From assembly GCA_013995675.1 (NCBI GenBank), contig VWRR01000002.1, positions 785,016-849,015 of the forward strand: a DNA stretch of 64,000 bases. Direction: 5' to 3'. Below are positions 1-64,000 of this stretch, in pieces; positions within the stretch are counted from its first letter, which is position 1, and each line of letters opens with the position of its first letter. The position numbers and the translations under genes are program-made. This DNA comes from Cyanidiococcus yangmingshanensis (taxonomy: Eukaryota > Rhodophyta > Bangiophyceae > Cyanidiales > Cyanidiaceae). The notes under the pieces were generated by a model. It made no database searches, was not told the origin of the DNA, and saw only the letters and a program-made list of their open reading frames with translations.

Positions 1-390
1 CTGGCCGTCGTGTCGAAGCACTTCGCGTAGGACACCACCGTCGCCACCGCCGACAACAAGGACACGCGTTGGCCGCGGGTGCACAAACATAGGAACGTGC
101 GTGATCATCTCCTGGTAGGCAAACTCGTCCCGCTCAGTCACTTGAATGGCTCCGTCTAGAACCAACACACGACCATGAGCCTTGGAGTCGAAAACGAGTA
201 TATCCTGGAAACAAGAACGCCCGCTGTAGAGAACTTGCTGGACTTCAAGCGCTAGTGCCTGTCCCGGCCAGAGCGCACCGCGTTCCAGAAACCAGCCGTC
301 GCGAATGCAACAAAGATCTTCAGATCCGTTCGATAAGATCTTCTCATCAACTTCTGCTTGCATACCACGATCTGACGATGATGAAGTCAT
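1..390 (-). CDS. SPDS: Spermidine synthase (3' part cut by window edge)
   Basis: N-terminal part of a spermidine synthase, which transfers aminopropyl from decarboxylated S-adenosylmethionine to putrescine in the cytosol. The frame reads from ATG at 388-390 to position 1 without a stop. It shows the family hallmarks in order: [16 protein letters not shown] (the start of the N-terminal beta domain), [21 protein letters not shown] (substrate loop region) and VVGGGDGG, the decarboxy-AdoMet binding glycine motif. The catalytic C-terminal half lies outside the window. The first ~25 residues are Ser/Asp/Glu rich and unconserved. A second ORF on the same strand (395-664) ends just upstream in another frame and could add an N-terminal extension if a base is wrong; I do not include it. 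The gene is divergent to the selenoprotein-like gene. Confidence 0.93.
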
Positions 391-1350
391 CCGTTCAGAC
401 ACAGAGAGCGTACGCCCTGCTTCGAGCCGTCAACTCGTTAGAGGCGCGTATCGTCGGGATCAGCACATGTCGTCGCGCGCCGCAGTGGCCCCCTCGACGG
501 TTGACGACGCCCAGGTCGCGTGTGATCGATCCAGCCTCCGTCAGCAATACGGCGGCAGTTCTCGGTCCAACGGTCATCCATTCGGATGCTTCGGAGGTAA
601 CGAGGCTCATTTTTTTCTTTCTATGGCTGGTGCCGCTGCTCCTCTGAGACGAGCTCGATGACATCGTTTGCTATTGGGATTGCGTTCCAGTGCAGCAAAC
701 GATCCTACACAAATGGCACACAGCGTTCTTCAGCCAGAGGCAATGTTCGCATCCGAGATGCGTTGCGCGACGGGACCTGATTGCCCTGCGTCCGTAGCGT
801 GCACCAGGCTCGAGCCAGGACCTCGCCTTGTTCTGATTGAATCATGGTTCGTTTTCGTTCGAGGTCTCGGGTCTTCTTTTGGTATCTACTGTGTTCATTC
901 GTCAAAGGTCAATGGTCTCATGCAGTATTCAGGTCCGGATACGAGATTGTGTTGTTGCTGCAAACAGGTGGAAGCATCTTTGCAAAACGAAGTGGAGCAT
1001 GAAAAAGTTGGTTTCGTCCGACGATAGGAAACGAATGCCTTGATGGAACATATGCAGAAATCAGTGAATATGATCCTCAATCTGATACGGGTACATTTTC
1101 CAGACGATACATGGCTCGTTCCTGCGTAGAATCGTTTGCATGGATGCATATCGAGTTCGGAGTCCAACGAGCACCGCGCGAGGGTGTCGGCGGCGCCCGC
1201 CGACGCAACGAACAGGGGACGCGTCCGCATTGGTCGCATCGCCGAATCCTATGGGCTGCCTTTGTGGTCGACCACATCTGGGTAGGTGTGCACGCTGCTA
1301 GCGAAACCGATGGCCCTAAGACCGGAACACGTAACGTTTTGAAGACGTTT
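391..1350. other. Divergent intergenic region
   Basis: About 960 bases between two divergent genes. The ORFs here are short, overlap on both strands and look unlike proteins. It presumably holds both promoters. I recognise no RNA gene or repeat. Confidence 0.4.
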
Positions 1351-2139
1351 ATGGATTCAAGACGCCTGCGTCGTGACAACTACGCCCGTGTTGGTGAGGA
1401 TGAAGAGGCGGGTACTGCACGACCGGGTTCGACGCTGGCACGGCGCGGGCCAGCGAACGCCAGTACTCGCCTCACACCCTTTCGGTCAGCCCGGGCAGCG
1501 ATCCAAGTTGTCGCGGTCGGCGTTGTGCTTGTCCTGATCACCACAGGTATGCTGTACGGTGCGCAACGGTACTGGTTGGAGCCCCGAACCGGAACGTCCT
1601 CGGGGCACGCGCTCTCTGCGGCGGACGCGCAGCTCCGAGCGGCGCTGGATGTTAACGCAACTGTTGTTGCTGAGGCGAGACAAGCGGTGCTCTTCACCCC
1701 AAGCGCATGAGTAAGTTGCCCAGAAGAGTGATGACAGAGATAGAAATACCTTATCTACATTGACGGAGATGCGACTGATGCGGGCATCTCGATGAGGAAT
1801 ACACTAGACTACTTGACTGACCCTGGGAACAAGAGACTAACCGCGACCGAGACGAGCGATGATTGCCTTGGATATCGAGGTGCATCGCTGCTGATGCGAC
1901 AATAGGCTTTGGGGAGGTATCCCGGAGTGCGCGATTTTACTACCCGAGTTTTCGTGGCGAATACGTGGAGCTTTCAGCGGCCAGTGCGGCGTGATTTTAC
2001 CGGTGGCAAACCCTTCCTCACATTCTACGGGGAAGGTGGCGTTGTCCTTCGACATGTCGCCATTGACCTGCTGAGCGCAGAACAGATAGCTCTCGTACTA
2101 GAGAGACACGGATTTCCAAGGATACCTCCGCAATCGTAG
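1351..2139 (+). CDS. Membrane-anchored Sep15/SelM-like selenoprotein (candidate, 2 exons)
   Basis: Exon 1 (1351-1710) encodes a basic N-terminus, one hydrophobic segment (about residues 50-70, a signal-anchor), then a likely lumenal stretch with an N-A-T sequon at 102. It runs to TGA at 1708-1710 (codon 120). A GTAAGT donor follows immediately. Exon 2 (1906-2139, 77 residues) begins A-L-G-R-Y-P-G-V-R-D-F and matches the thioredoxin-like fold of Sep15/SelM down to its end (GFPR versus GFYR in SelM). Joining the exons puts UGA exactly where Sep15 has selenocysteine (U-x-L-G-R-x-P-x-V-x-x-F). A SECIS-like hairpin follows at 2153-2222. Total 197 residues. Sep15/SelM are ER oxidoreductases; an ER-lumenal redox role is inferred. 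Oddities: no cysteine anywhere, so the usual CG(G)U partner is absent (here P-S-A-U), and there is a TM anchor instead of a cleavable signal. If UGA is a stop, exon 1 alone is a 119-aa membrane protein. Confidence 0.72.
1711..1905 (+). other. Spliceosomal intron of the Sep15/SelM-like gene
   Basis: A 195-nt intron with donor GTAAGT at 1711, ACTAAC branch-site-like sequence at 1836-1841 and acceptor AATAG ending at 1905. Exon 2's frame has TAG directly before its first codon and exon 1 would stop at 1729 if unspliced, so splicing is required to join the halves. The junction is phase 0, directly after the in-frame TGA. Confidence 0.7.
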
Positions 2140-2152
2140 CAGCGTTCAAGAC

Positions 2153-2222
2153 GAGCAGTCGTGACCATGAGACAACTTCCGAAAAGGCGGTCTCGCTCGG
2201 GAAGTGGTTGACCCGATTGCTT
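2153..2222 (+). promoter_or_regulatory. SECIS-like element in the 3' UTR
   Basis: Read directly: lower helix gagcagtcg (2153-2161) with cgattgctt (2214-2222), 9 pairs including two G-U. The quartet strands are ATGA at 2167-2170 and TGA at 2209-2211 (UGAG facing UGAC, giving tandem G.A pairs). The upper helix is acaacttcc (2172-2180) with ggaagtggt (2200-2208), with one A.G mismatch. Conserved loop adenines AA at 2182-2183 lie 11 nt after ATGA. This is the order and spacing of a eukaryotic SECIS, which recruits SBP2/EFSec to recode UGA. It starts 14 nt after the final TAG. Confidence 0.75.
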
Positions 2223-2929
2223 GCCCTTGAGCCAATATCAGGAAAGGGAACGAAAGACTCCTTCAGGTAAGCAGGGATGATTTTTGGGGCATGTAAAGAC
2301 TATTGGTCGAGCGTCGCGCTTCGGCTTATGATTCCAGGTTCCAGACTTGTGGTAGAACGACTTTTGAGGGCGAGCATCCGACGCGCCCACAGCAGTCTCC
2401 TCTTTGTCATCGGTGCTGAAGTGCGAAGTGGCGGTGGACTCAGGGAGAGCGCTGCTGCGTAGTGCGCACACAGCTTTGACGGCTGCCTGGTCCCTGGCGA
2501 AGCGAAGCTGTCATTCGTCATCATCTGACCATTCGAAGATCATCGAGAAAGCGCCCTGAAACGTCGATTCGAATGGTCGGCATTTGCGACTGACCCCAGA
2601 TCGTGTCGAATATCGCTAGATCGTATTCGATCTGGTTTGTCCTCAACAAGTCAGAGGACATTGCTGCTATGGGCTGCGTATCTTTCCAGTCGATATTCGC
2701 AACAGGTACGTGCCTCCATCGCTCCATGCATCCTGTGATTTCAGGCTTTGGGAGTATAGTGCTCTACCTGAGGCGAGAGGCAGAGCACCTTCTTGGACCA
2801 TTCGAGCATTGGATGCCCGTGGACCCAGATATGAGGTTCACTCTGGGTACACAGGGCGCTCTGTCTGCGATTTCGTGGCCACCTGCCTCGACATTCGCCG
2901 CGCGGTGAAGTCGAAGAACGCGTCCGCTC
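2223..2929. other. Intergenic, no recognised gene
   Basis: Only short overlapping ORFs. A 68-codon ATG ORF on the minus strand (2521-2727) is the most protein-like, but I recognise nothing in it. Confidence 0.35.
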
Positions 2930-4546
2930 TCACCTGCCATCACTCGATAGCGAGGTGCACGGAATGCCACCGCCACAGATGTAGTAGCTGCCGTTCACAC
3001 AAAGGATGCGACACAAACTTCCTCGATCTAGTGCTGCAGGTTCAAACCTCGCTTGCGTCATCGTTATCGTTTCGTCTCGGTTCTGGCTACGCGATGCATG
3101 CTGCGTGACGCTTCTCGGAGCAAGACCCCACTCTTCCAGCGAGCCCAAAGGATCGATATCCCCAAAATCTGCCTTGGGACCATGACCACTTCCATTCAAC
3201 GACGATGAACTCGTCGGTGTTCGAGAGACTCTCTGCCGCGCGCTAAACGGTGCTGTACCATCCGTGCCGGATTCCACAACCGTCCCCAATATGGATTCGC
3301 GATGTGCTCTCTCGCCACTTCGCTCGGTACTGCCCCTGTTCGGTGAATGGCGAGCGACCTGAGGCGATTGAATGAGACTCGCTTGGATGCGGTCCCATTC
3401 CGCCTGCAGATACGCTTGCGGATCATAGAGCAGGAGTTCGCTCCGGTCAGCGGCTTGCGAATCCAGCGTATCCATGATGGATACATTATTTTCGAGACGT
3501 TCGTCGTAGACCTCGCGTCCGATTTCCGTGAACTCAGCTTCCAACAACGCATCCAGTACACAGTGGCTCACAAGCGTGTGATCAGCGATGCCTCGCCACC
3601 AAAATGTGGTGGTTTGCGGATACGCCGCAATCGACGCTGCTCCGTAGATCCAACGCATGAGTGCATGCGGAAGCCTCAAAAGAAAGCATAGATTCCATTT
3701 GAGTAAGCCCACTGCAGCCTGAGCTTCGTGGGCATTCGGCTGGAACTGTTCTGCCTCGGTATCGCCTCGATTACGAGGTAGACGAAGCCGACTCGGAACC
3801 AAAGTCGAGCGCAAATCGATGGCACTGTATACCAACGCTTGGGTCTGATCCCCTAAATGTTCCAGCACTGGTTCATGATCCGCAACATCAGCTGGCATAT
3901 GGCCGAGCAGCTGCTCGTCGAGCGCACGAAGAAAACTCCTACATTGGCGATAGAAGCGCAGGATCTGGCGAACCGTGGCGTCATGTCCCCAACCGTGATG
4001 AACAAGACGCCAAATGAAGTAGGACTCTATATGGAGCGTCCCTGAACCATATAGAGCCGAGTTGCGTAGCGCATCCCACGCAGTTACGAGAACTGCATCC
4101 ATCACTGCTGACTCCATGGAAGTTTTCGTTCCTTCAATCCATTCGACGACGGCGTTTACCCACGATAAGGCCATTGCTTTATCATAATGAAGACGTGATT
4201 CATCTTTTTCACCGTAGATAAACTCCAAAAGAGTTGCCTCTTCGAAGAAAAGGTCCAGTACAGCACGGAGGTCTCGCGTCACCCTCTCTGTTTCTGGCCT
4301 CCCCTCGAGTGACCGAGCACCTCCAAAGCGCCTCTCAGTGCCAGGGATACGTTTTTGGTGGATGATTTCTCGACACAAGTTCAGAAACTCGCTCTCTGCA
4401 GCTAGACCACGGTCACTAAGGAGGCTCGCCCGTGACAGCGGGCGGTGCCAGCGACATGGCTGACGCTTGCGACGTCGTCGACACGTCTCCGACACGTATC
4501 GGATCTCCGCGACTAGACCCGATGGATGGGTCAAACCATCTCTCAT
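2930..4546 (-). CDS. Conserved-looking hypothetical protein, 538 aa
   Basis: An uninterrupted ATG-initiated ORF. The first ~35 residues are Arg-rich. The middle (about 90-370) is predicted mostly helical, with many Leu/Trp/His residues and blocks such as FFEEATLLEFIYGEKDE, YFIWRLVHHGWGHD and TTFWWRGIADHTLVSHCVLDALL. Residues from about 400 on are Ser/Arg/Gly rich and low complexity. No signal peptide, transmembrane segment or catalytic motif that I can name. Codon pattern and length argue for a real gene. I do not recognise the family. It shares a strand with the fibrillin gene but is about 680 bases away from it. Confidence 0.7.
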   Translation of the reverse strand: MRDGLTHPSGLVAEIRYVSETCRRRRKRQPCRWHRPLSRASLLSDRGLAAESEFLNLCREIIHQKRIPGTERRFGGARSLEGRPETERVTRDLRAVLDLFFEEATLLEFIYGEKDESRLHYDKAMALSWVNAVVEWIEGTKTSMESAVMDAVLVTAWDALRNSALYGSGTLHIESYFIWRLVHHGWGHDATVRQILRFYRQCRSFLRALDEQLLGHMPADVADHEPVLEHLGDQTQALVYSAIDLRSTLVPSRLRLPRNRGDTEAEQFQPNAHEAQAAVGLLKWNLCFLLRLPHALMRWIYGAASIAAYPQTTTFWWRGIADHTLVSHCVLDALLEAEFTEIGREVYDERLENNVSIMDTLDSQAADRSELLLYDPQAYLQAEWDRIQASLIQSPQVARHSPNRGSTERSGERAHRESILGTVVESGTDGTAPFSARQRVSRTPTSSSSLNGSGHGPKADFGDIDPLGSLEEWGLAPRSVTQHASRSQNRDETITMTQARFEPAALDRGSLCRILCVNGSYYICGGGIPCTSLSSDGR

Positions 4547-5225
4547 CGAAGCGAGGCACTTTGGCGGGGCGATGAAGGCTCGGGTTGATCGAATGGCTTC
4601 AAGAAAATCGATGTCGGTGAAGCGAGGCGCGCTGCAGATAGAACGTTACGATGCCCCGCTTCGATTCTTGTTTGCTCTCGGACTGCCCCCGAACGATTGG
4701 AAAAGCGGATTTACGACTCCAACGAGCGGTGCTGTCGCTGTAAAACGTGGCGATGCTCAGTGAAAGCTTTTGAAAGAGTTCTCTTACGGTTGATAGCACT
4801 GATGGCTTGATGAATCCTTACTTGTTTGTGGATAGGCAATCAGGGAAGCATCGAGTGCAGCATTAGGAGTCTGGCAGTCGAAATCTGCCTTGGCAACGAA
4901 CGCTCTCCGACTGAGATCGGTTGCTCCTGCTGCCTCAATCCAAGGGTAACAACGAAAACGCGTCCCGCTCATAGCGTCCAAATTGCTTTATGAATACCCT
5001 AGCTGGCAGTTCGATACACGCGTATGATCATCCGCTTCGACACAAGTTCGTTCCTCTCTCTAGTCCTGACACCTGGAAAGAAATTAGAGGCAGCGACGTT
5101 CACGCGGATCCCATGTTCAACGAACCTGATCTCCCTCCGTCATCATATTGTGAACCATGGTCCATCACCGGAGCCTCAGTTCGGTCCTTTTAGGAATCCA
5201 CTTCAACGACTCGTCTTGCGTTCAA
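4547..5225. other. Intergenic, nothing recognised
   Basis: About 680 bases between two minus-strand genes with only short ORFs. It probably contains the promoter of the 538-aa gene and the 3' region of the fibrillin gene. Confidence 0.35.
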
Positions 5226-5915
5226 TTATTCACGAAGCAGGACAAACACATTCGCTAAATTACCCCGCGAGATACGCATATCCTCATCTAAGTACGTGAC
5301 ATCGAGCCAGCCACGCGCCCTCGCGGGTGCCCGCACGCGCAAAAAGCCGAACTGAAAGGTTTTGAACTGTACACGCACCCGTCTCGGTGGCTCCGGTGTG
5401 AACACTGCTTGCACACGGTTCGTAAGCAGCCCGAACAAGACCCGTTCCTCGTTGATAACCTCACCTCTATCCAAATAGATGGTCTGATAGATACTGTCCT
5501 TCACTGGTCGAGCGACACTTGGACGATCCAGTCCGAGCACGTTCTTCGAGTTGGTATAGATGAGGCGCCAACGTCCGTCCAGAAGCGGTGAGTCTGTCGG
5601 TACACTGGTCGGATTCTGTCGCTCAAGCGGTTGGATGTATTGCTCGTCAAGCTCCCTCGTGAGCGCCTCAGAGTAGCCACGGCGTCCCATATCGATATCT
5701 TTCACTCTTTCGATCAACGTCTGTTTCGCCTGTTCCCGTGTTGGTGTGGTCAGAAACACGCCCATCGCTAGTGAACGAGACCAAAGAGTCGCTGAATGGA
5801 GCTTGGCTTGTCGGCGGCCCCAAACAACTCGCGCTCCCTGAGAAGCGTTAGAACAATGTGCGTTCACGTCGCTCTTTCTTGAGACAATCAGAAAAGGACT
5901 CACAAAAGCACTCAT
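5226..5915 (-). CDS. PAP/fibrillin family plastid lipid-associated protein
   Basis: A 229-aa protein starting at ATG 5913-5915; the open frame continues upstream only with TTG. Residues 1 to about 55 are Ser/Arg/Ala rich with no acidic cluster, as in a plastid transit peptide. A helical region follows with REQAKQTLIERVKDID, then the PAP/fibrillin core: LLDGRWRLIYTNSKNVLG, a beta-rich barrel with GEVINEERV, and the end motif YLDEDMRISRGNLANVFVLLRE. In this lipocalin-like family members bind lipids or prenylquinones at plastoglobules and thylakoids and help protect against oxidative stress. Ligand and subplastid site cannot be told from sequence. Divergent from the 6132 gene with about 216 bases between the starts. 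Confidence 0.88.
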   Translation of the reverse strand: MSAFVSPFLIVSRKSDVNAHCSNASQGARVVWGRRQAKLHSATLWSRSLAMGVFLTTPTREQAKQTLIERVKDIDMGRRGYSEALTRELDEQYIQPLERQNPTSVPTDSPLLDGRWRLIYTNSKNVLGLDRPSVARPVKDSIYQTIYLDRGEVINEERVLFGLLTNRVQAVFTPEPPRRVRVQFKTFQFGFLRVRAPARARGWLDVTYLDEDMRISRGNLANVFVLLRE

Positions 5916-6131
5916 GTTGAACAATCGGGTTAGTGAGCAGTTGTGGGTACCAGCGCCACTAGGGCCATACAGTGGCGAGTTCGCGACGAACACCAACGCT
6001 TGGATGAGATTGCGTGGCTTCGAGACGCTGAGCCGCCTCGATACAGGCAGTTGACGCTCACGAAAACTTGTCGTTCATCTCGTGGTTTTACCTGGTGGCC
6101 CCAGAACGAACCCAGTTAAATTTCACGGACA

Positions 6132-6521
6132 ATGTCCCAGAGCACGTCATCGATGTCAGAGGCATTGATCAAAACGATCTGCGGTGAACTACAACGAGAG
6201 CTGTTTGATCTATTCGATCTACTTATCCAAAACGTCGAGGAAGCAGCCTACCAAGTGCCGTACCTCGTGATTCGAGAAAAGTATCTCAGCTGCCAGGTTC
6301 TGGTGCGAAGACTACGCGACACGATCTCTGAACCACTAGGTGACTCTGGAACTATTTATGAGCATATGCAGTATCGTTGGTTCCTCGAGCGACAGGCCGC
6401 AGCGGGAGGCGCTCGAACCCTCGAAGCACAGCGAGCGCGCCTGGAGCAGGCACAACGCAGGTTTCGCTACGTCACCGCCGGGGCAGAGACACGGCTCCAT
6501 GGAGCCCCTTCTCTCACTTGA
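6132..6521 (+). CDS. Small helical protein, 129 aa, unknown
   Basis: ATG start, 129 codons. Predicted almost entirely helical: ELQRELFDLFDLLIQNVEEA, then VLVRRLRDTISE and a coiled-coil-like LEAQRARLEQAQRRFR before a short tail. Hydrophobic heptads and lack of a signal sequence suggest a soluble subunit of a larger complex; small Mediator or tethering subunits look like this, but no diagnostic motif supports any one family. It lies divergent to the fibrillin gene. Confidence 0.55.
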   Translation: MSQSTSSMSEALIKTICGELQRELFDLFDLLIQNVEEAAYQVPYLVIREKYLSCQVLVRRLRDTISEPLGDSGTIYEHMQYRWFLERQAAAGGARTLEAQRARLEQAQRRFRYVTAGAETRLHGAPSLT

Positions 6522-7031
6522 AGTGGACCTCGCTGTGTCCCGGTGCAGTTGGCTTACTTTGTGACAAGCCAATAGGGTACGAACGCGTTTTCGTGAGAGG
6601 TTTTCGCGGACCGAGATGGACACAATCCCTCGTCTATCGAGTCGTCCAGGCTTGTTTACAAAGTCGCAGAAACCAGAGCCTGTGTTCGATGCATCGGAGC
6701 GTATTGCCGGCTCGTTTGTCGCGAGACTGGGGTATGCTGGTATTTTTTCGAATGACGGAATCGTGCATTTGCTCCCAGCCGGTTGCATGCAGGGTATCGA
6801 TCACGATCCGGCTAAGAAATAGACAAGAACAGCAGTCCTGAGACATACTGGTACTCAAGCCCGACATCTCTGCGAGTCCGAAGGATTGTGCACACTTTGT
6901 CACTCCTGCAACAAGAACCTTCTCGATATTTGAACGATCAAGGCGTATTCCGTGGGGCGGGTTCTGTGGTATGCTTGGACAAATTCTGAAATAGCTTCTG
7001 CGAATCCCTTGCGGCCAAAACTCGCCATTAT
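6522..7031. other. Intergenic, nothing recognised
   Basis: About 500 bases with short overlapping ORFs only. Confidence 0.35.
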
Positions 7032-7460
7032 GGATGTCCATCGGCGCTCAAGGCAAACCGTTTATACAGGACCGGGATGCGCTCCAGATCCCCGATCCAA
7101 GCCCTGTTCGAAACAATTGCAATGATGCAGAGGCTTGCTTCGTTGTATTCTCCGCCTAGGACGACGAGCGGTCTCTCCAGTGTTTTGTCTGGAATCCAAT
7201 AGAGCTTGAAATCACCACGAGCATTCGGACGCCCACACTAGCTGCTGAGCTAGTGATCGGAGGGACACGATATATCGTCGCCGGGCGTGCTATTTCACCT
7301 TGCCAGCGCAAGAGTTATCCAACTGATTTGTTTGCCGCTTTGTAGAATTCTCGAGTAGGTCACTGCGGATACCAATGGAGATAAAATCGGTCTGGAACTG
7401 ATCCCCCTTGGCCAGCCAGAGCAGTGTACTCGAATAGGTGTTGGTACGCTACCGCACGCC
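7032..7460 (-). pseudogene. Coding-like stretch in broken frames (remnant or spliced gene end)
   Basis: Just downstream of the ubiquitin protease, the minus strand carries protein-like text in changing frames without a start codon. One frame at about 7306-7450 reads YSSTLLWLAKGDQFQTDF and continues to a stop. Another at 7032-7233 reads GDFKLYWIPDKTLERPLVVL, then an Ile/Val-rich strand and ends with a stop at 7032. A TAG precedes the second block, so it could be a 3' exon or a frame broken by indels. I cannot name the family, and no complete gene can be assembled. Confidence 0.3.
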
Positions 7461-7488
7461 GGGTGTGTCGAGAGGCTGCGCTCTTCAA

Positions 7489-9384
7489 CTAGGCACGGTA
7501 AATGAGGAGGTAAGCCGTACGCGAGAGCACCGTACTCGCCGGCACCGTCTGTACCTCCAAATCGTCACATTGCCACCAAATGCTCTCTACGCTGGGTACG
7601 CGACTGGACATTTTTGTGGCGCTCCGCGCTTTGTGCGGCCATGAGGAGCTTGGTCGACTCGCGAGAACATCGGCGATATAGTGCCCGCTCGCAAGATCCG
7701 GTCCAAGGTGGGTAATCACTGCAACAAGGTGATAGCGACGGGCTCGCGCCTCGTTGAGTTGAGCTTTCGGTACCGCGGCACTAAACCAAGATGAATTCAA
7801 AGTCAGCTGCAGAGGGAAAGAAAGCTGTTTGAGCAGTTTTTTGCTTTGGCCGATACCGTCAGCTTGTATTGAGAAGCGCTTCAAATGAACAATGAGCACT
7901 GGTGGCAGCGGCGTATCTAGGGTAACCTCTTTCCGCAACAGATCCGGGTTTGGCGCGGCGACCGTCGAAGTTATTTGGCTGGTTCTATCAGTTTCAGGCG
8001 TGTCGAGGAATTCCGGTTGCATGAAGAAGCGGAAAGCATCATCAAGCGTACGAATACGCTGATCATCGATATCAAGAGAGAGCATGAGAAATGGCTCTCG
8101 CACCGCCGAGCGCTTGGCACCCGCCTTGCGCACCTCGCTACGAAGCGCCCCACTGAACAAAGTCGTTATAAATGTCGGCCGTACTTGATGCGTTCGTACA
8201 ACGGCGCTGCGTCCTTTCCGGTCAACCATCTCCCATTCGGTGTTCTCCATCGAGTCCGTCGCAAGGTCGTCAGATGGCGACGATCGCTCCATGACAGTTG
8301 CGTCTGGTCCCAGATGTGTTAACAGATCAAGTACTTCGCTGTGCAACCCATCCAACATCATCATTAGCAACTCTTGGGCATCTTCTTGATGGCCAGGGCG
8401 CAGCTCTGCTGCAAGGCGCTCGCTCTCCCAAAAGTAGCTCGGTCTTAGCGGCGTCGAGTGTGTGGATGTTCGTCCCTGGTGGTTCCGGGTCTGCCGCCAG
8501 TGCGCCAACCAGTCTTTGACCAGGCGCACCCAGCCTGCGACCAGAGGGCAGCGGTGTCTCTCTACCAGCTCAAGCTCTGGGGGCAGAATTGGCGCGAGTG
8601 CAGCCCAGATGTCCCGAAATTCGTCCACAGCGAGGAGCGCTTGCAGAACAGCATTGATGTAGCACGAGTTCCCCGTGTTTGCAAAGCCAGGTCGTCTCCA
8701 GTGCGGATCCAGTTGATATGTGGACGGCCCCGTGGTCAATGTTGCGCTCCTATCTAGCACCGGACGGCCGTGCTGGAGCAGCTGCCAGAGCCGGCGATGG
8801 GACTCAGGAGAGCTCGGAGCCGACGCCTCGTTGCCTCTTTGAAAAGAATCAACATTCTTTCCGTTTTCTGGCATGATTCGGTGGCCTCTTTCCCCGCTTG
8901 TCGGCCGTTGTTGTGCTGAAGGCATTCTTTCGGGAGCGCCATGACCAGTACCAGCAGCGCCGCCACTGACGACTGCTGCCCAGCGTATTCGAGAGGAGGT
9001 AGCCACTGCCGACGATGGCGCTTTCGCAAGGCCGTCGGGACTAGCGCTCGATCGAGTCGGTGTCGACGAGCCACTTGAGGGCATATCTGCCGCCGCCAGC
9101 ACCAACGATTCTTCCGAGCGCTGATCACCGGTATTGTTCTCTACCTTTACCGAGTCCTCTGGAGTTTCGCTCGTAGGCGCGCGAACATCCTGTGGTGCCA
9201 AAGGCGGTCGCAGCTCCTCTACACCCGATTCCTTTACCTGTCGAGTCAGGTTTATTTCCGACTCCTCATCGAGGACTCTTGTAATTGGCTGCAGGTTTCG
9301 AATCAGTTTCCACCAATCGCGCACGGTAAGCTGGCCCAGGTAAAGTTCTTGATCACGTAGACCAGAACTATCCTGTTGCTCCAT
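7489..9384 (-). CDS. Ubiquitin carboxyl-terminal hydrolase (USP family)
   Basis: A 631-aa deubiquitinase; start chosen at ATG 9382-9384 (the open frame continues upstream only with TTG). Residues 1 to about 215 are Ser/Glu/Pro rich and probably disordered. The C19 peptidase domain begins with GFANTGNSCYINAVLQALL, catalytic Cys at about 241. It includes GHQEDAQELLMMMLDGL and the beta-strand PVLIVHLKRFS, then GHYIAD with catalytic His at about 568, WWQCDD, and the canonical end TAYLLIYRA. The layout with a long unstructured N-terminus resembles USP10/Ubp3-type enzymes, but paralogue assignment is not secure. It cleaves ubiquitin from substrates in cytosol or nucleus. Divergent from TIM14 with about 285 bases between the starts. 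Confidence 0.92.
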   Translation of the reverse strand: MEQQDSSGLRDQELYLGQLTVRDWWKLIRNLQPITRVLDEESEINLTRQVKESGVEELRPPLAPQDVRAPTSETPEDSVKVENNTGDQRSEESLVLAAADMPSSGSSTPTRSSASPDGLAKAPSSAVATSSRIRWAAVVSGGAAGTGHGAPERMPSAQQRPTSGERGHRIMPENGKNVDSFQRGNEASAPSSPESHRRLWQLLQHGRPVLDRSATLTTGPSTYQLDPHWRRPGFANTGNSCYINAVLQALLAVDEFRDIWAALAPILPPELELVERHRCPLVAGWVRLVKDWLAHWRQTRNHQGRTSTHSTPLRPSYFWESERLAAELRPGHQEDAQELLMMMLDGLHSEVLDLLTHLGPDATVMERSSPSDDLATDSMENTEWEMVDRKGRSAVVRTHQVRPTFITTLFSGALRSEVRKAGAKRSAVREPFLMLSLDIDDQRIRTLDDAFRFFMQPEFLDTPETDRTSQITSTVAAPNPDLLRKEVTLDTPLPPVLIVHLKRFSIQADGIGQSKKLLKQLSFPLQLTLNSSWFSAAVPKAQLNEARARRYHLVAVITHLGPDLASGHYIADVLASRPSSSWPHKARSATKMSSRVPSVESIWWQCDDLEVQTVPASTVLSRTAYLLIYRA

Positions 9385-9669
9385 GACGCAATCATGTAAC
9401 GGGTCTTGAGAGGGTCGCAATCCAAGGCGAATCAAGACCTAAATGTACCACCTCCTCTGATCTTCTATAAGAGAAACCACAATACACCTCCGTTAAACTG
9501 AGCGCCTTCCCGGAAAGAGCCTCGATGCAGTGGAACCCCGTGACGTTTCCCCAAGGGCTTTGGACTGCTTGCGTCGTCGAATGTCCAACGACTGATGCCG
9601 AACGCGTCGAGATACGACGCGACCAAGTGCCGCTCGCTCATATGTGCTTCTAGGTTCGTCTTTTCGGAC

Positions 9670-10011
9670 ATGGCGACACCACTTTTAGCAGGTGTTGCAG
9701 TGGCTGGAGCAGCTCTAGCTGGTAGAGCAGCGATAAGAGCATGGCAAGCGCTGAAAACGGCACCAGCGCGGCCAAAGTTCCCGCGAGCGTTTCTCCAGGG
9801 TGGTTTCGAGCCTACGATGAGCCGTGCGGAAGCGCTACACATTCTGGGTTTAAGGGAGGGCGCATCCCGCGAGAAGGTGCGAGAAGCGCATCGGCAGTTG
9901 ATGCGAATCAATCACCCTGATACAGGTGGCAGTGCTTACCTTGCTGCGAAGGTGAACGAGGCCAAAGACGTGCTTTTGGGAACTGGACGACGACCGACTG
10001 CAGGTCTCTGA
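9670..10011 (+). CDS. PAM18: TIM14/PAM18, J-domain subunit of mitochondrial import motor
   Basis: A 113-aa protein from ATG 9670, matching the usual length of about 115; an upstream ATG at 9595 would add 25 residues. An N-terminal hydrophobic Ala/Gly-rich segment (about 3-22) anchors it in the inner membrane. It is followed by FLQGGFEPTMSRAEALHILG and a short J domain with HPD at 82-84, then AAKVNEAKDVLLG. All of this is diagnostic of TIM14/DNAJC19. It stimulates mtHsp70 ATPase at the TIM23 channel, working with PAM16. Confidence 0.95.
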   Translation: MATPLLAGVAVAGAALAGRAAIRAWQALKTAPARPKFPRAFLQGGFEPTMSRAEALHILGLREGASREKVREAHRQLMRINHPDTGGSAYLAAKVNEAKDVLLGTGRRPTAGL

Positions 10012-10583
10012 GTCGTGTCACCAGTGACGCGCAACGTTTGTGAACGAGGAACTAGTGTATGAACATGTCATTGATGTGTGTGCGACGTTTCTGGGTGTGA
10101 AGTTCAGCTCTCTCCGCTCTCCCACGATGTAAGCAGGTGCGTTGAGTTCTGCGTCAAGCAGGATGCGACCTGCTCATTTTTTGGATAGAGACAAGGACGC
10201 ACGCTTTCTCGGAGATAACCGTGCATTGTCTCTTTGTATATTTGGGAACTGGTCGGTCATGGCTACGTGGGTCAGTCGGGTGCATGGGGTGTTCGTCGGC
10301 TGCTCCATGACGATGGGGCGCTTCTTGACCGTGATTGTCGTTTAGACCGGATTGTCTCATCAAAACGAACAGGATCTGAACGAGCCTGGATTCCTAAAAT
10401 GGGTGTTAAGATCTCGGAAATACGACTTGCTTTCGAGATGTAAACCTGTCTCGGACAACAATCCTGGTCGATCAAGCGTTGCCAAACACCCTACTACTCA
10501 ATGGATTCGCTTTTCTCGTCGTCATCGTTATCGAACGAAACTTCGCCCAGCATCTTGGAAGATACATACAGCATAGGCAGCGC
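10012..10583. other. Intergenic, nothing recognised
   Basis: About 570 bases. Short ORFs on both strands overlap one another and show no recognisable domain. Confidence 0.35.
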
Positions 10584-10733
10584 TTATTCATGCTTGTCCA
10601 GTAGACGATACTTGCCGCGCTGGCCACAGATGGTGCTGTTATTATCCAGCTCAGTTTCTGGAGGAGTTTCGTACACTTCTTGTCGTTGTATCAGAATACC
10701 AGATGAGTCGAAGCAACGACAATGATTCGTCAT
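10584..10733 (-). CDS. Possible 49-aa small protein
   Basis: ATG at 10731-10733 to TAA at 10584-10586. It starts MTNHCRCFDSSG and continues with an acidic/Pro centre and ICGQRGKYRLLDKHE. Composition is protein-like with three cysteines (C-x-C and a distant C), but there is no family match I can name. The opposite strand carries a competing 74-codon ORF. Upstream neighbour on the same strand is SNU13. Confidence 0.25.
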   Translation of the reverse strand: MTNHCRCFDSSGILIQRQEVYETPPETELDNNSTICGQRGKYRLLDKHE

Positions 10734-10870
10734 GACAGGTACCTCTTCAGGTAAGCGTTACACCTCATGACGCGAACGCTATACCGCGTCACATCGTTAA
10801 AGCAAGTCTGCATCGAGTCCCAGGCAGCAGCGTTCGCGACTGCTCGCAACCAAATCATCATGCAAGCTTT

Positions 10871-11269
10871 TTAAATGAGGAGTTGCTCAATTTTCGTCCT
10901 GAGCGCGATGACTTGGTTTCTAAGCTGGCTCATGTCTGCTCTTAAGACCGCACATGCGATAACGGGTCGCGAAACACCACATGCTCGCCCCAGTGCAGCC
11001 TTCGATGGGACAAAGACGTAAGGTACTGCCTTGTCTTCGGCCACCAGCGGCGCAGAAAGAAGAATCTCCAGAGGCTGGGTATCTGCTGCTAAAATCACAA
11101 ACTCTGCTAGTCCACGGTTCATGGATTTGAGCACTTCGTTCAGGCCTTTCTTGATCTGCTTGTAGTTGCTTGCTTGCTGGACCAGTTCCAATATTTCTAC
11201 CACAAGATCGGCGGGGGCGAGAGGGTACGCCCTCGGATCAGCTTGGTTAATTTCAGCTTCCTCCTCCAT
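10871..11269 (-). CDS. SNU13: SNU13 / NHP2L1 (15.5K) K-turn binding protein
   Basis: A 132-aa L7Ae-family protein from ATG 11267-11269, full length for the family. Recognisable blocks: YKQIKKGLNEVLKSMNRGLA (RNA-binding helix region), FVILAADTQPLEILLSAPL, and VPYVFVPSKAALGRACGVSR with the SNU13-type RACGVSR loop, then a C-terminal TKIEQLLI. It binds kink-turns in U4 snRNA (U4/U6.U5 tri-snRNP) and box C/D snoRNAs in the nucleus and nucleolus. Its presence fits a genome with few but functional introns, such as the one at 1711. Confidence 0.95.
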   Translation of the reverse strand: MEEEAEINQADPRAYPLAPADLVVEILELVQQASNYKQIKKGLNEVLKSMNRGLAEFVILAADTQPLEILLSAPLVAEDKAVPYVFVPSKAALGRACGVSRPVIACAVLRADMSQLRNQVIALRTKIEQLLI

Positions 11270-11868
11270 TGCTCCCTAGAGATGTGCCTGCAATACCTCT
11301 TCTGTTTTGCAGACGAGAAACTGGGTCTGTCGTTCAGACTCTAGATAACGTCGAAACGACGTCCGTTCGTGTCGCCCGCCACGGACGTACCGAACAAACT
11401 ATGTTGTGTTCCGCCTCTCCAGAACGTGGTTTATACAGAGGCTAAAAAAACTGTGGAGCCAGCAACTCAACAGACTGCGACGGAGAGGCGTCTGCGTGCT
11501 GGTGTGGCGCTCGCGCTGTAGGACGCCCACGTTCAGCGTGTGAGCCGCACCAAGTCCCTCGGTCGACGAGTTCGTCTCGATACGCGAGCTCTGCGATTTT
11601 TGCACAGCAGCAATGATGACCAGAAAAATCGACGATCCTGATCGATCGTTGGGGTTAAAGACTAGGTGAAACAAACTAGGGCTAGTGATCTTGAAGCGCG
11701 TTTGTTCAAAACAGCCGCACAACGTTTCACTGGTAACCATGCGGCATTCAAAGCGCGTGCTTGAACAGAGCGATCGCCGACGTCGTCCTTTCATATGCGA
11801 CAAAATGGTCTCTATGGGAAGCATGGGCAAGCTGCTGCGAACCCCAATGCATGCATCCTTGATGAGAG
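11270..11868. other. Intergenic, nothing secure
   Basis: About 600 bases. An ATG ORF of 141 codons on the minus strand (11399-11824) contains a hydrophobic run (SIFLVIIAAV) but no recognisable domain. It may be chance. Confidence 0.3.
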
Positions 11869-13417
11869 AACCTCAAATAGATTTCTCCGATAGGTATATT
11901 CCAGATCATTCGAGTGTCTGGTCGTCGTCATAGAACATGAGGCCTGTGCCCATCCTTTACTTGGATGCTGCGTTGGGTTCCAAGCTCGTACGCCGTTCCG
12001 AACCATGAACGAGTCCGCAGGATCTGGCTGTCCATTGGTCGGGCAGTCCTCCACTCGATGATAGCACTCGCATACGTTCAGGACAGTACGCAGACCGCGA
12101 ACGATGCGGGCGGGCAGTTGGGTGAACTGCAGCCGACTGGTCGCCCAATAAGGGACATCGTCGCTCAGAGCAGGGGCTTTTGTTCTGCATCAGCAGGTTA
12201 TCCGTCGTTTGCACTCGGTGTCGATCGAGTCGCGGCCACTAGTGCGCGAGCGCACACGGCGCACTGCTTCCATGAACGAAGCACTAGATTGGGTGCGATA
12301 CGATACCAGATAAAAAAGTAGTGACGTTGGGTGTCCTCGAATCCACTGTGATCGGCATCTGGGTCGAACGACCTTGCTACAGCCACTAGGTCGGGCCAAC
12401 ACCGGTCGAGCGATCAAGTCGAGGTCCAGTTCACAGCTCGGCTTGGGTACACGGCCACTGCAATGCATATCCGGCGTTGAGGACACTCGTCCGCTGACAG
12501 ACTCGGGTGCAGTTTGCGTGGACTCGACACAATACGCGGGGCCGACCAGTTCTAGACTCACCAGGCGTAGCAGAGACGATTCCCTCGATATCGACTCCGC
12601 CCTATGCTGCCACGATTGCACTGGGTCACAGAGGGGCGCAGCGCTCAGGACAGTCACGGTCGCATACACGCTTCATGGGCAGCTCCTGCACGCTATGCTT
12701 GAACCAGCATTCATAGCCGGCATGCCTTGCCGCTGGCGCCTCACGAGGGGCCTTGTCGAGCCAGCGCAAACCGACACGCCAGCAGTGAACGGACCAGTGG
12801 GACTGGGAAAAGAGCAAAGATGATTGGCCAAAAGAAGGTCTTGAGACACTCCACGGGAGAGAGCATGCGCCGACCGGATGTGTGCATTTGCTCTCTGATA
12901 GGGACGAGGGCGTCATCTCCTCCCAGTATTTGATCGTTGACCAGACTGTTTCAGTGGTTCGCATGTCGGTGCTTTTGCTCGATATCGACGCGAGCGCAGG
13001 GGTTCTCCCTGTTGCACCGCCCCAGCGGCAGTAGACCCGGATCGCATCTGGGAGTTTCTGCGCACCCTGCTGGCTTGCCGGGCCTTGCACCAAGCTGGGC
13101 GTGCTCCTGGCTATTGTTTGCGTCTAGCGGGCGCTCCATAGACTGTTGGGGTAGCCGGTACTCGACAGGCGTCTCGTTAAGCAGGGCCTCAGGGCGTTGC
13201 ACGAGTTGTTTTCTGCCAACCGTGACCGGGCTCTGGGACGCGGTCCCCAAAGCCAAGGCGTCTGGTGCGGGAGCACCTGTTCGGGCAGGGTCCGGAGACG
13301 CTGGTGTTCTGTGACACGACGTTGACTACCTTGCGTTGAAAGTCTAGTCAGAGCAAGCTGCACATAACACTTTGGGCAACGACCAGAGCACCTTGAGGGC
13401 GTTTCCGAGAACAGCCG
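11869..13417 (+). repeat. 1.55-kb dispersed repeat, left copy
   Basis: Near-identical in reverse complement to 38601-40149; both copies are about 1549 bases and differ at a few percent of positions by eye. The copy starts with aacctcaaatag and ends with gagaacagccg. I see no terminal inverted repeats, target duplications or LTRs, and no ORF of either copy resembles a transposase or reverse transcriptase. It may be a non-autonomous mobile element, a decayed element, or a recent segmental duplication. Confidence 0.85.
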
Positions 13418-13552
13418 GAGCAGCTGAGTCGAGGCCTCTGTGAGCCGGCGTGTTTCTGGACGATATCTTTGTCTTTTTGACTAAGATCAGTCAACGCTGG
13501 TGCCTCTTCTTTATGAATTCCTGCCAACTATATTATCTCTGCGAATCGAATC

Positions 13553-16500
13553 ATGGCGAAGTTTTCGCAATCTTGGAGTGTTTCTACCGGAGCTCCGTAC
13601 AATATATTCGCAACCCGGCGAGTACTGCGACACGCTGCAGACGTAGCGAACGCACCGTCTATGACTGGGCTCGCTTTCACCAGACCAAGCATTGGCCAGC
13701 ATAGACAGCACTCTGGCCAACTATCACTTACCTCGTCTCGGTATGAGTTTTTGCTGGGCTGCCGCCTCTGCTTGCGAATCTGTCGTTCTTCTCGATCGAG
13801 TCAAACCTTGGTTTTGCAGCGGAGAGGGTTTACGAAATGTTCATCGATCGTGGAGCCAGCCAGGTACAGCGGCTCGGCGTCACTCTCAATGAGGATGCCG
13901 AGAGCGTCTCCAAGCATGGCCGTGACTACAACGACGCCCTCAACAGTTCGCAGAGCGTTGCTGCCCTGCACCCGTTACGTTGTCTTCTCGGACTTGCACG
14001 TTGAGTTGAATCGGCTGGACACCTGCCTCCAAGTGCTCGAGCATGTTCACCAGGTGGCGTGTGCGAACGGTGCTGGCATTGTCTTTCTCGGCGATTTCTG
14101 GCATGTCCGTGGAAGCATTCCGGTGATCTGTCTCAATCGAGTGCTTGAGGCTGTCCAACGATTCACGCGCCCAGTCCTCATGATACCAGGGAACCATGAT
14201 CAAGTGACCATATGTGGGCGAGAGCACGCTCTAGTGCCGGTAGCGGCAGCCATGCCGCCTGGTCTCGCCCATGTGATCGAGCAGCCCACTGTGCTCTTCG
14301 ATGCACTTTGGCTGCCGTATCGAAAACGAAATGAGGAGCTGATCGAAGCACTGCGAGCACACGGGCCTCATGTCAAGGCAGTCTTTTGTCATGCCGAGAT
14401 CCGGGGTGCCTGGATGAATAATCATCTTCGTTATGATGGACACAGCGGGCTCGAGCCAGAACTCTTCCCTTTGGCACCTGTGCCAACCTATTCAGGTCAC
14501 TTCCATCGACCGCATCTGGTGCCCGGATATCCACAGATTCGCTACGTGGGCTCGCCGTATCAGGTAACACGTTCCGAGGAGGGCCAGCAGAAACAACTTC
14601 TTATTCTGCGATCATCAGACTGGCGAGTCGAACGTGAACTTCCCTTGGATCTGGGACCGCGTTTCTTCAGTGTTTCGCTGGCTCAGGCTCGGCAACGATT
14701 GCGACGTGCAGGCAAGAGTCCCGCCGATGACAAGCAGCCTGAGCTCAATCCTTGGCGAGCCGGTGATCGGGTGACGCTTCTGTGTTCCTCGTTGCAGACG
14801 TTGCGAGCTGCACAAAGCTCTCATGATGCCAAACGTGAACTGGAGCTCATTTACCGAGAACTGCGACGTCAAGGCATTCAGGCTAGCATGCGAATATGGG
14901 ACGCGGAAACGACGTGTTCAGAAGGGCTCGAGAACCCCACCTCGACAACCTTTGTAGGGCATCGAGTCCGTTTGCCGGATGCAGAGCGACTTGACCCATC
15001 AGATATCCTGCGACTTTACGCTCGAAAATACCCTCAAGAGGTGGATCCGCAAGCGCTGGAGCTTGGATTGCAAATCCTTGAACAGGTCCGTACGATGAAA
15101 ACCACCTCGCGATCTGCAGATCAAAGCCGGAGCCAACGTAGTGTACGACTCGTCTTTGAATCGGTTCGCATGCATAATTTCGGGTGCTTCCTCACAGCGC
15201 CCTTAGAATCAGGTACCAAGGAGGTCATTCCCGAGACGACTCTGGGAGCGAATCGAAGCGCACCAACATTTGCGCCAAACAATCCACAGTCTAACGGCGC
15301 CGCTACGGACGGTGTCGTTGTTGCCATCGAGGAGGATCGTTTCACCTCTGGAAAGACTTTATCCAGGCAAGAAGAACAGGAAAAAGTCGGATTTTGGTAT
15401 CCGTTGCATCGTCGTGGCATTGTCCTAGTCTCTGGCCGCAATATGGATGAAGATGGATGCAACTCGAACGGAACTGGCAAAACAACATTGGCGATGGCGG
15501 CGCTCTGGGCGCTGACCGGATGCCTCGAACCGAGACAGCATTTGCGGCGCAACGTCTCGCAACTCCGAATCCTTCATGAAGACGCTACCGATGGCTTTGT
15601 GGAACTTCGAGCTCGAGTGAACGATAAACCGCTGCTGGTGCGCCGAAGAGTACGCCGCAGTGGCAAACAGAGAGAGCGTCTCAGTCAGGAACTGTTCGTG
15701 GAGTACGATTCGGTGAATTTGTCCGGACTCAGCATTGATGACACGCAACAGCGCCTAGATCGACTTCTGGACCCATCGTTGCTTCATCATGCGGTTTTCT
15801 TTGGCCAGAGCCTCATGAATGATCTTCTATCGGCGACTGACAAAGAGTTCAAGGAGATTCTCGACATCGCCCTCCCACTTCAGGTGTGGAATGAAGCATA
15901 CGCCCAGGTGACGGCGCAGCAGCGGGCTATTGGAGACGAGCGAGAACAACTCCGACGGCAGATGCAAGGCTGGCAACAGGAGATCGAACGCGAGCAAGAG
16001 CGTATCAAGCAGTTTCAGCAAACCGAACAGGATACCCTAATGGAGCTCGACCAGCAAGAACGAGAACTCAAGGGTTGGTTGCAGCGAAACCGAGGTTCCG
16101 AGACAGTGGCCGCGTCAAGCCCTGACGACATCTCCGACCAGGGTTGCTTTGCGGCACTAGAGGATGCTGTGCGAGAATTGAATGCTAAAGTTGCAGAGGG
16201 CACGGCTGTTCTAGCGAACCTGCAGCAGCGAGAGGCTAGCTTGCGCGCCGAGCTCGCACAAGCGCGAAAACTCTGGGATCAGTGGGCCGAGCTCGACCAG
16301 ATGACGGTCAGTGCCTCGGGACGCGAACATCGTCTTGCGCTTCAAGAGACCAGCGAAGCGCTTAAAACAAAGCTCAGTACGCTCGAACGGAAACTCCAGG
16401 AGTTGAGGCTCGACGAGGAACGAATCAGCGCCAACGTGAGTCACCTGGACCGCTTGCTTCGCTTTCGTTACTCGAATGATGATAACGCGAATGAAGATAT

Positions 16501-17755
16501 GGATGGCGGGACCACGGAACAGCGAGCAGACTCGGAGACAACGCTTTGTGCACTCTGTCTGCAGTCCGTGAACGCCGTCTCCTATGAGGCACGCCTGGAG
16601 ACACTGCGGGATGAGCGCCAAGCCCTCTGCGAGAAACTCTTTTCCATCACGGAGCAGCGGCACGAAATTGAAACGGAGACAGTTTCGACGAAGAGAGCAC
16701 TAGAAGAAACGAATACAGATCTGGCTCAGCGGCAGACATTGGAGCAGCGGCTCGAGGCGGTCTCTCAAGTCCGACCATCAACCGAGCACATGAAGGAGCT
16801 CACGCTTGCCTGGAATCGATGCGAAGCAGACTATAAGGCATTGACGCGGGAACTCCAGGGAAAGCGACAGGCGCTCCAAGACTATGCGCGCCGTCTGCAA
16901 CATCAGCAGCAACTAGCAATGCAACGACGACAATGCAAAGACGACCAAAGTCGAATTCTCCAGCAGCTTGAGTGGATCCGTCAGCAGCGTCAACGCGTCA
17001 TCGAGCCGCTCGTCACCGCTATTCGACAAGCCAACGAACGCCTCGCGAGTCTGAGGCGCGCGATAGAACAGGCACGCACTCGCAATGAAGCGCTGGAACA
17101 TGAATGTACACGTTTGCAGCGTCTCGAGCGGGTATTTCATCGAGGTGGAATCCCGAGTTACCTGCTTGATCAGAGCCTCCAGGTAATCGAGACGCTCTGT
17201 CGACAGTATCTGCAACACTTGAGCGACGATACACTGCTTCTGCGCATTCGACGACGACGCGTTCAAAAGACAAGTCGCAGCCGTCAGAACACGACCGAGG
17301 CACTACTTACCACGCCAGCACTGGAGGTAATTGTTTGGCAAGTCTACTGTCGAGATAGCAAGACAGGCGCGTTTCGCGAACGAGAGCTCGGTCTTTTGAG
17401 TGGAGGTCAGTTCCGTCGAGTCAGTTTAGCGTTATCGCTCGCATTCGCAGAATACCTCTGTCATCAAATTGGGTATTCGAGTAACTTACTCGTCCTGGAT
17501 GAGATTTTGCAACAGCTCGACCAGGAGGGCGCTCGACGACTCGCAACCCTGTTGCCGCTTCTAGAGCGAGACACTGTGCTGGTTATCGCTCACGAGAATG
17601 TTCGTTACTTGGCGGATGTTGCTGATGCGCACGATGTTGTCGAGCGTTCTGCCGGACAAAGCACGGTCTTGTGTGATCTACCGCAACTAGATGAACCGCT
17701 CCATGGAGACTCATGGCCTCTGGACATGGCCAGCTCCACGGAGACGTTTTCCTAA
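13553..17755 (+). CDS. Single-chain Mre11/Rad50-like (SbcD-SbcC) DNA repair nuclease-ATPase
   Basis: An unbroken 1400-aa ORF from ATG 13553. Residues 1 to about 140 are Ser/Arg/Thr rich, suitable as an organelle-targeting extension. Residues ~143-330 form an Mre11/SbcD-type metallophosphoesterase: SDLHV (147-149), GDFWH (~180), GNHDQ (~214), CHAE (~279) and GHFHRPH (318-321). From ~515 a Rad50/SbcC ATPase begins, with Walker A NGTGKTT (~639-645), long Gln/Arg/Glu-rich coiled coils (~790-1230) and a CALC at 999-1002, the position of the zinc hook. It ends with ABC signature LSGGQ (~1282), Walker B LVLDE (~1313-1317) and an H-loop IAHEN. Mre11-Rad50 complexes process DNA ends; here both subunits are one polypeptide, so nuclease and ATPase are made 1:1. 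Likely bacterial/plastid type beside the usual nuclear MRE11 and RAD50 (inference). Its stop overlaps that of the gene on the opposite strand. Confidence 0.93.
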   Translation: MAKFSQSWSVSTGAPYNIFATRRVLRHAADVANAPSMTGLAFTRPSIGQHRQHSGQLSLTSSRYEFLLGCRLCLRICRSSRSSQTLVLQRRGFTKCSSIVEPARYSGSASLSMRMPRASPSMAVTTTTPSTVRRALLPCTRYVVFSDLHVELNRLDTCLQVLEHVHQVACANGAGIVFLGDFWHVRGSIPVICLNRVLEAVQRFTRPVLMIPGNHDQVTICGREHALVPVAAAMPPGLAHVIEQPTVLFDALWLPYRKRNEELIEALRAHGPHVKAVFCHAEIRGAWMNNHLRYDGHSGLEPELFPLAPVPTYSGHFHRPHLVPGYPQIRYVGSPYQVTRSEEGQQKQLLILRSSDWRVERELPLDLGPRFFSVSLAQARQRLRRAGKSPADDKQPELNPWRAGDRVTLLCSSLQTLRAAQSSHDAKRELELIYRELRRQGIQASMRIWDAETTCSEGLENPTSTTFVGHRVRLPDAERLDPSDILRLYARKYPQEVDPQALELGLQILEQVRTMKTTSRSADQSRSQRSVRLVFESVRMHNFGCFLTAPLESGTKEVIPETTLGANRSAPTFAPNNPQSNGAATDGVVVAIEEDRFTSGKTLSRQEEQEKVGFWYPLHRRGIVLVSGRNMDEDGCNSNGTGKTTLAMAALWALTGCLEPRQHLRRNVSQLRILHEDATDGFVELRARVNDKPLLVRRRVRRSGKQRERLSQELFVEYDSVNLSGLSIDDTQQRLDRLLDPSLLHHAVFFGQSLMNDLLSATDKEFKEILDIALPLQVWNEAYAQVTAQQRAIGDEREQLRRQMQGWQQEIEREQERIKQFQQTEQDTLMELDQQERELKGWLQRNRGSETVAASSPDDISDQGCFAALEDAVRELNAKVAEGTAVLANLQQREASLRAELAQARKLWDQWAELDQMTVSASGREHRLALQETSEALKTKLSTLERKLQELRLDEERISANVSHLDRLLRFRYSNDDNANEDMDGGTTEQRADSETTLCALCLQSVNAVSYEARLETLRDERQALCEKLFSITEQRHEIETETVSTKRALEETNTDLAQRQTLEQRLEAVSQVRPSTEHMKELTLAWNRCEADYKALTRELQGKRQALQDYARRLQHQQQLAMQRRQCKDDQSRILQQLEWIRQQRQRVIEPLVTAIRQANERLASLRRAIEQARTRNEALEHECTRLQRLERVFHRGGIPSYLLDQSLQVIETLCRQYLQHLSDDTLLLRIRRRRVQKTSRSRQNTTEALLTTPALEVIVWQVYCRDSKTGAFRERELGLLSGGQFRRVSLALSLAFAEYLCHQIGYSSNLLVLDEILQQLDQEGARRLATLLPLLERDTVLVIAHENVRYLADVADAHDVVERSAGQSTVLCDLPQLDEPLHGDSWPLDMASSTETFS

Positions 17756-17946
17756 ACAGCACTGATCTGATGTGGCTTGGATGCTGCGGAGGCGAAAGCA
17801 GGCCCGCGGCCAGCTGTCGGAGCGGACACCTTGAGCGTATCTCCCTCCAGGTCGCGTCTCTTGGTGACGCCTCTGAAAATACCTGATCGAACCAGTTGTT
17901 TTAGGATTCTGAAAGCCTGCTTTATGAGCTGTGGATCAAGTGGCAT
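17752..17946 (-). CDS. Short ORF, possible bS21-like mitoribosomal protein
   Basis: A 64-codon ATG ORF. The segment IKQAFRILKQLVRSGIFRGV followed by TKRRDLEGD recalls bacterial/mitochondrial ribosomal protein S21, which has an A-R-x-x-K...G...R-R-x-x-(Y/F)-E-K pattern. The C-terminal half lacks the usual basic tail, so assignment is weak. The ORF's TAG (17752-17754) overlaps the TAA (17753-17755) of the convergent SbcDC-like gene. Confidence 0.3.
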   Translation of the reverse strand: MPLDPQLIKQAFRILKQLVRSGIFRGVTKRRDLEGDTLKVSAPTAGRGPAFASAASKPHQISAV

Positions 17947-19005
17947 GTCTTGAGCGGCCGGTTGACCCGATGCCGCGGTATCGGTCGGATATCGTTGGTC
18001 CTCGTCGTTGGATTCGTCCTATAGCTTGATTAGAGCGGCCACGACTTTGCACCTCTAGACGGCCTCAGTCCAGGGTTTTGGATCTCTTTAGTAGTCTTGT
18101 AGCGCTGATGTGCTTTTCTCAGGCTCTATCCAGAGGCGATCAAGAAAAGTTACTTGTTGAGGGAAGCATTCAACGACGTGATATTCGTGGCGATGCGAGC
18201 AGCACGCCCTAACAGGAGCACGGATGAACAGCCCGAAATGTCGGGTAGCGTACACACCGAAAAAGGCCGCTACTATCGTTACGAAAACGATTTATGGAAC
18301 ACAAGTGCGATACCAGACAACACTGCCCCGCTTCGTAGCTCGGCCTCCCTCTCTCTCAAAGAAGGATCAGCCCCGATTTGAAGCTGAGTTGCGACAGTCT
18401 CTCCTCTGTGGAAGATCATCAATAGCGTTCAGGTCTCCAAACAGTTTCAAGCATTCCATCAGCCATAGCTGGAACTCATCCTAGCTAGCTGCTCGACAAG
18501 TCGCATCTCAACGTATGTCAACAGAAACAGCCGTTCATAAGCACTCGGTTACGACTGACTCGTGTTCGCTGACTGCACCAAAGTGTCGTTCACGCTCGAG
18601 TCTAGGCTTGATATCGAGACTAGAAGCTCAGATTGATGAGCCGCAACTGCGTAAAAGTGTAGCAAACAAGGAATGGTGGCTATTTGTCTCCACGGTGAGC
18701 AGGTCAATAAACAAGCTCGTTCTGTATCGGAATAGCACGCCTGGTTTTTTCGACACTGCCCGACGTGCGCCTCTGCACACTTTGCTCGCTTGGCACGCAA
18801 CCAGCCCAGCATAAGTTTTTGTTCAAGAGTCACGATCTTTTCCGGAGCGAGAGAACGTTCCAAGCGTTTTGATTCAGGGGACTCAACGTTGCGCGCTCGC
18901 TCGCCTATCGAGGACGACTTTAACGTTTCGGTTGTTGCTGGAGGAGCTGCTCGTACGAACAGTTTCGTGGAGAGGCGTCTTGAAAAGGGGTTTCGAGGTC
19001 GGCTC
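17947..19005. other. Intergenic, nothing recognised
   Basis: About 1.06 kb with only short ORFs. The open frame of the Bet1 gene extends back to a TTG at 18790, but those residues are not conserved-looking. Confidence 0.35.
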
Positions 19006-19470
19006 ATGTACCGTGGTGCACGGACCACGCTTGATTCGGTTGGTGTCCAGGCTCACACGCAACGCACAGGCGTAACTGGCGAGACGAATGACCGGTCTAT
19101 GACGGAACGCCCTCCTTCGACAACGACGCGGCATCACCGGGACGATCACGGTATGACTCGAGCGGACTTGCACGCGATTGAGTATGCCAGCCTGCTGGAG
19201 CAACAGAATCAAGATCGAATCAGCTCTCTATCAGGGAAGGTTGGAGCGATGAAGGAACTCGCTATCCAGATCAATGAAGAGGTCGTAACTCAGAACCGTT
19301 TCCTGGAGCAGGACCTGAGTGACTCGATGAGTCGCGCTGTGGAGCGGCTCCGAACGACGATGCGAAACCTGGAACAGATGGTTCGTGCAGGCGGCTCCAA
19401 CGCCCTCTGCTATACCGTCCTCGGTGTCGTCGCCATTCTTTTCCTGCTTCACTGGGTTTTCCCGCGCTAA
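19006..19470 (+). CDS. BET1: Bet1-like Qc-SNARE
   Basis: A 154-aa tail-anchored SNARE from ATG 19006 (a later ATG at 19099 is possible). Residues ~60-130 form the SNARE helix: LEQQNQDRISSLSGKVGAMK, then ELAIQINEEVVTQNRFLEQ with the central Gln layer, and AVERLRTTMRNLEQM. The C-terminal 20 residues, ALCYTVLGVVAILFLLHWVF, form the membrane anchor, ending PR, as in Bet1. Bet1 acts in ER-to-Golgi vesicle fusion. The N-terminus is longer than in animal Bet1 and is Arg/Thr rich. Confidence 0.9.
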   Translation: MYRGARTTLDSVGVQAHTQRTGVTGETNDRSMTERPPSTTTRHHRDDHGMTRADLHAIEYASLLEQQNQDRISSLSGKVGAMKELAIQINEEVVTQNRFLEQDLSDSMSRAVERLRTTMRNLEQMVRAGGSNALCYTVLGVVAILFLLHWVFPR

Positions 19471-19663
19471 AACGAACTGTTCTGCGTTGACTCGAAGGAG
19501 ACGCCTCAACAGATACAAGCGTTGCAAGGGTTGCGTTTGCAGATGGAGTTGTCGAAAACGGGCGCGTACGCAAATCGTTTACCAGTCGGATATCGTCTAT
19601 CCTCAGGCGCGCTCAAGTACACAGGAAGAAATTTCTTTGTGGCCAAACAGGATCCGTACGAGT

Positions 19664-22436
19664 TCAGGGTCTTGCTTCGTGCTCGCTGATCTGTTCACGG
19701 CGCTGAACGAGAACAATACCCTCTAGGACCGGCGCGTTACAGACCCATTCGTTGGTGGCGAGTTCTGCGCGTTCTCCAACGCCAATCAAAACTGGTGTTG
19801 TATGCGTTTGAAACCCTGTTATGGTTTTCGGACGTCCCGCTTGACCAACGGTGTCCACAGCTTGTCCGACGCGAACCAAAACAGGCACTGGCTCCTTCGA
19901 ATCTGCATCGAGAGTGATGAGGAAACGTGGTCGAGCAGCTAGTGCAAGCGCATAGAAGAAAAAGTGGTAGCGACCGAGTAAGGTCTCTCGCATGGAACCA
20001 GGACCCAGGCAGAGCACGAGCAGGGTCAGGAGCCCCGCTGCAGAGACCGGATCCAGCACCGCACCGTCCGAATAAAATGGGGCCAGCGTTAAAAGGCCTC
20101 GTCCAGCATGAGTCAGTCCTTGGGCCAGGCGAACGACAAAAAGCAACGAAGGATCTTCGTTGTAGAACGCTGAGAGCTCTCGCAAGAGTCCGGCTACTCG
20201 TGCTTGGTTGGTTCCCGCGGCAACCAGTCCCATTGCTAGAATGGCCCCTGCAGCTATCTCAGCATCACCATCATGACTCAGCTTGCTGAGTGTATCCACA
20301 ACTTCCAGCCGGGGATTCGAAACGTAAGCGAGTCCGAGTGCCAGCGGGACGGCTCGCCGCTGTTGATCCGATCCAAACTGCAGAATCCGATCAAACAAGC
20401 GCAGTGACATTTGCAGGGTGATACTCTCTCCAGCGGCATTTGCAGCGGCAGCCATTGGTGCAAGGCCGGTCTCCCAGCCGAGGAAGCGCTGCAGGGCAAG
20501 CACGTCACCGGCTCCAAAGTAAGCGCAGCACTCCACCATCTCGCTAATGAATGGTGCGTTCATACCCATCGCTTGCAACGCGTCGGTGACCGGTTCTATG
20601 GATAGACCGCGCTTGTGAAGATACAGTAGGCCGAGAGCCAGAGGGAAAAACCTTGCCAACGGATGCCTGAACGTTGATTCGTTCCTATTCTCGCTCCTCG
20701 ACGCTGAGTTGGGCGCAGTGCTCGGTCGTTTGGCGGCATCTGCTTCTCCCAATTCAGCAGTGTTGCCGAAACCGTTCGCTTGCACTGAGCGATCCGCGAC
20801 TTGCGCGGCATGCTCCTCATCCGCTTGGCGACGATGTGCTGAATCAGAGGGTGGCTCCAGTTCCATACGCTCCCGAGCTTGCGCCTCCTCAGCTTGCGAC
20901 GGCTTGGCTGACTCGGCTGCAGAATCAGCCTTGCTCTCATCCACGCCCGCAAAAGCCTCTGAATAGTGATCCTGAATCGCTTGAATAAATGTGGCTGCCA
21001 AGTCTGCATTCGCCGATGCCACAAAAACGAGACCTAGTGCGAGCGCGGTGACGGCTGCGACCTCCACCGGTGTGCTGGCATCCGCCAGTGTCGGCGCCAG
21101 CAGTTCCAGAATATCCATCCGATGGGTGCCAGCATACGCAAATCCCAGTCCTAGTATTGCTGCCAGCCGCATATGGGCATTCTCCGATTCAACGTACTCT
21201 GCGAGGAGCGCCAATGCCGCGTCGCAGTCGTCTGCAATGCGGCCACCGCTGAGGAGGCCGATCGCGAGTAGAGCCCCAGCCCGAACGTACTCCTCTGGGG
21301 AATAGAGGTACTTGTCGATCTCCGCAAGACCACCATCAATATCATAGAGGAAGATCATTCCCAAAGAAGCGGTGGCAGAGAGCATTCCGTGAGCGCGATT
21401 TCGAAAGATCCAGTTACGTCTCTCGTCCTCGGATGAACTCGTGATAAACTTGTCGGATCCGAACCCGGCATTCACAAAGGCATTCACCAGAGATGCGGCC
21501 AGATTCTCCCGAGCAGAGTCCATATGCGTAGATCCCAACAGCGTGCCCAAGCGCCTACCCGATTCCACCAAATGGGATTTGTAGATGTCGTCTGGGGTCT
21601 TGGCCTCGAGAATCTCAAGTTCCTGTGCTACGTCGTGATAGTGTCTCGACCAGTCTTTCGGCGTTTGCATCAGTTCCAGTTGCACTCGCATGGAACCTGG
21701 AGGCACCTGCTCCAGAGGCACAAGTTCCGGCTCACCGAGGATATTTGCAACGCGAAACGCGTGCGTATAACGCTTGGCCATGAGATAGAGGTCCAACGCC
21801 AGCTTCAGTGCATGCTTATTCTCCGGCTCAGGCAGGTAGTCTGCACAGGAAATGAGATAAAGGCAAACTCTATCCTGGCTCTGACGATCACTGAACTCCA
21901 GCTCTTTGAGTCGATCAAGTTCGCCGATTTCCAGACAAAAATCACAGGCATCAATTTCGGCGTGTTTCTCCATGAGGTTGCGGAGAATCTCAGTAACCAA
22001 CGCGTTCACCTCCGCACGCTCCACGACTTGTGCTTCCAGCGCTTCCCCAATCTCACCAACGAGTGACCGAACGTACTCTTGACCCCAGTAGCCGACGGAA
22101 ATCGACGCGTCTCCCTGTAAGCGAAAACGCAGACATTCGTAAGAGCCGGCCTCCGCCATCGTCATCGCCAACACCGACAGCAGATCAAAAAGGAACGATC
22201 CCTTCGGAGCACTTTCAGCTAGCTTCTTCAGCCGTACATAGTGTGGGCGAAGAAACTTGAGTGGCTTTGGCACAGATGTGAGTGAGGAAGTCGCCGAGCG
22301 ACACGCTTCACCAAGTGCCGTCAACGCTGCCGGCCTGAGTTGCTGGGTCGAATACGCGATCAACCAGAAGATCCAGGCGCTCTTTCAGCTCTGCATCCTC
22401 TGGTGACAGGTCAACTGTCTCCATGAATCCGTTCAT
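19664..22436 (-). CDS. RPN1: 26S proteasome regulatory subunit RPN1 (PSMD2), frame broken near N-terminus
   Basis: The largest base subunit of the 19S particle, a scaffold that docks ubiquitin shuttles and USP14. The N-terminal piece (ATG 22434-22436, MNGFMETVDLSPEDAELKERL to RVFDPAT) is in one frame. The remaining ~890 residues are in another from about 22340, so one extra base or two missing bases lie near 22335-22345. Downstream are SSLTSVPKPLKFLRPHY, SVLAMTMAEAGS and SVGYWGQEYVRSLVGEI, then PC repeats (AGALLAIGLLSGGR, AAILGLGFAYAGTHR, PLALGLAYVSNPR). It ends with HTTPVLIGVGERAELAT and VLEGIVLV. Overall length about 920 is normal. An acidic, low-complexity insert (about 500-560) splits the toroid. 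Confidence 0.95.
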
Positions 22437-23357
22437 GTTGAGATCTCGCGACAGTACCTGGATATGAAAACCCTTATAGACGTTCGCAAGTCGTGTCGCC
22501 AACGCCTGCCTGCTGAACGAGCGCGTGGCGGCCCACGACTGGCGCTGCTTGTGGCGAGTCGCGCGCGTCCTCCTGGGCATCAGTCCTTCGCGTACGAGAC
22601 CGATGCTGAATGCGCTATATTGTTGGTCTTGTTGACGGAGTTTGGTGCTCTTTATCTGTATCGAGCGAAGCTTTCTCGGATTGGCGATTGCGTCGTCATA
22701 TGCTGTTGGTGGGACCGTTGTTTGTCAAGCCTGACAAAGCGCTGGCGACTAGGATCGGTCTGTCCTCACTGCGCTCGAGGCGTGCGAGGCTCTCCCTGAG
22801 CAGCGCGTCGAGAGCAACGCACCCAACTGTACCGTCGGTTTCGAATGAGCGCTCTATCAAAATATGATGAAAAGCGGAGTCTTCCACTTCAAAGAGTCTC
22901 TATGTTGAATGCATGAGTCACACCGTGACTCGCTTTTGTACGTGGGCGGGTGCTGCCCGCCTGTGTCGCAGGGTCCTATCAACGTTCGCTGGAGAGCCGA
23001 TCCAGTTTCGTCGCGAGGCATTGTCAGGAGACTCACCGCGAGTGCAGTGTCACGGACAAATTCTTGCTCAACACACGGACAAGTTGTTGCCCCGTTTTCT
23101 TTTCGCTGCAGGTCCGAAGACGGCGTCTTCTCTATGGACTGCGGGTAGAACGAGCTTGATGTCCGGCAGTCGCTGAACGCGAATCAAGTGGGTACCGGGT
23201 TTCTTCTGGCGCCAAGCCATGGATATACTGTGGGTCTGTGCTGTAGCGGTCAGAGACGCATATCACAACTCGGTTCTAGGGATTGGTCATGCCGGACGAA
23301 TTTCTGGACAGAGTGTTCGCGTTCTGATGTACCACAAACGTGTCTCTAGAAGCGAGT
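22437..23357. other. Intergenic, nothing recognised
   Basis: About 920 bases between two minus-strand genes. Several ORFs of 60-110 codons overlap; none carries a recognisable domain. Confidence 0.35.
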
Positions 23358-24974
23358 TCAAAAGAGGTTTTGAATACGTTTGGCGTGAAGCCGAGCTGGC
23401 ATCTCCCCCAGCGCTGTTACCAGCGCACTCGTTACCACCGCAGGTACGCCAATACCCGGAAAAGAGTTCTCACCAGCCAATAGGAGACCAGATGGTAAGT
23501 CTGTTCGATTCCACGGGAGCAGCGGCTTTGCTCCAGTAAGTGCCACGATGACGTCGCAAATATCGTTCATGGGTCAGCGGGGTACCTATGAGTCTCATCC
23601 GAATCGAGTCGGAGTCAGCGGTACCTGGCACCACACGTGCGATCGCGTCGAGCAGCACCTGTCCTCTTTCGGCCTTCTTCGCTCGGTATGCGTCGCGGCT
23701 AAGACCTTTCCAAATATCGTATGGTTCCGTAGCCGGGGTGTAAGCATGCAGCGTGTGCTCCCCAGGACGCGATAGGGATGGATCCAGAACCGACGGAATC
23801 GAGATCGCCACCACATTTTGGGGCTCTGTTAATCGTTCCCAGTTATCGACAACAATATAGTGACAGTTGTAACCGTCGTGCTCGGCTGGTTGGCTTCCTC
23901 GCAATGTATCGGGAAAGAAACTGGAAGCGGCCTCAGGCGTCAGCGCTCGGAAAGCCAAGTGCACATGCAGAAAACTCGGTAAAGACTCTGCATTCGCTTT
24001 GAAGGAGGTGCTGCCGAGCAAGCGCTCAGTGTCCCATAGACTGATGCTACTGATCACTTTGCGCGCTTGCCCGAATGCGACGACCATCTGCGAGGACGAC
24101 CCCGATCACTCGCTGAGAGGATTCATCCATCCAGAAGGAATCCACGAGAGCGTTGGTGGAGATGTTGCCACCAGCGTGTCTCCAGTGCGTCTTTCAATGC
24201 ATCGGCCAGCGCAGACACACCGCCAAGCGGATATTCCAGGTAGGCCTCCTCTCCGTAGAAGGAGCGAAACATAAAGGCCATCTCCGCCGTGGGTGTGCCG
24301 TCAGAAGGTAGACCACTCAGCAGAAAGCACAGCAAATCCATCCAGCCACGCAGAAACGCATCCTTCACTCCGACTTGATCCAGAATACGAGAGAAGGGCG
24401 TCCGCATGAGCCCAAACTGAGGTGTATAGCGAAGCGCGCTCGGCAAGAAAGGCGTCGCTGTTCGCCACAGACCCCAGTCTCGTCGGAGAGCAACCGGTGG
24501 GATACTCACGGAAGCCGACGCGAGCGGCTCCATGAACTGCTGAAGCTTTCGAAACTGCGTCGCCGCTTCTGAGCCGCGAAGCTCACGAAGCGTGCTGCCA
24601 AAGTCGTCCACACCGACAGCGGAGTGGAAACGGCCCTCAGGGACGAGCACGCCCCAGGTGTGATAACGTACAACAGGTAGTTTGACGTCGAGTAGGCGCA
24701 GAAGCTGAGCCAACGGATCATGTCTATCTTTTGCACTAAGCGATCCTCCGGCGAACAGCGAGGGCCCAGTGTCAAAGCGATAGGGCCCAACCGAGAAGCC
24801 GTGAGCGGCTCCACCAACGCGCTCGTGTGCCTCGAGCACACAGACCGAGTAGCCCTGGTCAGCGAGCAATGCTCCAGTTGCTAGGCCACCAATGCCACCA
24901 CCAACGATGAGATAGTCAGCCCATTGAAACGCATTCAAGTTCTTCCTTCTCAACCTCAACTCAAATAGCCACAT
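23358..24974 (-). CDS. CRTISO/CrtH-type carotenoid isomerase-like FAD protein, three frame breaks
   Basis: Starts at ATG 24972-24974. The Rossmann motif YLIVGGGIGGLATGALLADQG (FAD binding) is near residue 22, then RVGGAAHGF and FDTGPSLFAGG, continuing to YPLGGVSALADALKDALE. The frame then shifts at about 24173 (next block NISTNALVDSFWMDE...GVVLADGRRIR), at about 24062 (KVISSISLWDTERLL), and at about 23520. Each shift is resolved by removing one base. The C-terminal hallmarks are GTPLTHERYLRRHRGTY and AGENSFPGIGVPAV. CRTISO converts poly-cis-lycopene to all-trans in plastids; CRTISO-like paralogues cannot be excluded. No clear transit peptide in frame; a Ser/Ala-rich ORF just upstream (24956-25144) could supply it in another frame. 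Confidence 0.85.
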
Positions 24975-25929
24975 TTATGAACATGCAACGGGAGCTGAAG
25001 CTGCAGAGTGAACAGCGTCACTAGGGCCCCATTGCTCGCCTTATCATTTGCGTTTGGCGTTGTCATGGCATCGGGCGTCACACGTCGCCTCCCGGCTTGG
25101 CCGACTACAGCACTGGCCGGAGACGCGTCCAGAACACAAGACATTGGCTAGGGCGAGCGCTCTGGACCAGAGTCGCATGCCTCGAACACCTTTGCCAGCA
25201 GAATGGAGGCTGCCGCTTGGATCAGGGTCGAATGCCCCTCGGTTCCTTTCAGTGCTATATGATGCAGTCTCGAGGAGGGTCTGGTCCCACGCTACGCATT
25301 CATTAGGTATTGATCTCGATGCTCGACGGCACAGAAGGATTCCAGAAACGAGGCAGAGTGGATACAGCACAGACGTGAGACAAGTCTGCGAGAGCGGCTC
25401 CCTGCAGCGACGGATTCCAACGCTGGTCCATCGACTCGGTGCCAGCCACGATTTCCAGGGAATAGGATCGGGTGGGTCTCCAAGCCAATACCCATAGGTC
25501 CAGCAACGATCCGATTCGTTCCATGGACATTGGAGGTGTTTGCCTTGTCACTCACTGAGTGCCGTCAAGGCCTGGGTGATGAACAACTGAACCGAGTCAT
25601 CGACGTTCCTCACGCTAGCGACTGCTTGCGCTTCCAGGCTGGTCCGCGAGCCGCACACGAAAGGATCAGGGCCGGCTGGATCCTGACACCGGCGAACGCC
25701 TCCGGACAGGAATACGATAACGACTCGTCCGTGGAGACTTGTATGTTTGTTGAGCGGACCATGGGCGCTTTGGGGACCTCCATGTGGTGCTTCATAGATG
25801 GAGTGATTTTACAACAGGTCTTCGTGGATCTAAACTGCTCTGAGCGTCTTCGCAGGCGCGGGCGTCTTTTTTGTTCTCGAGCTCGTGGGGATGGCTTTCT
25901 GAGACGGCCGCAGGGTGCCTCGGCTCCTG
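24975..25929. other. Intergenic, nothing secure
   Basis: About 950 bases between divergent genes. Holds the possible missing 5' coding part of the CRTISO-like gene and overlapping ORFs without recognisable domains. Confidence 0.3.
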
Positions 25930-27308
25930 ATGCATGCGAGTGCAGGGGACCCGGACTCGTGGCGAGATGTTGCACGTTCTGTCTCTGGTTCAGTGGATGC
26001 TGGGAAGGTGAAGGCGTCGCGGGAACGGCCGCCGCCTCAGTGGGTAGCGCCACCTCCGGGCTTTGAACTGACAAGTGACTCGGAGACTAGCTCTTCATGG
26101 GCCTCTTGGCGTGATGCGACCCGAGCGATGCGAGCGGAGCAACAGGAACTACAAGAAGCGTGTGGAGCGTGGCGAGTTGATACGCGACTGCGGAGGAGGA
26201 GCGAAACTTTTGGCGAGCTGCGGCCTCGGAGCTCGGGGCACCGGCTCACGTTGACCGCTCGGCCGCAGCAGCGTCCACGGGGTCTCCTCTGTCGGGCGAA
26301 GAGAGCGCAGTGTCAGGGGAGCAAGCAGGAACTGGGGATGAAGGTTCAAGTATTCCCGACTCGGACGAAGAATGGGATCCAGATACATCTTGGCTTCAGA
26401 GCTATGCTCCGGTTGGAATAGAAACATCCACTGAAGGAGAACCAGCTGATCCGGAAATGCAGCAAACTTCTTGGTATTCAGGGTTTGGGAGTCAGTCTCC
26501 TGACGAGGGAAGCGCAGGCTCCGGAGACGCTGAGCGGGACCAGGGATGGGGTCTTTCTTCAAAGGCAACGGATGTAATTAGAGACGCCGCCAGTGAAGAG
26601 GAGGAATTTGAACCTCGCGACCCGAAGAAGGAGACGGCATTCTGGCGAGGAGCGGCCCAGGAACTGATCGGAAAGTCGACAGCATCCGAGTCCGTGGACG
26701 CACCATCCGATGACTTTGAACCTCGCGACCCGAAGAAGGAGACGGCATTCTGGCGAGGAGCGGCCCAGGAACTGATCGGAAAGTCGACTGCATCCGAGTC
26801 CGTGGACGCACCATCCGACGACTTTGAACCCCGCGACCCGAAGAAGGAGACGGCATTCTGGCGAGGAGCGGCCCAGGAACTGATCGGGAGCCTAGCTCCA
26901 TCACCTGAGCACGAGACGGAAGAGCATTCGTCAGCATCCGTATCGTATCCTGACTCGAGCATGGATTCTGCCTGGCCTTTAGAAGTATCGGCAGAGGAGC
27001 CGACCGATCCTGCGGAAGTTTGGGCAGCTTGGCGCTCGACGCAAAGCTCATTCAGCGCAACACCCGAGTCATCAGCATCAGTCGCTGAGACAAACTGGGA
27101 GTCGCTTCCAGACAATGAACGATGGAATCAATGGCGCGATCAACAACGAAAGAGCTGGGAAGGTGCTCTAGATGACCTCAACCGTCGTCATCCGAGTGAT
27201 CGAGGCAAGCCTCGTACCGAAAAAGGCACGATCGACCGATGGCGTGAGGCTGCCTCAGAACTCTGGCAAAGCGCACCGAACCCAAACGAGACTCAGGATT
27301 CATCGTAG
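25930..27308 (+). CDS. Acidic WR-repeat protein (W-R-x-A-A-x-E-L modules), frame broken
   Basis: Begins at ATG 25930 (SWRDVARSVSGS, PPPQWVAPPPGFE, SWASWRDATRAM); the frame changes near 26190. The second part continues in an open frame with EERNFWRAAASELG, a disordered acidic stretch, and three tandem 36-residue repeats. It ends after AEVWAAWRST, RWNQWRDQQRKSWEGALDDL and IDRWREAASELWQ. About nine short amphipathic helices of the type W-R-x-(A/T)-x-x-x-L alternate with acidic Ser/Glu/Asp/Pro linkers. No globular domain, signal peptide or TM segment. I do not recognise the family; the multivalent helix-linker design suggests a scaffold that binds one partner repeatedly (inference). The frame change needs one missing or two extra bases. 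Confidence 0.65.
26607..26898 (+). repeat. Three 108-bp in-frame tandem repeats
   Basis: Copies begin at 26607, 26715 and 26823 with tttgaacc. The first two are nearly base-identical over 108 bp and the third is truncated at about 75 bp. They encode FEPRDPKKETAFWRGAAQEL followed by a Ser/Asp linker. Near-identity at silent sites indicates recent expansion. Confidence 0.95.
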
Positions 27309-27605
27309 GTTTTCAGCGAGATGTCTTCCCCAAAGACCGGACCATGACTGGATATTGGATCGAGATGCAGAGCAAGCCGCTGTGAGCCTTTTATCGCATG
27401 ACGTTTAGATACCAGTACCGGAGCAGCGAGAGCCGTCCATCATGAAGCATGGTCGTCGAGACTCGAGCAATACCCTCAACTGTATCCTACCCAATGCTCC
27501 TGAGATGCCTCATCGCAGTCCAATTATGTTCGGGGACCTACCAAAGGCGCTTACTGAATGGAACGGCCAACTGAAAAGCTCTACGGCAGCGTAGTGATAG
27601 ACCGC

Positions 27606-30600
27606 TTACCCCCATTGTGTCAGCCGTTCCAGTGCCTCCGACAACTGGGTGATCTCCTGCTCGGAACGCTCGAGATGCTGCATGCACCGTTCTCGAACAG
27701 CCGCTGGTACCCGTTCGTCGTAGCCCTGCAGTTGCTCGCGAGAACGCTGGGCTGCCCGTTCTGCTTCGGTAAGTTTGACTCGCAGTTTCGCCCTTTCGAC
27801 CTGCACATCGACGAGACCGACAAGATGCAAGTAAACACTGATCTTGGGAGCGACGAGCTGCACGCCGCATTGGTTTGCCTCTGGTGGGGGCTCTGACTGG
27901 ATATGCACCCGGTCACATAGGGCCAAGGTTCTTACCAGCGAGGCGTAGTCCTGCTGGCCACCGACAATCCATACCTGTGGACGCGCTGCTTTCCTGACCT
28001 GGTACAGCGTCCGCAACGAACGAATGCCGTGGATCACGAGCATTGCCTCCTGGACGAGCGTCTCAGCGGGCGCATCGCGCGGTCCCCCCTCTGGGTAGGA
28101 TGCGATCATGATGGATTCGGCACGTGTCGGCAACGGTAGTCGTTGGTACAACTCCTCAGTCACATAGGGCATCATGGGATGAAGTAAACGAAGACCCTCG
28201 TCGAGGCACTCGAGCAGCACTTGGCGCGCCGCATCAGCGGAACCCGGTGCTGTCACCGACACCGATGATGCATCAGTGCCGTATACGCGAGGTTTGATCG
28301 CCTCCAAGTAGATGTCGCAGAGCTCGTACAGCCAAAAGTGGTGCAACGCCTGAACGGCATCCGCAAACTCATACTGCGAGAGTGCCCTGTTGCATCGGGT
28401 AGCGCAGTCTGCCAGTCGAGAGCGGATCCAGCGGTCCTCAAGCGCGACCGCTGTTCTCTTGTTGGTAGTGCCGCTGCCATCAAGTCGATTCGTTTCAATC
28501 GACATTCCCGCACTCGTTAATTGAACTGGGGCCTCTCGTTCAACCTGCAAAAGGCCGAGCGCAAAACGCACTGCATTCCAGAGTTTGTTACAAAAGTGAC
28601 GATAGGCTACGACACGGGCAACGTCCAGATTAATATCTCGACCTTGAAGCGTATAAGCGAGAAGCCCAAAACGTAACGCATCCGTGCCACACTCGGGGAT
28701 GCCGTGCTCTCCATACTCGATACGTTGCATCTTCTTCGCTTTTTCGATCTCGCGGGGGTCCAAATTCCCCGCCAGCAGCTTGGCGTGCAGTTGCTCCAAG
28801 GATGCCCCTTCAATGACCTCCAGTGGATCGATGACATTTCCCAGTGATTTGGACATTTTCCGACCGTACTTGTCACGCACGATGGCGTGCAGATACACGA
28901 TGGAAAAAGGTAACGAGCCGGTGAGCTCTATACCGAGCATGACCATTCGCGCGACCCAGAAGAAGAGAATATCATGTCCCGTCTCCAACAAGGTTGTGGG
29001 ATAAAAGGCATCAAGTTCTTCGTTTTTCGTAGCCTCATCCGGCCATCCAAAGACTGAGAATGGAAAGAGACCAGAGGAGAACCAGGTGTCGAGGACGTCC
29101 TCGTCCTGCTGGAGCGTATCACGATATGCCTCTGGTGCCTTCTCTCTCGCTTGCTCTGCGTTTCGTGCCACGATCCATTGCTCTGATCCTGAATCCGCGT
29201 CAATATATCGCCAGGCGGGGATGCGATGGCCCCACCAAAGCTGGCGCGATATGCACCAATCACGGATATTCTCCAGCCAACGGCTCCAAGTCGCTCGGTG
29301 AAACTCAGGTAGAATGGTTAGGCGTTGCTCCTCGACTGCCTGAATGGCCGCTTGTGCCATTTGGTTGCAGTTGACCCACCACTGCGGTTTCAGCATCGGT
29401 TCGATGATGTCAGTTGGTGCGTGAACAGAGAGCGAGACGCATCGCATGGCTCTCTTTTCCCCGAAGAAGCCCGCGTTTGGCCAACGCTCGCTCTACTTCG
29501 ACTCGAGCCTCGTAGCGCATCATTCCCACGAACTCACCAGCCTGATCGTTGAGTCGACCCTCATCGTCAAAGATAACGATGAACGGTAGATTGTGGCGAA
29601 GACCGCATTCGTAATCGTTGGGATCATGAGCCGGTGTAACCTTCACGCAACCAGTACCGAAAGTCATATCAACGAGTTGGGCATCACCGATGACGGTGAG
29701 CTCGCGACCCGGCAGAAAAGGGTGCTGCAGGCGCTGCCCAATGAGATCACGGTAGCGAGGGTCATCCGGGTGGACTGCAACCGCAACATCGCCAAGCATC
29801 GTCTCCAGACGAGTAGTGGCCACAACGAGTTCGCAGACGCCGTTCGGAGCTGGCCTCTCCAGAGGATAGGCGAATTGCGTCAGGACGCCAACCTCTACTT
29901 CGGCTTCGTGACCAGGAACTCGTCGCAGCTCTCGTCCCGGGATATCCACGTATTCAACTTCGATATCGCTCAGTGCAGTGCGAAGCCGACAGCACCAATT
30001 CACGAGGCGCGTGCCTCGATAGATGAGGCCGCGCTCATGCAAACGAACGAAGGCCTCTACGACGGCTCGTGAAAGCTTTTCATTCATGGTAAACTGCTCA
30101 CGGCTCCAGTCGACGGATGCACCAAGGCGACGCAGTTGATCGCAGATGCGACCCCCATACTCCCGCTTATAGGACCAGACGTACTGCACAAAGTCCTCCC
30201 GTCCAAGATCATGTCGGGTGAGCTTTCGCTCCTTCATGAGCTTTCGCTCGACCACAGTCTGTGTGGCAATTCCTGCATGGTCAGTCCCTGGTACCCATAG
30301 CGTGACATGTCCTTTCATCCGATGCCAACGTGTCAGGCAGTCTTGGATCGCACACATGAGGGTATGACCGAGATGCAACGTACCGGTCACGTTCGGTGGG
30401 GGCATCACCATGACGAAGCGTTTGCTCTGGTCTGTTTGATTACGAGCGCTGCTCGTCGAAACGGTAAAGAAGCCACGGGCCTGCCACCAGTCGTACCACG
30501 CAGCTTCGACCGAGCGCGGGTAGTATGCAGGAGCCATTGGCTTCCTCATGAGCGCCTTGTACGCACCCTTGGGCGTCTGGTCAACGTATTCAAGCGGCAG

Positions 30601-30894
30601 CTCTTTCGAAGTGGATTCAGCGTCAGTCTCGTTTGCCTTAGAGGCGAATTTGGCAGTCTTTTCGCCATCATCGGCGAAGGAGGCACTGCTTGCTGCTTGA
30701 CGCGCCTCGCGGATAGCCGCTTGTGCTTGAGCTTTCAGTGCCTTTTGCTCCGCTTTTTCTAATAGTTTTGCCAACTTTTTCTGTCTGGCTTTTGGCAGCT
30801 GTGCTCGTTCCTCCGCGCTCATTTGTTGAAACTCCTCCAGTGTCACCTCTCGACCTGTCGCAGAGGGCTCGTGGGAGCCCGCACCTGTGGACAT
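27606..30894 (-). CDS. VARS: Valyl-tRNA synthetase, one frame break
   Basis: Class I aminoacyl-tRNA synthetase that charges tRNA-Val and edits Thr-tRNA. Start taken at ATG 30892-30894. A Lys/Ala/Gln-rich helical N-terminal extension (~1-90) precedes YYPRSVEAAWYDWW. Then come PPPNVTGTLHLGH (HIGH motif, ~173), WVPGTDHAGIATQ and the editing domain with TTRLETMLGD and GTGCVKVTPAHDPNDYE. The frame breaks at about 29412, inside the conserved CSRTN-DIIEPMLKPQWW; one extra base explains it. The second part has ISRQLWWGHRIPAW, GRKMSKSLGN (KMSKS, ~678), the anticodon-binding domain and a C-terminal coiled-coil arm typical of ValRS. Cytosolic and/or organellar targeting cannot be decided; no clear transit peptide. 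Confidence 0.96.
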
Positions 30895-32670
30895 GACTTG
30901 GCGTTCCTCTGGCAACTATCCTGCCTTGCTTCACAGAATTGATCTGGTCCCACCAGTGGGGTTCGTAGAACCTAAACAGAATCTTATGGAAAAGGAGATG
31001 GATTCGGAAGTAGAGTCCTCGATCGCCTTCGATCGAGCTTGCCGTCACCTGCCAAAACAGGGTGCACTTCAAGGGCTCTTGAGAAGTATCGTAGCGCTGG
31101 GCATGTTGGCCGCCGATGACGTTCGGCGCGGCACTGGCGGCCAGATGCGCATGCAACCGCACACGCTCGGCAAGACCTGGGACGCTGGATTTCTACCTCG
31201 TTTGTGGCCAGTACGCTCTGAATGGTGCTCATTGTGCCTTTTAGATACGGCTATCGGGCATATACGTCTTTTATGGAAGCGGGATTCGTTGATGCTATAG
31301 CGAAAATTGAAGCGAAAACGCTCCATAACCCTGAACGTCGCTGCATACCGAAATCGCGATTTCAACTCAGCTTGCCCATGGTGTGTTTCATCGACCGTCC
31401 AAAACCCGAGAAGGACAGGGAGTTGTGATGCCTCAGAGCTAGCAGCACATCCGTAACCGGTAGATCCCATGAAAGCGTTGCACGTCGAATTTGGTACCAT
31501 TGCGTGCATGCTTCACACTCGTGGAGCACCTGAGGAGATGCTGAGGTCACCTTGATGCTTCAGGTACATGCCAACGCATTGTTTCCATTTGCAGCAGACC
31601 TGAGGAGGCATGGGGGCCGTACCACCGTCCTGCACTACATGGCTGGTACGGCTGCGTAAAATCAATCAACTACATTAGGATGCGCTCTTCGTCTCTAAAG
31701 GGTTCTTTACAAAACCACGATAACGAGTCGATCCTCCTTATAAACAGATCCTGCGGGTGAGAAACCGATTTTTGTCAGCTTCATCTTCCAGAGAACAACC
31801 CGTTTTTTCTGTGCAAACATACTGCACTTGACACTTTGCCAGCGCGTGCGGGCGCGCAGAACCAAGACACCGCGCTTCCCAGAACAGCTGCTCAGGTGTC
31901 GCTGGCACGACTGGCATCGCAATTGTACGGGCCATGCATCGAACACGGATTTACAATGCACGGATAATGAGGTTTGCGCCAACGCTCACCATCGCATCGG
32001 CGTGACATGGCCAGGTTTCCCACACGGCACCCATCGATCGCCTCGAGGACCATGCGCGCAAACGATATCACTACTTGATCCGAACGCTTCCTTTGCTGCC
32101 GAAAAATCAGAGTCCTCCAGCCCGACCAGAGATCACGAGTTTGGAAAGAACACAACCTTCCACCCAGTTGTGCACACACTGACGTACCTGCATCCAATGC
32201 ACGGTATGCGTATGCGACGCGATTCCAGAGTAGCGGACACGCAGCGTCCGACCCGCGCTTCGGCATTGCGCACGGAACGTGCGAGCCCAGCGCCGATCGA
32301 GACGGCGTGCACCCGACAAGGCGTGCAGCGCGCACGGTCGTCTGCTGCACCCCGCGCACGCGTCATCGATCTGGCCAGCGCTCGGGCGATTCGAGGCGTG
32401 TGCCTGCGCGGGGCACGCGAGCTCCCGCCGACGCACCTGCATGGCGATCTGTGGTCTGGCGCAGATCCCATTCGACGCCCCAGCACCACGCGTCTCCGCC
32501 TTCAGGAAGGCAATCTGGGCGACGTCGGCCGAATAGACGACATACGGGTTGTCCAGGTGCTCGTGTTTCAGTGCGTGCCTGGTTGCTCGCTTGCTTGCAC
32601 GTTCGAAGTGTTGCGCGAAACGTGGCCTATCGAGTTATTCTGTTCTTCTCAAGTAACAACTGTACCCGCA
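30895..32670. other. Intergenic, nothing recognised
   Basis: About 1.8 kb. An open frame extends 281 codons upstream of the PsbQ' ATG, but its sequence is Arg/Thr/Pro-rich and dense in opposing ORFs, so it looks non-coding and probably contains the PsbQ' promoter. Confidence 0.35.
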
Positions 32671-33504
32671 ATGGCTTTTCTGAACGCGAGCTTGACTTTG
32701 TTGCAAACTGGTCGTCACGCGTGTTTGGTGCGGCAGCGTCGCCTCCAGGGAGGTCGTCCTTGTGCGCTGGCCGGTCTGCAGATGGCGCTAGAGCCGGTTT
32801 CGCGACGAGAATTTATGGCTGCACTGACCGCCGGCGTTACTGCAGTGGTGGTGGCACCGGTTGTGCCAAGTTGGGCGGATGGTGCAGTCTCCCGGGCGAC
32901 GAGGGAGCGCGCTCGTGGTCAGTACGGTCCTCGGGTGCTGGCCAGCCAGGCGATCATTGATGAGATCCAACAGGCAACGAGTGCTGGAAACTTGGATCAG
33001 GTGGCTGCTTTAACAGCGAATCCGAAGAATATCTCGAAAAGAGAGCGAAAAGAGCTCGAGTCGCTGAACGGGTTCGGTGCGCTGTACGCACAGAAGAATG
33101 CATTCATGTTGCTCAAGGGTGCTGTTCGAGGCGACCGGGTGCGGGAGCCTGAGATGGAGCGGGTTGTTGAGCGTCTCTATGCGACAGCGGATGACATCTA
33201 CCGGGCTGCACGCGCTGGCAATAAGGACAAGGTGGATCGCATGGTGAAGAATTTGTCACTTTTCCTGAACTCTGTGATCACGGTTGCAGAGATTAGACCG
33301 CTCGATGCGGAGGAGGTGCCTGGTCAGGCCTACAGCAGCGACTTTGACTGGCGGCGTGGTCGCTTGTCGATGCACTCTGAAGAGAAGGCTGGCCAGAAAT
33401 CGGCTGCAGCAGCCCCCAAGGCGGCGGCGCCAATGCCGCCTGCTCCGGCACCAGCGCCTGCTCCGGCACCAACATCCATAGAATCAGAGGCATTTACCCC
33501 ATGA
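32671..33504 (+). CDS. psbQ': PsbQ'-like extrinsic protein of photosystem II
   Basis: 277 aa from ATG 32671. Bipartite targeting: residues 1-42 resemble a plastid transit peptide. A twin-arginine R-R at 45-46 follows, then the hydrophobic AALTAGVTAVVVAPVV and a lumenal cleavage site near S-W-A/D (69-70), as expected for Tat-dependent import into the thylakoid lumen. The mature part (ASRATRERARGQYG, DEIQQATSAGNLDQVAALTA, VERLYATADDIYRAARAGNK, MVKNLSLFLNSVITVAE) is a four-helix-bundle pattern of red-algal PsbQ', which stabilises the oxygen-evolving complex. Oddity: a C-terminal Ala/Pro-rich tail with repeated A-P-A-P (about 250-270). Family identification is from recognition of the targeting-plus-bundle pattern, not from alignment. 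Confidence 0.75.
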   Translation: MAFLNASLTLLQTGRHACLVRQRRLQGGRPCALAGLQMALEPVSRREFMAALTAGVTAVVVAPVVPSWADGAVSRATRERARGQYGPRVLASQAIIDEIQQATSAGNLDQVAALTANPKNISKRERKELESLNGFGALYAQKNAFMLLKGAVRGDRVREPEMERVVERLYATADDIYRAARAGNKDKVDRMVKNLSLFLNSVITVAEIRPLDAEEVPGQAYSSDFDWRRGRLSMHSEEKAGQKSAAAAPKAAAPMPPAPAPAPAPAPTSIESEAFTP

Positions 33505-33540
33505 GCTAGTTGTGAGCAATGGTCGATGGCGAGCAGCAAA

Positions 33541-34302
33541 TCATAGAAGGGAAGTTGTCGTACACATAAACGGTTTTCTCAGACGGAAACGGCACAATAA
33601 TTCCATTTCCCTCACGAATGGTTCATGACGGCAATGCGGAACGAGGAGTGACAGGAGAGCACTTTCCAGTCTCAGGCAACATGGACGATCGGGGGAAACG
33701 CGGATATCCAGAAAGCATATCTTTTGGGGTCGCAGTTCGTCGCAGGAAAGCATACCTGGGCGTATCCCGAGCGCATTGGGCATCATTCGGTTATCGATGC
33801 AGGGTTGTCGCGAGTCGCACCAACGAACCAGCATCCACAAGACGTGCAGACCATTGACGGAGGCGTCGCACACGTATAGATCGCATAAGGTGCATTCTAG
33901 GCTATGGTCATGAATCCGAGAACGAATGTAAACCCTGCAGGACGCTGGACTAGAATCGCGCCCGGCTTTTAGATCAAAACGGTAGCCCATTGCTTTTGCT
34001 GGAGCAAGCGAGGACGCGCTATCCCCAGCAAAGCCTTGTGTGCTGGAAAAGCGCTCTCCGTGGACGAAAGTAATGAAATCAGCAAGCGGGCCGAATGCGA
34101 ATCGATTTCTGGTTGAGCAGCGCGCAGAGACGTCAAGGCGTGAGGTATCATCCTCACGAGCCAACCGAATTCGATAGGAGAATTGGCGCTCACGAAGCGC
34201 TGCGGGGTGATGAATAGCATCCAATGCTCCCGGCCCTAGCAGTTTATACGAAAGAAACGGATTTTCCTTTGCGACCGCAAAACCGCTCCCGCGAAAACTC
34301 AT
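33541..34302 (-). CDS. Hypothetical protein, 253 aa
   Basis: ATG at 34300-34302 to a stop at 33541. The first ~110 residues are protein-like (FLSYKLLGPGALDAIHHPA, RERQFSYRIRLAREDDTSRL, ADFITFVHGERF). The remainder is rich in Cys, Arg and Leu and may be out of the true frame if a base is wrong. No family recognised; no signal or membrane segment. Convergent with the PsbQ' gene, 36 bases between stops. Confidence 0.45.
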   Translation of the reverse strand: MSFRGSGFAVAKENPFLSYKLLGPGALDAIHHPAALRERQFSYRIRLAREDDTSRLDVSARCSTRNRFAFGPLADFITFVHGERFSSTQGFAGDSASSLAPAKAMGYRFDLKAGRDSSPASCRVYIRSRIHDHSLECTLCDLYVCDASVNGLHVLWMLVRWCDSRQPCIDNRMMPNALGIRPGMLSCDELRPQKICFLDIRVSPDRPCCLRLESALLSLLVPHCRHEPFVREMELLCRFRLRKPFMCTTTSLL

Positions 34303-34644
34303 TGAAAGGTTTCGTTCATAGACTTGACGATCGGGCTTGTGATCACGGATGCATTGTGGAACAAGCTCCTCTCAAAATCAGGATGCTTAATACTGGAAAG
34401 CGCCTCTTCTCCATACAAGAAGATCTTGACGAACGTTTGCTTGTGGTAATGCTCAGCGCTCATGCTGCACCGTGATCTCCAAAAACCTGGTGCGGCTCTC
34501 TACGTCTACGAGTGGGTACTGCCCGCACAAACCCCGCAGGTAGCACTGCAGTAAAATCCTGCAACAGACATATCCCGATGTATGAATCAATGAGATCTAC
34601 CGAAACATTCAGTACACTATTCGAACATTCACGAATACAATCGA
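34303..34644. other. Divergent intergenic region
   Basis: About 340 bases between divergent ORFs; nothing recognised. Confidence 0.35.
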
Positions 34645-36747
34645 ATGCAGAACGTACTTTTCGCTGACACACTGGAGTCAGCACGAAGCTCGGGCACCGG
34701 CGGCAACCATCGCAGGCACCGGCGGCGGCCCGCAGCTCGGGGCGAGCTCGTCGGTAGCGTTGCCCAAGTTCCTCTTAGAAAAGCACGGGGCATGGCGTCA
34801 TCAAAGGACGCTTATCGTCGAAAAATAAACCAAAATAGTGATCTTGGGGTAATGCGTCATCAAGTGGTGAGCTTGAGTTTCATCGCTACGCCGTTTTGGC
34901 GAAAAAACGGGATCGGCCAACGCTCGCCGGCGACGTGTCGTTTCCCGAAGGTACTCGGAACGACCAAGGGTGTCAAAAGGGGTCTCGTATTGCCACTGGT
35001 AGCTACGAGCTCGCAAGAAGCAAGGTCTGGAGTGAACGCTTCTGAGTTACCGAACCGAGGGGCAGACCGCCTACGGGAAGCCGTCACGGCACGCGAGGCC
35101 GCTTTTCTCGCCGTTGAGCAGTCGCTGATGCAGAACGCGACCACGAGCGATGTGGAAGGCACGAACGCAAGCACGGACTCTAAAATGAGCCGAGATAGCC
35201 CCAACGCGAGCCATCTTAGTCAAAAGTTTTTGCTATCATACCTTGCTCTGTGGAGCGAGGCACGGAAGCCGAGTCGAGCGGAGTATGCGCTAGCGAAAAT
35301 CATCTCTTTTAATGCCGTTCGACAGCGAATGCTCTTCGACTATGTGCTTCAAACCAATGTTCTACGTGAGCGTGAAGCGATGGATAGCGTGCCGCGTCGA
35401 ATAAAATCCGACAACCTGCGTCTGTCGGTCTCGCAGCGAGCACTACTGCATACCGCGCTCGCCCAGTACGCTTTTATGGAGCGAGTTCCTGTCCATACGA
35501 TCGTATTCAGCACTGTCGAGCTGGCGAAAACCTACTATGGACAGCGTTTTGCTTCCTTTGTGAATGCGATTCTGCGCAATCTCGCTCGCTACGGGGAAAA
35601 GTGGATGCCGGAGCTCGAAAGAAGGCGTCCCGCAGAGTACATCGTACGACCGCTTCCGTTCCCTGAAGACAACTTGAACGTGCGGTATTCGTATCCAGGG
35701 GTATTTGTTGCCAAGGTTGCCAATCAGCTGATGAATCAGGAGCGGGTTGTGGCTTTCCTAGAAGCGGGCAATCTGACACCGCAGATTTTCTTTCGCATTC
35801 CCTGCCAGTTCACAGATACGGCTGAGTTGCGGGCAGCCCTGGAAATAGGTTTGCTCGTTCCCTGGGACGGCTCGAGGCTGAGCGAATCCGCTGCTCGGCC
35901 CTGGAATATCTACCGCGTCGATCTGAACTGTGCGGATGTGGACGGAGCTGGAGACTTGGTAATCGCTGCAAATACCGACCGTGTTGAGTGGGCGCACGCA
36001 CTGCCCGATACCTCAGCCAAAGATCTGTTTCAGAAGCTGTTGCAAAAGTTTATTGTGCAAAATGTGACCCAAGCGGAGCACATTTACGATCTTTGTGAGC
36101 AATTACGCGCACGATGGAACCAGCGGAGACGCTTGGAGCGAGTGCTTGATTTGTGCACTGCACCAGGTGGAAAGCTTACCGCTGTCTTTGAGTATTTGCA
36201 AAAATCAGGTCTGGGTGACTTGCTTACAGAGTACGTAGGTGTGGACTTGAACGGACAGCGGCTGCAAATGGTCCACGAGAACATCCACAAGGCACCAGGC
36301 ATGAGCAAAGGACGAGTTTTCGTGGGCATTGGTCGCGGCGAGTCATTCGTGGAGTACCAGTCTGGCTTTGTCGTACAGAATGCAGATGATCGATCGATTG
36401 TTCCGAGTTTTGATCTGGTGATCGCGGATGTTCCTTGCACGAATTCGGGCGTCCTTAACCGCCGCCCCGAGGCTAGATGGCGTCTCTCTGAGCGAGATTT
36501 CGCGACTGCGATACCACGTCTGATATCTCTGCAGACGAGTCTTTTGACCCGGGCTTTGCGCTTGTCTAGACACGCTGTCTTCTATATGACTTGTTCGATC
36601 CTAGAGGCGGAAGGGAGTGGTCTCGTGCGCTCTGTGCTGGAGCAGTTTCCCGAGTTCGAGCTCAGCTGGGAGCGTCTCACCTATACGGACACCGCAGGTC
36701 GGGACGGTGGCTATGCAGCGTTGCTTTGGCGCCACCAGGAAAATTAA
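34645..36747 (+). CDS. RsmB/Sun-like rRNA (cytosine-C5) methyltransferase
   Basis: 700 aa from ATG 34645; ATGs at 34792 and 34852 are alternative starts, and the segment after 34852 resembles a plastid or mitochondrial presequence. Residues ~190-325 are a NusB-like RNA-binding domain (FVNAILRNLARYGEKW, YSYPGVFVAKVANQLMN). The methyltransferase domain has LDLCTAPGGKLTAVF (AdoMet motif I, ~500), VGVDLN, and motif IV DVPCTNSGVLNRRPEARWRL with Cys598. It also has SLLTRALRL and the catalytic T-C-S with Cys650. The arrangement equals bacterial RsmB, which methylates 16S rRNA C967, so an organellar rRNA substrate is likely (inference). Confidence 0.9.
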   Translation: MQNVLFADTLESARSSGTGGNHRRHRRRPAARGELVGSVAQVPLRKARGMASSKDAYRRKINQNSDLGVMRHQVVSLSFIATPFWRKNGIGQRSPATCRFPKVLGTTKGVKRGLVLPLVATSSQEARSGVNASELPNRGADRLREAVTAREAAFLAVEQSLMQNATTSDVEGTNASTDSKMSRDSPNASHLSQKFLLSYLALWSEARKPSRAEYALAKIISFNAVRQRMLFDYVLQTNVLREREAMDSVPRRIKSDNLRLSVSQRALLHTALAQYAFMERVPVHTIVFSTVELAKTYYGQRFASFVNAILRNLARYGEKWMPELERRRPAEYIVRPLPFPEDNLNVRYSYPGVFVAKVANQLMNQERVVAFLEAGNLTPQIFFRIPCQFTDTAELRAALEIGLLVPWDGSRLSESAARPWNIYRVDLNCADVDGAGDLVIAANTDRVEWAHALPDTSAKDLFQKLLQKFIVQNVTQAEHIYDLCEQLRARWNQRRRLERVLDLCTAPGGKLTAVFEYLQKSGLGDLLTEYVGVDLNGQRLQMVHENIHKAPGMSKGRVFVGIGRGESFVEYQSGFVVQNADDRSIVPSFDLVIADVPCTNSGVLNRRPEARWRLSERDFATAIPRLISLQTSLLTRALRLSRHAVFYMTCSILEAEGSGLVRSVLEQFPEFELSWERLTYTDTAGRDGGYAALLWRHQEN

Positions 36748-37791
36748 CCGGATCAGAAAGTCGCCCTTATCCAGAAATTTCCATATCAAGGGGCGCTAGA
36801 TACACCGGTCACGTAAACAGCCAGCGGGCCCTAGCTGGTGCCATTCATTTCAGAAAAAATCTAGGCGGAATATCGCCAAAATCAGTGGATCGTCTGCTGT
36901 ATTGAAGACAGATATCGAGTAAGCGTACAAACGTCACGAGGTCATCGCTGGTTTCCTGCCTTTTATCGAGCATAGGAGCGTGGCATGATCGAACTTGTTG
37001 TAGACGATGATCATGAACACAGCTGTCTCACAACGAGCCCGAAAGCGGCGTCTTTAGGGATCCAAAGAAGAATGTATCTTACCCAAGGCGGAATGCCTCG
37101 ACATGCAACCCCACTTTCCTGTCGATCAGCGCTGCAGGACTGCATCATCTCAAAATATTGCACGAACAATGTTGCAGAATTGCGTGGTGCATGACCTTGG
37201 GCTTGTAGTTTCGTGCTAACAATAGGCTCTACGCTTCAGGTTATGAGCTTTTATCGATTCAGGTTTGTGCTCTTGATCAAGGCATCGGCGGGAGCACCAG
37301 TATCAGGCTGTTTCGATAACGCTTCAGGGAGCATACCTCATGACGACGGGCGATGATAGCTCCCCTCGTCTAGTTTGTAACTCGTGTTCGCATGGCATTG
37401 TTCGCAGTGCAGCAGGGACAAGAAGATTCTCTAGACGTATCCCCCTAATGGTTTTTAAGACCTCAGTACACATGTCCCTGAGGAACAAAGAGTTTCGCTC
37501 GGTTTCTCAAAACAGCTTCATGGAGCAGTCGCGTCTCATTCCACTTCCATTGCTCTATGCTAGCCTTTTTTCGGGCAAGCTCGCTGTCGAAATGATGGAC
37601 GTTGACCGCGAGCGCTGTAGGCGGCGATCGGAGGCAGCATCCGAACGAGTGGCGCGTGCTCGTCCCTCGGTCGGGCCGGAGAGCGCTTGGTATTTTTCTG
37701 TATCCGGTTGTAAAGGTGATTCGAGAGCCATGAAGCGCTACATCCTTGAACTTGGTCCTGCATGCCTTTACGAAACCACACGATTGGTTGC
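36748..37791. other. Intergenic, nothing recognised
   Basis: About 1.04 kb between two convergent genes. A 151-codon plus-strand ORF (37340-37795) runs antisense to the end of the zinc-finger gene and has no recognisable domain. Confidence 0.35.
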
Positions 37792-38132
37792 TTAGACATC
37801 GAAGAAACCCATGCCATTGCATTCCCGACACGGACGGCCAAGGCCAGTTCCCTCGCATGGATAGCAGGGTACTTCCTTTCCAAGAAACCCTCCATCTTGC
37901 GTGAGCCGCCACACATAAGACAGATACGTCGACCCCGTCCCTGGCATGCTTCGCAGCGCAAAATTCGACCAAATTGCTTTCGAAGCTGGCGACGCAACTT
38001 TTGTCTTAGCCTCGCCGACTCGGGGTCGGATCCTGATTCCGAAAGAAAACGTATTGCTTCTCGCAATTCATCTCGAGAGATCTCCTCTGGTTCGTTGGGT
38101 GCGTTCTTTCCAAAGCCTCTCACTGCGAGCAT
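37792..38132 (-). CDS. DnaJ-type (BSD2-like) zinc-finger protein, one frame break
   Basis: Start taken at ATG 38130-38132 (the open frame continues upstream to a GTG). A helical N-terminus with EISRDELREAIRFLSE and LRQKLRRQLRKQFG leads into a Cys-rich domain. The first half is C-x2-C-Q-G-R-G...C-x2-C-G-G-S. After a frame shift near 37880 (one missing base explains it) the second half reads CYPCEGTGLGRPCRECNGMGF and ends DV. Together these are the four CxxCxGxG motifs of the DnaJ central zinc finger without a J domain, as in BSD2, LQY1 and PSA2. Those plant proteins assist Rubisco or photosystem assembly; which, if any, applies here is unknown. Short, about 112 aa. Confidence 0.72.
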
Positions 38133-38600
38133 GGTACTTAGCCTTCGCACCGTTGCGCAGTTGGCGCTGGTCAGTGGCACGAGACCCTCCTCTTAGCAAG
38201 CCTGTCGCCAGACGGTAGTCTTTGCATAGCGCGTATCGAGTTCGTGCATCGCTATGATTGATCCGTTCCCGTGAGCGAGACGGTAGGGTTGTAAACGGAT
38301 ATAGCTGAACGAGAACACGGGCACGCGTGACGCACGATATGCTGGCGATGAAGCCTGGATAGAAGCCAGAAAAAGGAGGGGTACTCCTCAGGGGCAACGC
38401 AAGAAATGCCATAGAGATCAGATGGATGGATCAGAGTACTTCAAACCAAAACTGTGTTTTCTTGTTCAGATCTTAGCCGCTTAAAAGGCGTATCGGTCCC
38501 AAGACTCGGCTCTCGCTCTTGTGCCCAGCTTTGGAAGCAGCTGTCTCGAGTATCGCTGGGGAACCAGAGTCCTGAGAAGGGTTGCGACTACCAAACGCTT
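38133..38600. other. Intergenic, nothing recognised
   Basis: About 470 bases between the zinc-finger gene and the right copy of the 1.55-kb repeat. Confidence 0.35.
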
Positions 38601-40149
38601 CGGCTGTTCTCGGAAACGCCCTCAAGGTGCTCTGGTCGTTGCCCAAAGTGCTATGTGCAGCTTGCTCTGACTAGACTTTCAACGCAGGGTAGTCAACGTC
38701 GTGCCACAGAACACCAGCGTCTCCGGAACCTGCCCGAACAGGCGCTCCCGCACCAGACGCCTTGGCTTTGGGGACCGCGTCCCAGAGCCCCGTCACGGTT
38801 GGCAGAAAACAACTCGTGCAACGCCCTGAGGCCCTGCTTAACGAGACGCCTGTCGAGTATCGGCTACCCCAACAGTCTATGGAGCGCCCGCTAGACGCAA
38901 ACAATAGCCAGGAGCACGCCCAGCTTGGTGCAAGACCCGGCAAGCCAGCAGGGTGCGCAGAAACTCCCAGATGCGATCCGGATCAACTGCCGCTGGGGCG
39001 GTGCAACAGGGAGAACCCCTGCGCTCGCGTCGATATCGAGCAAAAGCACCGACATGCGAACCACTGAAACAGTCTGGTGAACGATCAAATACTAGGAGGA
39101 GGTGACGCCCTCGTCCCTATCAGAGAGCAAATGCACACATCCGGTCGATCCATGCTCTGTCCCGTGGAGTGTCCCAAGACCTTCTTTTGGCCAATCATCT
39201 TTGCTCTTTAGCCAGTCCCACTGGTCCGTTCACTGTTGGCGTGTCGGTTTGCGCTGACTCGACAAGGCCCCTCGTGAGGCGCCAGCGGCAAGGCATACCG
39301 GCTATGAATGCTGGTTGAAGCATAGCGCGCAGGACCTACCCATGAAGCGTGTATGCGACCGTGACTGTCCCGAGCACTGCGCCCCTCTGTGACCCAGTGC
39401 AATCGTGGCAGCATAGGGCGGAGCCGGTATCGAGGGAATCGTCTCTGCTACGCCTGGTGAGTCTAGAACTGGTCGGCCCCGCGTATTGTGTCGAGTCCAC
39501 GCAAACTGCACCCGAGTCTGTCAGCGAACGAGTGTCCTGAACGTCGGATATGCATTGCAGTGGCCGTGTACCCAAGCCGAGCTGTGAACTGGACCTCGAC
39601 TTGATCGCTCGACCGGTGTTGGCCCGGCCTAGTGGCTGCAGCAAGGTCGTTCGACCCAGATGCCGATCACAGTGGATTTGAGGACACCCAACGTCACTAC
39701 TTTTTTATCTGGTATCGTATCGCACCCAATCTAGTGCTTCGTTCATGGAAGCAGTGCGCCGTGTGCGCTCGCGCACTAGTGGCCGCGACTCGATCGACAC
39801 CGAGTGCAAACGACCGATAACCTGCTGATGCAGAACAAAAGCCCCTGCTCTGAGCGACGATGTCCCTTATTGGGCGACCAGTCGGCTGCAGTTCACCCAA
39901 CTGCCCGCCCGCATCGTTCGCGGTCTGCGTACTGTCCTGAACGTATGCGAGTGCTATCATCGAGCGGAGGACTGCCCGACCAATGGACAGCCAGATCCTG
40001 CGGACTCGTTCATGGTTCGGAACGGCGTACGAGCTTGGAACCCAACGCAGCATCCAAGTAAAGGATGGGCACAGGCCTCATGTTCTATGATGACGACCGG
40101 ACACTCGAATGATCTGGAATATACCTATCGGAGAAATCTATTTGAGGTT
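38601..40149 (-). repeat. 1.55-kb dispersed repeat, right (inverted) copy
   Basis: Reverse-complement match of 11869-13417 over its full length with scattered substitutions and no large indel. It ends about 200 bases upstream of the ELP4 start and may include its promoter. Because the copies are inverted and about 25 kb apart, recombination between them would invert the segment 13.4-38.6 kb. Confidence 0.85.
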
Positions 40150-40347
40150 TTCAAGGGGTTTTGAGGTGCAGTCTCGGCAACACATCGATCGACCGAGGGC
40201 CCCGAATTGCGGATCAGAAAACGGCACGTCAAAAACTATTCATTGTACCTACTTCCAACTGTGAGCTTTGTTCGAAACGCGGCTCCTTCCTCACGAGTAG
40301 GATGGTTCCAAGGAGGCTCGCAGAAGTTCACGATCGTTTATCCTTTG

Positions 40348-41442
40348 ATGAGCTTTATTAGGGTATATGCACGGGACCGAGGACCGCGGTCTGCTGAAAG
40401 CTTCGGCTCAGGCGTGACACGGTCGCCGACCGAGCAGTGGCCCGTAACTCGACTCGGACTCACGCGCTGTCAACGCGGTCGCGACGCTGCCTACGATATT
40501 GCTCTACCTCTTGGCACCGTGACTGCACTGATAGAAGACGAACCAACCCAGAACGCTCGAACTTTCCTGCGCACCTTCGTGGCTGAGGGTCTCTTGCACG
40601 AACACGTCCTTGGGCTGCTTCCAGGTTCCTTGGTGGAGCAGCTCCCGGCGAGCGTGGCTGCAGATACGCGGTCTGCTGTGTCTCCAAGTACCAGCGACTC
40701 GTCATCAGCGACGAACTTGAGAATAGCATGGCGATATGCTGGTAAAGAGCGGTCAGCAAGGTCGCAGCGCCCTAGCAAGCCGCGTCTAGATCTGTCGCTC
40801 TGTGCGAACCCGCAGGAGATACTCCGCAGCAGCGCCTCGTTGCGCCTCTTGAACTCCTTGGATGGGGCGCTGGACTTTGCCTCGTCTCGCTCAGCTCCGC
40901 AGTGTCGGCGGTTAGCCATTCAGTCGTTGCACCAATGGATACTCTCGTCTGTGGCAGCTAACACGAGCAATGAGGAACTGTTCAATCATTTGTGGCGCTA
41001 TTTGCACTACCTGAGGAACGCATGCCGAAAGTCAATGGCAGTGACGCTGGTGACTCTCTCGCGAGAGTGTTGCATGATCCCGTCGCTGCTGCATATTCTG
41101 GATTCGGTCATCGACGTGAACACGTTTCGAGGTCGTGGTGTCTCCGAGCTCGGTTTCGGTGCGTTCGATGGACTCATTCACGTTGTGAAAATGCCTCATG
41201 TCGCCACAAGTCTCCGTCCATTACATCCGCTAGTTGTGGATGATGGAGCTAGCTCTGCGTCCACCACAGATTTGCTGGTTTTTCGGCGGACCCGCCGTGA
41301 ACTGGTCATCGAGCCTGCTCATGAAGCACCGGAGTCCTCTATTCCGGGTTCCGGCCCCACACGAGCGAGGCAAAAGCTCGAGGACGCCCAGGACACCCAG
41401 GGTCCATCCTTGGCATCGAGTGCACTCACAACAGACTGGTGA
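40348..41442 (+). CDS. ELP4: Elongator complex protein 4 (ELP4/PAXNEB)
   Basis: 364 aa from ATG 40348 (the open frame extends upstream only via TTG). Family blocks: ALPLGTVTALIEDEPTQNAR (degenerate RecA-like P-loop region), FVAEGLLHEHVLGLLPGSLV, the highly conserved LRIAWRYAGKE, LDLSL, and the C-terminal GAFDGLIHVVKMPHVATSL. ELP4 forms the hexameric ELP456 ring of Elongator, which supports wobble-uridine cm5U modification of tRNAs. The C-terminus (about 320-364) is Ser/Pro rich and not conserved. The 1.55-kb repeat lies immediately upstream. Confidence 0.88.
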   Translation: MSFIRVYARDRGPRSAESFGSGVTRSPTEQWPVTRLGLTRCQRGRDAAYDIALPLGTVTALIEDEPTQNARTFLRTFVAEGLLHEHVLGLLPGSLVEQLPASVAADTRSAVSPSTSDSSSATNLRIAWRYAGKERSARSQRPSKPRLDLSLCANPQEILRSSASLRLLNSLDGALDFASSRSAPQCRRLAIQSLHQWILSSVAANTSNEELFNHLWRYLHYLRNACRKSMAVTLVTLSRECCMIPSLLHILDSVIDVNTFRGRGVSELGFGAFDGLIHVVKMPHVATSLRPLHPLVVDDGASSASTTDLLVFRRTRRELVIEPAHEAPESSIPGSGPTRARQKLEDAQDTQGPSLASSALTTDW

Positions 41443-41770
41443 GAACGAATGTATCGTTTTGCAATCTGTTGAATCTAAGAATCTTTAAAGAGACCGTCGA
41501 TCGAGAGATGACAAAGTTCTTCTTCTTTTCCGGGCAGCGCTCGCGTGCTCGAGCCTCCCCTGTGATATCTCGTTCGAGTACAAGCTTTTCGGGATTATCC
41601 GTTGTTTTCCCGCCATTGTCCTTACCGTAGAGAACGCGCATTAAAGCGGCTCCCTCAATTTCATAATCGCATTCAAAACCAGGGACCTCACCATGGACAT
41701 CGATCACTTCAGGATCGCAATTTAAAGGGGTGTTGTGGACATGAATACGTGCAGAGTCTTGAGTTGCCAC
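41426..41770 (-). CDS. Uncertain 114-codon ORF without ATG
   Basis: Open from GTG 41768-41770 and preceded closely by a stop. The text (HNTPLNCDPEVIDVHGEVPGFE, GKDNGG, NPEKLVLERDITGEARARER) is acidic and protein-like, suggesting the 3' part of a gene whose 5' part lies in another frame or exon (about 41771-41880). Not recognised. Its stop lies inside the end of ELP4 on the other strand. Confidence 0.3.
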   Translation of the reverse strand: MATQDSARIHVHNTPLNCDPEVIDVHGEVPGFECDYEIEGAALMRVLYGKDNGGKTTDNPEKLVLERDITGEARARERCPEKKKNFVISRSTVSLKILRFNRLQNDTFVLTSLL

Positions 41771-42347
41771 GTTGCTCGCTGGTTACACGTCGATGGACAG
41801 TACATCAGAGATGCTGCCGCATGGACTGGTCCAGAAGAATGTCCGAAAAAGATCCACAGCCTAGTCGTGATGCGGCCTCTTGATCAGTGCATGTCAACGT
41901 GCCTCGCTGCATGAAAAGGTCTTTGTCTTCTGATGGACGCACCTGCTCATGGGTATCCAGGCAAAGGGCGCGTATCTCCAGGTCTGATCCATCATGCTCA
42001 ACTGCTGGATACGTTCGGCACTAAGGTCTCTGTAGATGGTGGTATCGTCGCAACCTCCAAGTGGCGCTCTTTACAAGCATTCTGGTCAGGACCGAACTAG
42101 ATTCAAAGCAGTCTAGAAAAGAAAATGGGCGTGTTCGGCGCAGATGGCATACAGAGGAATTGCGTCCTCGTCAAAGGTCGCTGACGCGCAAGGTTCTCAT
42201 ACCGAAACGATCGCTTCACAAGTTCGAATATCGGCAAGCTTTACCACAGGCTTGTAGACTTTTTCTCCCTGAACAGACGAAATAATTCCCGAATGGACAA
42301 TGCTGGGAAGGGTTCTTCTTGTGGAGCCAGACAATTGCTAGCATGGT
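41771..42347. other. Intergenic, nothing recognised
   Basis: About 580 bases with short ORFs only, downstream of DPE2. Confidence 0.35.
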
Positions 42348-45182
42348 TCAATCGATTCGGACCCGTTTGCTTTCCGTTACCATGCCGGCAATTTTGCGTA
42401 TCCAGTCCCGGCTCTGTAGCAGCTCCTCTACCGAGAGATGGAGACGAAAGCGCCAGTAGTGATCGGGGTTTGCAGGTACATTAATCTGTTCCTCTGCGGC
42501 GACAGGGCGGCGCAGCTTGTCGTCGATTCCTAACAGATCTTGTAGGGGGAAAATCGTCAGAATACTCGGTGCCTGCAAATGATCCCTGATCATCCATTCG
42601 ACTATATCGGGCCCGCAATCTGCAGGTGGCTTGCCCTCCTGTTTCATGACATTGGACCAGAATCGCTGACGTTTGTCGGGGGGGATCTCCTCCCACCAAC
42701 CACGCAGGGTGCTCGTGTCGTGAGAACCCGTTGTCGCCACCGTCAGGTACGGATATTTAGAGCATTCTCCGAATTCTGCGTTTTCTGGCATCCGCTGCAC
42801 ACGCAATCCAATGATACACAAGTTTTCAAGTACCTCAAAGACGCATGACGGAAGCATGCCAAGATCTTCTCCACAGACGAGCATATCGGATGCAGCCTTC
42901 AGCATGGGCAGTTTCTCCATGGCCTTGTCTCGCCAGAGTGCTTCCTGTCGACGAAAGAAGTAGTCATCGTAAAGCTGGCGAAGTTTGTGCTGCCAGTCAC
43001 CATTCAGTTCCCAATAGGTCGGTGCGCGCCAGAATTCGATACGCGGATGAAACGTGTCATCTGGATGGTCGAAATCGCGAAGGAGAATGACGTTATTTTG
43101 GAAGCGAAAAAGTTCCAGCTTAAGGTACTCTTGATCAATGCCAGACTGTTCACAGAATCGTCGCACTTGGTCTTCGTTCTTAAAAAACTCCTGCAGTTTG
43201 GCCTCTGAATCGTAGATCGTGCGGAAACGGTATCGATTGTACCATGGTTCGAGGAACCAGTCGCGTACAAATGTCCATTTCTGATCACTGAAGACACGTC
43301 TCAGCTGTGTTTCGCTGATGTACGGCTCACAGAGGCGCTCGATATCCCAGATACCCCGGCTATCTAGCTCGTCGCGGCGAATCGGGTTTACAGGCCGAAA
43401 ACGTCCGCGGAGACCGGAGACTGCGTCCCCTGGAATTTCCCAGATACGGAAAAAGCCCAAAATATGGTCAATACGATACGCGTGGAACACTTTCTGCATG
43501 GATTGCAGACGGCCACGCCACCACCGGTACCGGTCTTGAGCCATCCGTTCCCAGTTGTAGGTAGGAAAGCCCCAGTTCTGACCGAATTCAGCAAACTGGT
43601 CGGGTGGTGCTCCCGTTTGTCGGTCCATAAAGAACTGGTCTTGGTTCATCCACGCATCGACGCTGTAACGATGCACACCAATCGGTAGATCGCCTTTCAA
43701 TATGATCCGTTTTTTGGCAGCGTACTCGCCAACGCGTGCTAATTGACGATACAGGTGGAACTGTATGTAATAGACGAGGGCGAGTTCATCAAAATAAAAG
43801 GTATCGGGTGCTGCGAGTGCCTCTAGATCAGCGACGGAGACTTGGTGCCGAGCGCCCCACCGGGAAAAGTCTGCGGTGCCATTCACTTTGGCAAGAAAAC
43901 GACTGACGGCGTAAGGCACAAGCCAGTCCTGATTTTCGTTGAAGAACTTGAGAAAGACGGGGTCACGAAGGATGCGCTGCTTATCCTGAGCGTAGAGGCG
44001 ACGCAGAAAGCCCATCTTGGTATTCATCACGTCCTCGTAGTTAATCGCGTTGAGCTGGTTCAGACGAGCTCGGGCTTGCTGAATTTCTTTCGCGATATCG
44101 CTCGGGGGATTCAAGTCATCCAAGTTAAGATACATCGGATGTAATGCATGGACCGACACGCATGAGTAGGGATAGCTGTCACGCCAGGTACCAGTCACTG
44201 AAGTGTCGTTCAGGGGAAGAAGCTGGATTAAAGAAAGTTTCATGAGTACAGCCAGATCGATCATGCGCTCGAGGTCCAAGAGCTCTCCCACGCCGCACGA
44301 GTTGTTGCTCCGGATCGAGAACACCGGGATCGCAAAGCCTGCAAAACGAGCCGTCATCTCCGGATCCGTTATCACTTGATAGTCCGTGAGCTGCACAGAT
44401 TGCCCAGCTGCTGGCACACGAAGCACACGACTGAGATCCCTGTCGACGGCAACAGTGGATGCCTGCTTGTTGCTACGTATGAGGAGCTGATAATGAATGA
44501 GGCGCTCACGAGTGCGGTCGATACCGAGGTCCGCGAGGGGCATACTCAGCTCCCAGAAGGGAAATCGATCCGCTGATAGACGACGCTCCAGCCCAGCGTT
44601 GCTCTTTTGGTCACCATTGGGGCCGGAGACCGCGGTCGCAGCCGCTTGCTCAGTTTGGAACCTGATGAAAACCTCGTTCGTCGGTGGGACACGCACCTGC
44701 AGTGTTCGAAAGAACAAGTAGTCTCCGGGAGATTTTTTCGGCTCATCTACTTTTGTACGACTATTCAATAGACTTGATTGGCTGCCTCGATCACTGTCTT
44801 GCTGACGTCGGCCGTAGATCACGTCACGAAACGCCGTGGTATGAAAAATCTCCTCTTCGACGCTCGGCGTCTTCCGGAACCAGCCATCTTCACAAACCAA
44901 CTTTTCAACATCAGATTTCGGCACCACTACTGTCCTGGACTTACCACGCTCCCAGATCGTCTTTTGTGATGCACGATCCTTGAACAAGTAACGGTACTGA
45001 AGAACAGCACCAGGATTCAAGCCAGGAACTACAAGCTCCCACGAGTCGGGCGTGTACTCCAGCTTTTTCGCCGCCTCTATTCTGTCATTTCCAAGCTGTT
45101 CACCAGATCCGCACAAGTATACATCTTGACCTGGCACCGAGTTAAAGTGAACCCGAAAGGTCACTTGCACGCCGGTCTCCAT
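42348..45182 (-). CDS. DPE2: DPE2-type 4-alpha-glucanotransferase (cytosolic disproportionating enzyme)
   Basis: An unbroken 944-aa ORF from ATG 45180-45182. Two N-terminal CBM20 starch-binding domains (VTFRVHFNSVPGQDVYLCGS at the start; the second begins near LFFRTLQVRVPPTNE, ~155). The GH77 amylomaltase domain has IPVFSIRSNNSCGVGELLDL, AYRIDHILGFFRIWEIPG (nucleophile Asp ~572), LVCGEDLGMLP (acid/base Glu ~772) and TGSHDTSTLRGWW (Asp ~822). The long insert between the nucleophile and the Glu is typical of DPE2. The enzyme moves glucose from maltose to a cytosolic glucan. No transit peptide, which fits the cytosolic floridean starch metabolism of red algae. Confidence 0.97.
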   Translation of the reverse strand: METGVQVTFRVHFNSVPGQDVYLCGSGEQLGNDRIEAAKKLEYTPDSWELVVPGLNPGAVLQYRYLFKDRASQKTIWERGKSRTVVVPKSDVEKLVCEDGWFRKTPSVEEEIFHTTAFRDVIYGRRQQDSDRGSQSSLLNSRTKVDEPKKSPGDYLFFRTLQVRVPPTNEVFIRFQTEQAAATAVSGPNGDQKSNAGLERRLSADRFPFWELSMPLADLGIDRTRERLIHYQLLIRSNKQASTVAVDRDLSRVLRVPAAGQSVQLTDYQVITDPEMTARFAGFAIPVFSIRSNNSCGVGELLDLERMIDLAVLMKLSLIQLLPLNDTSVTGTWRDSYPYSCVSVHALHPMYLNLDDLNPPSDIAKEIQQARARLNQLNAINYEDVMNTKMGFLRRLYAQDKQRILRDPVFLKFFNENQDWLVPYAVSRFLAKVNGTADFSRWGARHQVSVADLEALAAPDTFYFDELALVYYIQFHLYRQLARVGEYAAKKRIILKGDLPIGVHRYSVDAWMNQDQFFMDRQTGAPPDQFAEFGQNWGFPTYNWERMAQDRYRWWRGRLQSMQKVFHAYRIDHILGFFRIWEIPGDAVSGLRGRFRPVNPIRRDELDSRGIWDIERLCEPYISETQLRRVFSDQKWTFVRDWFLEPWYNRYRFRTIYDSEAKLQEFFKNEDQVRRFCEQSGIDQEYLKLELFRFQNNVILLRDFDHPDDTFHPRIEFWRAPTYWELNGDWQHKLRQLYDDYFFRRQEALWRDKAMEKLPMLKAASDMLVCGEDLGMLPSCVFEVLENLCIIGLRVQRMPENAEFGECSKYPYLTVATTGSHDTSTLRGWWEEIPPDKRQRFWSNVMKQEGKPPADCGPDIVEWMIRDHLQAPSILTIFPLQDLLGIDDKLRRPVAAEEQINVPANPDHYWRFRLHLSVEELLQSRDWIRKIAGMVTESKRVRID

Positions 45183-46037
45183 AGTCGATGACTAGACGGC
45201 TATACACAACAAGAGCGCACGAAAGCCGCACATCCAAATAGACAAGAGGCATCGGAATGCGCCGCCGCGCCGTCGCCATCACCACCACGAAAGAAAGCGA
45301 TCGCCTACGCCGGAATCGGCCCGTTGACGTGTCCAAGCCATCGGCTAGGAGCAGTCCACCGGTGCGTCCGCAACGTCACCGTAATCTGGCCGCATGCTTC
45401 GCAGGCCGCTGACACCTGATATCGCAGATGATGATTCTCGTTCCAAGCATGTCTGGGTCACACTTGAGCAACTTGGAATGGATACATCGTGTGCATGATC
45501 ATTAGCGTTGGCCGCGAGTCGGTTTCGGGATATCCTGCGTCCAAGGCCAGAAAGCGGCTGGATAAGTGTCTCTCTAGACCAAGTCGCTGGGAGCATTCGC
45601 ATTCTGTTCTGAGCAGCAACGGTATCCGCCGGCGGCAGTTGGGAAGCTCCTGTGGCCAATCCGTGCTATCGCGGATAGGATGCGATCGTGTATTGAAAGC
45701 ATAGACTGGCTAGAATGCAATGTGTGATCGTTGAGGTAGCACGCGCGGACTTTTCTCTGTTTTCTTTGCGCTTTCAAGTGCGTGAGGAATGATCGATCGT
45801 GCGGGAGAGGTTGGACCACCGAGAGCGGCTGTTTCGATGACATTCTGGGCGTTTGGTAGTAGCTTGACTCTACTTGAACTGGCTAGCGCGAGGCAGTCAC
45901 GATGGCGAATGGGCGCCGAGACTCCTAGCCTCTTGACTTGCGGGTTTCGTCGCAGCAGCCCTTTGAGAGGACGCCAGGTCAATGCGCTTGACCCTGGGCG
46001 GAAATCGAGCAGTATGCAGCCGAAATGATTGGGCTAG
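45183..46037. other. Intergenic, nothing recognised
   Basis: About 850 bases of short, overlapping ORFs upstream of DPE2. Confidence 0.35.
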
Positions 46038-46580
46038 TCAGATCTGTAAAGTTGTGTGAAGGAATCTTGAGGACGACACTTCAAGCCAACGAGGCTGGAA
46101 ATCTGAGTCGGAAGTGATGACGATCAACCCTGAGACGTGAGCGGGTAGCTCCATCTCTTTGTCTGGAAGGAACCCTCCAGAGCCAAGATGTTGTAGCCAT
46201 GCCGCAAATGTAACTTTGGAGCTGGTCTGATCCGTACTCAACCTGTTTTCTTTATTGTCTAACGTGACGCTTGCGACCGGGTGTGCCAGCCTTGAGGTTG
46301 TTGCGTTGCCGTTGCCGCCGCGAGCTTTCTTGGCGTTTACTTCTTTTCGGACCGGAAGCGACGTCAACGCGTTGCGCACCTGATCAAAAGTTGCTCTTCT
46401 CAGGCTCGGGGAAAGAGTTGCATACAAGGGGTGGCGATCCAGGCCCCTGTACGAAGTTTCTGTTTCGATGAAGCCTTGCGTACCTCGTATTCGCTGTAGA
46501 GCGCCACTGATCTGCGGATGTTGCGAGCTCGAAAGTTCCGTATTCGGTTCTGAATCAGCAGCCTCATTTTCGTTGAGCAA
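46038..46580 (-). CDS. Hypothetical ORF, 180 codons, no ATG
   Basis: Opens at TTG 46578-46580 directly after a stop and contains no upstream-usable ATG. The text is hydrophilic and plausible (ISGALQRIRGTQGFIETETS, LSPSLRRATFDQVRNALTSL, FAAWLQHLGSGGFLPDKEME). The true 5' end may lie in the overlapping frame that carries ATG at about 46596 or 46624. No family recognised. Confidence 0.35.
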   Translation of the reverse strand: MLNENEAADSEPNTELSSSQHPQISGALQRIRGTQGFIETETSYRGLDRHPLYATLSPSLRRATFDQVRNALTSLPVRKEVNAKKARGGNGNATTSRLAHPVASVTLDNKENRLSTDQTSSKVTFAAWLQHLGSGGFLPDKEMELPAHVSGLIVITSDSDFQPRWLEVSSSRFLHTTLQI

Positions 46581-46716
46581 ATCTCATGCTTCGAGATGCA
46601 GAGGCCGTGACGTCTGAAGCTCACGCTTACGTCCTCGCAAGTGATGCTTCTCGAACTGGCGCGACCCCACGCAGATGGTTCTTGTAATGTGATGCAAAGC
46701 CTGTGCCGTGCAAAGT

Positions 46717-48216
46717 TTACTGAAAGACGCGTTCGCCTGTCCCGAACACATTGTATACCACGGTTCCGAGCAGATAAAAGAAGATTGCCGTATAGAATAC
46801 AATGGACCAGGTTCCTCCAGTTACATCAAGGATCCACCCTGTGAGGGCGACACCTATAATGCCAGGCACTGTCGCCAGCGTATTGCTCAGGCCAAGCAAT
46901 GATCCCGCGTACTTGGGACCAATATCGCCATGATTGCTGTACACTCCAGACTGGGAGAATGAGGCCAAACCAAGCGCCATCGCCATGTAAAGCACCGCGT
47001 TGGCAGGATTCTGCGTCGACGACACCAGAGCTAGAAAGGAGGCTGGTCCCAGGAAGCCAATTGTCTGCATCATTTTTCGCACGGTTGTTGTCGTGAACTT
47101 GCCCGTGCTGATCAAATGATCTGCTATCCATCCACTCAGGTTCGCTCCAACGAACATTGTAAGCCAAGGCAAAATACTCAGGATTGCTGACGCATTCAGA
47201 TCGAAACCGAGAGCCTGGTTAAAGTAGGTGGGAAGCCATGCCAGAAGCAGAAAATATCCCCAGGTACAACAGAAGTGACTGATCATGATCGCCCACGTGG
47301 CCGAATGGCTCAGCAACAGCCGCCAAGGGACGTCCTGGCTCGCAGGAGTCGTCCTTGTTCCCGACTCTCTACTTCGTCGGCGACCCAGCTCTCTTCTCAG
47401 GTACTCCCGTTCTTCAGGGTCGATCGTCTTGCTCTCCTTGGGCGACGACCCACTCGTGAATCGTTCCCAGAGCACGTACCACACGAAACCGAGGGCTCCA
47501 AACACATAGAAAACGCTTTGCCACCCAAAGCTCCGCATCAGTCGGGGGCAGAGCGACAATCCTATAACGCTGCCCATGTACATGCCGCTGTATATGAGAC
47601 TTAGCGCACGAGAACGCTCTCGATTTGGGATCCATCGAGAAATCAGGTTATTCATGGCGGGCATGGCGACACCCTCGCCGACCCCAAGCAAGGCGCGTGC
47701 AGCGAGCAGTACCGGCAAACTAAAGGATGCCGCTAGTGGTGTAACGAATGTCATAAGGCTCCATGAGACCACGCCGAATGCAAGCACATTCCTACCGCCA
47801 TAACGATCAGCGAGGTATCCTCCAGGTAGCTGGGTCAGCAGGTAGCCCCAGAAAAACGCGGACTGAATCACCCCTACAGTGGTGGAAGACCAACCGAACT
47901 CGTGCCGCATTGGCAAAATGGCCACCGATAAATTGATTCGATCAACGTTATTAACGAGAAATGCCAGGAAGCAAAGCGTAACCACACGAAAACGCTCTGG
48001 TAACCGACGATTTCGTACGAGTTGAAACCAAAAGTTGACTGTGGCGGGGTGAGTCGTGACTTCCGGTAAGTCACTTCCCACCTGGCCATTATCAGAAGCA
48101 ACGTCCACGTCGTTCCCGAAACTGGGGCAGCGCTTCCTCCTCTGACTCCGTCTCACGATGCATGCGAACAGAGAGAACTGATCGCGTCCTCGCTCGAACC
48201 TGCCCAAGACGAGCAA
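46717..48216 (-). CDS. MFS anion/phosphate transporter (PHT4/ANTR, SLC17 type), 5' end uncertain
   Basis: About 12 membrane helices. Diagnostic blocks: FLAFLVNNVDRINLSVAILP (helix 1 with the SLC17 D-R-x-N), VIQSAFFWGYLLTQLPGGYL then ADRYGGR (loop motif), ALLGVGEGVAMPAMNNLISR, SLIYSGMYMGSVIGLSLCP, FLLLAWLPTYFNQALGFDL, YSNHGDIGPKYAGSLLGLSN and ILDVTGGTWSIVFY. Plant PHT4/ANTR members carry phosphate or ascorbate across plastid membranes. There is no ATG before helix 1 in this frame (opens at TTG 48216). The overlapping frame 48092-48475 holds an Arg/Ser-rich transit-like stretch, so an indel near 48200-48260 probably hides the true start. Substrate is inferred from family only. Confidence 0.88.
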   Translation of the reverse strand: MLVLGRFERGRDQFSLFACIVRRSQRRKRCPSFGNDVDVASDNGQVGSDLPEVTTHPATVNFWFQLVRNRRLPERFRVVTLCFLAFLVNNVDRINLSVAILPMRHEFGWSSTTVGVIQSAFFWGYLLTQLPGGYLADRYGGRNVLAFGVVSWSLMTFVTPLAASFSLPVLLAARALLGVGEGVAMPAMNNLISRWIPNRERSRALSLIYSGMYMGSVIGLSLCPRLMRSFGWQSVFYVFGALGFVWYVLWERFTSGSSPKESKTIDPEEREYLRRELGRRRSRESGTRTTPASQDVPWRLLLSHSATWAIMISHFCCTWGYFLLLAWLPTYFNQALGFDLNASAILSILPWLTMFVGANLSGWIADHLISTGKFTTTTVRKMMQTIGFLGPASFLALVSSTQNPANAVLYMAMALGLASFSQSGVYSNHGDIGPKYAGSLLGLSNTLATVPGIIGVALTGWILDVTGGTWSIVFYTAIFFYLLGTVVYNVFGTGERVFQ

Positions 48217-49330
48217 CGAACTGTCTCGGTGATCGTTGCCGAAGAGAAAAGCTCCAGCTCACGCTCCGCGGACTGAGCGCTCTTGCTTGATTCCCTCGCT
48301 CGTTTCTTCTCTCGCCAAAGGTCGATTCTTGCCGGAAGTGGTTCGGGATCTGGGCGCGAGCCGCGTCGCGTTCACGAACTCGCCACCCTGAAACGGTTGG
48401 CGAGTCCGTTTTCACTCGGGTTTTTTGTTCGCACCTCAGGGACGTAGCCGTATATGTGCGTATGAAGAACCCCACAATTTGTGACTAGCGCAGACCCAAA
48501 AGCTGCTTTCCGGTTGTAATGTTGAAGCATTCGAGGAAAGGACGTTGCGCTGCGACCAACTCGCGTAGACGATGCACTGAGCGTGACTGAAGCAGTCCAT
48601 CGACAGTGCCGTGCGCGCTCCTATGACGGTTCCCCGGGTGACTCGCCCAAGGATATCTGTCTCACGGAGCGGTTCCCAAGCTGGTTCGTTGGTCGAGCCC
48701 GATTCAGGTTTCGAATACCTACCGCTGTGTCAAGAGTCGTGATGAAAGTTTTCTCTCTGCCTCACGAGTCAGTATTTAGCCAAGAGGCGCGAACGACGAG
48801 CTGAACACGCTTTAGGGTCTGCTGTGTCACGTTTTTGTCGTCGGAAGCGCTGCTGGCCCGTTGCCCACGTTCGCGGCATTAGCGTAAAAAACGTGACGAC
48901 ACCCTCAGTGAGTCCCACCTGTAAGTGCTGGCTCTTCGCATTAGCATTCCTGCTGACAATCAGACGTAACTGGAGTCTTCCTGGCAGAAACGCCGTAGAG
49001 TAAAAGGCGTTTGTGGTTCACGGACTCACCCTCGTGGCAGCCTTGTTTCGCGCCGAGGTTTCTAAAAACAACGAGTGAGAACCTTTTTCCGTTTTTGGGG
49101 AGGAACGCCTCAGCCTGTACCTCTTCAAGGGACGTCCCTTCATCAAACATGCAAATAAGTATGTGTATGTGGCGATTGCGAACCCTTCGGTGCTTGAGAC
49201 GCCGAGATTTTGGTGCAGACCCATCACCCTGGAGCAAGTCACGAACTTTCGATTTCTCTCTGCGATCACGCGATGTCAAGCAACGTATCAGCAGGAATTC
49301 GGTGCTTGTCTGGGCGTGCATACGCTCTTC
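48217..49330. other. Divergent intergenic region
   Basis: About 1.1 kb. The left end probably contains the missing N-terminal coding part of the transporter (frame 48092-48475). The remainder has no recognisable gene. Confidence 0.4.
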
Positions 49331-50621
49331 ATGCCGGCTGCAAGGCGCGCTCACTTGTCACAAGTGAAAGCGGCAAGAAGTGATAGCCTTGATCAGTACG
49401 GGAGAGCGCAGCAGCTGAAAACATTGGTTGTGTATAGGCCCGGGCTTGCGTCGCATCGAGCATTTACTGATGGCCTCCAATATGGAGATGCTACTTCTAA
49501 TCAGAGCGCCGGTCTAGGACGGCTCATGGATGCAGAGAGGGGTTCTGAGGGTCTCTGTGTTATTATTTCGGCTGCTGCTGCTGCTGTTGATCACCGCGCA
49601 GCTCGGGCTCTTACGCTTCTGCGCAGGACTCCAGCCAACGCCATTGAAATAGAAGCCTGCACGAACGCAAAATTTAGGAGCCGATCGAGGCCACTGCCTG
49701 TGCAGGCCCGAGCGGGAGACTTTCCACTTCCAGCATCTTGTCGCACACCTAGCTCGAGATCAGGAGCGACATCTAACCGATTCGATTGCAGGAGCGCTGG
49801 AGCAATTTTGACGCAGAGAGCTGCATCAAGTTGGTCTCAGGTGCTAACGCCGGCTCGCAAACACAGATTTGAGGCCAGAGCTTGTCACAAGACGAGCTCT
49901 GAACCAATATCGTCGAAGGGTGCTGCCAGCTCCACAGAGGCGGATTTGTGCTGGAACTGTAGAGCGCCACGAATGTTGCTGCAGAACGAGTCGGCGCCTG
50001 TGCCCGAAAGTGCCTTCATATGTGTTCACTGCGGCAGAATCCAACCAAATCTACCTCCCGATGTGGACTATTTTGCCCTCTTTGGGATTCCCGAACGCTT
50101 CCTGCTAGATGAGTCGCTTTTGGAGAGGCGCTTTCGGGAGTGGCAGAGAAGATTGCATCCGGACAAGTTCGCGGGCAGACAGCAGCCAGGAACCGGCATC
50201 CGAGGGCCATAGTGCTCATGCGCAAGCCCTACACGCTGAAAAGGCCTCCGCCCTAGTGAACGCAGCTCATGATGTGCTCAAATCGCCACACTCACGTGCG
50301 CTCTACATGCTGGCGGAGCGCGGTGTAACCCTGGAACCAGAACACGATGATGTAACTGAACAGCGTGAAATGGCTCCAGAATTCCTCGAAGAGATGCTTG
50401 CTCTCCGTGAACAGTTGGATGAGGCTGCACAGAGCCAGGAAGGCCTTCGCACCCTTGCGTCTTGGATTTCGGAAGCAAAATCGCGCGTCTGCCGTGAACT
50501 GGATGAAGCGTTCGAACAGAGTTCCCAGAGCACCGATGAGTCGATGCGTCGTTGCCGGGATCTTGCTGCCCGTCTCCAATTCTATAACCGTTTGGAGATG
50601 GCTGCGAAGGAGCGACTCTGA
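49331..50621 (+). CDS. HSCB: HSCB/Jac1 Fe-S cluster co-chaperone, one frame break
   Basis: First ATG of the frame at 49331; residues 1 to about 200 are Arg/Ala/Ser rich and suit a mitochondrial presequence, though unusually long. Then come CWNCRAP...FICVHCGRIQP (two CxxC pairs, as in animal HSCB), DYFALFGIPERFLLDESLLE, FREWQRRLHPDKFAGR (J domain with HPD), and, after a frame break at about 50180 (one extra base), LVNAAHDVLKSPHSRALYML. The C-terminal three-helix ISCU-binding domain (EFLEEMLALREQLDEA ... CRDLAARLQFYNRLE) follows. It delivers ISCU-bound clusters to mitochondrial Hsp70. Confidence 0.92.
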
Positions 50622-52631
50622 GTCCGGGTCTGGAAGCTGGTACCGCTAACCAGTTGCTTGAAGAAACTTTATTTGACTTTTCATGTATGCAGAAGTTGAA
50701 CGTCGGCTCTAGCTACGAGTTTCGCGCAACCGCGTCATTGAATGCGCATCCGAATTCTCGTTCGTCTAATCTCCTTGAGTGACCCCCAAAGTTGCTGCTA
50801 GTCTCTGTCAAACACTAGGTTCTGCTCGGTGACCGTGTGCAGCAGACAGCCCCTTCGCTCCTGAAGACCTTGCAAGAGAAAGCGCTTTGGAGGGTACGAG
50901 TGCTGTCGAACGATTTGTGCGGGGCGTGTTGGACTCTCTGAGTCCTTGGCCGAAAGGTTGACGACTAGCGGACGAGTATCGGGCCTGGTCCCTCTCAGTT
51001 GAGAGTCGCTGGCCCATGAAGAACTGACGTGGCCGCAACGCGCCTTCGGAACGTCTTCAAACGCTGGAGAACAAGCGTCGAGCGCAGCTTCCTGAGGAAT
51101 CGCCGGCGCATTGAGCGGAAACGCAACCGTTCAATTGGATTTTGGCGTCGGTCCGCGACCGTTGGCGAGCCGTTCTCGTGACGTCCACGGGAGATTGCGC
51201 AAGCATGCCGCAGCGAAGCGGCGAGAACATGGACACAAAAGGACAATTGAGACATTGCTCCACAAGTCGTTCGTTGAGCCGTTCTTGGCTGCTGCCTCGT
51301 CGTGAAGGCGGTATGTACAACAGAACACTTGGAACTGTGAGAGATTCAGTGGTTTTCAATCACGGTAACTGCAGATGCTCTCTGCTGTGGTTCCCTATAG
51401 ATACAACGTTGGCAGACTTGAACGATTGCTTGAAACGACGAAGCCAAACTGGGCAATGCTTTCGATTCATGACGAGGTACGTCGTGCAAAGGTAGATTTT
51501 TCAACAGCCCCGGTGGTGGCCACTCCGTTCGCAGTCTTGTGTGGTTGGAAACTGCTTCCGAATAGACCTTGTGGCTGCGTGAACGAGGTGGGACTCGACC
51601 GGATCCGGGACTGCTTGTGGGCAACTCGCGCCTCCGAACTAGCCGACTAGGAAGAGTGTTTGCTCGGGGGGTGGACACCACAACTCATGTATGGAGGCAA
51701 GCGTAGGACCGTCTGCTTACGCGCAGGCGTAGTATACCTTTCGAGCTTGAACCGGCTCCAAACCAGTCGGTCGGAGCGTAGGCGTGCTTCAACGGAACGT
51801 TCGTTACTGGTCGAGTTGCTTAGTCCCAGCGTCTTGCGTCCTCTGTGATGGAGCTTACGCGGGGCATTTTTCGTGAGAAAAAATATCCTTGGCTAACTCG
51901 GTGCTAGAATCTGATGCTGTCCGACTATCGATTTTTTTGAGAAACCCGACCTTAAAGTCAACCTCTGCACCCAGTATCCATCGGATGATCCAGTTACAAC
52001 GTTTCTCTGGACAGCGAGCCCTATTTGGGTTGGCTGCATCGCTGTCAGTCAAATCGGTCGGCGGCTACTGGTCCATAGGCTTCTCAGTTTGCAGTCGGCG
52101 TCATGTGTTTCTATCCCGGAAAGCGAGTACAACTTGCGGCGTTCTCGTGTGGTGCCCGAGATCTGGCCTGGACCAATCGATGCCCTGCCGTTCGCTTCCA
52201 AGGTCGGCGCATACCGCAAGCGAACATCAGTTTATTGGGAATGCTAATTGACGGCACCCGAAGCTCAACGAAAACTTGCGTTTCTCGTTTCGCGGAGCAG
52301 CTAGCTAGTGAAAGCTAGCAGTACGCAGTCGTGCTTATTGCCATCGTTCGCGTATTCTAGCGAACGTTGGGCTCAACCAGTACCTTGACACCTTCATGGC
52401 GAGACAATAACTTCGTTTGTTCTGCATCCGCCTGCGCACGGATCACGGAGACTCGTTTTGCCCTTCGCGAGACCTGCGACAGCACCGCGCTCGTTTTCCG
52501 TGCGCCTACCAGCACCCATCCCTTTTGGCGGGAAACGCGAATGCAGCGATCGCAGTGTGCCGCGCAGACCGCGGCGTGCTTGTCGTTCCCGAGAGCGAGT
52601 ATTTTGTTGTGTGCGGACTGTTTTGCGCGTT
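50622..52631. other. Long intergenic region, nothing secure
   Basis: About 2 kb. A plus-strand frame open from roughly 51940 to 52245 (about 100 codons, no ATG, contains PVTTFLWTASPIWVGC and ends VYWEC) is the most protein-like text, but I cannot assign it. The part next to 52632 should contain the MCM4 promoter. Confidence 0.3.
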
Positions 52632-55565
52632 ATGCCGAGTTCACGACTCAGCTTGACTTCGAGCGACTCGGGTAATGTTCCTCGAGATGAGGTGAATATA
52701 GATCAGGGTGTGGCGCTCTCGAGCGTGCCAGCAACACCGGCTGAAGACTTTTCGGGTCGCTCCTCGCTGGAGCAGGGCGCCTTCTCGTCCTCACCTGCTG
52801 AAGGAGCAAGATCAGCTCTTGCCGACCTGACTGGAGTATCTCATCGTAGACCAACCTGGCCAGAGATGGCCTCTCAAGAATTGCGGAGCGTGCGTAGCAG
52901 CCCAAACGGTGCGATGAACAGTGAAAACGCTGCGCAGACGTTCTCTGGCTCGAGCTGTCCGCCAACCTCTCCTCTGCAAAGCCGTTTAGGTATTGTTGGC
53001 CGCAGAGAGCTTAGTCGCTCCCTTCTAGGGCTGTCGCTTACCCCTCGCAGCAGTGCCAGCCTTTCAGTGGCGACGGGTCCCGTGCCCGGGTCCCAGCGGA
53101 TCGACAGCGACACCGATCCAGCGCGTACGGTGAGCACGGAATCAGCAGCCGTGCGCGTCCTCTGGGGAACTGATCTATCTGTAGAGGAGGCACACGCAAA
53201 GCTGGTATCTTTCCTGTTGAATTTTCAGGCTTCTCGCAGATCACGCGCGGTTGGTCTCGAGGCTACAGACCTTTCGCCGCCGGAAGCCACGCTGACACCG
53301 TTCTATGTTCACCGCCTGCAGGAGCTTCATGAAACGGAATCGTGGACACTGAATGTAAGTATGGAACACGTCTTAGAATATGATGAGGCTCTGTACAAGA
53401 GACTGGTACGATATCCATCCGATATGATCAGCTTGTTCGATATGGCTGCAAACCAGGTCTATCGGGAAATGTTCCATAGCGACGATAACGATTCTGTCGG
53501 CCAGATCCAAGTACGAGTGTACGACCTCGGGGTTACGAACTCTTTGCGCCAACTGGAGCCGAGTAATCTGGACTCGCTCGTGGCTGTGCGCGGGATGATT
53601 GTGCGTACCAGCGGCTTGATTCCCGACCTGGCTGATGCATTCTATCGCTGCATGAACTGTTTGCATACAGCAGTGGTTCCGATTCGCCATGGACGCGTTC
53701 AAGAGCCGAGCTCTTGCTCACGTTGTGGCCTCAAGTCTTCATATCAGCTCATCCATAACCGTTGCTGTTTTACGGACAAACAAATTGTTCGTCTTCAGGA
53801 GTCACCGGAGAGTGTGCCCCAGGGCGAAACCCCTGCATCCATCTCACTTGTGTTGTATGAGGACATGGTCGATTCGATGAAACCCGGCGATCGGGTGGAG
53901 GTTACGGGCATCTATCGAGCCATGCCTGTGCGAGTTCATCCGCGGATGCGTAACGTTCGCTCTGTTTTTCGAACGTACTTAGATGTAGTCCACGTGAAGC
54001 GCACGGATGCTCGACGTGTGGTCGACATACCCGAAGCAGGCGACGCCGATGCGGTTCCGCAAGGTGCGCTCCTCTCAGACGGAGCAGCATCGGCGCTGTC
54101 TGAGGGCAACGATACAGGCACCGCACCTGTGGCTCCGGGAGCCTCGGCAACCGCTCCATGGACTCCGGCTGAGTACGCTCCAGTCCCGGAGACGAGTCCA
54201 GTCTGGCGTCCTGTTCACGATTGGGAGCCTCGTATTCGAGAGCTCGCTCGCGATCCTCGTGTATATGAGCGTCTCGCCGCTTCTATTGCTCCCTCTATCT
54301 GGGGAATGGATGATGTCAAGAAAGGAGTCCTCTGTCAGCTATTTGGCGGAACCCGCAAGGATTTTGCGTCCGCTGGAGGGACGCGTTTTCGCTCCGATAT
54401 TAATGTGCTCATTGTCGGCGACCCTGGTGTTTCCAAGTCCCAGCTGTTGTCTTTCGTGCACCGCATCTCGCCTCGGGGGATCTACACATCTGGACGCGGG
54501 AAGCTCTGCTGTCGGTTTAACTGCTTATGTGACCAAGGACCCTGAGACTCATGATGCTGTTCTGGAGTCAGGGGCCTTGGTGCTTTCAGGATCGTGGTAT
54601 CTGCTGTATCGACGAGTTCGACAAGATGAGCGAGCAGTCCCGCACGATCCTGCACGAGGCCATGGAGCAGCAGACGATATCTATTGCCAAGGCTGGGATT
54701 ATCGCGACACTGAACGCACGCACATCCGTGCTGGCTGCTGCTAATCCAGTCGAGTCATGTTATAATCCTCGTTTATCGGTTATCGAGAATATTCAGATGC
54801 CGCCGACGCTGCTTTCTCGCTTCGATCTAGTGTACTTGATTCTTGACAAGCCCTCGGCAGATGACGATCGCCGTCTGGCCCGTCATATCGTATCGCTGTT
54901 CCACGAAGAGAAAGTACGACGACACTGGCGATGTCGGCACCTCTATAGATGGTCTACCTCTGGTGGATTTGCGGACACTCGGCGGCGTACATCTCGTATG
55001 CTCGTGAGCAGGTCCATCCGGTGCTCTCGAATGATGCCAGCGACACCCTCATCACAGGCTACATGGATATGCGGCGACTTGGGTCGGCGCACGTGGCCTA
55101 TGGGGTTCCCAAGACCATAACGGCGACGCCGCGACAGCTGGAGTCCCTGATCCGGCTGTCTGAAGCCCATGCCAAAATCCGCCTATCTCCTGTTGTGGAA
55201 AGGGTTGATGTCGAGGAGGCCCTGCGACTGATGAAGATTGCCACGCAGCAGTCTGCAACTGATCCAATTACTGGTCGCATTGATTTGGATCTGTTGCAGA
55301 CCGGCCACAGCGCTGCATGGCGTCAACGAGTCAATGAGTTGGCCCGCTGCCCTATGGAGCCTTTTGCAGGAGCGTGAATCAGCATCCCCGCTGAGAAAAC
55401 AGGCTGTTTTTCATTTGTTGCGACAGCAAGCCGCGCAGGGAAGCGGAGCCTCCTCGAATGATACAGTTCGAGACGATGAATTTGAAGAGGCGTTAGCGTA
55501 TCCTCCAGAATGAACAGAAGATTCGTTTGATTCAGCATGGTACTGCGTTGGTTCGATGCATGTGA
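52632..55565 (+). CDS. MCM4: MCM4 replicative helicase subunit, six frame breaks in the 3' third
   Basis: ATG 52632 (upstream open frame has only TTG). Residues 1-170: Ser-rich regulatory tail. [19 protein letters not shown] and the zinc ribbon CMNC...CSRC (~340-364) are MCM4-like. ATPase: [19 protein letters not shown], Walker [12 protein letters not shown] (~596), CCIDEFDKM (Walker B), AANPVES (sensor 1) and [13 protein letters not shown] (arginine finger), then [14 protein letters not shown] and [13 protein letters not shown], ending in a winged helix with DEFEEALAY. From 54,490 on the frame is lost six times (about 54499, 54590, 54914, 54981, 55348, 55502), each cured by removing one base (mostly G). 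Protein conservation continues straight across all six. MCM4 is essential, so sequence error is more likely than a pseudogene. Confidence 0.95.
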
Positions 55566-56960
55566 GGTCTCTATACTCTCCAGTATTGCTGCCGTCCGCG
55601 CGCGTTATCCTGATTATGCAGTAGTGCGACCTGATCTTTATAAAGCATATTCGCAGCACGTTGGATGAAAAAATGGTAAGGTCAAACTAGAGCTAAATAG
55701 GGCTCTTTTGCGCTGGAGCGCAGTAGCGTCTGCTTGGATGTCGCGCCTTGTCTACGTTACGGCAATGCTTGTCACGGCGTAACCCGATTTCATTCTACTC
55801 ACCGCCCCAGGATTGAGACGGCATGTCGTCATCTACATTGCAGTTCATGAGCAAATCTGGTTGATTGTTGCTGTGGAGGATATAAACGGGCGTCTGATGC
55901 TGCCACACAAGATATTTTCTATGTTGTGAGATTATGTGGTTGCCTCCCACGCGTAACCCTACGAATCCAGTTCACGATCACGAAATTTTGTGAGAGGATG
56001 TGCGTTTTCGCTTGTCAACTGTGGACAGAATTTTGGCAACCCTATAGAAACGTATTACAGCAACGAAAGGATACAATGCTTTGTCGGATGCGCGCGGACG
56101 TTGTAGAGGTAATGCAGTGTTGTTTCTTTAGGTCTCACCGTTTGAACCTGGGTAGAGCTCCGCCTTGTGGAGTAAGAGAGTAAGGCTTAAACGAGATGAG
56201 TATCACTGTTGATGAGTAACTCCAAGACAAAAATTTTCACCACGGGTGCAGTAGCTGGCGAGAATTTTATGGTAGCGGACTTGTTTTGAATATAATCGAG
56301 TCATGCTCGTGAATTTAAGCGGGTCGCAGTTTTCGAGTATCATTTGACTCTACTACGGCGTGAGATAGGTTCTGGCGGTTGAGACACCATCCTCTATCTT
56401 CGCGGAGCGCGCTAGAGTGGGCACGAATCACAGAAAAGAGAAAATCAAGCAAAATGTGACAATGCTTTTGGCTTTACATGGAAGAGCAGAGCGCTCCATA
56501 GAGTACAGCATGTTTTCGAGATGCTTCAGGATTCTCGTTGTGAATCCTACGCTCATTGGCAGCTGTCATCTGAGCCTGAGCAGATGATCCTCTCTTGAGA
56601 AACATGAGTCGGCCATAATCTCAACATTAGTACTGAACCATGAGTTGTTAGTCTCCAGATGAGCGCATCACGGCATCAGAGGCATGATTTGGGCTATTTT
56701 CTGATGCATACTTTTCCCGTGGTTGAGCACGGCCAGTCTCGTATGATCTGCCGCAGAATCGAAAACCTTCAATACTTGGGTGAGCCCGAGCAGCATCGAT
56801 GTAGAGAGTAGTACCACACAAAAACGTTCGCAGCAGAAAGTGTAGGGTGTCTCTCCAATATATCTACTTTTCTGGCCCGCGGGAAGACGGAGCGTTCCAA
56901 TCGAATGCATCCGAGTAGGTTTCTAGTTTTACCTAGCTGTGAGGGTCCACCGGGACGGAT
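55566..56960. other. Transition to subtelomere-like DNA, no gene recognised
   Basis: About 1.4 kb, more AT-rich than the gene-bearing part, with a few ORFs of 80-85 codons and no recognisable domains. I see no tRNA or rRNA. Confidence 0.4.
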
Positions 56961-57317
56961 ATCAAGGTTGCTGTTACTTTTGGTCTTGGTGTTGGTAGTG
57001 TTCGGGTCAGTCGACTATTGGTTGATGTCCCACGGCATCCCCTAGTGCCGGTAGTGCGTCCAATAACAGCAAAGAGGGTTGGTCGTAGATCCAGAGCTGC
57101 TTACTGTCTTTCCGGCTTGGGACGCTATGTTTCTTGACCGGTCCGGATTTTCTTTTTCTTTTTCGGTTCCTCTGGGTTTGTTAAAAAAGTTTCATGTGTT
57201 TTTTATGGTTGCTGAGAGCGGTGGGGTCGGAGCTTGATCCAGTCCCGCTAGGGTGCGTGCGTGTGTGTCGGTGCTAGTGCTGCGCACTGCGTCGAACAGA
57301 ACTACGACATGAGGGTG

Positions 57318-57416
57318 CAGCACAGCTCAGCTCAGCTCTGTTAATCTCCGGTAATCTCTGCTCAGCTCTGCTCAGCTGCGTTAATCTCTGTTCAGCTCAG
57401 TTCAGTTCAGGCCAAC
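57318..57416 (+). repeat. CAGCTC minisatellite, short allele (unit 1)
   Basis: Degenerate repeats of cagctctg, gttaatctc and ttcagctc. Counterpart of the longer array at 61741-62002. Confidence 0.8.
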
Positions 57417-59639
57417 AAGGCAGGTTGCTGAATGTCTTGCACCAACTCTGTTTTGTATTGCTATCCTTTTCAGGTAACCCTCCATTCAAGAACAGGGTAA
57501 GTATCAGGCCGAGTAGATTTTTTATTATTTTTTTGCATGCCCATGGTCGCTTCGTTTCGTATCGTCAAGTAACCATAGGTCGCTTTCCAGGGTTCATGGT
57601 GTCGTTTCCTACTGTGATCGATGCTGGCACCAGCAACTGCGCAATCTCTGTGAATGCCGCCGCTGCTGCTATTGTTGCCGTTGTTGGCCATCGCGATCGG
57701 AATTGTCAATCGGCATCGGCATCGACAATCAGTCATCGAGCATCGCTGAAATCGTCTCCGTCTGGCGCTTCGTGTGGATCTGGAATCGATGATCCTAGAT
57801 GGCGTTTGCTGGCGCTGGCGCTGGCGCTGGCGCTGTGGTGGCCGACGAAACGACCCTAGCTCGGCGAATTGGGTCGGCACCCGCGGATTGGCGACAGCTG
57901 CCGCTCGGCTGGGGTGCGCGCCGTGTCTGTCTATCTGTCTGTCAGTCGCAGGACGCTGTGGCGCAGCAGGTGCTGTCCTGGGGAGCTGTCAGGGAATCTG
58001 TCTTGGGGAGCTGTCACGTTGATCCTGTGACGGTGAGCTGTCTCGTGGACGCTGTCCCGCCGGCGCCCTGTCCCGTCAGAGGCAGCGGCGCATCTCTGCT
58101 GGGGGCGGCACATCGATTGCGCGTGCGAGCGTTCGCTGGCGTTCGCTGGCGATCGCGTGCGGCGTCGCAGTGTCTGTCGATTTTCGGTCAGGCAAAAGCG
58201 TGCGCGCGCCTGCGCCTGCGCCTAGGCATTGGCGGGAAATGCGCGCTGCGCGATGGACCTGTCGCGGCTAGTCGTGTCCAGTCCAGTGGTGGCCTGTGGT
58301 GTCGAAGATTGCCGGCCGACCGAGCGTGTCCGAGGTGAACGATCGTTCTGTTCGCTACTCCCCAGAGGTTTCCATAACTGATATTCATTCAATACGACAT
58401 TGCATAGCATGCCGTCGGTTCGAATAATATTGAGAAAGCGCCAATATCAATCATTGCTCATTAGAACTAGACTACCATATGTTCACTGATATGTTGAATG
58501 ATCAGTTGGTCCGATCAATCTATATTTGAGCAGTTGGGCACAAAAGACTAAGTCAGAGCGAGACGAAAACCTTGAAGATCTATGCGAGTCTCCGACGATT
58601 CATGCTGTTGCCGACGAGCGAGCCAGCATCGTTCAGATGTGCATGGGTCCTTGGTTGTACAGCCATTCGCCAGCTCGTTATTGTCTAAAACCGGAAAAGA
58701 TCCCTGCGGGAGCGTCTAGGCCAGGCAGCGGCGTGGTGGAGGATCGTAACTGGGCTCCCAGCCGCGATGTCGATGGCTCGTCCGAAGCAACCCCGATCGG
58801 AGGCAGGCCCATCCAAGATGACCAGGCGCCATTGGGCCAGTGAAGTGTATCCAAGAGATCAGGTTGGGCCCCGGGCCTCGCAAGTGGGAGCGGCGGCACC
58901 GCAGATCGGCCGAGGAGCGCCGAATCAAGGGCGGCGATGGCGGCGATGACGGCGATGGCGGCGCCAGCATAGCATCTCTGGGCAACCTAACGAGTACCGT
59001 GTGATCCGATGGTTGTGCGCGAGAAGGTGCGCTATCGAATCTGGTATCGAACAATCTGCAGAGTAACCGTGGGAGCGATCAAAGTCCGAGGAGTACGCAA
59101 GCGCTGCAACCGGTATGAAAGCCCAACGGCGGCGAAAGAAGGATGGAGATGTAGCTCGGAAAAAAACTCACAGAGTGAGCGATAAAAAAAAGGACTCAAA
59201 AACCGAGAAGCAGGCTACTGGTAAAGAACTAGAACGAAATCGTATCCGAAGAAAAGAACCAGAAATAAGAAAAAAAAAGATAACTAGCTGCGTCCGTAAA
59301 CAAAAATTGAAGGATATCTGTGTCAAGAGAGCATACACCGAGGCGAGAGAAAACCAAAAAGGTAAACATCAAAGTAGAGAGCCAAAAATGGAGTCATAAG
59401 CATAGAGACATCGAATAGCGACAGCATCCAAAACGAAAGCTCAACGAGTCCAAAAAGTATGTCTACAAAAAGAAACCGGATAGGCGAGCATAAAAGAAAC
59501 ACCATCTAATGAGCAAGCAGCAACCTGGTCAGAACCAGCCAAGCAGAATGTTCAGAGACCAATCGATGATGTGCAAGTCACAAAGCGATTGAAAGTGCAG
59601 ACATGAGTCATCATTGAGACGCTGTGGATCATGAAAATG

Positions 59640-59875
59640 GAGTGAAAGAGAAGCCTCAGTGGAATAAGGGATATGGGATGGCGTGATGAAATTGGGGTGA
59701 ATGGAGTGAATAGGCTGAAAAGATACTTCAGTGAATTGCGGTGAATGGAGTGAAAGAGAAGATTCAGTGGAATGGGGTGAATGGGGTGAATGGGGTGAAT
59801 GGGGTGAATGGGGTGAATGGGGTGAATGGGGTGAATGGGGTGAATGGGGGAACTAGGGGTGAATGGGGTGAATCG
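59640..59875 (+). repeat. Telomere-like array of AATGGGGTG
   Basis: Eight perfect head-to-tail copies of GGGGTGAAT (59774-59845), two more after an interruption, and decayed AATGGAGTG/GAATGG copies upstream to about 59640. The 9-bp unit differs by one base from AATGGGGGG, the telomere unit known for Cyanidioschyzon merolae. Confidence 0.85.
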
Positions 59876-60479
59876 GGGTGGCCGGATATGATTGTTCTGG
59901 GCCCTTTCAATGGAGCCAAGCTCCCTATCAACGAGAAGTTGGTTTTCTATTTGCTGTTAGGGCTTCAGAGTGTGTCCTGGTTACGCACTCCATGCTGGCT
60001 GGCAGCGCTCTGCTGGACGCGGGTCACAGGTGAGCGGCCCTTGGGCGATCGAGGTCGCCTCTCAAGCTCGATCGGGCGTTGTGTCTGCGCTCGTCCGCTG
60101 CTCTTGAGCTTGTGGTTGAGTGTTGGTGACGTTTTTCTTCTCTCTGTTTTGTTCTGTTCTGTAGAGTTTTTTTTGTAGAGTTTCATTCGGTCCGGTTTCC
60201 GTTTTTGTTATTGTTGTAGCTTTCAGTTTTTTGGTCTTTTGATGATGTCTCGAGAGAGTATGGCTGGGCAGTCGAGGGTGGTGTGTGCCTGGGTCCGCCA
60301 GGGCTGAGAGCTTAGCCTAGCCGAGCGCAGCCCAGCGCAGCCGCTTGTGGCGTGTCAGCCAAGGGCTGTAGCAGTGTTTTGAAGAGTTTTGGCGGTGCGT
60401 TTGAGGTGTTGTTCTTTTGTTTTTTTGTTATTTTCATTTTGTATATTTGTTGATTAGTATGTGAGGGACGGTATGGTGT

Positions 60480-61110
60480 ATTTGTTGAGAATCCGGGGAT
60501 CGTCGGTGATTGAGCACACCGGCTGGCCCAGGCCAGTCTATCGACTAGTAGCGTCGAGCCGGTGCCGACGGTGTGTTTTCGGCAGCTTTGGAGGCTGGTT
60601 TCTGTCCTTGTTCTTTTGGTTTTCTCCGGTTTCTTTTTACAGACGTGTTATTGAGAGCTTCAGGCCTGTTTCGGTATGCCTCGCTGTGATTTCGAGAATC
60701 GTCGGTGATTGGGTGAACCGGCTGGCCCGGGCCAGTCTATCGACTAGGGGCGTCGAGCCGGGGCCGAAGCTGTGTTTTCACAGGCTCTCGAGGCTGGTTT
60801 CTGTTCTTGTTCTTCAGTTTTTCTCCGATTTCTTTTTACAGACGTGTTATTAAGAGCTTCAAGAGTGGTTTGGTATGTCTCGCTGTGATTTTGAGAATCG
60901 TCGGTGATTGGGTGCACCGGCTGGCCCGGGCCAGTCTGCCAGACAGTAGCGTTGAGCCGGGGCCGAAGCTGTGTTTTCACAGGCTCTCGAGGCTGGTTTC
61001 TCTCCTTGTTCTTTGGTTTTCACCGGTTTCTTTTTACGGACGTGTTATTGAGAGCTTCAAGAGTGGTTTGGTATGTTTCGCTATGATTTTGAGAATCGTC
61101 AGTGATTGGG
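60480..61110 (+). repeat. 199-bp tandem repeat, about 3.2 copies
   Basis: The landmark cgtcggtgat recurs at 60501, 60700, 60899 and (as cgtcagtgat) 61097, giving periods of 199, 199 and 198. Each unit contains ggctggcccgggccagtct, an internal palindrome, and a T-rich stretch with tttctttttacagacgtgtt. Confidence 0.92.
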
Positions 61111-61330
61111 TGCTCGCCCCGAGAGCGTCCCTCCGTTTGTAGGGTCGGTACGAGGGCGCGCCCGCAACGGGACAGCGTGGCGCGATGGCCGCTGCGTATC
61201 GATGCATGTATTCATCGCTGGCCAGCTGTGCCAGCTGGTCGACGTGTCGTACGTATCGTTTCTACCTGGGTCGGTTTCTGCATTTTTTTTAATTTTTTTT
61301 TGCTATCTGCTCAGTCTAGAATACTGGTTG

Positions 61331-64000
61331 TTATTGTTGTTGTTGGTGGTTTTGGTTTTGGTTTTGGTTTTGGTGTTGGTGTTGGTAGCACTCAGCTCAG
61401 TCGAATGTAGGTAGGTGTGCCGATGCGCTCGCCGGTGCCTCTAGTGCCTGTAGTGCCTCTGGTGCGCCCAGTAACTGTAGAGAGAATTGGTCGTGGCTCC
61501 AGGACGAGTTACTGTCTTTGCGGTTCTGGGCGCTTTATTTCTTGAGCTGCGCAGTTTTTCTTTTTCTTTTTCTTTTTTGGGTTCCCCTGTGTTTGTAAAA
61601 AAAGGTTCATATGATTTTTATGGTTGCTGAGAGCTGTGGGGTCGGAGCATGATCCGGTCCCACCAGGGTGCGTGCGTGTGTGTCGGTGCTAGTGCTGCGC
61701 ACTGCGTCGAACAGAACCACGACTGGAGGGTGCAGCACAGCTATGTTCAGCTCCGTTAATCTCTATTCAGCTCTATTCAGCTGCGTTATACTCAGTTCAG
61801 CTCTGTTCAGCTGCGTTAATCTCTGCTCAGCTCCGTTATACTCTGTTCAGCTCTGCTCAGCTCCGTTAATCTCTGCTCAGCTCCGTTAATCTCTGTTCAG
61901 CTATGTTCAGCTCTGCTCAGCTCCGTTAATCTCTGTTCAGCTATGTTCAGCTCTGCTCGCTCCGTTAATCTCTGTTCAGCTATGTTCAGCTCTGCTCAGC
62001 TCAGGCCAACGAGGCAGGTTGCTGAATGTCTTGCACCAACTCTGTTTTGTATTGCTATTTTTTTCAGGTAACTCTCCATTCAAGAGCAGGGTAAGAATCA
62101 GGCCGAGTAGATTTTTTTTGTTATTTTTTTGCATGCCCATGGTCGCTTCGTTTCGGATCGTCAAGTCACCATAGGTCCGTTCCCAGTGTTCATGGCGTCG
62201 GTTCCTACTGTGATCGATGCTGGCACCGGCCTGTGCGCGGTCTCTGTGAATACCGCTACTGCTGCTGCTGTTGCCGCTGTTGGCCATCGCGATCGGAATT
62301 GTCAATCGGCAATCGGCATCGGCATCGACAATCAGTCATCCGCCATCGGTATCAGCATCGCTCTCGGCCATCGCTGAAATCGTCTCCGTCAGGCGCGCCG
62401 TGAGGATCTAGGATCGATGATACCGGATGGCATTGTTGGTCTGGTTCTGGCGCTGGCGCTGGCGCCGCCGACCAAACGACAGTTGCGCGTTGAATTGGGT
62501 CGGACGCTCGGATTGGCTGCTTGCACGCCTCGGCTGGGGTGCGCGCCGTGTCCGTCTGTCTGTCGCAGGACGCTGTGGCGCAGCAGGTGCTGTCCTGGGG
62601 AGCTGTCAGGGAATGATGTCTTGGGGAGCTGTCACGTTGATCCTGTGACGGTGAGCTGTCTCGTGGACGCTGTCCCGTCAGAGGCGGCGGCGCATCACTG
62701 CTGGGGGCGGCGCATCACTGCTGGGGGCGGCGCATCGATTGCTCGTGCGAGCGTTCGCTGGCGTTCGCTGGCGTTCGCTGGCGATCGCGTGCGGCGTCGC
62801 AGCGTCTGTCCATTTTCGGTCAGGCAAAAGCGTGCGTGCGCGTGCGCGTGCGCCTGCGCCTAGGCGTTGGCGGGAGATGCGCGCCGCGCGATGGATCTGT
62901 CGCGGCTAGTCGTGTCCAATTCTGTGCTGTCCAGTCCAGTCGTGGCCTGGCGATCGACAGCGGCGCAGGATGCGTTCGCTGTTCTCAATCGCCGACTGAC
63001 CGAGCGTGTCCGAGGTGAACGATCGTGCTGTTCGCTACTCCCCAGAGGTTTCCATAACTGATATTCATTGAATACGACATAGCATAGCATGTCGTCAGTT
63101 CGAATAATATTGAGAAAGCGCCAATACCAATCATTGTTCATACAGACTAGACAACCATGGGTCTATTGAGATGTTAAATAGTCAGATGGTCCGATCAATC
63201 TATATTTGAGCAGTTGGGCACAAAAGAGTAAGTCAGAGCGAAACGAAAACCTTGAAGATCTATGCGAGTCTCCAACGATTCATGCTGTGGTCGACGAGCG
63301 CACCAGCATCATTCAGATCTGCATGGGTCCTTGGTTGTGCAGCCATTCGCCAGCTCGTTATTGTCTCAAACCGGAAAAGATCCCTGCAGGAGCGTCTAGG
63401 CCAGGCAGCGGCGTCGTGGAGGATCGTAACTGTGGTCCCAGCTGCGACGTCGAGGGCTCGTCCGAAGCAACCCCGATCGGCAGCATGCCTATCCAAGATG
63501 AGCAGGCGCCATTGGGCCAGTGAAGTATATCCAAGAGATCAGGTTGGACGCCGGGCCTCTGGGATGGGAGCGGCGGCATCGCAGAACGGCCAAGGAGCGC
63601 CGAATCGATGGCGGCGATGGCGGCGCCAGCATAGCACCCCTGGGCTACCTAACGAGTACCGTGTGATCCGATGGTTGTGCGCAAGGAGGTGCGCCATCGA
63701 ATCTGGTATCGAAAGATCTGCGACGAGCGACCCTGGGAGCAATCTAAGTCCGAAGCGTGCGACAGCGCTGCGTCCAGTATGCATGCCCAACGGCGGCGAA
63801 AGAGCACTGAGGATGAAGATCTGAACAAGAGCACAAAGATTGACAATACGAAACGGTTCCCCAAACCGAGAAGCAACCTACTGGTAAGGATCTAGACCTA
63901 AATCGTTACCGAAGAAAAGACCCAGAGTTAAACAAATAAAGAGCTAGTAGCGTCCGTAAACAAATATAGATGCACATCTCTGTCTGGAGGATATAAAACA
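61331..64000 (+). repeat. Subtelomere-like direct repeat, unit 2 (cut by window edge)
   Basis: Homologous to 56970 through about 59310 of unit 1, with an expanded minisatellite, extra ggggcggcgcatcactgct copies near 62690-62730 and many substitutions. No convincing ORF. Confidence 0.85.
61741..62002 (+). repeat. CAGCTC/GTTAATCTC minisatellite, long allele (unit 2)
   Basis: About 260 bases of alternating gttcagctctg, ctcagctccg and ttaatctct modules. Roughly 2.5 times longer than the unit-1 array. Confidence 0.85.

Follow-up and report, generated by a model that had tools for sequence, protein, structure and literature searches.

A candidate two-exon selenoprotein gene with a Sep15/SelM-like domain in the red alga Cyanidiococcus yangmingshanensis

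Introduction

An open reading frame that runs into a TGA, with a splice donor immediately behind it and, beyond the intron, an exon that resembles the part of a selenoprotein just after its selenocysteine (Sec), raises the question of whether that TGA ends the protein or is read as Sec. Such an arrangement is present near the start of a 64-kb stretch of DNA (the window, meaning the whole stretch that was analysed) from the cyanidialean red alga Cyanidiococcus yangmingshanensis. The best explanation is that this is very probably a two-exon selenoprotein gene in which UGA is decoded as Sec, and the evidence for and against that reading is set out below.

The question is of wider interest in this group of algae. 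Cyanidioschyzon merolae, a close kin of Cyanidiococcus yangmingshanensis, has been listed since 2007 as having the Sec machinery and no selenoprotein; the available text of PMC2375036 reports SBP2, EFsec, SecS, SPS2 and tRNA-Sec, finds no selenoprotein, and proposes a lineage-specific selenoprotein, an unusual SECIS or an incomplete genome. Machinery with zero selenoproteins is likewise what the available excerpts of PMC6627142, PMC7539508, PMC3473315 and PMC6254913 give for C. merolae. The results part of PMC6627142 has C. merolae without PSTK, while its discussion can be read as referring to SBP instead, and a few selenoproteins are credited there to Galdieria sulphuraria, a more distant cyanidiophyte. 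In the excerpts of PMC7238072, Cyanidioschyzon is named in passing among the selenoprotein algae, with a ribosomal DNA paper as the source, and is later said to have none identified. A literature search that covered mostly papers outside subscription, in the portions available, turned up no individual selenoprotein described from the Cyanidiales.

Gene layout and codon usage

The features of the candidate gene, up to the stop codon of its second exon, are as follows (window coordinates).

1351..1707, + strand: coding part of exon 1, 119 residues from the ATG at 1351, with a basic N-terminus, one hydrophobic segment and the beginning of the putative redox domain, ending ...ARQAVLFTPSA
1708..1710, + strand: in-frame TGA, the last codon of exon 1 and the proposed Sec120
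1711..1905, + strand: proposed spliceosomal intron of 195 nt, with a GTAAGT donor, ACTAAC at 1836-1841 and a TAG acceptor (CAATAG)
1719..1827, + strand: layout like that of a box C/D snoRNA, within the intron, with a 5-bp CCCAG/CTGGG stem, C box at 1728-1734 and D box at 1817-1820
1906..2136, + strand: coding part of exon 2, 77 residues, with the Sep15/SelM-like domain starting right after the Sec
2137..2139, + strand: TAG stop, the end of the exon 2 frame

The first-pass annotation had proposed the succession of exon 1, TGA, GTAAGT, ACTAAC, AG acceptor and exon 2, and all of its coordinates are borne out by the sequence. Exon 2 opens with GCT TTG GGG AGG TAT CCC, translates as ALGRYPGVRDF and has its 77 codons open to the TAG. 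Seven AGs end within 1851-1948, and the joined frame was tested for each: the one at 1905 is the sole AG that is not part of a GAG and yields the longest frame (77 residues), and the six others, all GAG and with frames of 1 to 48 residues, were ruled out as acceptors. GTAAGT occurs 13 times and ACTAAC three times on the two strands of the window, and only once, in this intron, do the two stand as a pair 20-700 nt apart; another 200 kb, taken from elsewhere on this contig, has no such pair on either strand. The available text of PMC9812998 gives 36 introns, 12.0 Mbp, 20 chromosomes and 54.6% GC for Cyanidiococcus yangmingshanensis 8.1.23 F7 in its Table 1, relative to which one of its sentences swaps the sizes of two species. 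The genome searched here has 12,072,675 bases in 20 contigs, the GC content of the window is 51-58%, and the candidate gene is a single match in that genome. Joined across the proposed intron, the protein has 197 residues and not one Cys. Its divergent neighbour, on the - strand at 1-429 of the window, is the start of a spermidine synthase gene. Far from the gene, at 59699-62002 and a few kb from the contig end, are tandem repeats, one of them with 199-nt units.

Codon usage backs exon 1 and gives no help to a coding reading of exon 2. The codon score of exon 1, 0.070, is reached by none of 704 off-frame windows. That of exon 2 is neutral at -0.002, a value reached by 29 of the 704 off-frame windows and, among 4389 open windows that lie outside long frames, by 1697; of 352 coding windows, drawn from the 50 longest frames (possibly with some overlap between these), 46 score no higher than exon 2. 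The intron, too, has 53 open codons in the same frame (1744-1902), bounded by stops on both sides, and the score of this stretch, 0.059, is higher than that of exon 2 and near that of exon 1. The box C/D-like layout in the intron is the only one in the 64 kb, with one more in a further 200 kb (both strands each). In an Rfam search of the intron no family came over threshold, and three sub-threshold C/D-box matches fell at other bounds.

A Sep15/SelM-like domain in the register of the TGA

Against 24,736 Pfam models, exon 2 alone has a sole match, Sep15_SelM (PF08806), with an E-value of 0.027 and 15 bits. The joined full-length protein, for which the first-pass annotation had suggested a profile search, matches the same family with 16.3 bits (E 0.01), and the joined domain of 89 residues, in which Cys stands in for Sec, does so with 19.4 bits (E 0.0011). 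All three scores are below the curated Pfam cut-off of 26 bits. Exon 2 residues 2-70 correspond to profile positions 11-75, and in all three queries the TGA falls on position 9. The human proteins SELENOM and SELENOF score 95.3 and 109.4 bits. With residue 40 of SELENOM and residue 88 of SELENOF on profile position 1, we take their Secs, U48 and U96, to fall on position 9 as well, assuming that no gap occurs over the first nine positions. When exon 2 was shuffled 2000 times, its score against human SELENOM was reached by four shuffles and that against human SELENOF by 91, the latter a weak likeness. Together with the layout of the gene, the likeness of exon 2 to Sep15_SelM in the register of the TGA is more than chance, with each protein score alone below the cut-off.

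The motif U-x-L-G-R-x-P-x-V-x-x-F that the first-pass annotation had pointed to is fitted exactly by U-A-L-G-R-Y-P-G-V-R-D-F, as it is around the Sec of human SELENOF. The Sec would stand in the catalytic column of the family, position 9 of the profile, as in SELENOM, with exon 2 aligned over profile positions 11-75. The CxU/CxxU redox motif is absent, since the protein is without any Cys, and TPSAU takes its place. Two defining features of PF08806, a score above the curated cut-off and CxU/CxxU, are lacking, and the protein is not filed here as a member of the family; having no Cys and sub-cut-off scores, it is called Sep15/SelM-like. The differences go further than the motif. SELENOM has its signal cleaved and is soluble in the lumen, whereas the candidate has a hydrophobic, anchor-like segment; SELENOF carries a CxU motif and a Cys-rich, UGGT-binding N-terminal domain, neither of which the candidate has. 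The first-pass assignment to Sep15/SelM, then, holds in the register and in the Sec column and falls short in the score, the missing Cys and the anchor-like segment.

That segment spans about residues 46-71, with its highest Kyte-Doolittle mean over 19 residues (2.39) from residue 50 on, and follows a basic N-terminus that has 11 K/R against 6 D/E in 48 residues. The two together suggest a signal anchor that would place the domain in the ER lumen, and the protein looks to be membrane-anchored. A PF08806 profile search of the whole genome gave no match and so missed the candidate gene itself, and absences from such genome-wide profile searches, among them that of any match to the Rdx family (SelT/W/H), therefore carry little weight. 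The one PDB match to the joined protein was dismissed as chance.

A SECIS-like hairpin behind the stop codon

A selenoprotein gene of this kind would need a SECIS in its 3' UTR, and a hairpin with the expected parts lies just past the TAG.

2152..2223, + strand: SECIS-like element, its AUGA starting 28 nt past the stop codon
2152-2161/2214-2223, + strand: helix I, 10 bp
2167-2170 (AUGA) opposite 2210-2211 (GA), + strand: SECIS quartet
2172-2180/2200-2208, + strand: helix II, 8 of 9 pairs formed
2182-2185, + strand: AAAA of the apical loop

The predicted structure, which has an internal loop after helix I, supplies helix I, the AUGA/GA quartet, helix II and the apical AA that a SECIS requires. 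An initial, looser scan returned five rows on the + strand, two of them at the candidate site, and three on the - strand. Under strict rules, which were fixed from the general SECIS consensus after the site had first been seen, 2152-2223 is the one site in the 64 kb on either strand. In 25 random 64-kb sequences with the same dinucleotide frequencies, the rules without helix I picked out 0.08 sites per strand on average, or 0.32 when every TGA was accepted, and the rules with helix I none; a further 200 kb of DNA held no site with helix I and two without it, one of these an RTGA.

The Rfam SECIS_1 model (RF00031) aligns over 1-64, with AUGA, AAA and UGA in register, at 15.5 bits against a gathering score of 35 (E 1.3 over 4227 families), and nothing else matches in the 124 nt tested; SECIS_1 gave no match at E up to 10 either over 5 kb or genome-wide. 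Genuine SECIS elements can miss this model. Folded freely, the hairpin has a z-score of -2.18, with seven of 200 shuffles as good, and its free-energy minimum pairs the quartet region otherwise and contains no quartet, as is expected when the folding program has no model for G-A pairs of this kind.

Selenocysteine machinery in the genome and the case for a relic

Absence of the Sec machinery, which the first-pass annotation had named as grounds for rejecting a Sec reading, is not the case: genes for most of the components are present. The search recovered tRNA-Sec with anticodon UCA, SecS, a Cys form of SPS, EFSec and a divergent SBP2, and did not find PSTK. The tRNA-Sec scores 59.5 bits against a gathering score of 47. 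SecS gave four matches. Among them are two near-identical copies, one on contig C1 with a single frame and one on C15 split into two pieces, as well as a weak match on C12; the C15 frame changes where the copies differ by 1 nt. SecS and its neighbours are duplicated between the two contigs (L002 on C1 and L003 on C15), with 10 substitutions and small indels at three places over about 2 kb, so small indels, be they errors or mutations, do occur in this assembly. For SPS there is one open frame, 591 residues long, whose motif KGCGCKVPQ puts a Cys at the Sec/Cys site.

The profile search for the SelB family returned 22 matches in the genome. Those at L006-L012 were set aside, on reading, as mitochondrial EF-Tu, EF-1-alpha, a GTPBP1-like protein, an eRF3/HBS1-like pair, eIF2-gamma and IF-2, and EFSec itself was located behind three weak matches on C14, the remaining C14 match being read as another GTPase. 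The eRF3/HBS1-like genes, so named from reading, are a near-identical pair on C4 (L009) and C7 (L010). The EFSec GTPase domain scores 146.7 bits to human eEFSec and 76.8 to archaeal SelB among the best 60 of 186 PDB matches. In this assembly its coding sequence is spread over three frames (L018 1217-3462), the second of which matches EF-Tu domain 2 with 23.8 bits and the third the fourth domain of eEFSec with 24.7 bits (cut-off 27), both scores being under their own cut-offs; against the PDB the third frame had no match at E up to 1. Assembly errors and real damage are indistinguishable here as the origin of the three frames.

For SBP2, five matches to the L7Ae family were all read as housekeeping proteins. 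A divergent domain matches the human SBP2 domain at E 1.6e-4 and 23% identity, and the sole PDB match (E up to 1) of this candidate, L046, is the SBP2 of 7zjw/7zjx, at E 0.0018. As for PSTK, in searches that can miss divergent genes, PF08433 led to one locus for KTI12 and one for an AAA_18 kinase, and TIGR03575 led only to a 19-position match at E 0.066; the latter (L048 2-622, C15) is a small P-loop kinase-like frame, from reading more of the polynucleotide-kinase type, and was not accepted as PSTK.

An EFSec in three frames and a PSTK that was not found, along with the neutral codon score of exon 2, are what would be seen if the locus were a relic, a former selenoprotein gene in a strain that has lost or is losing Sec insertion, so that UGA ends translation and only a membrane stub is made. 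We consider this improbable. The tRNA-Sec is over its gathering score, SPS is one frame of 591 residues, SecS has a copy with a single frame, and the SECIS pairing is intact; the differences between the SecS copies show that small indels, whether errors or mutations, occur in this assembly. PSTK is also reported as missing from C. merolae in the available text of PMC6627142, yet that alga has SBP2, EFsec, SecS, SPS2 and tRNA-Sec according to PMC2375036.

Relatives of the exon 1 product and the place of the TGA

Three proteins (P0002, P0003 and P0004) match the exon 1 product among 1702 scored candidates, and the same three are among the matches listed for an alignment query with 8000 scored candidates. 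Identity is 92% for P0002 and 62% for P0003 and P0004, and the exon 1 product is conserved in these relatives through the last residue before the TGA. P0002 and P0003 have the C-terminus ...ARQAVLFTPSA, exactly up to the place of the TGA. P0004 is the same as P0003 over 105 shared residues and then reads W-V-S-T-P-S-E-W..., where the window, read in frame without splicing, gives TPSA-stop-V-S-C-P-E-E-stop-stop. Its first W thus falls on the TGA and its next W on the second in-frame TGA of the window (1729-1731), and with its W's at the first two TGAs these residues may be artefacts of a gene caller that used code 4. The V-S of P0004 fits GTA AGT, which suggests that a TGA followed by a donor has been conserved at about 62% protein identity. 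Also kept in P0004 is YLIYIDG, a translated short stretch of the intron, and the snoRNA-like layout in the intron may be the reason. Attempts to locate the DNA of the relatives gave 25 pattern matches for P0003 among viral contigs and 176 for P0002 among genome contigs, none of them confirmed. With the exon 2 protein as the query, the only match was P0005 (one candidate), which is encoded by the window itself.

That P0002 and P0003 end where the TGA stands would also be expected if the UGA were an ordinary stop behind a short, conserved, single-pass membrane protein, which is possible in itself, with exon 2 non-coding or part of another transcript; the neutral codon score of exon 2 agrees with this. 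Several features stand against it: conservation reaches the last residue before the TGA, an intron donor lies immediately 3' of it, exon 2 continues the Sep15/SelM register from the Sec onward, and a SECIS-like element comes just after the exon 2 stop. We regard an ordinary stop as highly unlikely. Least probable of all is near-cognate readthrough, in which UGA would be decoded as an amino acid other than Sec: the full-length frame after the proposed splicing and the W of P0004 at the place of the TGA would suit it, but that W may stem from a code-4 gene caller, the SECIS and tRNA-Sec fit Sec, and TGA ends nine of the 16 ATG frames of at least 250 codons in the window (a mechanical count on both strands) and so is a common stop there.

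A proposed selenoprotein and its meaning for the Cyanidiales

The reading of UGA as Sec, which the first-pass annotation had put forward, is supported by the domain register, the SECIS-like hairpin and the machinery genes, and the candidate is in all likelihood a selenoprotein gene. From its sequence we infer splicing, Sec insertion, topology, fold and redox role along the following lines. Splicing would join the TGA at the end of exon 1 to the GCT of exon 2, bringing UGA next to GCU; the SECIS behind the stop would recruit SBP2 and EFSec with Sec-tRNA(UCA), and the ribosome would insert Sec120. The product would be a single-pass membrane protein, its basic tail probably cytosolic and its thioredoxin-like, Sep15/SelM-like domain lumenal. 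At the catalytic position of the family, and as the sole Cys-like residue of the protein, Sec120 would make this a one-selenol redox enzyme; with no Cys in the protein to partner it, it would have to work on its own and be regenerated by an outside thiol. Translation of an unspliced transcript would end with the UGA or one of the stops beyond it, so that splicing would gate the redox domain.

In its Sec machinery Cyanidiococcus yangmingshanensis resembles C. merolae, with tRNA-Sec, SecS, SPS, EFSec and SBP2 present and PSTK not found; the difference is that here a candidate selenoprotein gene and a SECIS-like element are at hand. A gene that is divergent and split at its Sec codon would explain why earlier scans of C. 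merolae missed it, if that alga has it too. A lone Sec in a Cys-free domain would, if true, be unusual redox chemistry for the Sep15/SelM family. It is an evenly balanced proposition that here lies the missing selenoprotein, maybe the sole one, that explains why a whole Sec machinery has been kept in the Cyanidiales: a Cys-free, membrane-anchored one-selenol enzyme, whose Sec codon would gain its reading context only when one of the genome's few introns, itself perhaps snoRNA-encoding, is spliced out, and which would be served by a Sec pathway seemingly without a recognisable PSTK.
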